In this document: piece after piece, positions 1-47,318 of the stretch
How the letters are laid out: each line of letters starts with the position of its first letter
Numbering within the stretch: position 1 is the stretch's first letter
Origin: Fidelibacterota bacterium
GTDB taxonomy: Bacteria; Fidelibacterota; Marinisomatia; Marinisomatales; TCS55
Direction: 5' to 3'
NCBI GenBank assembly: GCA_002730315.1
Contig: PBZW01000070.1
Span: forward strand, 1-47,318
DNA: 47,318 bases
Position numbers and translations under genes: made by a program
The notes under the pieces: model-generated
Databases searched by the model: none
What the model saw: only the letters and a program-made list of their open reading frames with translations
Told to the model about the DNA's origin: nothing

Positions 1-1992
1 CACTATATCTCCAGATAAACAAATCAGTGAAACGCGGCTTCTTAATTTATTTTCAACGAGATTATGGTGCACTGCAGACACAACCAATGGCATCGGTAAG
101 GGTAAGAGTCCTTCTTGCAAATTTTCATCTGTCAGAAAAATTATTTTTGCTCCATTTGCAACTGCTTCTCTTGATTGTTTTTTTATTTTAGAAATATGTT
201 TTTCACAACTATTGTTTATCTCACAATGACAATATATTCGTTTATAGGGATATTTTTTCTTTAAACTATATAGTTTTTGAACTTCATTTGGCGACAAAAT
301 GGGGCTTTCAATACGTATTGCCCCGCTAAACGTTGGTCGCATATCCAATAAATTGTTTTCTGACCCAAGATATTTAAAAAGAGCCATAACGCCTCTTTCC
401 CTGATTGAATCAATTGGGGGATTGGTTACCTGCGCAAATGATTGTTTAAAGTAATCATAAAACCGGCGGTCTTGTTTGGATATAACTGCCGATGGTGTGT
501 CATCTCCCATTGAACCAATGGGTTCTCTTCCGCTTTCTGCCATAGGTATTAAGTAGCGGGTTAAGTCTTCTTTGGTCCAACCAAAGGCTATCCTTAATCG
601 TTTATCAAAACCTTCTTTAGGTAACCCAAATTGTTCAAATTCTTTTTTAGAAGATTTTCTTGATATAGTAGATAGGTATTTCCCCAATGAATCAGAAAAC
701 GAATTTTCTCCAGCTACAATTCTTTTCAAGTTGTGGTTATGTAATATACCTTTTCCTTTTAAGGATACGGCAAATATTTCACCAGCTCTCATATGGTGGT
801 GTACATCAAGATTTTTGTGAGCCACATCAATAATCCCTGCTTCTGACGCCATAATAACCAAACCATCTTTTGTAGTTGTATACCGTAATGGTCGCAAACC
901 GTTGCGATCCATTTTGGCAGCAACATAGTCCCCATCTGTAAATATCATGGCGGCTGGGCCATCCCAGGGTTCCATAAAATTTTCATTATATATATAAAAA
1001 TCCTTCAAGCTTTTTGGAATGAATTGATCGTATTCATATGGGTCAGGAATCATCATCATCATACTGCTGAATAGGCTTCGACCGCTTCTTACCAAAAATT
1101 CCAACACATGATCGAAGCTTTCCGAATCGCTCCCTTTATTATTGGTAATTGGTTTTAAAAATTCCAAGTCATCTTTCCAAAATCTGGATTTAATCACCCT
1201 TTCACGAGCTTTCATCCACAGGCGATTTCCTTTTATTGTATTTATTTCACCATTATGAGCAATCATTCTAAATGGTTGTGCCATAGACCAGGTTGATTGA
1301 GTATTGGTAGAAAACCTTTCATGGAACACCGCGAGTTTAACCACATATTTTTCATGTGTTAAATCCTGATAAAAGTGATCCAGTTGAGCAGATGTCATCA
1401 ACCCTTTATAAACAATAGTTTTAGAGGATAATGAACAGATGTAGGATTTCTTTTTCTGATTAATAATATCTTTTTCTATTACTTTTCTGAATAAATACAA
1501 CCTCGCTTCAAGAGAGTGATTATTTATTCTGTTTTCGGACAAGAAAAATTGCACGATTAATGGTTGCTTGGATTGGGCATATTGTCCTAATACCTTTGAA
1601 TTCACTTTTACATTCCTAAAAGCAACTACAGTAAATCCGCGGAATTTCGCATGTTTATTTACTGTATTTTTCAACCATTTAATTTCCCTAGAAGTAGTAA
1701 ACACCATTCCAACAGAAAATTTCTTTCGCTTTGGTATGTTTATTCCTAATTCTTCCTGTAGAATTTCTCGAAAAAATAGTTTAGGTATATCCGTAAGTAT
1801 ACCCGCGCCGTCTCCAGTCTCCTTATCAGCTGATATTGCTCCCCTATGAGCCAATCTTTTTAAACCTTTAATAGCTAAGGGCAGTACCCTGCTTTCCGGT
1901 TTTCCGGAAAGTGTCACAATAAAACCTGCTCCACAAGCATCATGGAACAAATCTTTATTAAAAAAAGGGTATATGTTTTTATTTTTTCTCAC
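1..1992 (-). CDS. gltB: Glutamate synthase large subunit, N-terminal part (3' end truncated by window edge)
   Basis: Not in ORF track because it has no stop in the window. Minus-strand translation from GTG at 1992: VRKNKNIYPFFNKDLFHDACGAGFIVTLSGKPESRVLPLAIKGLKRLAHRGAISADKETGDGAGIL..., with the class-II glutaminase DACGAGF and HRGA..DGAG motifs. Downstream WSMAQPFRMIAHNGEINTIKGNRLWM and EPWDGPAAMIFTDGDYVAAKMDRNGLRPLRY are typical GltB. Confidence 0.95.
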   Translation of the reverse strand, partial: MRKNKNIYPFFNKDLFHDACGAGFIVTLSGKPESRVLPLAIKGLKRLAHRGAISADKETGDGAGILTDIPKLFFREILQEELGINIPKRKKFSVGMVFTTSREIKWLKNTVNKHAKFRGFTVVAFRNVKVNSKVLGQYAQSKQPLIVQFFLSENRINNHSLEARLYLFRKVIEKDIINQKKKSYICSLSSKTIVYKGLMTSAQLDHFYQDLTHEKYVVKLAVFHERFSTNTQSTWSMAQPFRMIAHNGEINTIKGNRLWMKARERVIKSRFWKDDLEFLKPITNNKGSDSESFDHVLEFLVRSGRSLFSSMMMMIPDPYEYDQFIPKSLKDFYIYNENFMEPWDGPAAMIFTDGDYVAAKMDRNGLRPLRYTTTKDGLVIMASEAGIIDVAHKNLDVHHHMRAGEIFAVSLKGKGILHNHNLKRIVAGENSFSDSLGKYLSTISRKSSKKEFEQFGLPKEGFDKRLRIAFGWTKEDLTRYLIPMAESGREPIGSMGDDTPSAVISKQDRRFYDYFKQSFAQVTNPPIDSIRERGVMALFKYLGSENNLLDMRPTFSGAIRIESPILSPNEVQKLYSLKKKYPYKRIYCHCEINNSCEKHISKIKKQSREAVANGAKIIFLTDENLQEGLLPLPMPLVVSAVHHNLVENKLRSRVSLICLSGDIV

Positions 1993-2197
1993 AAGAAATT
2001 CTACTTATTTGGAGTTTGGTGGAAAATAATTGCCCCAACAATGTTGTGGGGCAAAAAAATAAACTATAAAGAATTAAGGCGTATTAGACCATTAATATCT
2101 GCTAAATTTATTTTCTAAAGGTCGGGATTTCTTATTGCCCCTGTGTTTTTACTCCACAAACATTAAACCTTGAAAATGCATAATTCAATAATCTTTA

Positions 2198-2674
2198 TTA
2201 AGTAATATTGTGTAATTCCATTAATGTTATTAGGTCATTCATCATGGTCTCTTTATATGTTGAGAGAACTACGTTTGACTGCGTTCGCGACACGCCTGGC
2301 CAATTTTGAATTTCATATAATAAATCTTCCAGAGCTTGTGAACTTTTCACACGTACTTTTAAAATATGCGATCCACCCCCTGTAATAGAATGGCACTCCA
2401 AAATTGCTTTTGTTTCTTTGGCTTTCTCTATAAATCCATCGTAATGATCAGAATGTTCACTAATAATAAAAACAAAGGCTGTAAGGTCAAGGCCTATCTG
2501 TTTATGATCTAAAATAGCTGAAAATTGTTTTATGAGTCCCTTTTCAGTTAATTTTTTGATCCGTTCTCCCACCGCAGGGATAGAGAGGTCTACTTCTTTA
2601 GCAATATCGCTAGCTGTTGAACGGCCATTTTCTTGAAGGATATCTAAAATTTGGATATCTTTTTTGTCAAACAT
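2198..2674 (-). CDS. Lrp/AsnC family transcriptional regulator
   Basis: 158 aa; N-terminal HTH (KKDIQILDILQENGRSTASDIAKEVDLSIPAVGERIKKLTEKGLIKQFSAILD) and C-terminal RAM-like domain. Confidence 0.93.
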   Translation of the reverse strand: MFDKKDIQILDILQENGRSTASDIAKEVDLSIPAVGERIKKLTEKGLIKQFSAILDHKQIGLDLTAFVFIISEHSDHYDGFIEKAKETKAILECHSITGGGSHILKVRVKSSQALEDLLYEIQNWPGVSRTQSNVVLSTYKETMMNDLITLMELHNIT

Positions 2675-2797
2675 ATCTACAACCTTTTTATTGTTAATAG
2701 AACTTATTGCTGAAATATTTTACTAGAAAGAAAGAGTTTTCTAATATTTTTACTAGTTATAACCCTTTTTTCTGTAAATAATAAATAATTACACTAT

Positions 2798-5557
2798 TTA
2801 AAAATAAAAACCCCATTGCATCAGCATTCGCAAGGTAAAATTATCTTCTCCCCCGACTGGATGTGAAACCCAGACAGGGAAGTATAATCCTATTTCCATT
2901 ATTGTTTGAGACTCTAAGCCGATACCGGCAGATATATATACTTTATCACTTCTGTTTAATTGATCAATCCGTTCCAACAATGTACCTTTTTTATCGCTAA
3001 TTATAGCACCATCTATATATACCATGGGCCATGCTGCCGCCTCTGTTTCAAAGCCAACACTAACGCCGCCGCTTAAAATATTGTCATGCCATTCTTTTTC
3101 ATCCGACGCAACACCTCGGAATAAAGGTATGCGCCCTTCCCGCTGCTGCCAAACTTTAGGTACATATAATAACCTGTAGTCAAGCTCATTTCCTGCACGT
3201 TCGTCCCAAACAAATCCTGCTTCGCTGTGCAGCCTAATGATAAATCCCTCAAATTTATGTGTCTCCACATCAGCAGAAATTCCAAAGTTGTAAAAAGACA
3301 CTTCTTCTTGAAAACCGTAAAGCAAATGAGTTTCCACCAGGTAGCGCTGTGTGGCCGAATATGAAAAAATAGTCCATTTTTCCTTCAATTTCACGCTTTG
3401 ACCGGTTGTCCACCAAGCGCTTGAATCTGATGCAATATATTCAGTGCTGGAAATAGTTGATGTTAAACGGGAGTAATAGGATTCGCCTTGTACTGCTAAA
3501 TATTTTGGTTCACCGAAATAATTATTAAATGAAAGTTTCGTCCATTTTTTAGGATATTCATATCCTTTCTCTAATTCCCAAAATGTATTGGCTGTAGACT
3601 CTAAAGGTGTCCTATAATTGATTTTCCCTCCCCAATTATGTTTAGGCACACCTATCGAAAATGTAATTTCAAAATCAAACAGGTTTTGATAAAACGCTGG
3701 CATTATGGGCATCAGATTTATACCCAAACCACCGGAAAATTTTACTCCTGTACGCCAATTGCCACGCCAATCTCTTTTTAATTTAGGCCTATAATAAACT
3801 TTATATGTCTCCCAACTAGGTAGTCCATAATCGGGCTGCAGCGACACCCGCCGTGGCCAGCGGTTATTGAAGCGGTTATCATCAAAAAGTTTTTTACGGG
3901 GATCTAAAATAACTGATACAGCCGGAGATGATGTTGCCAGATTTATTGTTTTATTTGTTTTTATATCAACCTGTTTCAATAGTGTACTATCCCCATTTTC
4001 AGTAATGATTAATATGTCGACAGGCATGATCCAGCTGCCCTCAAAAGACGTTATAATTTGATTATGCCATTGTCTGTGTTTAAACTGACTATCAACGTTT
4101 TTTATCTCAAGGTCAGGGCTTATATTTGTTGTTAAAGCCAGCCTGAAATTATCTGCAATTTCTTTTTCAGAATGTTGTTCTACTACCACAATAAAATCTT
4201 CTGTGTTTGTTGTTTTCCCTTTGAAAAGGAGACAATAATTAAACATGATGTTTCTCATGACGGAGTCGCCTACTGTTGCCTGTAAATTCTGTAATGCATG
4301 GTTCCCCACAATATACTTACTGTAAATATTTGCTACTGTTTCCCAGTTGATCTGCTTACCTGGCTGATAAACTGGGGGAAGTGATTTTTCTCCAATAACA
4401 TCCATAAGGAAACGGGTCCAGTCTTCAGTATCCATTGTTTTTATATCAGACCAAATATTTATGTCGGGTAACGGGTCAGTAAAAGTAAAGGGATCTGCTT
4501 CATCCTTTTGTGACTGGGCAAACAGCCAACTTGCGTATTCAGCAAAGGATTCATTGAGCCAGACATCTCTATACTCATCCGCCTGGATAGAATAATCAAA
4601 CCATTGATGTGCCATTTCATGGTCCAGTACATGTTCAATATCAATATGACCTTGGAAAATTATATAATTACCGTTAGTAACAGCATGTGTCCCCAGGGAA
4701 TATCCGATGCCGATTACCAGTTTATCCATCAAGGCATTGCCAAATCGTTGTTCATAAAATGGTATCAATGCCTGCAAGTGTTCTGCAGTTTTTTGAACAC
4801 GCTTTGTTTGTGTCTTCGGGGCAATGATTTCTACTTGAACACCGCTTATGTTTAATTCTGTTTTATGCATTCCCTGCACAATAAGTGCACTGCAAGATAG
4901 TGTAAAGTCATCCTTGAAAGAGTACTTCAAATGGCCTGTTTCAAGTTCATTCTGTTTTATAACATTGCCAGAAACACCCACCATAAAATCTTTTGGTATA
5001 GTTAAATCAACTTTATATTGTGCAAACTGGGTATAGGGTTTTATTGATTTAGTATATAATTCAGGGTGCCAGCCATCCGTATAATAATATTCAAGTACAG
5101 GGTAAAAATTGATAGCGTTATAGGTAGTAGTATCTTTTCTGGCACCGTATGCAGGCAGGTGAGGATTACCTGATGAGGTAAAAAATGTTTTAAAGGGAAT
5201 ATCAATTATTACTGTTTCACCCTGTTTAACAGCAGGAAACAAACCTATTTTTAATACTAAGCTGTCTTGCCCGCTAATATGCCCCGTATGGGAACAGCGC
5301 ACTTCAGATATTTCAGTTAATGGTGCCTTGCTTGCAGAATAATTACTGGCGTTATGAAAATATAATTGTTTTAGCTCATCCTTTGTATTGTTAACAATGC
5401 GAACATGATTTATACCTTCAATAAAACCAGCTGATTGATTTGTGCGCGGGTGAAAATAAATATCAAGGTTATACAATATATCAAGCCCATTTCCAAGCAC
5501 ACAGACTGGCAAGAGCAGGCTTACCTTTATTATTATTTTTCTAATCAGGACAAACAC
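2798..5557 (-). CDS. M1-like (gluzincin) metallopeptidase with C-terminal outer-membrane barrel-like region
   Basis: 919 aa; HEMAHQWF...NESFAEYASW gives HEXXH-18-E. The C-terminal third is rich in alternating aromatic/Gly beta strands and ends in ...LMQWGFYF. Signal-like N-terminus. Confidence 0.8.
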   Translation of the reverse strand: MFVLIRKIIIKVSLLLPVCVLGNGLDILYNLDIYFHPRTNQSAGFIEGINHVRIVNNTKDELKQLYFHNASNYSASKAPLTEISEVRCSHTGHISGQDSLVLKIGLFPAVKQGETVIIDIPFKTFFTSSGNPHLPAYGARKDTTTYNAINFYPVLEYYYTDGWHPELYTKSIKPYTQFAQYKVDLTIPKDFMVGVSGNVIKQNELETGHLKYSFKDDFTLSCSALIVQGMHKTELNISGVQVEIIAPKTQTKRVQKTAEHLQALIPFYEQRFGNALMDKLVIGIGYSLGTHAVTNGNYIIFQGHIDIEHVLDHEMAHQWFDYSIQADEYRDVWLNESFAEYASWLFAQSQKDEADPFTFTDPLPDINIWSDIKTMDTEDWTRFLMDVIGEKSLPPVYQPGKQINWETVANIYSKYIVGNHALQNLQATVGDSVMRNIMFNYCLLFKGKTTNTEDFIVVVEQHSEKEIADNFRLALTTNISPDLEIKNVDSQFKHRQWHNQIITSFEGSWIMPVDILIITENGDSTLLKQVDIKTNKTINLATSSPAVSVILDPRKKLFDDNRFNNRWPRRVSLQPDYGLPSWETYKVYYRPKLKRDWRGNWRTGVKFSGGLGINLMPIMPAFYQNLFDFEITFSIGVPKHNWGGKINYRTPLESTANTFWELEKGYEYPKKWTKLSFNNYFGEPKYLAVQGESYYSRLTSTISSTEYIASDSSAWWTTGQSVKLKEKWTIFSYSATQRYLVETHLLYGFQEEVSFYNFGISADVETHKFEGFIIRLHSEAGFVWDERAGNELDYRLLYVPKVWQQREGRIPLFRGVASDEKEWHDNILSGGVSVGFETEAAAWPMVYIDGAIISDKKGTLLERIDQLNRSDKVYISAGIGLESQTIMEIGLYFPVWVSHPVGGEDNFTLRMLMQWGFYF

Positions 5558-5560
5558 GCA

Positions 5561-6463
5561 TCAAAATAGAATACCGACAGCTAACCCGGAAATCCAGCCG
5601 CCGTTACCATAGGAATATACACCAGTTTCAAAATTATATATTTCATATGTCCATACTATGCCTAACCCAGTATCTGCAAAGAAATCACGAGTAAGACTTT
5701 GGCCTGTTAATTGCTTAAATCTATTAGTGGATGTTCCAAATTTTAATTTTAATTGATATGGGAATGTAAAAACACCCCCGAAACGTATATCCGTTGTGTT
5801 TGAAAATAGCTGATTATATACATCCATTGCCAAGTTCAAGGGCAGGTATGCCAGATCCTTTGAAATCGAAATGACCATTGCTGAAGGCAGTGTTTCTTTT
5901 TTTTCAGTATACTTTTTTATTACCGTACCCAAATTAATCAAACTAACACCTAATTTAGCATTCAGTTTTTTGAAAGTCACAATTGCACCTCCGGAAAAAG
6001 TAAACAATGCTGCCTGTTTTTTCTCTACAGAACTAAAAAAGAATCCTGTGCCTACTCCCCACGATAATGGCCAACGTTTGGAATGCCCAGCTGCTGCCCA
6101 ATTTAGCCAGGTATCTGCAGCAGAGTAATTTTCAGATTCTTGGTTCAATTTATCCCGGCCGGGAAATAATCCATAGTTCAAATGTCGCATACTATAGACC
6201 GTTACAGACTCTTTTCCTTTTAACGACAGGTGGACTGATTGTGCGGTGATATCAGCGGGATAGGATATAAAACTTATTTCAAACTGTCTGGGCAATGACC
6301 ATAAAGCTGCGGGGTTCGCTGCGCCAGCGGTAACATTAGTTACTGTTCCCCCGGCACCAGTAAGCGACATGCGGTGCGGGTGGTACCAGTTTTCAAGGCC
6401 CGAGAAAGCGCTCCCTGCTGTTAACAGGTTATATAATAAAAAACATTGGGCAGCGGTTTTCAT
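5561..6463 (-). CDS. Putative outer-membrane beta-barrel protein, PorV/PorQ-like
   Basis: 300 aa; signal peptide, then RMSLTGAGGTVTNVTAGAANPAALWSLPRQFEISFISYPADI, resembling N-termini of PorV/PorQ/UPF0164-type barrels; glycine/aromatic strands, ends ...GLAVGILF. Confidence 0.55.
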   Translation of the reverse strand: MKTAAQCFLLYNLLTAGSAFSGLENWYHPHRMSLTGAGGTVTNVTAGAANPAALWSLPRQFEISFISYPADITAQSVHLSLKGKESVTVYSMRHLNYGLFPGRDKLNQESENYSAADTWLNWAAAGHSKRWPLSWGVGTGFFFSSVEKKQAALFTFSGGAIVTFKKLNAKLGVSLINLGTVIKKYTEKKETLPSAMVISISKDLAYLPLNLAMDVYNQLFSNTTDIRFGGVFTFPYQLKLKFGTSTNRFKQLTGQSLTRDFFADTGLGIVWTYEIYNFETGVYSYGNGGWISGLAVGILF

Positions 6464-8688
6464 AATACGGAAATAGGATTTACATCAACAAATGCTTTTA
6501 TACTAGAAGGTAATTTATCCAGCAGGCCTGCTGAAAACCGTTTTTGTAAAAACGAATGGAGTTTTTTCCCGTTGGTATCATATTTTTTATCAGATTTAAG
6601 TATAATATGCATACGATATTTCCCCCGCAACCGTTCCCGATAACAATTAGCTGGTCCTAATATTTCTATACCTTTCGCTGGCGATCTCAAATTTTTTCTT
6701 ATCTTATCAGTATAAGTATTAACATGATCTTTTTTTATACCCTCTACTTCAATACGTATCATCCAAGCAAAAGGCGTGTAATTAAGTTCCTGTCGCTCGC
6801 TTAAAGCAATATTATAATATGTTTTTTGATCCAGCTTGGCTGCATGTTTTAATACCGGATTGTCAGGATTATATGTTTGGATGACGACTTCACCAGGTTT
6901 CTTCCTGCCGGAGCGGCCAGCGGCCTGGTAAATTAGCTGAAAAACTTTTTCACCGGAACGAAAGTCTGGTAAAAATAGCCCGGTGTCACCATTAACGATT
7001 CCTACCAGCGTCGCATTATCAAAATCCAATCCCTTGGCAACCATTTGTGTACCAATTAATACATCAACCTCCCCATTCGCAAATTTTTCCAACGTCTTTG
7101 TCATCGCAACAGTATTGCGGGCAGTATCAAAATCAATCCTCGCTGTTTTTACATTTGGAAATAACCCGTGAATAATATCTTCAACTTTCTGGGTTCCTGT
7201 TCCCAGGAGCTTCATGTTGATACTGGCACATTGCCGGCAAGCAATTGCAATTTTACCTGTTTTATAACCGCAAAAATGGCATTTCAGTACACGCTCATAG
7301 CTATGATAGGTCAATGCAACTTCACACTGTGTACACGTTTCAACGGAACCACAATCCCCGCATCGTAAAATGGGTGCAAAACCTCTTCTGTTTTGCAATA
7401 GAATTACCTGTTCGCTCTTGGCGAATCTGTTTTCCATCTTTTTCATGAGCATACTAGAGATAACTTGTTGAAATTTACCTGTTTCTTCCTGCTCTTTAAT
7501 CATATCTACAACATGTACCCGGGGATAAGGGACACTACCATAACGCTCATTTAAACGCAGATATATATATTTTCCCTTAACATGATTATAATAGCTTTCC
7601 AGGCTGGGGGTAGCGCTGGACATAATAACCAATGCATTATGCAGTGTCCCCCGCATTAAAGCAATATCCCGGGCATGATATCTTGGCGCCGGGGATTCCT
7701 GTTTAAACGAATATTCCTGTTCTTCATCAATAATGATAATACCCAGATTTTTCAACGGGGCAAATACAGCGCTTCGTGCGCCAATAATAACATTTATATT
7801 CCCTGTGCAAACCTGTTTCCATATCCATGCCCGAGCAGAATGGGACAGTCTTGAATGCCACAAAGCAACCTGGTCTCCGAAAACGGCCCTGAATCGTCCT
7901 GCTATTTGCGGAGTTAATGATATTTCCGGGAGCAGTAAAATAGCTGCTTTATCCATAGCCAGGGCCTGGCGCACTATTTCAATATATATTTCTGTTTTTC
8001 CGCTGCTTGTAACTCCATGCAGTAATGTTGGGCTAAATTTTCCTGAATTTAATTTTTGACTCAATTCATCCAATACAATTCTTTGCTCTGCGGTAAATAC
8101 TATTTTTTTATATATCTTGGAAAATGTAAACCCGGTAACGTCTGGTAAATTTATCTGTTCATCCAAATCCACAAGCCCTTTATCAAACAACGATTTGCAT
8201 ATCATATTGGGGCCGCTTACTAAATGTTTGAGTGCTGAAACTTGAACAGCTCCATCTTGAGTAGACAAATATTGTAATACTCTTGTTTGGGCCGGCGCTC
8301 TTTTTTGCAGGCGTTCATAATCTTTGCCAAATGACTTAAACGTAACAAGACTGGTTATCGGTGGCGAATACTTTGCAGAGAGTTTTGCAGGCAAAACCGT
8401 TTTTACAACTTGTCCCAAGGGAGTATAATAATAAGAACTCATCCATTGAGCTAAATCCCACAATTTTTTATCCATAACCGGTTGTGGGTCCACAAGCTGT
8501 TTTATGTTTCTGTGTTCACCTCTATAATCTGATTTAGTAAACCTGGCAACAACAATACCCGTAACCATACGTTTTCCCAAAGGAGCTTTAACACGTGTTC
8601 CTACTCGAATCTGATCAATAAATTCTTTGGGGACACGATAAGTAAACTGTCTATAACTGGAGATGGGAAAGGCAACATCTACAAACAT
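6460..8688 (-). CDS. priA: Primosomal protein N' (replication restart helicase PriA)
   Basis: ORF extends to 8718; the likely start is the internal Met at 8688 (MFVDVAFPISSYRQFTYRVP). Walker A GVTSSGKTEIY, DEEQEYSFKQE, zinc-binding CGDCGSVETCTQCEVALTYH...CHFCGYKTGKIAIACRQC, and GTQMVAKGLDF. Confidence 0.95.
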   Translation of the reverse strand: MFVDVAFPISSYRQFTYRVPKEFIDQIRVGTRVKAPLGKRMVTGIVVARFTKSDYRGEHRNIKQLVDPQPVMDKKLWDLAQWMSSYYYTPLGQVVKTVLPAKLSAKYSPPITSLVTFKSFGKDYERLQKRAPAQTRVLQYLSTQDGAVQVSALKHLVSGPNMICKSLFDKGLVDLDEQINLPDVTGFTFSKIYKKIVFTAEQRIVLDELSQKLNSGKFSPTLLHGVTSSGKTEIYIEIVRQALAMDKAAILLLPEISLTPQIAGRFRAVFGDQVALWHSRLSHSARAWIWKQVCTGNINVIIGARSAVFAPLKNLGIIIIDEEQEYSFKQESPAPRYHARDIALMRGTLHNALVIMSSATPSLESYYNHVKGKYIYLRLNERYGSVPYPRVHVVDMIKEQEETGKFQQVISSMLMKKMENRFAKSEQVILLQNRRGFAPILRCGDCGSVETCTQCEVALTYHSYERVLKCHFCGYKTGKIAIACRQCASINMKLLGTGTQKVEDIIHGLFPNVKTARIDFDTARNTVAMTKTLEKFANGEVDVLIGTQMVAKGLDFDNATLVGIVNGDTGLFLPDFRSGEKVFQLIYQAAGRSGRKKPGEVVIQTYNPDNPVLKHAAKLDQKTYYNIALSERQELNYTPFAWMIRIEVEGIKKDHVNTYTDKIRKNLRSPAKGIEILGPANCYRERLRGKYRMHIILKSDKKYDTNGKKLHSFLQKRFSAGLLDKLPSSIKAFVDVNPISVL

Positions 8689-8742
8689 AATCGCTGAAAA
8701 TAGATGCAGTGACAACATACAGCAAGAATTCTTTATATAAAA

Positions 8743-8774
8743 AATAACCCCCGGCGTTTCTGGCGGGGGTTATT
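8743..8774 (-). terminator. Rho-independent terminator downstream of rplI
   Basis: On the minus strand AATAACCCCCG-CCAGAAACGC-CGGGGGTTATT followed by TTTT: perfect 11-bp stem between the rplI stop and priA start. Confidence 0.9.
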
Positions 8775-8798
8775 AGAACCGTATTAAGTAATCGATTC

Positions 8799-9242
8799 TT
8801 ATGTTTTAATTACGTATACCTTTAATTCAGGCTTCATTTCTGCAGAAACGCGTACGGGGATGTGATAAATGCCCAATGCCTTTATAGATTCTTTAAGCTC
8901 AATACGGTGACGCTCTACGGCAATTCCTTTTTCTTCCAGCTTCTTATGGATATCATTGGTGGTTACTGCACCAAACATTTTTTCTTCTTCACCCACTTGC
9001 ACTTCAAATGTCATTTCCAGGTCTTTCAATTGTTCCGAAAGCTCAAGATTCATTTTCTTATCGTGATTGCGGCGTTTATCCGCGTTTCGCTTACGTTCAT
9101 CAGCAATAGCAAGATTGCGTTTTGATGCCCGCAAAGCCAGACTCCTGGGGAAAAGGTAATTTCGGGCATAACCCGGTTTTACATTTACAATATCACCGGC
9201 TGTGCCTAAGGTGTCTACATCCTGGAGTAAAATTATATCCAT
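8799..9242 (-). CDS. rplI: 50S ribosomal protein L9
   Basis: 147 aa; MDIILLQDVDTLGTAGDIVNVKPGYARNYLFPRSLA is classic L9. Confidence 0.97.
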   Translation of the reverse strand: MDIILLQDVDTLGTAGDIVNVKPGYARNYLFPRSLALRASKRNLAIADERKRNADKRRNHDKKMNLELSEQLKDLEMTFEVQVGEEEKMFGAVTTNDIHKKLEEKGIAVERHRIELKESIKALGIYHIPVRVSAEMKPELKVYVIKT

Positions 9243-9271
9243 GAGTCAAGTCCTTCTGGTTTATAAATGGT

Positions 9272-9499
9272 TTAGTTGTCGCCTAAATTTGTATAGGGCA
9301 TTAAAGCAATGTTCCTTGCTCGTTTGATTGCCCGAATCAATTTCCGATGCATTTTTGCACTGGTACCTGTAACACGACGAGGCATTATTTTACCTTGTTC
9401 AGTAACGAAGCGCCGCAGCAACTTAACCTCTTTATAATCGATTTCTGTAATAGCGTTTTCTTTGAAATAACAAAACTTTTTACGACTTACAAATGCCAT
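9272..9499 (-). CDS. rpsR: 30S ribosomal protein S18
   Basis: 75 aa; [53 protein letters not shown]. Confidence 0.97.
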
Positions 9500-9517
9500 G
9501 ATTTCCTCTTTTAATTA

Positions 9518-9979
9518 TTATGCTGAAGTTTCTTCTTCAACAGTTTCTGATGGTTGTTCAGTTTCTTCTTTTTCATTTTCAACAGGAGCCTGCGCTGTTT
9601 CCTTAATCAAACCCTGTATTTCTTCCGCCTGTAGCAATTCTTCAATCATATCAGAGCTGTCATCAAGTATTTCATCTTCTAATTCTTGGGGTCTTACATC
9701 CAGGCGAACTGTTTGATAACGCAGTACAGAATTATTCAATTTCATAAAATCATCAAATCCATTTAAGGAGCTAGTGGTTTGTGTTTCGAATTGTAAGATT
9801 ATATATATCCCATACTTATGCTGGTCGATAGGGTATGCCAGACGTTTCTTTCCCCATACCCTATGATTGATTACAGAACTTAATTTGGATACATGTTCAT
9901 CTATCTCTTTAATGATATTATCCACCTGAGCTTGTTCAAAATTGGGATTCAGTATATAGAGTGTTTCATAATAACGCAT
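9518..9979 (-). CDS. rpsF: 30S ribosomal protein S6 with acidic C-terminal extension
   Basis: 153 aa; [12 protein letters not shown]...[25 protein letters not shown]...LRYQTVRLD, then an E/Q-rich tail. Confidence 0.95.
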
Positions 9980-9994
9980 AGATTCTCCTCAAAC

Positions 9995-12157
9995 TTATAA
10001 TGTCAACAGCGGTGCAATTACCAATGACACCACCGACATTAATTTAATTAAAATATTCAACGATGGCCCTGATGTATCCTTGAAAGGATCACCCACAGTA
10101 TCGCCGACGACAGCTGCTTTATGGGCATCAGATCCTTTACCATAGGTTTCACCATCAATATCAATTCCTTCTTCAATCATTTTTTTAGCATTATCCCAGG
10201 CACCGCCGGCATTGGATTGAAATATAGCCATTAATACTCCCGAAACTGTTACCCCCGCGAGTAACCCGCCTAATGTTTCAGCGCCAAAAACAAAACCAAC
10301 AATAACAGGCGTTAAAATCGCCATTAGTCCAGGAACAATCATTTCTCGAATGGCGGAGGTAGTAGAGATTTCCACACATTTTCCATATTCAGCTTTACCG
10401 TCTGCTGCTTCAAAGATCTTACGGTCTTCATCAGACCAATCTTCTTCTTCACCATATTTATTCATTACAGCCAAAGCTGCCGTTAATTCTGGAATAGATT
10501 TGAATTGGCGGCGGACTTCTTCAATCATGGCCATGGCAGCGCGACCCACAGCATTCATGGCTAAAGATGAAAATAAAAAGGGCAGCATACCACCCACAAA
10601 AAGACCAGCCATAACCATAGGATTAGCTATATCAATGCTAGTGATACCGGTCTGAACCATAAAAGCGGCAAATAATGCCAGTGCGGTTAAAGCAGCTGAT
10701 CCAATGGCAAATCCTTTACCAATAGCTGCGGTCGTATTACCAACAGCATCCAGTTTATCTGTTCGCTCACGTACTTCTTTTGGTAATTCAGCCATCTCTG
10801 CAATGCCACCTGCATTATCGGAAATGGGGCCATAGGCATCCACTGCCAATTGTATACCGGTGTTAGCCAACATTCCAAGGGCGGCCATGGCAATCCCATA
10901 GAGCCCAGAAAAATGATATGCTCCTATAATTCCTGCAGCAATAATAAGAACAGGTACTGCTGTGGATTGCATTCCAACGCCCAATCCTGCAATAATATTG
11001 GTAGCGGGGCCAGTCAATGACTGGCGCGTTATGGATGTTGTGGGTGCGGTATTTGTCCCGGTATAATGTTCTGTTATCATTCCAATCCCAAGTCCGGCAG
11101 CCAGTCCGATGGTTGCAGCCCAGAACACGCCCAAGCTGGAATAGACTACACCATTCAATACGAATGATTCAGGTAGTATGAATGTAATCAAATAGTACAT
11201 GACACCGATCATGATGGCTGATGAGCCAAATTCACCGATATTTAATGCTTTTTGTGGATTGCCGCCTTCTTTCACCGAAACCATAAAAGTTCCAATAATA
11301 GAAACAACAATTCCTGATCCAGCAATCAACAAGGGTAGAATTACAAAGCTTAAATCAAAAACTCCAGCTGCGAGAATACTGGCACCCAATACCATAGATC
11401 CAACAATAGAACCAACAAAGGATTCAAAAAGGTCAGCGCCCATACCAGCCACGTCACCCACATTATCACCAACGTTATCAGCAATAGTGGCGGGGGTCAA
11501 AGGATGATCTTCAGGGATTCCGGCTTCCACTTTACCCACAAGGTCAGCACCAACATCTGCTGCTTTAGTATAAATCCCACCGCCAACACGAGCAAACAAA
11601 GCAATAGATGATGCGCCCAAAGAAAACCCAGGAATCACATTTAATACAGTTCTCATTGAGAGAGCATCAGAACCAAAATAATTTACATAAAATATAAACA
11701 ATCCACCCAAACCCAGAACACCAAGACCTACAACACTTAACCCCATAACAGTGCCGCCGGTAAAAGCAACATTTAAAGCAGAAGATAAGCTGCTTCGAGC
11801 AGCATTTGTGGTTCGGTTATTTGCTTTTGTGGCCACTTTCATTCCTAGAAATCCAGCCAATCCAGAAGCAAGCGCACCTACAATAAATGACATAGAAATC
11901 AAAGCGCTTGAATCATCACGCCCCGAATTTGCAACGCCAAGCAAAACAGCTACAGCAATGACAAATATTGTTAATACACGATATTCAGCTTTGAGAAATG
12001 CCATCGCGCCATCGGCAATACTAGCTCCAATTTGCTTCATTCTGTCCGTACCTTCATCTTGTTTATTTATCCATGTTGTTTTCCAAAATGAAAACACCAT
12101 AGCTAATACGCCGGCTCCTAAAGTCAGGTTCACGTACATCATTAAATCATTTTCCAT
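9995..12157 (-). CDS. hppA: Membrane-bound ion-translocating pyrophosphatase, K+-dependent type
   Basis: 720 aa; PPase motifs [73 protein letters not shown], and [29 protein letters not shown]. Confidence 0.95.
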
Positions 12158-12171
12158 ATTTCATAACCTCA

Positions 12172-12723
12172 TCAATTGTATCTGTTCATCGTTCTATCCA
12201 GCCCTTCCTGCAGGAAAAATTCCACTGCGTCAGCAACAGTTTGGACCATAGTATCAGCATCTAGCTGATCGTTCTTTTTAAATGGTTTAAGCACATATTC
12301 TTCTGCTGGTCGTTTATGATCTGCAGCGGCTACGCCAAAACGAAAACGCGGAAATCCTGTGTATCCCAAGTGATAAATAATGGATTCCATACCACGATGA
12401 CAGCCATCACCACCTTTAGGGCGCAAGCGCATAGAACCCAAAGGTAAATCCACATCATCCACAACCACATTGAGGTCAGAAATGTCGATACCATTATCGT
12501 TAAGGACTGTTTTTACTGCAATGCCACTGGCATTCATACCGGTTGTTGGTTTGACCAAAAGAACATCCTTTGTAGCTGTTTCAGCGAACACAAAGTTTCC
12601 TCTCCCCGGTTGATATTGAACTGACCAGCGTCGTGCTAATTCGTCTACAACCCAGAACCCGGCATTGTGTTTTGTATTGGCATACTCCGGCCCGGAATTT
12701 CCTAGACCAACAATCGCTTTCAT
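12172..12723 (-). CDS. pth: Peptidyl-tRNA hydrolase
   Basis: 183 aa; MKAIVGLGNSGPEYANTKHNAGFWVVDELA...LVKPTTGMNASGIAV...DDVDLPLGSMRLRPKGGDGCHRGMESI. Confidence 0.96.
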   Translation of the reverse strand: MKAIVGLGNSGPEYANTKHNAGFWVVDELARRWSVQYQPGRGNFVFAETATKDVLLVKPTTGMNASGIAVKTVLNDNGIDISDLNVVVDDVDLPLGSMRLRPKGGDGCHRGMESIIYHLGYTGFPRFRFGVAAADHKRPAEEYVLKPFKKNDQLDADTMVQTVADAVEFFLQEGLDRTMNRYN

Positions 12724-12725
12724 AA

Positions 12726-13424
12726 TTATTCAGCGTTTTCCTCCGCTTTACCCCTATCATCTGCTTTTTCTTCACCACCTTCAGCGGGTGCTTCAGCGCC
12801 TTCTTCCCCTTCAACTGCTTCTTCACCTTCTTCGCCCTCTTCGCCTTCTTCAATTTCAATTTCAGGTTCTTCTTCTTCTTTAGGAGGTGCAATGGTTGCT
12901 ACCACTTGTTCCTCATCAGTAATGATCGAGACATTGCTGCTTATAGTAATATCAGCAACAGAAAGGCTGCTGTTCATCTCTAATTCTGAAACATTTAAAG
13001 GGATAAATTCTGGAACGTCAGTAGGTAGACATTCAATATCAAGCGATGTTAGAATCTGTGATAAAACACCGCCTTCACTTACACCTATAGCTTCACCTTC
13101 AAGATGTATGGGTACAGATATGGTCATTTTTACATCACGGCGGACGCGCATCAAGTCAACGTGCAGTACACTTTCATTAACTGGGTGATACTGGATCTCC
13201 TTAATCATGACATATTGTATATCGCCATTCATCTTCACCTCGAACACATGGTGTCCGGAATGCAAAGCATGGTAGAGATCTTTTGAATCAAGAATTAAAT
13301 TGATATTGTCCTGTTTTTTATAATAATAGTTCGCTGGAATTTTACCATTGCGGCGCAGGGTCTTATTAGCAGCATTGCCAATGCTTTCCCTTTTTTCCAC
13401 AGCCAACTGATAATAATCTGCCAT
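12726..13424 (-). CDS. rplY: 50S ribosomal protein L25 (CTC-type) with acidic repeat tail
   Basis: 232 aa; YQLAVEKRESIGNAANKTLRRNGKIPANYY...VMIKEIQYHPVNESVLHVDLMRV; tail EEGEEGEEGEEAVEGEEGAEAP. Syntenic with pth and prs. Confidence 0.92.
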   Translation of the reverse strand: MADYYQLAVEKRESIGNAANKTLRRNGKIPANYYYKKQDNINLILDSKDLYHALHSGHHVFEVKMNGDIQYVMIKEIQYHPVNESVLHVDLMRVRRDVKMTISVPIHLEGEAIGVSEGGVLSQILTSLDIECLPTDVPEFIPLNVSELEMNSSLSVADITISSNVSIITDEEQVVATIAPPKEEEEPEIEIEEGEEGEEGEEAVEGEEGAEAPAEGGEEKADDRGKAEENAE

Positions 13425-13436
13425 TTGATTCTCCGC

Positions 13437-14384
13437 TTAAAATTCGAACAATGAGCTTACAGATTCGCCTTCATGGATACGGTATATTGCATCTGCGAAA
13501 ATGTTGGACACTGTTACAATTTTCATTTTATCTAATTTCTTTTCTTCAGGGATAGCAACCGTATCTGTGACCACCAGCTTATTGATAGCTGAATTATTAA
13601 CTCTTTCCACAGCAGAACCGGACAAAAGCGCATGAGTGGTAACGGCTGTTACCGAATTGGCACCATTTTCCATAGCCGCTTCAGCGGCATTTACAGTTGT
13701 TCCTGCTGTATCAATCATATCGTCAATTATTAATACATTTTTGCCGTCAAGTTCGCCAATTAAATGCATGGTTTCTGCCTTGTTTGGAGCATAGCGGCGC
13801 TTGTCAATCAAGGCAAAATGCATACCTAGAGATTTTGCATAGGCCTGGCTCATCCGGGCTGAACCCACATCCGGGGATAATACAGCAGAATTTTTTGGAT
13901 CCAAGCCCAACGCTTTGATTTCATCAAGCAACACTATGCGGCTGTAAAGATGGTCAAAGGGGATATTGGCAAAACCCTGGATCTGTGTTGAGTGTAAATC
14001 CATAGTTACAATTCTTTTAGCTCCGGCAGCAGTGAACATATCCACCATAACGCGTGCCGAAATTGGAACTCGCGGTGTATCTTTCCTATCCTGGCGGGCA
14101 TAACCGAAATAAGGAATTACTGCCGTAACGCTTTTTGCTGAAGCACGGACAGCTGCATCCAGGATCAAAACTAATTCTAGAATATTTTCGGCCGGGCCAT
14201 TTGTGCTTTGAATGATAAATACATCCTTACTGCGAATATTTTCTTCAAACTTGATCCAAATTTCACCATCAGCGAAATCCTTGATAGACAATTTTCCCAA
14301 GGGAACATCCAGTGCTGTCGCAATCTTCACCCCAAGTTGGGGATTGCTGCGTCCTGTAAATATTTTTATCTTTTCTTTACTCAT
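13437..14384 (-). CDS. prs: Ribose-phosphate pyrophosphokinase
   Basis: 315 aa; IFTGRSNPQLGVKIA...DVFIIQST...YFGYARQDRKD...VLIIDDMIDTAGT. Confidence 0.97.
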   Translation of the reverse strand: MSKEKIKIFTGRSNPQLGVKIATALDVPLGKLSIKDFADGEIWIKFEENIRSKDVFIIQSTNGPAENILELVLILDAAVRASAKSVTAVIPYFGYARQDRKDTPRVPISARVMVDMFTAAGAKRIVTMDLHSTQIQGFANIPFDHLYSRIVLLDEIKALGLDPKNSAVLSPDVGSARMSQAYAKSLGMHFALIDKRRYAPNKAETMHLIGELDGKNVLIIDDMIDTAGTTVNAAEAAMENGANSVTAVTTHALLSGSAVERVNNSAINKLVVTDTVAIPEEKKLDKMKIVTVSNIFADAIYRIHEGESVSSLFEF

Positions 14385-14425
14385 ATTGTTAAAACCTTAG
14401 CCTCACTCCTTAATTCATTTTTCTG

Positions 14426-14496
14426 CTGGGGCGCAGGGATTCGAACCCCAACTGCCGGGACCAAAACCCGGTGTCCTGCCATTAGACGACGCCCCA
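14426..14496 (-). tRNA. tRNA-Gln (anticodon TTG/UUG)
   Basis: Minus strand TGGGGCG TC GTCTAATGGCAGGAC A CCGGG TTTTGGT CCCGG CAGT TGGGG TTCGAAT CCCTG CGCCCCA G: 7-bp acceptor stem, TTG anticodon, TTCGAAT T-loop. CCA not encoded. Confidence 0.95.
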
Positions 14497-14523
14497 AGGG
14501 TCATTATGGATTTGATTTCAGCT

Positions 14524-15363
14524 TTATACAGGGTGGGTAAGGATGGTTCGGTAGTCGGACATCAAAACAGACTCGGCTGCTTTTGCGGCAGTGTCTTCGT
14601 CAAACATTCCGAACACAGTCGAACCACTGCCCGACAAACTGGCATAATGGGCTCCGTTATTTATGAGAGCATCCTTTATTTCACCAATCTCTGGATGTGC
14701 TGGAATCACGATCCGTTCAAAATCATTCTTAAAAAGCTCAAAAGGGATTGTATCCCCTTTGAAAAGGCTGGCAAAATTAGTTTTTTCAACACTTCCCTCC
14801 AAACCATTTTTCAAGGCAGAATATGCCCAGGAAGTAGAGATGGAAACGGGGGAAATAACCAATAAATAAGCAAAATCTATTTCTATATCAATAGGGGTTA
14901 ATTTTTCACCGATCCCCTCACCTAATTGGGTCTTGCCTTGAATAAAAAAAGGGACATCTGCGCCGACCTTTAGTGCCAGATTTTCCATTTCTGTATTTGA
15001 TAAACCGCATTCATATAATTCATTCAAACCCCTAATGATAGCAGCGCCGTTGCTCGACCCGCCCCCAAGTCCCGCACCTTGAGGTATAGACTTTTCCACA
15101 TGAACAGAAATTCCACCGATCTCATGTCCAGCATCCTTAACCACAGTATAGGCTGTATGGCATGTGTTTGTTTCATTCAATGGAAAATCGTTATCGTTTG
15201 AAAATAATTCACACCCATGATCCTTTTTTGATATATGAACATTATCATGGAATTCCAATTCTTGAAACATAGTGTGTATATCATGATACCCATCGTTCCG
15301 TTCTCCAAGGACTTGGAGGCCAATATTTACCTTGGCATGGGATTTAAAGGATATTGTATTCAT
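14524..15363 (-). CDS. ispE: 4-diphosphocytidyl-2-C-methyl-D-erythritol kinase
   Basis: 279 aa; SFKSHAKVNIGLQVLGERNDGYHDIHTMFQEL, IPQGAGLGGGSSNGAA, SLSGSGSTVFGMF (GHMP kinase). Confidence 0.96.
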   Translation of the reverse strand: MNTISFKSHAKVNIGLQVLGERNDGYHDIHTMFQELEFHDNVHISKKDHGCELFSNDNDFPLNETNTCHTAYTVVKDAGHEIGGISVHVEKSIPQGAGLGGGSSNGAAIIRGLNELYECGLSNTEMENLALKVGADVPFFIQGKTQLGEGIGEKLTPIDIEIDFAYLLVISPVSISTSWAYSALKNGLEGSVEKTNFASLFKGDTIPFELFKNDFERIVIPAHPEIGEIKDALINNGAHYASLSGSGSTVFGMFDEDTAAKAAESVLMSDYRTILTHPV

Positions 15364-15367
15364 TAAA

Positions 15368-15841
15368 TCAATTGGAAATAGTGGCTACAGCCACAGCTCC
15401 CACTCCTTCACCACGGCCAATAAAGCCCATTTTATCTGTAGTGGTTGCTTTGATGGATACTGCAGATTTATCAATTTGAAGAGTATAAGAGATTTTATAA
15501 ACCATTTCCGGTATTATTTCTGACAGCTTGGGTTCTTCCAGAATGACTGTGCTATCTAAATTATCAATTTCAAACCCTTCATTACGAACAAGCTCTGCAG
15601 CATGTTCCAGAAAATGAATACTTTCTTTCCCTTTCCAGCGGTCATCAGAACTGGGGAAATGCTGGCCAATATCTCCCAAATTTACTGCTCCAAGCAACGC
15701 ATCCACTATGGCATGGAGAAGAACATCTCCGTCAGAATGCCCAACGGATCCTCGGGTGCTGTCAATCTTGACACCGCCAATAACAAGCGTTTCTCCTTCA
15801 GCCAAAGGATGGACATCGTATCCTATGCCTGATTTGGTCAT
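15368..15841 (-). CDS. ispF: 2-C-methyl-D-erythritol 2,4-cyclodiphosphate synthase
   Basis: MTKSGIGYDVHPLAEGETLVIGGVKI...GHSDGDVLLHAIVDALLGAVNLGDIGQHFP. The ORF track runs to 15868, but the start at 15841 overlaps the ispD stop by 4 bp (ATGA). Confidence 0.95.
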   Translation of the reverse strand: MTKSGIGYDVHPLAEGETLVIGGVKIDSTRGSVGHSDGDVLLHAIVDALLGAVNLGDIGQHFPSSDDRWKGKESIHFLEHAAELVRNEGFEIDNLDSTVILEEPKLSEIIPEMVYKISYTLQIDKSAVSIKATTTDKMGFIGRGEGVGAVAVATISN

Positions 15842-16506
15842 GATAACACTTTCTCTGCCATATTCCAATCCTCTACAGTTGTAATCTTAAAATTTGATGA
15901 GGTGCCCTCAACAACTGTCACGTTTCCACTCAACGCTTCAACCATGGACGCTTCATCAGTAGCGTCTATTTTCTGCTGAAGTGCTTTGATCAAAATATCT
16001 CTATGGAACGTTTGGGGTGTTTGCGCTAGCCAAATTGCATTTCTATCTAATGTTTGCTGGATGTTTTTTCCTAACACTTGCTTTACGGTATCTTTTGAAG
16101 GCAGCGCAACAATACACCCATCCGAATCAGCACATCCTTGAATAGTGGCGTTGATCAATTCTGGAGTCACAAAAGGCCGGGCGGCATCGTGCACAGTGAT
16201 GATAGAAATATCTTCAGATAATGCAATACAGCCATTATATACCGAATCTTTTCTGCGTTGTCCGCCAGCAACAGCTATGGCGTGTTTTGTTGATGTGAAT
16301 GAAGCTAATTCCCTTTGGGTATTATCCAGGTCATCTTCTGGAACTACCACCACAATTTCAGAAATATTATCACATTCCAGAAATAGGGTCAAAGTATGGA
16401 ATAGGAGGGGTCTACGGCCCAGCAGTTTGAATTGTTTCTTTTCACCGAACCGTTTTCCAGAGCCGGCCGCAGCTATAACCGCTCCGGCCTTTAACGTTTC
16501 GTGCAT
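15838..16506 (-). CDS. ispD: 2-C-methyl-D-erythritol 4-phosphate cytidylyltransferase
   Basis: 222 aa; AAAGSGKRFGEKKQFKLLGRRPLL...VHDAARPFVTPELI...AQTPQTF. Confidence 0.95.
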   Translation of the reverse strand: MHETLKAGAVIAAAGSGKRFGEKKQFKLLGRRPLLFHTLTLFLECDNISEIVVVVPEDDLDNTQRELASFTSTKHAIAVAGGQRRKDSVYNGCIALSEDISIITVHDAARPFVTPELINATIQGCADSDGCIVALPSKDTVKQVLGKNIQQTLDRNAIWLAQTPQTFHRDILIKALQQKIDATDEASMVEALSGNVTVVEGTSSNFKITTVEDWNMAEKVLS

Positions 16507-17558
16507 TATTTTAAAAACATGGCATCGCCGTAGCTCAGGAAGCGGTAATCATGTTTTTTAGCTTTCCGGTAGGCTTTCATAATGATATCCCGTTCAGAGA
16601 AGGCGGCTATCATCATAAGCAGTGTACTCTTGGGCTGGTGGAAATTGGTAATGATTCCGTCCACCATTTTATAGTTATATGGCGGATAAATGAATTTATC
16701 TGTCCAGCCGCGTTTCGGCGATACTTGGAATCCGGACACAGCCACTGTCTCCAGTGCCCGCACAGAAGATGTCCCAACTGCATATACTTTCCGCCGTTTC
16801 TTCTTGGTTTCATTAATGGCTAAAGCAGTTTTGGGTGAAACTTCAAAATATTCTGAATCCATCTGGTGTCGGTTCAGGTCTTCTACCTGAACCGGGCGAA
16901 ACGTACCTAAACCGATATGCAACGTTGTGTACTCGATTTTTACTCCTTTATCCAACAAACGTTTCATAAGCCCCTTGGTAAAGTGTAAACCCGCGGTTGG
17001 CGCAGCTACTGCTCCACGCAGGTCAGCGAAAACAGTTTGATAGCGTATCTTATCCTTTGCATTAGCCATGCGTTTAATATATGGCGGTAAAGGCGATGTG
17101 CCGATGCGGTCTATTATATCATAAAAATTGTCACCATCATATTCAAAGCGCACCACGCGGCCGCCGGATATAGTATTATCAATGACATCACAAAAGACAT
17201 TCTTGGCAAACATAAGTTTGTTCCCGATTCGCACTTTTCGAGCTGGGCGGACCATAACTTCCCAAAGTTCGTTCTCAAGCTCACGGAGTAAAAAGACCTC
17301 CACTTTGGCTTCAGTTTTATCCTTGCTGGCATAAAGCCTAGCTGGAAATACTTTGGTATTGTTCATAATAATTAAGTCATTTTTACGAACGTATTCTACA
17401 ATATTGGAAAATGTTTTATGCTCAATTACACCTGTTTCCTTATCCACTACCATTAGCTTGGAAAGGTCCCTACGCTTGGCAGGGTATTGTGCTATATATT
17501 TCTCTGGTAAAGGATAGTCAAAATCTGCCAGTTTATATTTTTTCTTTTTATTAATCAT
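16506..17558 (-). CDS. queA: S-adenosylmethionine:tRNA ribosyltransferase-isomerase
   Basis: 350 aa; [28 protein letters not shown]...[13 protein letters not shown]...[13 protein letters not shown]...[12 protein letters not shown]. Confidence 0.96.
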
Positions 17559-18580
17559 GTAAATAACCTTTGTTGTATTTCCGCGTTAAATGATTTGTTT
17601 AACAGTTTGAATGCTTTTTCCTGGGCAATGCGGCCCCGTGAAGTACGTTGGATAAAACCTTCTTTGATGAGGTATGGTTCATAAACATCTTCTATGGTTG
17701 TTGCATCTTCACTCACCGCTACAGAAAGTGAATTGACACCGACAGGCCCGCCATTAAATTTATCAATGAGCACTTCCAGAATGCGGCGGTCCATATCATC
17801 TAATCCATGTATGTCTATCCCCATGCCGTCCAAGGCTTCTTTGGCCACAGTTTCATCTATTTTACCGTCAGCCTTTACTTCTGCGTAATCTCTGGATCGG
17901 CGTAGGATACGGTTTGCAATCCGCGGCGTACCCCGGCTGCGGCGGGCCAGCTCCTGAGTTCCAGCTTCATCAATTTCCACTTCCAATATTTGTGCCGAAC
18001 GCTGGATAATATGAAACAGGTCTTCATCATTATAAAAATCTACGCGCAGAACCACACCGAATCGATCACGCAATGGCGATGTCAGGTTCCCTAAGCGAGT
18101 GGTAGCGCCGATGAGTGTAAAGGGTTCAACGTTCAGCTGCACGCTGCGGGCGCTGGGGCCCTTATCGATCATGATCTCAATCCGGTAGTCTTCCATTGCG
18201 GAATAAAGGTATTCCTCCACAACAGAATTCAAACGGTGGATCTCATCAATGAAAAAAACATCCCGGCCCTGAAGATTTGTCAATACGCCGGCCAAGTCTC
18301 CCGCCCTTTCCAATACAGGTCCGGATGATTGTTTCAGGCTTACGCTTAATTCCTTGGATATTATGTTTGCCAAGGTCGTTTTGCCAAGTCCCGGCGGGCC
18401 AAACAGTAATACATGATCCAGTGATTCCTTGCGTTTATTAGCTGCTTCGATGTATAACCTTAAATTATCAACTACTTCCTGCTGGCCAATGAATTCATCG
18501 AATTTTTCGGGGCGCAGTGATTTCTCAACAATGATATCTTCTTCTAGGGGGGTGGGGTCAGTAATGTGTATTTCAGTCAT
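17555..18580 (-). CDS. ruvB: Holliday junction branch migration DNA helicase RuvB
   Basis: 341 aa; [12 protein letters not shown]...[22 protein letters not shown]...[11 protein letters not shown]...[20 protein letters not shown]. Confidence 0.97.
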
Positions 18581-18664
18581 AAAATGCAGTTATTGAACGT
18601 AAAACATCCTTTTCAAGCCCCGAAAGATACTAAAATGAGATGGGGGTCGTCAAATTTTTGAGTT

Positions 18665-20986
18665 CTATACAGGTATACCCCCACGGATCATGTCCAGCCG
18701 CCGGTCCCGATCGGCAGCAAATTTGGTAATTCCTGCCCATAGCCAGCGTGGGGATAAATGCGCCTCATCTACAATCTCATCTAAAGAACCGCCTGTGCGC
18801 CAGCGGTCATCCCAGTCCGGGGATAATGAATAATCTTCTACGATCCTGTTCGCCATCCATTTATGCATGAGCCGTCTTCCGCCATTGGTAATAATCATAG
18901 CATTATGCCATTCATCCGGCGCAATGATGGCATTGCGGTATGTTTCACTTTGCTGCTGAAACAGCACCCAGGAGATAGCAGCTACAATCTTTACATTAGG
19001 TCCTTCTTCAATAATTCTAGGCAGTAATTCCACAACAGAATTTGTGGAACTGGTGCCGCGTACAATTACCACACCTTCTTTGGGTTTATCCTGGACAAAA
19101 TCTTTTATTATGTATGCACCCTTGGCTGCGTCCAAGTGTGGTGCCATTCCCAATGCTTTTCTATCAGGAATTGTTATTGGAGGACGAGTCAAGTGTAGAC
19201 CAATGATGGGAATATCTGTGTTGAACGCCGCTGCTAAAACAGGGGCAACCTCATTGTGTTCCCAGGGGTGGATGTTGACTATATGCCCATCTGGGAACAG
19301 TTGTGTTACTCCCGGAGCAAAAATGCCAAAATGGGTACGGCTGTCCTCGGCAGTTTCGGGACCAGTATGGCCCGCTACCCAAATAAGTTTCCCTACTTTT
19401 AGATCTGAATCCTGGGCAATCTGGCTGAATAAACGGATGGGGCCATACTTTAGATAGCTGAATGAACCATAGGTGCTCATGGCACCATAAAAACCATTGA
19501 AATTTTTATATGTATCCTCGCTGAAGTTCACCGTGGCCAGTCCCGCCATCATACCGGCATTAGTAAATTCAGTAATGCCCTGAGGCATGAGGGGGCTGTC
19601 CAGGTTCGAAATTTTATCATAAAACCCATGATTCTCCTGACCATCCCATCCTTTCGCAAATCCAGAAATATTTGTCGAATCTGCCAAATCTGCACTCATA
19701 GCAATAACCAAGGGGCGTCCATATTCTTTTTCAGCAATCGAATTGATATAACTGGCATACTTGGAAAAACCTATCCTGTTTGGCGCTTTTTCTCCCGGTT
19801 TAACAAACAATTCATTGGGTAGAGTATTAATATTAAAAATATTCTTATCCTCAGCTGGGTTTTTAGAGTTCAAACGGCAGTTTGCCATTTTACTGGGGAC
19901 AGAATCACCGATTTCAATCAATGTATCTGCCAAGTAATCCACTAAGCCCTGATTGTCCCTTAAAACAGAGAAAACAGTGTTATAAAAGGACTTGGCCTGT
20001 TCCACTTGTTCAGCCCAGGTGTTTGGAGCTTCTTCTCCAAAGTTATCAAACTGAACATCATATTTTTCAGTGAATTCACTTTTTGTCTTCCAGAATAATT
20101 CTGAATTACGCTTATGGGCCGATCCATGGCTGGCGTTGTCAAATTTATGGTAACCGCGACCTTTGCGCATTTTTGCATAAAGCACTTTAGGGTGATCAGG
20201 TTTAGCGTTTTCCACCAGTAATCTATAATACGCTGTTGTTAATGACTCCCAATCTTCGCCATCCATGGTTCCTTCCACGTGCCAGCCGTGGGAGCCGAAC
20301 CAATCTTCAGGTGTGCCGTACACAATGGAACTGAAGGGTCTGGCATCGATACCGTAATCGTTCCAATCCATAAAATAAACCAAGTTTCCTAAACCCAATC
20401 CCCAAGCAGAATTAATGGTTTCGTGTGACGCTCCGGTGGTTAATCCGCCTTCTCCTTCAAAAGCAAATACTTTTATTTCCGGGACCTTGGCCAGTTTTAG
20501 CGCCAAGGCTTCTCCCGCAGCTGGAGGCGAACCATGTCCGCTGGGACCCGTGTTAAATTTGAAGAATAATGTTTTTCCCTCCATTTCCGCATGCCCTGGC
20601 AGCCCACCATTGCGGCGCAACATTAACAGGTCTTCCCAAACAAGCTGGAATTCATCTCCTTTGAAATGACAATAACGACTATCACCAGTTTGACTAAACT
20701 TGATACGCAGAGCTTCGTTCAAAACAGCCAGTGTTGCATATACTACTGGATTTGCATGTCCGGCTACCAACACAAAGCGGTCCGCAAAGCGTTTTCCTGC
20801 TTCACGGATATCCCAGCGCATAGCCCCGGACAATAGTGTGGCGATCATACCATGTACCTTGGAGCGAGAACCGCCAGGGTGTCCGCTCTGACGGAGGTTA
20901 AGCATTATGTCGATGCACTGGTCAATAAGGTCTTTTGTGACTTCCCAGTGATGAAATACGTTTTTTAATTCTTGTGGACTTTTCAT
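18665..20986 (-). CDS. Transketolase-family protein (divergent)
   Basis: 773 aa; [76 protein letters not shown] (TPP-binding-like), [43 protein letters not shown]. Four bp overlap with uvrA. Confidence 0.85.
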
Positions 20987-23832
20987 TTTCTGGTCATTTT
21001 CCCATTTTTTTGACCGTTCAATGTTGTTTTTAAGAACGCTCCTGTATACGATTTTTTCTGTTTACTCAATTCTTCAGGCGTTCCCGCAAAAACAAGTTCA
21101 CCGCCATCGTCACCACCTTCCGGTCCCAAATCCACCACCCAGTCCGCCGATTTGATTACATCAAGATTATGTTCAATTACAATAACAGTATTTCCTTTTT
21201 CCACTAATCGCTGGAGTACAGCTAATAACATTTTCACATCTTCGAAATGGAGGCCTGTTGTAGGTTCGTCCAATATGTATAGTGTGCGGTATTTGCTGAC
21301 CCTGGAAAGTTCCGTTGCCAGTTTAACTCGCTGGGCCTCGCCTCCTGATAAGGTAGTCGCTTGCTGGCCCAGGCGGATATACCCCAATCCTACTTCAAAC
21401 AGGGTGGTTAATTTTTTCTTAATAGAGGGAATATTTTCAAAAAAGGTAAGTGCTTCTTCCACGGACAGGCTCAATACATCAGCAATTGTTTTACCCTTAT
21501 ACATTATTTCCAACGTTTCTCTGTTATAACGGGCACCTTTGCACACTTCACAGGTTACATATACATCCGGCAGAAAATTCATTTCTATCTTAATAATACC
21601 ATCACCTTCGCAAGATTCACAACGTCCGCCTTTAACGTTAAAGGAAAACCGGCCCGGTTTATATCCCCGAATTTTTGATTCGGGCAATTGAGCAAAAAGA
21701 TCGCGTATAAATGTGAATACACCTGTATAGGTAGCCGGGTTGGAGCGGGGAGTGCGGCCGATAGGCTTTTGATCAATTTCTACCACTTTGTCCAAATATT
21801 CAAGTCCTTGCACTGAATCATAAGGCAATGGATAGGCGCGAGCGTTGTTCAATTCTTTGTGTAAAATGGGGAAGATTGTTTCATTCACCAATGTGCTCTT
21901 ACCACTACCGGAAACACCCGTAACCACCACTAGTTTACCCAAGGGAAAAGATATATCCAGCTTTTTCAGATTATTTCCCCTGGCACCATTTAATGATAAA
22001 ACTTTACCATTACCATTACGCCGATTATGAGGGACGGGAATGAACAGACGTCCAGATAAATACGAGCCGGTTATGGAATCTTTGCATTTCAATAATTGTT
22101 TAGGAGGACCGGAATAAATTACCTCGCCGCCGTGTTCACCAGCCCCGGGACCAAGATCCACGATCTGGTCTGCAGATTCCATGGTTTCCTGATCATGCTC
22201 CACTACCAATATGGTGTTTCCCAAATTGCGTAACGTTTGCAGAGTGTCCAGTAAACGAGCATTATCCCGAGGGTGGAGACCAATAGACGGTTCATCCAAT
22301 ATATACAACACACCCACAAGTTGGGAACCGATCTGGGTGGCCAGCCGAATGCGCTGCGCCTCACCGCCAGAAAGTGTAGTAGCAGAACGATCCAGGGTCA
22401 AGTAATTCAAGCCGACATTAACCAGGAACCCCAGCCTGCTTTTAACTTCCTTTAATATTTGTTCTGCAATTTGTGATTCTGTATCCGTAAGCTGAATATT
22501 TTCAAAAAAGTGCATTGCTTCCTTGATGGACATTGATGAAATATCTCCAAGGCTTTTTTCATTGATATAAACTGAACGGCTTTCCAGTCTCAGCCTGGCG
22601 CCATTACATTCCGGGCAGGGGCGCATACTCATGAATTGTTCAATCCAATCGCGAATATGACCGGATTTTGTTTGTTTATAACGGCGCATAAGGTTAGGAA
22701 TTGCACCTTCCCAGCCACCTTCATAGGTACCGGTCCAACGTTGCGACGAATAAGTCATTTTCATTTTTTTAGAACCGGTTCCATATAGAAGCATTTCCCT
22801 GATTTTTTTGTCCAGTTTCATCCATGGCGTAGTAAACCTGAAATCATAGTAACGCGCCAAGCTTTTTAAAATACTTCCATACCAGTTACCCCGGGGCTGT
22901 TCACCTAGCGGCGCTACAGCTCCCTGGATTAAAGACTTGGTTTTATCAGGAACCACCAGTTCCGGGTTGATCTCCATATGGGAACCCAAACCGTCACAAT
23001 GGGGACAAGCGCCATAAGGAGAGTTGAAAGAAAACATCCGCGGGGATAATTCTTCCAATGAAACTTCACAATGGGGACAGGCAAAATGTTCACTGAACAA
23101 GTGGTCTTTATCTGGCAATTCATGAATGATGACCAGTCCTGAACCGATTTTTAAAGCAAGTTCTATAGATTCTGTTAGACGTTCCTGGTAATCATCTTCA
23201 ATGATCAAACGATCTACGACGACTTCTATGGTGTGTTTCTTGTTTTTCTCTAAATTGAATTTTTCATCAATACCGTAGACCTTTCTGTCAACTCTTACCC
23301 GCAGAAACCCTTCTTTCTTGATTTCCTTAAACACACCTTTGTGCTGCCCTTTACGGCCGCGAACCACAGGTGCCAATATGAATATTTTACTTCTTGCACT
23401 GAATTTGCATACTGTATCCACAATTTGCTGGACAGTTTGTTTTTGGATGGGCCGCCCACATACCCAGCAATGAGGTTTACCAATATGTGCGTAGAGCAGC
23501 CGAAAATAATCATGGATTTCTGTCACAGTGCCTACTGTGGATCTGGGATTCCGCGCGGATGCTTTCTGTTCAATGGAAATAGCCGGGGAAAGGCCTTCAA
23601 TGGTATCCATGTCCGGTTTTTCCATGAGCCCAAGGAATTGCCGGGCATATGAAGAGAGGGACTCAACATAGCGGCGCTGGCCTTCTGCATAGATCGTGTC
23701 AAATGCCAAAGAGGATTTACCAGACCCGGACAGACCCGTGATCACCACTAATTTATTGCGCGGAATCTCAAGATCAATATTCTTGAGATTATGCTGACGG
23801 GCACCCTTTATAATGATTTTATTTGACTGCAT
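20983..23832 (-). CDS. uvrA: Excinuclease ABC subunit A
   Basis: 949 aa; [38 protein letters not shown]...; two ABC domains with [12 protein letters not shown] and [14 protein letters not shown]2C zinc motifs. Confidence 0.98.
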
Positions 23833-24083
23833 TATACTCGTTTTTACTATTACTAAATGGCAGCCTAGAATTTACAACTTTTCCAGCCGTTTTCATAAAA
23901 CCATTTGCTATAATCTTACTGGGATGCTGGTTAGTTGTACTTTGTAACTGGTGGCCCGTAAATGGTTTTCAGTAGTTGGTGATTTGTTTCCCATAAAACA
24001 CTAAACTTATTACCAGCTACTACTAGCCACTTACAGTTTCCTGTAGGCTTGTTTCCATTTTTAAAACATAGTACATTTAATCA

Positions 24084-24641
24084 ATGGCATCACTTAAAAA
24101 CCAGATCATCATCTCTATGCCCCATATGCAGGATCCTTATTTTGGACGCTCCGTGGTTTTTATTTGCGAGCATAATGAAGATGGAGCCTTAGGTTTCATT
24201 GTTAACAAACCATTTGAAACACCAGAGCTCCAGGAGCTTTTTGCTGATTTTTTCTCTGAACAAGATAATATATTAAAACTGGTACCGGATGTTTTCTTTG
24301 GCGGGCCCGTCCTTGTAGAGCGGGGGATAGTACTTCATTCTGCTGAATATGAAACTGAAAGCGCCATGAAAATTGGGGATGAATTTTCATTAACCAGCAA
24401 TAAAGCTATTATCCAGGATATCGCTGAAAATAAAGGCCCCAAACATTATAAACTCCTGCTGGGTCATGCTGGCTGGGCCCAGCACCAATTGGAGGCGGAA
24501 ATTGAGAATGGCGACTGGCTCCTGCAGCAGACTAACCTTGATTTTATCTTTAATACAGAAGAAAAATTCATGTGGGATATGGCGGCAAAATCCTTTGGCA
24601 TCGACCTGTCTGAATTTTCCGGTTTGGGCGGATCAGCCTGA
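24084..24641 (+). CDS. YqgE/AlgH family protein (UPF0301)
   Basis: 185 aa; MASLKNQIIISMPHMQDPYFGRSVVFICEHNEDGALGFIVNKP...FFGGPV...LLLGHAGWAQHQLEAEIENGDWL. Confidence 0.92.
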   Translation: MASLKNQIIISMPHMQDPYFGRSVVFICEHNEDGALGFIVNKPFETPELQELFADFFSEQDNILKLVPDVFFGGPVLVERGIVLHSAEYETESAMKIGDEFSLTSNKAIIQDIAENKGPKHYKLLLGHAGWAQHQLEAEIENGDWLLQQTNLDFIFNTEEKFMWDMAAKSFGIDLSEFSGLGGSA

Positions 24642-24688
24642 TACTTATTTAGTATAAATAGATATTCTCCTGCATTAATTTCCCGCCC

Positions 24689-25591
24689 GTGAAAAAATAC
24701 ATTCCACCTCTTGCTGTTATTACAGCCGCTTTCCTATGGAGCCTAGATGGCCTGCTTCGCCAGCAGTTGTACAGCGTATCATCTTTTTTGATTATTACCC
24801 TAGAGCATGCTTTAGGCGCTGTTCTTTTTCTGCCATTTCTTATCAAAGGCTGGCAAGAGATTAAAACACTGAACCAGCGCGGCTGGGGGTCTGTGCTGTG
24901 GATCAGCATATGCGGGGGCATATTAGGCACATTTTTTTACACCAAAGCATTAAGCTATGTTAACTATATTGATCTTTCAGTGGTGGTTTTACTGCAAAAA
25001 TTTCAACCAATTTTTGCTATTATTCTCGCTGCTGTCATACTAAAGGAAAAACTCACACAACGCTTTTTAGTGCTGGCGGCAACAGCTTTTATAGGCGGGT
25101 ACCTAGTGACGTTTGGAGTGACACCCATGGCTGCCTGGGACGATAAAACAATGATTGCTTCCTTGCTGGCGTTATTGGCAGCGTTCAGCTGGGGTAGTTC
25201 TACTGTCCTGGGTAAACATGCCTTAAATAAATTGCCTTTCCAAGTGGTGACAGCGCTTAGGCTGACCATTACAGCATTATTAGCCGGGGTCGTATTAATC
25301 GGTATGCAGGATATGGCTGAAGTGGTTGTATTAAACGCTTCTCAATGGACAGCTTTGGGAACGATTGTAGTATCTACCGGTGCAGTGGCTTTATTCATCT
25401 ATTATTACGGGCTCAATCATTTACCCGCTTCACACACAACCATTTATGAATTATTCTGGCCGTTATCGGCAATTTGCTTCGACTGGTTTATCCGTGGACG
25501 GGCCATGTCCCCAGCGCAGTCAGCAGGCGCAATCATCCTGCTGGCAGCAATCGTATTGTTGACACAGGAACGGCAAAACGCCGATGGTTGA
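24689..25591 (+). CDS. EamA/DMT family transporter
   Basis: 300 aa, ~10 predicted TM helices, two EamA repeats; GTG start (24689). Confidence 0.85.
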   Translation: MKKYIPPLAVITAAFLWSLDGLLRQQLYSVSSFLIITLEHALGAVLFLPFLIKGWQEIKTLNQRGWGSVLWISICGGILGTFFYTKALSYVNYIDLSVVVLLQKFQPIFAIILAAVILKEKLTQRFLVLAATAFIGGYLVTFGVTPMAAWDDKTMIASLLALLAAFSWGSSTVLGKHALNKLPFQVVTALRLTITALLAGVVLIGMQDMAEVVVLNASQWTALGTIVVSTGAVALFIYYYGLNHLPASHTTIYELFWPLSAICFDWFIRGRAMSPAQSAGAIILLAAIVLLTQERQNADG

Positions 25592-26840
25592 ACTGACCAA
25601 AAAAAATCTTTCCCGCAATTTATACCTTAACTGTATTCATGAATTCAGCTGGGGCTTTGGTATTGCGTTTCATACCACCTATGCTGTTATTCCCCTATTC
25701 TTAAAAAAGCTGGGGGCTCCGGATGCTGTAATCATTTCTGTTGCCGGGCTGTTCAGTATATTGATTGCCTTCCCCATGTTGTTTTCTGCTATCTTGGGAC
25801 GCAATATTCGCAATATTAAAAAAGCAGTAATGGTCTCCCATGGTCTTGTTTTACCGCCCATTTTCATTGCCGGGTTTTTATTTGCTTTCCTAGGTCCTAC
25901 AGGCCCCCATGCCTGGGTTTATTATTATGCGTGTTTTGTTTTATACTGTTTAGCTCTGGGGTTTATCATTCCCATTTGGGCGGATTTTCTCGCCCATATT
26001 TTTCCAAGGGAAACACGTGGGCATTACCTGGGCATCTCTTTTGCGTTTAACAGTGTTGGGGGTTTTGCCGGCGGTATTATTGTTAAAATACTCTTAAACG
26101 GCACGTTGCCTTTTCCAACTGATTTTGGCTGGGGTTTTATCATTATGGGTATTTCGTTGGGGTTAGGGATCCTTGCTTACTTTTTCTATAATGTTGATAA
26201 CAAATCAGACAAGACACCTCATAAATCAATTGCTGATTTCTGGCGTGATACAAAAAGTATTATTCAAACACACCTGAATTTCAGACGTTATTTATTTAGC
26301 AGAATTTTTATTACGGCACATTTTCCTGCCATGAGTCTCTACGCTGTCTACACCCAAGGCTTGTTTGGATTTAATATAAGTGAAGCCGGTGTGTTTACTG
26401 TCCTGCAAGTGCTTACTTTTGGGTTGGGCAGTGTGGCCTCAGGGAAAATCGGGGATCGATGGGGGCACAAAACTGCTATTATACTTTCATTCAGCTGTTA
26501 CTTGCTGGCTATTGTTTGCACAGTGTTTGCCGTATCCATGATTCATGTATATGCTATATTTCTTGCTTTAGGATTAGGGCACGGAGGATTTATGCCCTCT
26601 GCGATGAACATGGTATACGAATTTGCTGAATCCCGGGACAGTAAAACATACATGGCGCTTATTGATACATTTCTTGCCCCATTTGTTTTACTCATGATAA
26701 TCGGTGCAAGCATCCTGGATCCGATCATTGGTACACGCAACCTGTTTATCCTGTTAGGTGCACTCATTGTTATTGGGCTGCTGCAATTGATCTTTTGGGT
26801 AAAGGAACCACGGCTTCATCCACACAAAGCAGCTGGTTAA
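25584..26840 (+). CDS. Major facilitator superfamily transporter
   Basis: 418 aa, multiple TM helices, internal KIGDRWGHKTAI MFS motif; overlaps the upstream EamA gene by 8 bp. Confidence 0.85.
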   Translation: MVELTKKNLSRNLYLNCIHEFSWGFGIAFHTTYAVIPLFLKKLGAPDAVIISVAGLFSILIAFPMLFSAILGRNIRNIKKAVMVSHGLVLPPIFIAGFLFAFLGPTGPHAWVYYYACFVLYCLALGFIIPIWADFLAHIFPRETRGHYLGISFAFNSVGGFAGGIIVKILLNGTLPFPTDFGWGFIIMGISLGLGILAYFFYNVDNKSDKTPHKSIADFWRDTKSIIQTHLNFRRYLFSRIFITAHFPAMSLYAVYTQGLFGFNISEAGVFTVLQVLTFGLGSVASGKIGDRWGHKTAIILSFSCYLLAIVCTVFAVSMIHVYAIFLALGLGHGGFMPSAMNMVYEFAESRDSKTYMALIDTFLAPFVLLMIIGASILDPIIGTRNLFILLGALIVIGLLQLIFWVKEPRLHPHKAAG

Positions 26841-26920
26841 TCGCTCACCTATCACGAATAACTAACTTTTTACTTGTTTTACTGACGGTACGCCATGAAA
26901 TTCCATACCGGTATCCGAGG

Positions 26921-27295
26921 ATGATTAACCACCAAAAATTCATACTGTTCGCGCTTTTTGCCGCCCTGTCAATTTCTGGCTGCAAGGATGATCCAAAACG
27001 CCATTTACAACTAGCGCAATGGTATTCCCAAAAGGGGCTTGTAGATGAAGCTATCCTGGAATACCGGGAGGTTACCCGCCTGTTACCTACAGACGTAAAA
27101 ACATTGAGCCGTGAAGATTATGCATTATTGGCCAAAGCTCATTACAGCTTGGCGCTTATGTATACAAAAAAAGATTGGTGGGATTATGCACTGAAAGAAG
27201 CGGAAACATGCTTCGAACTTCTACCTACGCGGGAACATTATGATATGGTTACTCTGCTTCGAAAGCGCATAAACTTTCAGAGCGCTGAATCCTAA
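26921..27295 (+). CDS. Putative TPR-like lipoprotein
   Basis: ORF track starts at 26795, but MINHQKFILFALFAALSISGC (lipobox ISG|C) marks the likely start at 26921. Helical repeat-like ...LAQWYSQKGLVDEAILEYREVTRLLP... follows. Confidence 0.7.
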   Translation: MINHQKFILFALFAALSISGCKDDPKRHLQLAQWYSQKGLVDEAILEYREVTRLLPTDVKTLSREDYALLAKAHYSLALMYTKKDWWDYALKEAETCFELLPTREHYDMVTLLRKRINFQSAES

Positions 27296-27309
27296 ATTTT
27301 ACTCTTTAG

Positions 27310-28092
27310 TTAAAAAGTCCCCGAGCGGCTTTCTCCGCCGTCACAGTATATAATAGAGCAATTTATAAAATCGGCTTCAGGCTGAAGTAAAAGGGAAATG
27401 GTGTTGGCCACATCTTCAGGAGTTGTAGTGCGGCGCATAGGGTTGCGTTTTTTGGTATTTTCCACCCACAATTCCCAGTTATCCGTGATCTTGGTAAGTG
27501 CCCGTGTAGGCGTAACGCCAGCTTGAACAGCATTTGCTGTAATTCCAAATTGGCCCAGCTCCCAGCCGATCTGGCGTATGATCGCTTCCATAGCCACTTT
27601 GGCAACACTCACAGGTCCATATCCTTCCATGGCAACATAATTGCCTTCACTGGTTAGTCCCAATATTCTAGAACCTTTGCCCAATAATCCCGCTTCATAT
27701 AATTTTTGTGTCCAGTACAAAAGAGAATTCCCCATAACGTGAACTGTCATATCCATTTGTTTCTGATTGACAGGTTTATCTCCAAAAAAGTTGGTAGTGG
27801 TGCCAAAAGCAATTGAGTGCAACAGCAGTTTTAATGGTGCCCCACCTGTGATTTCACTGATCTGAGGGATATATTTATCCATGGTTTCCACAGCTGCCGC
27901 GTTTGTATTAAAATAATGACAATCGCCGCCTGTTGTTTCATTTACTTCAGCGATGGTCTCTTCGGCAATTTTTTTGGCTTCACCCCTGTCAAAATGAAAA
28001 GCAATAACACCGTATCCATCTTTCGCCAGGCGTTTTGCAGTGGCAGCGCCATGGCCCGTTGAACCACCTAATAATAGTACCCATTCAGACAT
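27310..28092 (-). CDS. Enoyl-ACP reductase-like SDR protein (FabI/FabL-like)
   Basis: 260 aa; SDR Rossmann fold with LLHSIAFGT (cf. FabI HSIAFAP) and Y-X6-K spacing (YGPVSVAK), typical of FabI/FabL rather than YX3K of ordinary SDRs. Divergent neighbour is fabA. Confidence 0.75.
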   Translation of the reverse strand: MSEWVLLLGGSTGHGAATAKRLAKDGYGVIAFHFDRGEAKKIAEETIAEVNETTGGDCHYFNTNAAAVETMDKYIPQISEITGGAPLKLLLHSIAFGTTTNFFGDKPVNQKQMDMTVHVMGNSLLYWTQKLYEAGLLGKGSRILGLTSEGNYVAMEGYGPVSVAKVAMEAIIRQIGWELGQFGITANAVQAGVTPTRALTKITDNWELWVENTKKRNPMRRTTTPEDVANTISLLLQPEADFINCSIIYCDGGESRSGTF

Positions 28093-28168
28093 ATTTTGCT
28101 CCGATAATTAAGGTTTGAATTTAGGGAAGACAATGACCACAGCAAACCATGAACACAAAAGAATAATG

Positions 28169-28186
28169 AGTGAACGATCATTCAGT
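28169..28186. promoter_or_regulatory. Candidate TetR-family operator palindrome between fabI-like and fabA genes
   Basis: AGTGAACGATCATTCAGT: imperfect dyad TGAACGATCATTCA (arms TGAAYGA/TCRTTCA) in the divergent intergenic region. Confidence 0.4.
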
Positions 28187-28217
28187 CTTAAATTCTTGGC
28201 TCATAAAGGGATTAAAA

Positions 28218-28763
28218 ATGGACAAAAAGTTTTCATTTTCAAAACAGGATCTATTGGATATAGGATCTGGGAAAATCTTTGGCAAGGCCAATGGTAAATT
28301 GCCAACACCCCCGATGCTTATGGTCGATCGTATACTAAAAATCTCTGATGATGGCGGAAAATACGGGAATGGCTACATCAAAGCAGAATTGGATATTGCT
28401 CCGGAAAATTGGTTCTTTGATTGTCATTTCAAGAATGACCCTGTCATGCCGGGCTGCTTGGGCCTGGACGGCTTTTGGCAACTGGTGGGGTTTTTCCTTT
28501 CCTGGGCTGGTGGTAATGGCCGAGGGAGAGCGTTAGGTGTAAAAGAGTTAAAATTTAAGGGACAGGTGAGGCCCTATCATGATAAGATCATTTACGAGAT
28601 CGACATTCGAAAATTCATTACCAAACCTACCTTCATGGCTTGGGGGGATGCGGTGCTTAAAGTAAAAGATAAAACCATCTATTTCGCAAAAGACCTGCAG
28701 GTAGGCTTATTTGAAAAACTGGTGTGGGATACAGGAATGGATCCCGCCCTTGATCCGTTTTAA
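28218..28763 (+). CDS. fabA: 3-hydroxyacyl-ACP dehydratase/isomerase FabA
   Basis: LPTPPMLMVDRILKI...YIKAELDIAPENWFFDCHFKNDPVMPGCLGLDGFWQLVGFFLSWAGGNGRGRALGVKELKFKGQV is very close to proteobacterial FabA. Start at 28218 (MDKKFSFSKQDLLDIGSGKIFG) preferred over 28170. Confidence 0.93.
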   Translation: MDKKFSFSKQDLLDIGSGKIFGKANGKLPTPPMLMVDRILKISDDGGKYGNGYIKAELDIAPENWFFDCHFKNDPVMPGCLGLDGFWQLVGFFLSWAGGNGRGRALGVKELKFKGQVRPYHDKIIYEIDIRKFITKPTFMAWGDAVLKVKDKTIYFAKDLQVGLFEKLVWDTGMDPALDPF

Positions 28764-28786
28764 AATCACAGTAATATAAATTATAC

Positions 28787-29887
28787 ATGGCATTACGCTG
28801 CGGCATAGTCGGACTGCCCAATGTGGGCAAGTCTACCATTTTTAACGCACTAACAGCTTCATCTATCCCGGCGGATAATTACCCGTTTTGCACCATTGAT
28901 CCCCACGTGGGTATTGTGGAGCTTCCAGATCCCCGATTGAAAAATCTGGCGCCCATATTCAACCCCGAAAAGGTTACTCCCGCCACTGTGGAATTCACCG
29001 ATATTGCCGGTCTGGTTCGAGGCGCAAGTAAGGGGGAAGGATTAGGAAATCAATTCCTAGGGCAAATACGCCAAGTGACGGCTATTATCCACGTTGTACG
29101 GTGTTTTGATGATGAAGATGTAACACATGTTGAAGGCGGTGTAGACCCGGTGCGGGATGCAGAACTTATTGAAACAGAGCTGTTACTGGCAGACCTGGAA
29201 ACGCTGGAAAAAAGAGTATTCAAAACTGAAAAAGCGGCCAAGTCAGGTGGGAAAAAAGAAAAAAAAGAACTGGATGTGATCCAGCGGTTGTTGAACCACT
29301 GCAACGAAGGGCATCGGGCCAGGACATTCCAGGCTAATGAAGAAGAAACAGCTATTATTCGCTCTCTCCATCTACTGACTAGAAAACCCATTTTATATGT
29401 GGCCAACGTGGATGAAACAGAGATCACCCATGAGCAACGCGGTCACTTGGAAGAACAATTAGTTTGTTTTGCTGAAAAAGAAGGAAACATGGCGATTCGC
29501 CTGTGCGGTAAGCTGGAGCAGGAGATTGCTGTTTTGCCCGATGATGAAAAAGCCATTTTCTTGGAAGAGTATAACCTCCCCGAACCGGGACTAAACAAAC
29601 TCATTCACGCTGGCTTCAGACTGTTGGAACTGGAAACTTTCTTTACCGGCGGAGACAGGGAAGTTCGGGCTTGGACCATTAAACAAGGGACCACTGCTCC
29701 GGAAGCAGCGGGGGAAATACATACGGACTTTCAGCGGGGCTTTATCAAAGCCGAGGTCATCAAGTACAAAGACCTGGTGCGGCTAGGCACAGAAAAAGCG
29801 GTTAAGGATGCTGGCTTGGCCAAACTTCAGGGGAAGGATTACCTGGTAGAAGATGGTGATTGTATATATTTTCATTTCAATGTGTAA
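28787..29887 (+). CDS. ychF: Redox-regulated ATPase / Obg-like P-loop protein YchF
   Basis: 366 aa; MALRCGIVGLPNVGKSTIFNALT...ADNYPFCTIDPHVGIVELPDPRL...DIAGLVRGASKGEGLGNQFLGQIRQV. Confidence 0.97.
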   Translation: MALRCGIVGLPNVGKSTIFNALTASSIPADNYPFCTIDPHVGIVELPDPRLKNLAPIFNPEKVTPATVEFTDIAGLVRGASKGEGLGNQFLGQIRQVTAIIHVVRCFDDEDVTHVEGGVDPVRDAELIETELLLADLETLEKRVFKTEKAAKSGGKKEKKELDVIQRLLNHCNEGHRARTFQANEEETAIIRSLHLLTRKPILYVANVDETEITHEQRGHLEEQLVCFAEKEGNMAIRLCGKLEQEIAVLPDDEKAIFLEEYNLPEPGLNKLIHAGFRLLELETFFTGGDREVRAWTIKQGTTAPEAAGEIHTDFQRGFIKAEVIKYKDLVRLGTEKAVKDAGLAKLQGKDYLVEDGDCIYFHFNV

Positions 29888-29892
29888 AAAAT

Positions 29893-29964
29893 GATTGGAT
29901 AATTGAATGCATGAATGATTGTTATTATACTTCGTGCCTTATTTCAACAGGCAATTAACCAATC
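29893..29964. repeat. Imperfect inverted repeat / stem-loop
   Basis: GATTGGATAATTG (29893-29905) and CAATTAACCAATC (29952-29964): 12 of 13 positions pair, 46-nt loop. Confidence 0.5.
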
Positions 29965-29970
29965 AACCCA

Positions 29971-30447
29971 ATGTTTTTCTTCATGATCACATCCTACGTC
30001 TTGGTCGCCTTGTCTGGAGTAGGACTCCTTTTTGTAGGGGCCAACCACTATTTCAATTTTTGGCCTACCAGCCATATTACTTTGGACCTGTTGGTAAGTA
30101 TCATATTCATTGCCGCCCAGACTTTGGTCATGTTCTTCTTCGTAGGGACTGGAGTTAATATAAAAGAATACACTCTGTCTCATCCCGAGATAGGAGATAA
30201 GTTTTATAAAGGTGTTTTGGGAATCAAACGCAAACTATATCCATCCACTATGATGGTAACGATTTTATTTATGACTGCGGTCATATTGGACGGGGCATTT
30301 TATTTAGGGAAGGTTAGCGAATGGTGGTTTTACATTTTTTATGTATTCACACTCTATTATTATATCAAAGCTACCCTTACCCAACACAAGGCCTTCATCG
30401 GCAGTACCAATATTGTATTGGCCATGACTGGAGTAGTAAGAAAATAA
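29971..30447 (+). CDS. Conserved-looking integral membrane protein of unknown function
   Basis: 158 aa, ~4 TM helices; no recognised motif; followed by a terminator hairpin. Confidence 0.65.
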   Translation: MFFFMITSYVLVALSGVGLLFVGANHYFNFWPTSHITLDLLVSIIFIAAQTLVMFFFVGTGVNIKEYTLSHPEIGDKFYKGVLGIKRKLYPSTMMVTILFMTAVILDGAFYLGKVSEWWFYIFYVFTLYYYIKATLTQHKAFIGSTNIVLAMTGVVRK

Positions 30448-30471
30448 AAAAGGGCAAAAAACTGCCCTTTT
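30448..30471. terminator. Bidirectional rho-independent terminator
   Basis: AAAAGGGCA-AAAAAC-TGCCCTTTT (9-bp stem) with T/A tracts on both strands, between convergent genes. Confidence 0.85.
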
Positions 30472-30495
30472 AAAATAGTGTTTAATTAGCAGTAG

Positions 30496-31071
30496 TCAGT
30501 CTTCTTCGTCCTCCTCATAGACATATTCGTATTCATCATCCTCATTGAAGTAATAGGGGTATGAATAGTCGTATTCTTCATATTCATCATACTCATCATC
30601 ATCGTCATCTGCTTCATCTTCTTTTTCCTGTTTTACTACAATAACTCGAGGGTCTTCTTCTCCCAGGAGAGCCCGATCCACCAATTCTTGTTCCCTGGCT
30701 GTGAGCTTCTGGCCATCCAGAGACAATTTCTGGCGGTATAATACACCGCTTAAGGTTCCAAAAAATAGGACCACAAGGGCCATAACTGACCCTTCGGCCT
30801 TGAATTCAATTCCACCCCACATGTTCTGCTCCCAGCCAAAGTTCATGAAAACCGCCAACGACAGTAATACACCAAACAGAATAATGAAATTCCCCATGAT
30901 GTCCGGAGCAGCAGTATCCATTACAGCAAAGTAGAGGAGCCAGATCAGTACACCGGCGACTGCAAAAAAGATACCCAGCACATAATTTTCTGCTAATACA
31001 GAAAGGACAAACCCTACTATGGCGCCAAGGGGGATGATAAATCCTATTCCGGATCTGACGTCAGAGGCCAT
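30496..31071 (-). CDS. Membrane protein with highly acidic, Tyr-rich C-terminal tail
   Basis: 191 aa; 4 predicted TM helices, tail ...EKEDEADDDDDEYDEYEEYDYSYPYYFNEDDEYEYVYEEDEED. Confidence 0.65.
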   Translation of the reverse strand: MASDVRSGIGFIIPLGAIVGFVLSVLAENYVLGIFFAVAGVLIWLLYFAVMDTAAPDIMGNFIILFGVLLSLAVFMNFGWEQNMWGGIEFKAEGSVMALVVLFFGTLSGVLYRQKLSLDGQKLTAREQELVDRALLGEEDPRVIVVKQEKEDEADDDDDEYDEYEEYDYSYPYYFNEDDEYEYVYEEDEED

Positions 31072-31231
31072 ATTAAATAGTGTATTTTACTTGGTTCATG
31101 TTAATTGACTTACCTCGAATGTAGACGAAAATTGGTCGTTTTCTAAAGGAAATGCAAGAAAATTCCTTTATCCTCATTTTAGGGAACACTTATAACATTA
31201 TAGTGTAGAAGTGTAATTTCCCGACCTTATT

Positions 31232-32221
31232 ATGAACGAACCGTTTCCCAAGATCGGTGTCATAGGCGTAGGCCATTTGGGTCGGCATCACGTCAAACAT
31301 CTCGTAAATCATACCCATGCTAACTTTATTGGTATCACCGATATTGATATTGACCGCACCAGAGAAATAGCAGAAGAATTTGATTGTGCGAGTTACGGTT
31401 CTTTGGAATCATTATTGGATGAAGTCGATGCAGTGTCTATTGTGACCCCGACACGGACCCATGCTGATGTTGCAGAGCAGTGCATTGCCGCGGGGAAACA
31501 TGTCTTTATTGAAAAACCCATAACCAAAACTGTGGCAGAAGCAGATCAATTATTACAACAGGCGGCTGAACAAAATATAGTGATTCAGGTGGGGCACATT
31601 GAACGCTTGAACCCAGCCCTCTTGGCCCTGAAGGAATTTGACCTGAATCCAAAATTTATTGAGGTTCAGCGGCTGGCACCATATACTATACGCGGGACGG
31701 ATGTACCTGTCGTCCTAGACCTTATGATTCATGATATTGATATCATTCTATCTCTGGTGGACTCTCCCGTGAAAAATATTAGAGCCAGCGGTGTATCTCT
31801 GCTTTCTGATTCTGTAGATATTGCCAACGCCCGCCTGCGCTTTGAAAATGGCACGGTAGCAAATATTACCTCCAGTCGTATCGCACGAAATAAAGTGCGC
31901 AAGATAAAAGTCTTCCAAAAAGAAATGTACGCCACCATCGATCTGCTGTTGGGATTAACAGAAGTTTACCGCGTATTGGATGAAGAACAGGATGACCCCA
32001 ATGCCATCCAATCGGCAGCGCTGGATGCATATGGCAATCATAAAAAGATCGTTTATGAAAAACCGGATGTCAATCAATTCGATGCGCTGGAGATGGAGCT
32101 CACCAATTTCATTGCGTCTGTCAAAGGAAAATCGTCACCCATTGTGGATGGCCGGGCCGGGCGAGATGCTCTGGATGTGGCGACCAAAATACATGATATG
32201 ATCCTGGAAGATATTCATTAA
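31232..32221 (+). CDS. Gfo/Idh/MocA family oxidoreductase (possible GnnA-like, lipid A context)
   Basis: 329 aa; IGVIGVGHLGRHHVKHL Rossmann, GKHVFIEKPIT motif, HDIDIILSL. First gene of a run leading into lpxB. Confidence 0.85.
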   Translation: MNEPFPKIGVIGVGHLGRHHVKHLVNHTHANFIGITDIDIDRTREIAEEFDCASYGSLESLLDEVDAVSIVTPTRTHADVAEQCIAAGKHVFIEKPITKTVAEADQLLQQAAEQNIVIQVGHIERLNPALLALKEFDLNPKFIEVQRLAPYTIRGTDVPVVLDLMIHDIDIILSLVDSPVKNIRASGVSLLSDSVDIANARLRFENGTVANITSSRIARNKVRKIKVFQKEMYATIDLLLGLTEVYRVLDEEQDDPNAIQSAALDAYGNHKKIVYEKPDVNQFDALEMELTNFIASVKGKSSPIVDGRAGRDALDVATKIHDMILEDIH

Positions 32222-32796
32222 TGGATATTCGAAATTTCTTTTTTAAGAACCGTAGCTATACACCGGTTCCCTTGGCGCTGTTGATCATTTATTTCTCTAC
32301 GCCAGCATTGCCTTACTTATGGTATGGATTGGGATGTTTGATCATTGGAGAAAGTATTCGCTTCTGGGCGGTGAGTTATGCCGGCGGCATCACTCGAACC
32401 ACCAAAGTCGGAGCGCCAAAACTATGCTCATCTGGACCATTTGTCCATGTGCGCAACCCTTTATACATCGGAAATCTATTTCTTTTTTCAGGTATGGTGC
32501 TGACCGCTGGCGCACCAAATGTATGGGTCATGCTTGGGATCACATGGATCTTCTTTCTGACCCAATATGCGCTGATCATTTCGCTGGAGGAGGAAACGCT
32601 CGTGAATCTTTTTGGAGATGATTATTCCACATACCAAAAGAATGTTCCTCGGCTATTTCCTCGGCTATCTCCATGGAAAAGTGATGACGACCGCACACCA
32701 ATGACATTCATGAAAACACTGAAAACAGAAAAACGTACCCTTCAGAATATTGTTTTTATTTTACTATTAGTGGTGATCCGTCAGCAATTTGTCTGA
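32221..32796 (+). CDS. Isoprenylcysteine carboxyl methyltransferase/phospholipid methyltransferase-like membrane protein
   Basis: 191 aa; GPFVHVRNPLYIGNLFLFSG...LEEETLVNLFGDDYSTYQKNVPRLFP is the ICMT/PEMT signature. Confidence 0.8.
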   Translation: MDIRNFFFKNRSYTPVPLALLIIYFSTPALPYLWYGLGCLIIGESIRFWAVSYAGGITRTTKVGAPKLCSSGPFVHVRNPLYIGNLFLFSGMVLTAGAPNVWVMLGITWIFFLTQYALIISLEEETLVNLFGDDYSTYQKNVPRLFPRLSPWKSDDDRTPMTFMKTLKTEKRTLQNIVFILLLVVIRQQFV

Positions 32797-32834
32797 TCCT
32801 CGCTCATTTCAGTGATCATTTGTAACATCACCCC

Positions 32835-33953
32835 ATGACTTCAAACCAAAACCCTCTATTTTTCCTCGTTGCCGGGGAAGAATCCGGTGATATTCACGGG
32901 GCAAAACTCATGGAACAGATTTCTGTTCAATGCCCGGAGGCTTCTTTTATGGGCCACGGTGGAGACAAGATGAAAGCCGCTGGATTGGATATCATTGAAC
33001 ATGTAGACGACCTGGCAATGATGGGCTTTACGGAGGTTATTAAACACCTGCCCTACATGCTGAACGTCATGGGCCAGACCTTGGGCAAGATCAGAGAAGC
33101 CCGACCAAACCGGCTCATCCTTATTGATTATCCAGGATTCAATTTGCGGTTGGCGAAAAACATTCATCCTTTAGGAATTCCCATTACTTATTTTATTCTT
33201 CCACAGGTTTGGGCATGGAAGGAAAAACGGGTCAAAACCATTCGACGTTGTGTAGACCAAGCATTGTGTATTTTTCCCTTTGAACAACAATGGTTCGAGG
33301 AGCATGGAATAAATGCACATTTTGTTGGGCATCCATTCACAGATCTGCAGACTCCATCCATGTCCCGAGATGATTTTTTTCGAGAACATGGGTTGAGGTC
33401 AGATAAACCTGTCCTGGTCCTTTTCCCAGGGAGCCGCCAGCAGGAAGTCGATAATCACTTACCGATCTTTGAACAATCTGTTTCTTTGCTTGACAATGAT
33501 CTGCAAGTGATCGTGGGAAAAGCACCCCAAGTGGATCTGGGTAATATTCCAGTTCATTGGGCAGTGGAAGAAAGTGATACCCGCTTATGCCTTGAATACG
33601 GAACGGCTGTCCTTACGTCCTCTGGAACAGCCACACTCCAATCTGCCGTGCATGATATACCGGCGGTGGTAAGTTATAAAATGTCTGGAGGAAGTTGGTG
33701 GCTCGCAAAACATTTGACCAACGTCCCTTTCGCTGCCATGAGCAATCTCATTGTAGGTAAAAGGGTGGTTCCAGAATTTTTGCAAAAGGACATGACCCCG
33801 GCTAATCTTGCCGATGCTGTTCAACCCTTATTGAACGATTCTCCGGAAAGAAAAAACATGCTTCGTGGCTATGAAAAGATACGACGGACATTGGGAATTC
33901 CCGGTGCCTACGAACGAGCCGCAGAAACTATCTTAACGCGGATAAAAATATGA
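32835..33953 (+). CDS. lpxB: Lipid-A-disaccharide synthase
   Basis: 372 aa; FLVAGEESGDIHGAKLME...GHGGDKMKAAGLD...DYPGFNLRLAK...YFILPQVWAWKEKRVKTIRRCVD...FVGHPF...SSGTATLQSAV. Confidence 0.96.
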   Translation: MTSNQNPLFFLVAGEESGDIHGAKLMEQISVQCPEASFMGHGGDKMKAAGLDIIEHVDDLAMMGFTEVIKHLPYMLNVMGQTLGKIREARPNRLILIDYPGFNLRLAKNIHPLGIPITYFILPQVWAWKEKRVKTIRRCVDQALCIFPFEQQWFEEHGINAHFVGHPFTDLQTPSMSRDDFFREHGLRSDKPVLVLFPGSRQQEVDNHLPIFEQSVSLLDNDLQVIVGKAPQVDLGNIPVHWAVEESDTRLCLEYGTAVLTSSGTATLQSAVHDIPAVVSYKMSGGSWWLAKHLTNVPFAAMSNLIVGKRVVPEFLQKDMTPANLADAVQPLLNDSPERKNMLRGYEKIRRTLGIPGAYERAAETILTRIKI

Positions 33954-34594
33954 AGAAAAAGATTTTATTTTTTCTGGGGGTAGTTTTTGGGAAATGGATC
34001 TTGAAATTCTTGTATGGAACCAGTCGCTGGCATATTGAAGGCGATGGGCAAATTGAAAAATTGAGAGCAGAAGGACGCTCTATCATTTTTGCCATTTGGC
34101 ATGGAAATCTATTACCCGGATATATGTATGTGGCGGATAAACAGCCCTATGGTGTGGCGGGAAAACACGGGGATGCAGAAATCATTTCACGAATTGCTAT
34201 AAAATTAGGTTATATACCCATTCGGGGATCAAGTTCGGATGGCGGTCGAGAAGCCTATATGAAAATTGTAAATGTATTAAATAAAAAAGGTTCGCTTGTG
34301 TTTATTACGCCCGATGGACCAAAAGGTCCGGCCAAAGAACTAAAACCTGGGACAATAAAAGCTGCTATGCGTACGGGTGCAGCTATTTTACCAGTTGGAA
34401 GCGCTACCTCAAAACATTGGAAACCAACCAATTGGGATACGTTTTATGTGGTAAAACCCTTTGGACAAATTCATCTTTTGATCGGCGACCCCATGACATT
34501 TTCTGAAAATGATAATTTTAATGAATGCTCTTCAAAATTAAAGTTAGAGTTGGACAGGTTGGAGCAGGAGGCCATGAAACGTGCAGGAATTTGA
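33950..34594 (+). CDS. DUF374 family acyltransferase (LpxJ-like candidate)
   Basis: 214 aa; FAIWHGNLLPGYMYV, GKHGDAEIISRIAIKLGYIPIRGSSSDGGREAY, ITPDGPKGPAKELKPGTIKAA are DUF374 motifs. Sits between lpxB and lpxK with overlaps. Confidence 0.85.
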   Translation: MKKKILFFLGVVFGKWILKFLYGTSRWHIEGDGQIEKLRAEGRSIIFAIWHGNLLPGYMYVADKQPYGVAGKHGDAEIISRIAIKLGYIPIRGSSSDGGREAYMKIVNVLNKKGSLVFITPDGPKGPAKELKPGTIKAAMRTGAAILPVGSATSKHWKPTNWDTFYVVKPFGQIHLLIGDPMTFSENDNFNECSSKLKLELDRLEQEAMKRAGI

Positions 34595-35612
34595 TATCCA
34601 TTCGCTGAAAAAATATCGTTTTCTGCTATGGCCATTAGGGTTCTTTTATTGGCTGCTTATCTTTTGGCGGAATTTCTTTTATAACATCGGTTTCTTTGTT
34701 TCCCGAAAATTGCCTTGTAAGGTCATCAGTGTGGGTAATCTATCTGTAGGTGGTACAGGAAAAACACCTTTTGTCATTTTATTAGCAAACATTTTAGCGG
34801 AACAGGGAAAGTCAGTTGCAATATTAAGCCGGGGGTATAAAAGACAATCCAAAGGAACCCTGGTAGTCAGTAACGGAAATGAAATAAAAACATCATTGGA
34901 CGAGGGTGGCGATGAGCCTTTTATGATAGCTAATAAATTGGGGAAAGTACCGGTGGTGGTGGATGAGAACCGCTATCGTGGTGGGCAATTCATTTGCAAT
35001 GAATTCAATCCGGACATTATTATTATGGATGATGCCTTTCAGCATCGCCGTGTATTTCGGGATGTGGATATTGTACTGATGAACAGCAATAATCATAATC
35101 CCCGTCTTCTGCCTTATGGCCTACTCCGGGAACCGCTGGGAAATGTAAAACGGGCGGATATAACGATCTTTACGAAAACAAACCTGACACCTCCAAAGGA
35201 ATCACTGATCCAAACCGTATCTAAAAAATGTTCACTTACATTCATGTCAGAATTGGTACCAGCAAGTGATCTGATCGGAATGGATGGGACCACTAAACCA
35301 ATAGAAGATATCAATCAGCCTGCGGTGGCGGTATCGGGAGTTGGGGATCCAGACAGTTTTGAAGTAATACTGGATGAAACCGGGATGGATTATGTTCACC
35401 ATTTTCGTCATGATGACCATGCTGAATATTCAGACACAGACTTGGAAGTGATCAGGGAAGTCTTCTTATCTGCAGAAGCAACGGCTATCATTACAACAGA
35501 AAAAGACTTGGCTAAACTGGAAGGATTAAATGATCTACCAGTTTTTGCTATAAAAGTTGATATTGGATTATCAGAAAAAGATCAGGCTGATTTATTATAC
35601 TTAATTAACTGA
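34581..35612 (+). CDS. lpxK: Tetraacyldisaccharide 4'-kinase
   Basis: 343 aa; VISVGNLSVGGTGKTPFVILLAN, AILSRGYKRQSKG, DEPFMIANKL, IIMDDAFQHRRVFRDVDIVLMNS. Confidence 0.95.
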   Translation: MQEFDIHSLKKYRFLLWPLGFFYWLLIFWRNFFYNIGFFVSRKLPCKVISVGNLSVGGTGKTPFVILLANILAEQGKSVAILSRGYKRQSKGTLVVSNGNEIKTSLDEGGDEPFMIANKLGKVPVVVDENRYRGGQFICNEFNPDIIIMDDAFQHRRVFRDVDIVLMNSNNHNPRLLPYGLLREPLGNVKRADITIFTKTNLTPPKESLIQTVSKKCSLTFMSELVPASDLIGMDGTTKPIEDINQPAVAVSGVGDPDSFEVILDETGMDYVHHFRHDDHAEYSDTDLEVIREVFLSAEATAIITTEKDLAKLEGLNDLPVFAIKVDIGLSEKDQADLLYLIN

Positions 35613-35618
35613 CCTTAT

Positions 35619-38600
35619 TTAAAACTGGGCAACGCCCCAGGCGAACATGACGCCCACAAAAGTGAGCATGAGAGGCCAGCCTGTGTTAACAAATCGGCGG
35701 GCATCGGGGTTCTCAAATACATGGATCTGGAATTGATGACTTGTGGTGGCTCCCCGTTCATCAATGGCAGTAATGATCACATCGTGAGGCCCTCGTTGAT
35801 TGTTCCGAGGTCTCCATTTGAAAAGTCCGGTCTTTTTATTGAATGATGCATATTTAGGCAAACGTATGGAGCGGAAAGAAACCTTGTCGTTATTCAAATC
35901 TTCCGCAATAATCTTATACCGATACTCATATCCCGTCAATCCTACTGGTTTGGGCTTGGAAACCACAGACGGAGGTATGTTGACAAAGACCTTTCCGCGC
36001 TGAGTGTCTTCATGATAACCGTCAGACACCTTGACTTCAAATTCGTGCTTGTTCACCTGGGATGCTTTAGGGATCCAGACCAGTTTTCCAGTATTGGACA
36101 TCTGCATTCCCTGGGGACCTTTGACCAATTCATAATGGAGCTCTGCGTCTGAATTCTTATCCTCCACTTGTACTTGGTATTTATACATTTCTTCCACCAA
36201 GGCCGCTTTCGGCGCTTGGGACACGATGGTTGCTGGATGGTTCACATAGAGATCAAATGACTGTTCATCTTTGGTATATCCGTCAGACACCACTAGTTTT
36301 ATGGGATAGGTATCGTACTGATCTTTACCCGGGGTCCACAACAGTGTTCCTGTAAACTCGTCTACTTCCATACCGTCCGGGAATTCTTCTAATGTATAGC
36401 GAATGGTGCTTCTTCGTTCTACAATAACTTTTGGAGGCTTCCCTTTTGATCCTTGGAAAAATTCCCATAGAGCATCTTTAACACTTACGGACCGATCATC
36501 TTTTTCTTCGATGATGATAATCAGCCGATCGTCCTCCCAAAAAATAGAGTGCACATAACGCTTCAAATTCAGACGGCTGAATTCTTCAGAATCCATTTCA
36601 CCCTGTCCCGTTTGATATACCACTTCAGTCGCGTTCCAATCGCCAATATAGCGATCCACGTTTTCCCGGTAGACGTCGTCGGCGATATTCACGGCATAGA
36701 TGCGTATCATTTCTATGTCCTCGATTTTTACAAGGTGTGCATAGGGCAGGAGTGTTCCCTTGTTCAGATCGGTGGTCATGATCTTGTACTTATACTGCTG
36801 ACCTACCGTGGCTTTCATAACAGGAATGGATACGAGCTTTATGGGTGCATTGATAAAAAAATTAGCTTCTACCGTCCTGACATCCATGCCATCGTCAATC
36901 TCGATCTTTAAAAGACCAAAGTCCATTTCATCACGGGTAGGTTCCCATCGCAAACGACCGGTGAATGGATCCATGCGCATTCCTTCCGGCATTTCAACAG
37001 CGGTAAAAGTAAGTTCAGCATTCACATTTGGATCATTAACCTCAAGCTGAAAATCCCATGCATAGCCCAAATTTACTTTGTTCATCGGTGGTGGAGCTTC
37101 GTCGATCACTGGTGGATGGTTCACGTATAAGGTTACTTCCTGTGTGTCAGCTGCTACACCATGGTTCACCGCCACAGCAAAATTCTGGGAATCTATCTGT
37201 GCTACGGCAGGTGTCCATTCAATATTTCCTGTTTCTGAAATGGACATCCCTTCCGGGTGATAGAGCATTTTATATTTCAATTCCTGTTCCAGATCGGGCC
37301 GCCATACGCCTACTTGATATTTAAACAGTTCATTCACTCGAATGATAGAGTCCGGTTCAGATAATATCTTCACCCCGGCTCTAGCAAATAGTTTGAATTC
37401 TTGGGCGGCTCTGTCAAACCCATCTGAGGCTACCAGTCGTACGTTATAAATATTCACATGACTGCTGTCCGTCTGCCAATACAATGCGCCGCTGGAATCC
37501 ATTTCCATTCCATCGGGAGCAGCTTCCAAAAGGAATTGGATCTTGGCATCAGTATTGAGGTCATTTACCACTGGAGAATATGTAAATAATGATTTTGCAA
37601 CAAATTCTGTTTCTTCAGGATCGGAAATGAATTCGGGTGTGTCATTCACGTAGATCCACAGCCGCTCATCATATCCTTCCAGGTGTGGAATAACCTTATA
37701 GGTCAACAGAGAATCTTCCTCTTCCGATTCCAACTCCACGTCTTCGCCTACTTTCATTTCCACATGATAGGCCAGTTTATAGGCTCCAAGCTGTGTACCG
37801 TTAGGAACCCACTGAATGGAACGTGTTTCATAATGGAAGAACATTCCTTTAGGCGGTGGTAATAACCACCTGAAACTGTAGAACTGGTTGGCTTCATCTT
37901 CAGGAATAGAATAGACAAATAATTGATCGATCGGTAAAACGTGCCTTGGCAATACGCCTTTGGGCAAAGGTTGTCCTAATGATTTCATAGGTTTGGCGCC
38001 CAATGAAATGGGTCCTGCACCACGACCTGCTATCTCCGGGAATATTTTTAATAGATCAACAGGTTCAGCCTGAGTATCTTGTACTGTTGGTTTATCAACC
38101 GGCGGAGGTAAACCAAGATCTGTGAGAAAAACAGACGTTTCATCCCCATCCCAGCCAGCTGCAATGGTCGTACCCATATACTGTCCGTTCGACACTATGG
38201 GGAGAGCTGAAAAGACCTGTATATCCACAGAATCGACTGTCAGCGTAAAATAACTTTCGGTTTTCTCTGCTGGTGTTTCTGCCCCGAAAGAGACTGTCAT
38301 CATATTCATTTCACCTGACACAAGGAGAATATCTTTATACCCATCCTGGTCAAAATCAGAGGTTTGAATGTTTGATAATGGACCTGCTTCATTGGGAATA
38401 TCATCTATAGCAACACCCGCATCAGATAATGTAAGACCGATCAAATGACCGCTTTGAAAGGGGGTAATTACATCCAAAAAACCATCTGCATCCCAATCAG
38501 TAACAGCAACAGAACGAGCAATAAATCCATTCATGCCAGGAATAGTTGTATGCGTAGCCGGTCCTTCTTTAAATGATCCATTTTTATTTTTAAACGGCTG

Positions 38601-39287
38601 TGCTTTAAGCACATTCCCTTCAGGGCTAAAACTGATAATATCATCTAACCCGTCTCTATTCCAGTCGACTACACCTGCATAAACAAATCCCGACCCAAAG
38701 CGCATGTTTTCTGGTTCCAGTCGACTGGTAACCATCAATTGTCCTTCATCATCCACATCCACAATAGCCAAACCTCTTACTGGACTTCCCAGCGATACCA
38801 CTAATTCCTGGTCATCATCACCGTCCTGGTTAAACAATTCAAAATTATGACAGCGTAAAAATGTATTGCGTTCTGAAAGGTTCAAGGTACTGGCCGGCGA
38901 TTCGCTGAATCCTTCACCATCCCAAGGATAGTAATACACAATGGGGTGTAGGATGCGCTCTTCGTTCTCATCCGTTAGATTCATAACCGTGATCAATTCA
39001 GGAGAGCCATTGCCATCCAAGTCACCAAGTTTCAAATTCACAAAATTACCCAATAAGCCGTCCGGGGCAGCCAACTCCCAATTGAGCTGTTGGTAGCCAT
39101 CGCCATCGATTTCATAATAACGGATCATCGAAACAGAGCGGCCATTCTCTTGTCCGATTTCTACTGCGGCGAATTCAATCAATCCGTCACCGTCCAGATC
39201 AAATGTACCTTCCATGTGTATGATTTGCAGATCTTTTCCAGACAGCATTGCCATCAACAACATAAACTTGGAAATCATTCGCATCAT
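35619..39287 (-). CDS. Large secreted/anchored protein with FG-GAP-like N-terminus and multiple Ig-like (He_PIG-type) repeats
   Basis: 1222 aa; DLDGDGLIEFAAVE, DLDGNGSPELITV, DWDADGFLDVITP, DFDQDGYKDILLV; repeated ...G..DP.TG.L.W.P...Q...Y.....VSDG... units; C-terminal hydrophobic segment WPLMLTFVGVMFAWGVAQF. Confidence 0.8.
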   Translation of the reverse strand: MMRMISKFMLLMAMLSGKDLQIIHMEGTFDLDGDGLIEFAAVEIGQENGRSVSMIRYYEIDGDGYQQLNWELAAPDGLLGNFVNLKLGDLDGNGSPELITVMNLTDENEERILHPIVYYYPWDGEGFSESPASTLNLSERNTFLRCHNFELFNQDGDDDQELVVSLGSPVRGLAIVDVDDEGQLMVTSRLEPENMRFGSGFVYAGVVDWNRDGLDDIISFSPEGNVLKAQPFKNKNGSFKEGPATHTTIPGMNGFIARSVAVTDWDADGFLDVITPFQSGHLIGLTLSDAGVAIDDIPNEAGPLSNIQTSDFDQDGYKDILLVSGEMNMMTVSFGAETPAEKTESYFTLTVDSVDIQVFSALPIVSNGQYMGTTIAAGWDGDETSVFLTDLGLPPPVDKPTVQDTQAEPVDLLKIFPEIAGRGAGPISLGAKPMKSLGQPLPKGVLPRHVLPIDQLFVYSIPEDEANQFYSFRWLLPPPKGMFFHYETRSIQWVPNGTQLGAYKLAYHVEMKVGEDVELESEEEDSLLTYKVIPHLEGYDERLWIYVNDTPEFISDPEETEFVAKSLFTYSPVVNDLNTDAKIQFLLEAAPDGMEMDSSGALYWQTDSSHVNIYNVRLVASDGFDRAAQEFKLFARAGVKILSEPDSIIRVNELFKYQVGVWRPDLEQELKYKMLYHPEGMSISETGNIEWTPAVAQIDSQNFAVAVNHGVAADTQEVTLYVNHPPVIDEAPPPMNKVNLGYAWDFQLEVNDPNVNAELTFTAVEMPEGMRMDPFTGRLRWEPTRDEMDFGLLKIEIDDGMDVRTVEANFFINAPIKLVSIPVMKATVGQQYKYKIMTTDLNKGTLLPYAHLVKIEDIEMIRIYAVNIADDVYRENVDRYIGDWNATEVVYQTGQGEMDSEEFSRLNLKRYVHSIFWEDDRLIIIIEEKDDRSVSVKDALWEFFQGSKGKPPKVIVERRSTIRYTLEEFPDGMEVDEFTGTLLWTPGKDQYDTYPIKLVVSDGYTKDEQSFDLYVNHPATIVSQAPKAALVEEMYKYQVQVEDKNSDAELHYELVKGPQGMQMSNTGKLVWIPKASQVNKHEFEVKVSDGYHEDTQRGKVFVNIPPSVVSKPKPVGLTGYEYRYKIIAEDLNNDKVSFRSIRLPKYASFNKKTGLFKWRPRNNQRGPHDVIITAIDERGATTSHQFQIHVFENPDARRFVNTGWPLMLTFVGVMFAWGVAQF

Positions 39288-41332
39288 AAGCTATCAACCG
39301 CAACTGAATCAACTGCAACACTGTCAACACCCATGAATTCTAAAATTTTAAATTTCATTTCTTTTGCTCGTTTGGCGATATCTGCATCTGTATACATTTC
39401 CGAATTTATTCTATATGGATGAAATTCACCTGAAAACGTTATGGTTGTATTCACTGTTTTATTACCAATACTATCTACGACAATTTCTCCAGCAATATCC
39501 CACAATTCAATTGCTCGCATATAAATAGACAGGTTGTGACGATTATCCGCTAACGGTGTTCGAACAGAAATATAGGAATTATTTTTTGTTTTCTTCTCGT
39601 TTTCACTGTTATATATCAAAATGCTGTTTTCTGCTTCAGCCAGTCTCAACGATTCAGGAAAACCTTCAAATTGGTATGATGGATAATGGGATAACTTTGA
39701 TTGCCAGTTAGACGGATCCAGGTCTTGGATCAACGAATCCACATGAGGTGATATACTGGCAGTGAATTCATTATTAGTTAAGTTATGGTTCAATGTTAAA
39801 ACGGATATTTTATCCATGCTATCTGGTCTCGCAACATAGGAGAATTCAGCATTTTTATTCGTAATTACCTGCCCCAAATTTGCACTAATGTTATGAGAAA
39901 CGGATGGATATTTAGGAAGTTTATGATCTTCAACCAACATATGAAAAGAAGGTACACCATTGAAAACAAAGCGGTCCTCTCCTTTTTCTTTTGGAGGTGT
40001 ATGGACAAAAACCATATATGGTTCGTAGGGTGGCGGCGTGTAAATAATAGGCGGTTTTGTAGTATCTACAACAATAATAGCATAGGAGTGTTCAGCTTCT
40101 TCGATTACCGGCATAATGCGGTGGCGGTCTCCTAATGCATCTATATCAGAGACTAGTTCTTCTTTCAACCGCTGCTCAGCATAAAATTTAAATTCATGTA
40201 CACCTATATCCTCTCTCTTCGGGATCCAGTTTATATAACCCGAGGTAGGATCAAAGTAAGCTCTTTCAGGAGGTTGTGCAAGCCAATGAAAGCTATAAAA
40301 TCCTGTAGTTGTATCCATTGTGGCTTGATAATGCAGTGTATCGCCTAAACGTAGTGTGTCCTCCGGTATAATGGTGATCCCTGGTTCCGGCTTTGCCATA
40401 AAAAGATCATAAATACCAGAATTCACCCTTGATGTAATTACTGTGTTGATATTTTCAGCTGACGTGCTCTCCGGCAAAATAAATAGATTTTCCCCGCTGA
40501 ATATACTTTCTGTCAAAGTAAGAACGCTGTCATAATAGGCCAATGTCATTACTTGCCCGCTGGCAAAAGGTATTTGTAATTCTTCTCTGCTATCCATATC
40601 CAAATCTGTCTTTTGTGTTGCTGAGCCCAATAACTTTAATGCTCCATTTAACGGAAAAGAGTTGTCGTTTGTCACTTTAAATTCATTATTTGTGCTGAAT
40701 AATGCAGTTTTAAGACTATCATTTTCCGGGCTGAATACAACTAAATAGGGTTTCCCATCTACATTAATAAAGTTGGTAAAAATAGGTCCAAAGCCGTTAT
40801 GCAGATTGAACGGGAGATGAATATGTATTGTATTACCATTAAGAGTTTCTCTCTGTTCATTTGCCTGCAGCAGAACAGCCGCGCGATAAGGGCTGCCCAC
40901 AGCTGCGGACACAATTCCAGAAAATGTGTCTATATCAGCATTATTGGCATGTAAAACTTCACCATTATCGATAACCAAATCCCTGGCAATAAATACTGAA
41001 TCCCGCCACGTATATACATGTAGCCACTTGTTACTGTTCTTACGATATCCGGGTAGGTAATCGACTAAAATAATCAATTCACTATCACCGTCATTATCCA
41101 GGTCATATATCAATGCATCTTTTATTATATAATCTTCAGGTTTTATTTGCCACAAGGGTGAATGTGTACCGTCATGTTGAATTTCCACGTAGCGCAGCAC
41201 AGCAGTTGTAAATAATAATACTTCATCTAAACGATTACTGTTTAGATCATAAGGACCGCTAATATTCATATTTCCCGCATGGATAGCAATGTGCAGGAAA
41301 ACTGCATAAATACACCATTTCACTAATCTCAT
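39284..41332 (-). CDS. Secreted FG-GAP-like protein, partially related to the 1222-aa neighbour
   Basis: 682 aa; signal peptide MRLVKWCIYAVFLHIAIHAG; DLDNDGDSELIILV; shares FYSF(R/H)WL...PP...W(V/I)P with the 1222-aa protein; 4-bp overlap with it. Confidence 0.75.
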   Translation of the reverse strand: MRLVKWCIYAVFLHIAIHAGNMNISGPYDLNSNRLDEVLLFTTAVLRYVEIQHDGTHSPLWQIKPEDYIIKDALIYDLDNDGDSELIILVDYLPGYRKNSNKWLHVYTWRDSVFIARDLVIDNGEVLHANNADIDTFSGIVSAAVGSPYRAAVLLQANEQRETLNGNTIHIHLPFNLHNGFGPIFTNFINVDGKPYLVVFSPENDSLKTALFSTNNEFKVTNDNSFPLNGALKLLGSATQKTDLDMDSREELQIPFASGQVMTLAYYDSVLTLTESIFSGENLFILPESTSAENINTVITSRVNSGIYDLFMAKPEPGITIIPEDTLRLGDTLHYQATMDTTTGFYSFHWLAQPPERAYFDPTSGYINWIPKREDIGVHEFKFYAEQRLKEELVSDIDALGDRHRIMPVIEEAEHSYAIIVVDTTKPPIIYTPPPYEPYMVFVHTPPKEKGEDRFVFNGVPSFHMLVEDHKLPKYPSVSHNISANLGQVITNKNAEFSYVARPDSMDKISVLTLNHNLTNNEFTASISPHVDSLIQDLDPSNWQSKLSHYPSYQFEGFPESLRLAEAENSILIYNSENEKKTKNNSYISVRTPLADNRHNLSIYMRAIELWDIAGEIVVDSIGNKTVNTTITFSGEFHPYRINSEMYTDADIAKRAKEMKFKILEFMGVDSVAVDSVAVDSL

Positions 41333-41587
41333 TAAATAGCCGTTTTGTATTACCTCGAATCAACTGTTGGACAGGGAGTTGTTTACAGCGCATAACAAAT
41401 CGCTGTTTAAGTGGTGTTCCCTTACCTCTACTGAAGAGGAATATAGTCTGTCACTCTCGAAAAATACAAGGAAAAGGGCCTTGATAACCCATAGAATTGT
41501 CTAAATTCGCTGGAATATTTCCCTTCGAATTTTGCGGTCTGAAAACATAAATTGAACAATGCATGAACAAGATATCAAGGGATACCC

Positions 41588-42508
41588 ATGCTAAAAAGAG
41601 CTTTTCTTTTTAATCATCTCATTCCCTTACTCTTATTTGCCCAGAGCGACCTTTACCCCATCCAGGATTATTATGGCGGCGGCATCGGCTATAGTCCAAT
41701 GTATATGACCTTAGATTCTATTCCGGGTTCATCAAAAATGTCTGCATTGGGTTTAAATACCGATAATTTCAAAACTCCGTTTATAGTACATGGTGGAGAA
41801 GGATTTACTCACATTGCCGGACGCTGGCGCTTGGGTGGTTATGCAGGGATAGGTTCATCTTCTATCAGCAATATCATGGATGTATATTTCTACCAAGAGA
41901 CCAATGATTCTGCAGGTATACAGCAGGAATCATCTCCATTGGCCAATGATGGTGATAAAATTGTAGCCTACGAAGGCAGCTTCAGGCCAACTATCAATGC
42001 CAAATTCTCTTTTACGCTTGGGGCGGTAATGCTGGAGTATGTTGTGCCGATATTCAGAGACCTGGAAATATCCGGGGGGACCCTCATGGGAATTGGGCGT
42101 GTTAATGTCAGTATCGATCAGTACACGGGAGAGGCCCAGTGGAATAGCCTCTTTTCGAATTATTATGGCACTGTAGAAAATGGGATTATGTATTACAATA
42201 TTGATTCATCATATACAAGCAATCAGGCAGATTCTGTTATAGCCGGTTTGCAAAGCACTACTCTGACACCAGTTAATGGATATGGAGGTTTAACAGATTT
42301 AAGCGGTACGTTCTTCAACTTTCAACCATATGTTGCAGTTAAATGGCAAATTATGGATCGAGTAGGGCTACGGTTGAGTTTGGGTTATAACCAAGGAACA
42401 ATTGGACACGGACAATGGTTTCTCAATGGAAGAAAACAGATATCAGATTCCCCAAAATCGTCTTTGCGTGGATTGACCATTCGTACAATGTTCTATTTTG
42501 GCCTATAG
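41588..42508 (+). CDS. Putative outer-membrane beta-barrel protein
   Basis: 306 aa; signal peptide (MLKRAFLFNHLIPLLLFAQS), Gly/aromatic strands, ends ...LRGLTIRTMFYFGL. Confidence 0.6.
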   Translation: MLKRAFLFNHLIPLLLFAQSDLYPIQDYYGGGIGYSPMYMTLDSIPGSSKMSALGLNTDNFKTPFIVHGGEGFTHIAGRWRLGGYAGIGSSSISNIMDVYFYQETNDSAGIQQESSPLANDGDKIVAYEGSFRPTINAKFSFTLGAVMLEYVVPIFRDLEISGGTLMGIGRVNVSIDQYTGEAQWNSLFSNYYGTVENGIMYYNIDSSYTSNQADSVIAGLQSTTLTPVNGYGGLTDLSGTFFNFQPYVAVKWQIMDRVGLRLSLGYNQGTIGHGQWFLNGRKQISDSPKSSLRGLTIRTMFYFGL

Positions 42509-42549
42509 TTTCAGGCTTGTTTTATTCACTTTATTTATAAATTAAAACA

Positions 42550-44157
42550 ATGAACAACAAAAAGAAATTTCAACGATTACCTTTTACCATGACATTTATT
42601 ACGGTGTTATTATTAGCGCTGATTCCACTGTCACAAATCCTGTATTCAAAAAATCCATACAGCGCCATTGAAGACAAATTCAAAATCATGAATCAAATTT
42701 TATATTATATCAACCAGCTTTATTTTGAAGATGTAGATATGGATGAACTAATGGAAGGTGCATTTCATGGTATTTTTGAAAAACTTGATCCCCACTCGAC
42801 CTATATAGCCGCAAAACAGCAGGAGGAAATAGATGAACTTTTTCGAGGTTCTTTTCAAGGGATAGGAATCGAATTCGATATCCTGAACGGTTACATCACT
42901 GTAATTTCACCTGTGGCCGACAGCCCCTCTGAACGCGGGGGTCTTATGCCCGGTGACCAAATTATTGCTATCAATGGCGAAGACGCTTATGAAATCACCA
43001 AAAAAGATGTTTTCAAAAAACTACGAGGACCCAAAGGCACCAGGGTGGATATTACAATCAGGCGGTTCGGTGGTGAACAGTTTGATGTAACTATTATTCG
43101 GGATGATATTCCTATATATAGCGTCCGAGCATCATTAATGCTGGATCTTGAAACGGGTTATATTTGGCTCACACGGTTTTCTGCAACTACTGATGAAGAA
43201 GTGAGTGCTGCCCTTAACCAGCTGGAAAATCGTGGCATGAAAAAACTTATTTTGGATTTACGAAACAATAGCGGCGGCTTCCTGGAACAGGCTGCTGCCA
43301 TCAGTAATTTATTTATTGCCCGAGAAGACACACTAGTTTTTACTAAAGGTAAAAGCAAAAAAATGGAACAAGTGTTCATTTCAGATCCAACAAAAGGTCG
43401 TGAGGATTTTCCATTAATTGTATTGATCAACCGCGGATCAGCCAGCGCCAGTGAAATTGTAGCAGGGTCTATACAGGACCTGGACCGTGGGTTGGTCGTT
43501 GGTGAGACTAGTTTTGGTAAAGGGTTAGTTCAGCGGCAATTACCTTTGAATGACGGATCAGCAATCCGCGTAACCATTGCCCGTTATTATACCCCCAGTG
43601 GACGGCTTATTCAGCGCCCCTACGAAAATGGGGATACACGGAATTATTACAAAGACTTATACATTAAAAATCGTGAATCTGTCCTGGATTCATTAAAGCA
43701 ACTAAAACCCAAGTATAAAACAAGGTCCGGCAGGATTGTATACGGCGGGGGCGGTATAACACCAGATCAGCATATTACATGGGATTTGAATCTTCAAAAA
43801 AATACGCAGCGTTTGCTTACCCATACAATGCGCCCGTTTTTCAACTGGGGATCAAATTACGCCAGTAATCACCGCGATGAACTTGATAATTATGAAAGTT
43901 TCAAGACCGATTGGGTATTGGATGATAGCGATTTCCAGATGTTCCTGGATTACGTTTCCTCAGAAACTATTGAATTGAACCAAGAAGAATTAGAGTTGGA
44001 CAAAGATTATATTTTAAACATGCTAAAATCGGAAATAGCCAGCGCCCATTGGGGTAAAGATGAAGCTATCGGTATTCGTTTAAACTATGATAGCCAGGTC
44101 ATGGATGCTATAAAATATTTTAATGAAGCCGCTGGTTTCATCAATAATTCACAGTAA
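42550..44157 (+). CDS. S41 family C-terminal processing peptidase (CtpA/Prc-like)
   Basis: 535 aa; PDZ domain GIGIEFDILNGYITVISPVADSPSERGGLMPGDQIIAINGED, and catalytic region LRNNSGGFLEQAAAISNLF...RGSASASEIVAGSIQDLDRGLVVGETSFGKGLVQ. Confidence 0.95.
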   Translation: MNNKKKFQRLPFTMTFITVLLLALIPLSQILYSKNPYSAIEDKFKIMNQILYYINQLYFEDVDMDELMEGAFHGIFEKLDPHSTYIAAKQQEEIDELFRGSFQGIGIEFDILNGYITVISPVADSPSERGGLMPGDQIIAINGEDAYEITKKDVFKKLRGPKGTRVDITIRRFGGEQFDVTIIRDDIPIYSVRASLMLDLETGYIWLTRFSATTDEEVSAALNQLENRGMKKLILDLRNNSGGFLEQAAAISNLFIAREDTLVFTKGKSKKMEQVFISDPTKGREDFPLIVLINRGSASASEIVAGSIQDLDRGLVVGETSFGKGLVQRQLPLNDGSAIRVTIARYYTPSGRLIQRPYENGDTRNYYKDLYIKNRESVLDSLKQLKPKYKTRSGRIVYGGGGITPDQHITWDLNLQKNTQRLLTHTMRPFFNWGSNYASNHRDELDNYESFKTDWVLDDSDFQMFLDYVSSETIELNQEELELDKDYILNMLKSEIASAHWGKDEAIGIRLNYDSQVMDAIKYFNEAAGFINNSQ

Positions 44158-44180
44158 ATTTCAAGGCTGGATTTTTTGAC

Positions 44181-44228
44181 ATTCCCCGAGGGAATTAATA
44201 AGTTAGGCGTCAATTTTTCCGAGGAAAA
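44181..44228. promoter_or_regulatory. Two palindromes upstream of exbB-like gene (candidate tandem operator)
   Basis: ATTCCC-CGA-GGGAAT (44181-44195) and TTTTCC-GA-GGAAAA (44215-44228), both with a CCGAGG core; TTGACA at 44176-44181 overlaps the first. Confidence 0.4.
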
Positions 44229-44258
44229 TAAACAATAAACAGAACAACGGAGGACTAG

Positions 44259-44888
44259 ATGCTAGTCGAATATTTCGTTAACGGCGGACCTTTCATGTGG
44301 CCAATTCTCATATCACTTGCTTTTGGTCTTGCTTTTACAGGTGAGCGTTTCTATACGCTGATTATGTCATCAATAAATACGCAAAAGTTTTTTGATGATG
44401 TAAATACAACATTAGATGATCAAGGTGTTGCAGCAACGCTCGAATTATGCGAAAAGACAAATGGCCCGGTTGCAGAAATTTTTCACGCCGGACTTTCACG
44501 GATGCACCGTGGCATCACTGAGGTGGAAAAGGCGATCCAAAACGCAGGTTCGCTGGAAATGTCATTTCTGGAAAAGAATATGATCTGGCTGAATGCAGTC
44601 ATTACCATTGCGCCTATGCTTGGATTTACAGGTACGGTTGCCGGTATGATTAATGCTTTTGATGCAATTGCAGCAGCAGATGATATTTCTCCCGCTGTTG
44701 TTGCCGGGGGTATTTCACAAGCCCTTTTGACAACCGCTTTTGGGTTAATTGTAGCAATGATCATCCAGGTTTTCCAGAATGTCTTTGTTTCACGCATTGA
44801 CAAACTGGTCTTAGATATGGAAGAACATTCCGTCCAGCTAGTTGACCATCTATTTGAGCTGGAAACAAAGAAAAAGAAGAAGAAATAA
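44259..44888 (+). CDS. exbB: MotA/TolQ/ExbB proton channel family protein
   Basis: 209 aa; VITIAPMLGFTGTVAGMINAFDAIAAADDISPAVVAGGISQALLTTAFGLIVAMI. Confidence 0.92.
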   Translation: MLVEYFVNGGPFMWPILISLAFGLAFTGERFYTLIMSSINTQKFFDDVNTTLDDQGVAATLELCEKTNGPVAEIFHAGLSRMHRGITEVEKAIQNAGSLEMSFLEKNMIWLNAVITIAPMLGFTGTVAGMINAFDAIAAADDISPAVVAGGISQALLTTAFGLIVAMIIQVFQNVFVSRIDKLVLDMEEHSVQLVDHLFELETKKKKKK

Positions 44889-44897
44889 ACCCTACCC

Positions 44898-45293
44898 ATG
44901 ATAAAAAAGCGCCGCTTTAAAGGCGGAGAAATACCCACTTCTTCAATGGCAGACATTGCTTTTCTGCTACTCATATTCTTCCTGGTAACAACGACTATCG
45001 ATATGGACAAAGGGTTGGGTATAATTCTGCCTGCTGAAGGTGAGGAAATTGAGATCAAAAAGGATAATATCCTCAATTGCCTGATTAATTCTCAGGGTTA
45101 CGTTCTCCTGGGTGGTGAGCCCATAAAGACCAGGGATATTAATAAAGAAATAAGGCGCAAAATTGCTGAAAATAATAAACTGATTATTTCTGTGAAAGCG
45201 CACGAAAAAACAAAGTACAGTGATTACATAGCAGTAATAGATCAGTTGAAAATGGCCAATGCCAAACGTATTTCCATCGCGGAGACAGACTGA
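44898..45293 (+). CDS. exbD: ExbD/TolR family biopolymer transport protein (copy 1)
   Basis: 131 aa; EIPTSSMADIAFLLLIFFLVTTTIDMDKGLGIILP. Confidence 0.92.
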   Translation: MIKKRRFKGGEIPTSSMADIAFLLLIFFLVTTTIDMDKGLGIILPAEGEEIEIKKDNILNCLINSQGYVLLGGEPIKTRDINKEIRRKIAENNKLIISVKAHEKTKYSDYIAVIDQLKMANAKRISIAETD

Positions 45294-45704
45294 TTGGAAG
45301 TCAAACGTAAAACTCAGGTCTCCACCGATATTCCAACGGCATCTATGCCGGATATTATTTTTATGCTGTTGATCTTTTTTATGGTTACAACAGTTCTCCG
45401 GGAATACTCAGGTCTGCCGGTGGAACTACCAAAAGCAAAACGGATTGAAAAGCTCAAATCAAAGCGGCATACATCTCATATTTGGATATCAAAAGAAGGC
45501 CTTGTTTCCATCCAGGATAAACTGCACAGCGTAGATAATGTGCGTCACGTGATGTATGATATCCGTGCAGCTGATCCGTTATTGACTGTATCGTTAAAGG
45601 CAGATAAATCAGCAAAAATGGGGCTGATATCTGAGGTGCATAATGAACTTAGAAAAGCAGATGCCCTGAAGCTGAATTATTCAACCAAAACAGCCGTTGA
45701 ATAA
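45294..45704 (+). CDS. exbD: ExbD/TolR family biopolymer transport protein (copy 2), TTG start
   Basis: 136 aa; DIPTASMPDIIFMLLIFFMVTTVLREYSGLPVELPKAKR; TTG start directly abutting the stop of copy 1. Confidence 0.9.
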   Translation: MEVKRKTQVSTDIPTASMPDIIFMLLIFFMVTTVLREYSGLPVELPKAKRIEKLKSKRHTSHIWISKEGLVSIQDKLHSVDNVRHVMYDIRAADPLLTVSLKADKSAKMGLISEVHNELRKADALKLNYSTKTAVE

Positions 45705-45706
45705 GT

Positions 45707-46324
45707 ATGGGGAAATATACACCTTTATTAAAATTTAATTATCCCGTTACAGTAAGGATTACTGGTTTATGTGGAATTATAATGATAACATTTGGATTTT
45801 TATTTATTCCCCGGAGTTTTGATATTGTTGTTTTAGAAGACGCCGATCAAATCATAATTGAACAGATTGATATTCCCCAAACCCAACAGATCGATTTGCC
45901 GCCACCACCAGCTCGTCCTTCTGTCCCTATTGAGTCAGAAGATGAAGATTTAGCGGACGATTTAACTATTGAAGAAACGGATTTGGAAAGTTTTGAAGCG
46001 TGGGATGCCCCGCCGCCGCCGCCTGAAGGTCCAAGGGTAAAATTTATCCCTTACGATGATCCCCCGAAACCGCTGACGACCATTAAGCCTAAATATCCGG
46101 AGATCGCACAGGAGGCCGGCATTGAAGGTACTGTTATTGTGCAGGTGTTTGTTGATAAAAAAGGTAGGGTTAAGGAAACGATTATTTTAAAAGGTATCCC
46201 AAATACAGGGCTGGACGAGGCTGCTATAGATGCCATTCGCAGAACACGTTTTAAACCAGCCAAACAGCGTGAACGAGCTGTAGGTGTTTGGATATCTATC
46301 CCTGTCAATTTCAAGCTTAAATAA
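45707..46324 (+). CDS. tonB: Energy transducer TonB family protein
   Basis: 205 aa; one N-terminal TM, Pro-rich linker (PPPPARP, APPPPPEGP), C-terminal KPKYPEIAQEAGIEGTVIVQVFVDKKGRVKE...LDEAAIDAIRRTRFKPAKQRERAVGVWISIPVNFKL. Confidence 0.95.
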   Translation: MGKYTPLLKFNYPVTVRITGLCGIIMITFGFLFIPRSFDIVVLEDADQIIIEQIDIPQTQQIDLPPPPARPSVPIESEDEDLADDLTIEETDLESFEAWDAPPPPPEGPRVKFIPYDDPPKPLTTIKPKYPEIAQEAGIEGTVIVQVFVDKKGRVKETIILKGIPNTGLDEAAIDAIRRTRFKPAKQRERAVGVWISIPVNFKLK

Positions 46325-46355
46325 AAAGCTCCTTTATTGAAGGAGCTTTTTTTTT
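46324..46355 (+). terminator. Rho-independent terminator after tonB
   Basis: AAAAGCTCCTT-TATTG-AAGGAGCTTTT then T-run: 11-bp stem. Confidence 0.9.
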
Positions 46356-46468
46356 ATATAATAAATTATTTATGTTGAAAATTCTGTCATTGGTGTTAGA
46401 AAAGTGAGTTTCCAGGCTGGCAAATTAAACAATCTTTAAAGAGCAGCGCCACGAGCTTACACTTTATA

Positions 46469-47206
46469 TCACTTATTTTTTAATGCAACCAACTTTCTTC
46501 TGATATAAGCAATTTTATGCTGGAGAGGAAGGTCTTTTGGGCAAACATCTTCACAGCCCATAAGGGACATGCAGCCAAACACCCCATTTTCATCACCAAT
46601 CAACTCGTAAAAGTCATCATGGGTTCTGTTGTCGCGTGGATCTACTTCAAAGCGGGCAATCTTATTGAGACCTACAGCGCCGACAAAATCTTCTTTCATC
46701 CTGATCGTGCCGCAACCAGCTACACAACAACCACATTCAACACAGCGATCCAGCTCATAAATCTCTTCCGCTTTATCGGGATCCATTTTTTCTTCTATTT
46801 TAGAATAATCAATTTCTTTTTCTTTATCATGGATCCACGTTTCTAATCTTTCGCTCATCTTGCGCATCCATTTACCGGTATTTACGGACAGGTCTCCAAT
46901 CAGCTCAAAAACAGGAAGCGGGGCCAGGTTAATCTCCGCAGGCAGGAGGTTTGTGCTTGTTCTGCAGGCTAATCCCGGACGACCGTTAATTATCATACCA
47001 CAGCTTCCGCAAATACCCGCACGACAAACAAAGTCATACTGCAGGGATGGTTCCTGTTTCTCCCTGATTTCATTAAGGGCAATAAACAGCGTCATCCCGG
47101 GTGCCTCTTGTACCTGATAGGTTTTTACTTCCGGTATATTGTTTTTTACCTTTGGATCAAACCTGAGTATTTTGATTTTTAATAATCGTCCTTTTTCTTC
47201 ACTCAT
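46469..47206 (-). CDS. Succinate dehydrogenase/fumarate reductase iron-sulfur subunit (Wolinella FrdB-like)
   Basis: 245 aa; CRAGICGSCGMIINGRPGLAC, CVECGCCVAGCGTIRMKEDFVGAVGLNKIARFEVDPRD, FGCMSLMGCEDVCPKDLPLQHKIAYIRRK. Confidence 0.94.
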   Translation of the reverse strand: MSEEKGRLLKIKILRFDPKVKNNIPEVKTYQVQEAPGMTLFIALNEIREKQEPSLQYDFVCRAGICGSCGMIINGRPGLACRTSTNLLPAEINLAPLPVFELIGDLSVNTGKWMRKMSERLETWIHDKEKEIDYSKIEEKMDPDKAEEIYELDRCVECGCCVAGCGTIRMKEDFVGAVGLNKIARFEVDPRDNRTHDDFYELIGDENGVFGCMSLMGCEDVCPKDLPLQHKIAYIRRKLVALKNK

Positions 47207-47318
47207 GACAATGGTTTATTTAATCTTTCGTTTCTTCCTTTATACTTCTCTGGAAGGGGGTAATCCATTAAAGCTTCTTGTATCTCAACCCTATCAGCAT
47301 CAGGCATCCCAGCCTTAA
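47203..47318 (-). CDS. C-terminal end of succinate dehydrogenase/fumarate reductase flavoprotein subunit (5' truncated)
   Basis: Not in ORF track. Minus strand reads [37 protein letters not shown], overlapping the iron-sulfur subunit start as ATGA. Confidence 0.75.
   Translation of the reverse strand, partial: KAGMPDADRVEIQEALMDYPLPEKYKGRNERLNKPLS

Follow-up and report, generated by a model that had tools for sequence, protein, structure and literature searches.

Several described systems resemble parts of the locus analysed here. GldM and PorM of type IX secretion are periplasmic rods built from several beta domains and anchored in the inner membrane by the N-terminus, whilst bacterial multidomain proteins combining FG-GAP_3 and He_PIG domains are usually variable and either secreted or surface exposed. 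The Tol-Pal system shares with the locus an envelope-spanning logic, ExbB/ExbD/TonB-like neighbours and a periplasmic propeller. Integrin alpha from metazoa and the integrin-type propellers of bacteria (PMC3192720) exhibit a seven-bladed FG-GAP propeller with Ca-type loops; in integrin alpha this is followed by a beta-sandwich stalk, the thigh and calf, and by a single transmembrane helix with a short cytoplasmic tail. The locus under study stems from Fidelibacterota (Marinimicrobia/SAR406), a marine bacterial phylum, and encodes a large protein (A), a smaller relative (B) and a predicted barrel (OMP306). No described system was found that matches A together with OMP306, and no paper was found on an A/B/OMP306 system; an earlier note on this DNA, which recognised no named system of such a layout, is supported on this point. 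The features discussed below lie in the window, which is the whole analysed stretch of 47,318 nucleotides (AF2, AlphaFold2 model):

34581–35612, forward strand: LpxK, convergent flank of A (Pfam)
35619–39287, reverse strand: A, protein of 1222 aa (ORF)
35625–35708, reverse strand: extreme C-terminal hydrophobic helix of A, residues 1194–1221 (AF2, conservation, hydropathy)
35715–37943, reverse strand: seven tandem Ig-like domains of A, residues 449–1191 (AF2, He_PIG, Foldseek)
36459–36677, reverse strand: helical insert of A within its fifth Ig-like domain, residues 871–943 (AF2; conserved in alignment A1)
38118–39215, reverse strand: seven-bladed FG-GAP propeller of A, residues 25–390 (AF2, motif scan, Pfam)
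39228–39287, reverse strand: probable Sec signal peptide of A, residues 1–20 (sequence alone)
39284–39287, reverse strand: ATGA overlap of 4 bp between the B stop and the A start (sequence)
39284–41332, reverse strand: B, protein of 682 aa (ORF)
39389–40021, reverse strand: all-beta domain of B with no counterpart in A, residues 438–648 (AF2, pLDDT mostly >80)
40067–40360, reverse strand: Ig-like domain of B akin to the first of A, residues 325–422 (BLASTP, AF2)
40508–41272, reverse strand: propeller of B akin to that of A, residues 21–275 (BLASTP, profile, AF2)
41588–42508, forward strand, divergent from B/A: OMP306, predicted outer-membrane beta-barrel of ~306 aa (sequence pattern)
42550–44157, forward strand: S41 C-terminal processing protease (Ctp), downstream of OMP306 (Pfam, synteny)
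44259–46324, forward strand: ExbB-ExbD-ExbD-TonB block as a whole, with the following four genes
44259–44888, forward strand: ExbB (Pfam; conserved neighbour by synteny)
44898–45293, forward strand: ExbD, first copy (Pfam; conserved neighbour by synteny)
45294–45704, forward strand: ExbD, second copy (Pfam; conserved neighbour by synteny)
45707–46324, forward strand: TonB (Pfam; conserved neighbour by synteny)

The predicted layout of A comprises a signal peptide, a seven-bladed FG-GAP propeller, seven Ig-like domains of the He_PIG/cadherin-like type and a C-terminal hydrophobic helix (AF2 model, pLDDT 81.9). The modelled propeller consists of 28 strands, corresponding to seven blades, and a motif scan locates six DxDxDG-type loops within it (residues 30, 89, 155, 208, 264 and 311). 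Both FG-GAP_3 (PF13517; 63.9 bits versus a curated cut-off of 26.9, E 2e-17) and He_PIG (PF05345; 140.1 bits versus 24, E 3e-41, six stretches) pass in the Pfam search, which also returned Big_9 (E 1e-10). The earlier count of at least six Ig-like repeats in the larger protein can be refined to seven, with AF2 boundaries at residues 449–547, 561–636, 648–723, 735–813, 825–1016, 1028–1103 and 1115–1191; the helical insert of the fifth includes DALWEFFQGSKGKPP. The terminal hydrophobic anchor previously ascribed to the larger protein is found both in the AF2 model and in the hydropathy profile, and B is devoid of one. Residues W1204, P1205, L1206, F1210, G1212, F1215 and G1218 of this tail are invariant in alignment A1, which exceeds what a passive anchor requires. 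Among the 108 complete A homologues, tail hydropathy is at least 1.29 in 107, and 91 have no lysine or arginine across the final 21 residues; as the tail lacks the positive residues usual after a stop-transfer helix, placement of A in the inner membrane is not assured. The tail was also considered as a sorting signal common to other proteins and rejected as such, since its detached copies are DNA fragments of ~70 bp rather than the tails of large proteins.

Comparison with the known systems reveals where A differs from them. With integrin alpha it shares the propeller with Ca-type loops, the beta-sandwich stalk and the single C-terminal hydrophobic helix, but in A the stalk is made of seven Ig/cadherin-like domains and the helix ends the protein; of the neighbours of A scanned with Pfam, none was recognisable as integrin-beta-like. 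Searching the PDB with single sequences as well as profiles yielded for A only a weak match, by profile, to one stretch of the integrin alpha-4 propeller (E=0.007), and Foldseek with the A model returned titin/contactin/cadherin-like structures, i.e. cell-adhesion rods. The Foldseek matches are generic (propeller, Ig, cadherin) and have low TM-scores because the A and B models are multi-domain, so we claim no homology from them. The relationship to integrin alpha is likely one of analogous layout with a shared propeller superfamily. Unlike the usual FG-GAP_3/He_PIG proteins, both of whose domain families it contains, A is a core gene product with a conserved tail and a near-fixed length (1243 +/- 30 aa for 88 complete proteins of the order in which B occurs, hereafter the order), which sets it apart from adhesins with variable repeat number. 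Compared with GldM/PorM, the several-beta-domain rod is common to both, but the anchor of A lies at the C-terminus. TolB_N and OmpA/Pal domains are absent from A and B in Pfam, in contrast to Tol-Pal.

B is predicted to consist of a signal peptide, a degenerate FG-GAP propeller of about five blades, one Ig-like domain and an all-beta C-terminal domain (AF2 model, pLDDT 81.6). It had been proposed that the two proteins share related FG-GAP N-termini and a related mid-segment, and this is borne out: BLASTP aligns them with E=3e-13, the alignment spanning the N-terminal ~550 residues plus an FYSF.W...PP...W.P segment, the B profile matches the A N-terminus at E about 1e-50 repeatedly across genomes, and the mid-segment corresponds to the He_PIG-type Ig domain that comes first in either protein. 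The N-terminal halves are thus homologous, but they are no longer equivalent: the B propeller has about 20 strands in five blades rather than seven, and B has probably lost two blades along with most Ca-binding loops. The Pfam search suggested by the earlier note succeeded for A only, with FG-GAP_3 on B below cut-off (22.7 bits versus 26.9) and no He_PIG match on B at E<=1; a PDB profile search with B gave a weak propeller match to a hemolysin-related protein, and Foldseek with the B model returned integrin ectodomains among others. The C-terminal domain that the smaller protein has of its own is missing from B of several families (L043–L046 and L050, alignment A2), and B measures 745 +/- 94 aa (94 proteins). 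B evolves faster than A, with mean identity between loci of 26% versus 43%. The suggestion of an ancient duplication agrees with the tree, in which B, A of the order and single A form three separate groups (SH-aLRT 96, 99 and 98), each of the first two being one clade; B is limited to one order, in which a single duplication gave rise to it.

In case of OMP306, Pfam, NCBIfam and the PDB, including a profile search, yielded no informative match, and its sequence pattern makes an outer-membrane beta-barrel probable. A and OMP306 are divergent neighbours across the order (with B between them where present) and in families f20, f23, f24, f30 and f31, and both are present yet unlinked in f26–f29. 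A occurs in 162 of the 245 genomes of the phylum and in 72 of the 94 good ones, 65 of which also encode OMP306; the remaining good genomes contain OMP306 only (2) or neither (20), leaving seven with A only (Fisher p=1e-12, uncorrected for kinship). Both genes are absent with flanks intact in f25, where LpxK adjoins Ctp, and in f13, where LpxK adjoins ExbB, and both are gone from f9, where B adjoins LpxK. Moreover, the tailless A homologues come only from genomes without OMP306 (L160 from f19, the one exception among the 108 complete homologues, and three f16 proteins), although this covariation may reflect a single event. The evolutionary coupling of A and OMP306 is well supported by comparative genomics, and OMP306 is the closest evolutionary partner of A. 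One relative genome was observed to contain A with two OMP306 copies; the second A copies of genomes G002 and G019, judged by their identity alone, probably stem from contamination during binning.

The reading that we tentatively prefer, giving it slightly less than an even chance, is that A is a tail-anchored periplasmic rod that works with OMP306 to link or organise the two membranes, with B as a later accessory. A would be exported by Sec to the periplasm as a rod, its Ca-binding propeller head standing on the stalk of seven Ig-like domains and its extreme C-terminal helix anchoring it in a membrane that is most likely the inner one. It would cooperate with the small barrel encoded divergently beside it, and the head would meet the outer membrane, such that the A-OMP306 assembly links or organises both membranes. 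B would have arisen when, in the ancestor of one order, the head of A was duplicated together with its first Ig domain; soluble, fast-evolving and probably co-transcribed with A, it would probably modulate or cap the A head. We infer the tethering role, the physical contacts among the three proteins and the membrane that holds the tail. Most relatives (48 of 61) possess OmpA/Pal-type domains, hence A is not the sole possible tether, and the idea that A replaces OmpA/Pal anchors is unsupported. A bolder form, that A and OMP306 constitute an undescribed, peptidoglycan-independent inter-membrane tether across most of Fidelibacterota with B as an order-specific duplicated head regulator, seems to us rather unlikely.

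An alternative that we regard as unlikely is that A is an integrin/cadherin-like adhesin or receptor at the cell surface, its C-terminal helix inserting into OMP306, or passing through it, within the outer membrane and B serving as soluble co-receptor. The integrin-alpha-like architecture, the alpha-4 propeller match, the Foldseek results for both proteins and the rapid evolution of B, as in surface proteins, are all consistent with this, as are the loss of the tail only where OMP306 is missing and the lack of basic residues following it. Yet A is conserved and syntenic throughout an order with little change in length, none of the known sorting signals for the outer membrane was seen in it, and helical anchors are rare in that membrane.

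The view of A and B as obligate partners in a heterodimer that is made as one unit fares less well and is quite improbable. The ORFs do overlap by 4 bp, as had been noted, a spacing (-4) also found in 23 named loci, and A and B adjoin in each of the 59 named loci of the order that permit a judgement, usually overlapping or a few bases apart; A/B pairwise identities across loci correlate as well (r=0.83), though shared ancestry alone would give the same. The adjacency of the pair is thus always kept within the order, but every locus inspected outside it contains A without B, and family f9, inside the order, has lost A and retained B. Judged by this distribution, A rather than the A-B pair is the ancient unit, and the pair as the functional unit is not supported.

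Very doubtful is a Tol-Pal/TonB-like energised module in which ExbB-ExbD-ExbD-TonB drives A and B as periplasmic propellers under regulation by Ctp. By synteny, the divergent gene order OMP306-Ctp-ExbB-ExbD-ExbD-TonB is shared by most of the order as well as by f20, f24, f30 and f31, and relatives do show TolB-type N-terminal domains, but these matches are few and weak (6/61) and lie elsewhere than A/B, neither of which has a TolB-family match in Pfam. The association with ExbB/ExbD is also not obligate: Ctp-ExbB is not beside A in f23 and f26–f29, and f25 and f13 retain ExbB-ExbD-TonB despite the loss of A and OMP306, which weakens any dependence of A on this block. Finally, a role for A in LPS/outer-membrane biogenesis with LpxB-DUF374-LpxK is highly implausible. 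In its favour, LpxK adjoins A throughout the order as well as in f17, f20, f24, f26, f27 and f29. The role is rejected as essential because LpxK is kept where A was lost (f13, f15 and f25); moreover, f30, f31 and f23 have the two genes unlinked, and the genes are mostly convergent and not co-transcribed.

Fidelibacterota are widespread in the ocean, and we found one described cultured species, F. multiformis. It is unable to synthesise peptidoglycan of its own and is coccoid without exogenous muropeptides (PMC11652737), so that a link between its membranes independent of peptidoglycan would answer a real question of its cell biology. The retention and loss of A with OMP306, together with a tail that varies with OMP306, provide a specific and testable handle on how the Fidelibacterota envelope is constructed.

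The locus comprises three genes:

35619-39287, minus strand: A, a 1222-aa protein with an FG-GAP propeller, Ig-like domains and a C-terminal hydrophobic helix (the tail)
39284-41332, minus strand: B, a 682-aa protein related to the N-terminal part of A
41588-42508, plus strand: OMP306, a ~306-aa putative outer-membrane beta-barrel with no match in Pfam or PDB

The stop codon of B and the start codon of A share 4 bp, and both this overlap and the proposed homology of the two proteins are borne out: BLASTP aligns A and B across the propeller and first Ig domain (E=3e-13) and in many genomes a B profile matches the A N-terminus with an E-value near 1e-50, so the relationship is real. In Pfam, FG-GAP_3 and He_PIG/Big_9 score well over cut-off in A, but B reaches only a sub-threshold FG-GAP_3 match. 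The AlphaFold2 model of A (residues 24-1222, mean pLDDT 82) shows a propeller of 28 strands and, after a disordered linker, seven Ig-like domains, where at least six had been claimed, with a C-terminal helix at 1194-1221 that matches the claimed hydrophobic anchor. That of B (mean pLDDT 82) has a single Ig-like domain after a propeller of ~20 strands, and its all-beta C-terminal domain has no counterpart in A. pTM is low for both (0.40 and 0.46), and hence individual domain folds are usable, their mutual placement not. The fifth Ig-like domain of A holds a helical insert (residues 871-943; 36459-36677, minus strand) with a conserved LWEFFQGxKGKPP motif. B proteins of families f4, f5 and f8 (L045:9209-10966, L046:6882-8837, L050:5487-7457) lack the C-terminal domain, and their linkers carry repeated V-[RK]-[QK]-[LIV]-x-L-[TL]-type motifs, possibly strand-forming binding peptides.

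The relatives belong to Candidatus Neomarinimicrobiota, now called Fidelibacterota (PMC11652737). Of 245 genomes from the phylum, 162 carry A, as do 72 of the 94 good ones; search patterns were family-specific, so these counts speak for the searched phylum. The 73 named loci are labelled as this phylum or as unassigned or broadly labelled bins, except for one MAG titled Sulfurimonas. Matches are near full length in family f20 and throughout the order in which A has B beside it (hereafter the order); in the remaining families the match covers chiefly 250-560 residues at the C-terminal end of proteins of about 920-1290 aa. One genome (G184) has a second A-like gene beside a lone TonB gene (L164:7921-11061) as well as a standard A locus.

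The earlier note regarded A and B as an always-adjacent pair made as a unit. Adjacency holds at 59 of 71 named A loci, where B directly precedes A in the same orientation (spacing -4 bp in 23, the rest mostly within about 50 bp); two further loci have a B-like match about 1 kb off, and those without B have A at or near contig ends, save three f20 loci that truly lack it. However, A stands without B at every inspected locus of f20, f23, f24 and f26-f31, and B occurs without A in f9, which argues against the pair as the functional unit. The claimed ancient duplication fares better: in an unrooted tree of the shared region, in which B branches are long, three separate groups emerge: 24 rows of B (SH-aLRT 96), 23 of A from the order (99) and 14 of single A (98). 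With the root placed on the single-A side, we infer that one duplication in the ancestor of the order gave B. Evolution is faster in B than in A: mean pairwise identity is 26% versus 43%, length 745 +/- 94 versus 1243 +/- 30 aa, and a motif scan finds few DxDxDG-type loops retained in B.

OMP306 is the divergent neighbour of A throughout the order, where B separates the two, and also in f20, f24, f30, f31 and f23. In f23, two tandem copies adjoin A (L154:13869-15298; genome G063) without Ctp or ExbB-ExbD-TonB, whilst in f26-f29 OMP306 lies elsewhere in the genome. Among the 94 good genomes, tallied by hand, 65 have both genes, 7 A alone, 2 OMP306 alone and 20 neither (Fisher p=1e-12, ignoring relatedness). 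The block is missing with its flanks kept in three lineages: LpxK adjoins Ctp in f25 and ExbB in f13, and f9 has neither A nor OMP306, B being beside LpxK (G044 seen directly; G056, G151 and G152 from match coordinates). LpxK is retained in f13, f15 and f25.

Presence of the tail varies with OMP306 as well. A strongly hydrophobic stretch (mean hydropathy at least 1.29 over 19 residues) lies within the last 40 residues of 107 of 108 complete A homologues, the exception being L160 (f19); three f16 proteins fetched later (L184, L186, L187) also lack it and have polar C-terminal ends. All four tailless proteins come from genomes without OMP306, although this may be a single event, as f16 and f19 share a class. 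W1204, P1205, L1206, F1210, G1212, F1215 and G1218 never vary in the order (alignment A1). Detached ~70-bp copies of tail-encoding DNA lie away from A in three genomes:

G013:C9:7981-8050 (L051), 97% identity to the query
G006:C113:78-147 (L053), 87% identity
G051:C10:1848-1906 (L052), 90% identity

One is separated from the 3' end of A by an inserted AAA_14/DUF4143 gene and two follow the apparent end of an RND-transporter gene; the G051 copy is unlike that genome's own A tail, which suggests transfer between lineages. The convergent A-LpxK gap is an insertion hot spot, holding different genes in different genera (L031, L051, L055, L061, L064: beta-helix protein, AAA_14/DUF4143, TldD/PmbA pair, M20 peptidase, histone-deacetylase-like).

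In the simplest physical reading, A would be a tail-anchored periplasmic rod: an Ig-like domain measures roughly 4 nm, seven would span a typical periplasm, and the propeller head would reach the outer membrane. The main alternative, that the tail docks in OMP306 at the outer membrane, fits the tail/OMP306 covariation equally well, and most homologues lack basic residues after the helix, so that either membrane may hold the tail. Tol-Pal, considered because ExbB-ExbD-TonB lies beside the locus, is a poor match, as A and B give no TolB_N match in Pfam and loss patterns disagree. The domain families of A are already known and its propeller-stalk-helix arrangement resembles integrin alpha in outline (PMC3192720, PMC8023676), but stalk and cytoplasmic tail do not fit. 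Literature searches found nothing linking Marinimicrobia to FG-GAP proteins, and those combining the phylum or neighbouring genes with envelope terms nothing on the A/OMP306 locus. The best-supported reading, an evolutionary one drawn from sequence comparison, is that A, specifically tailed A, would function with OMP306, B being a probable later accessory.
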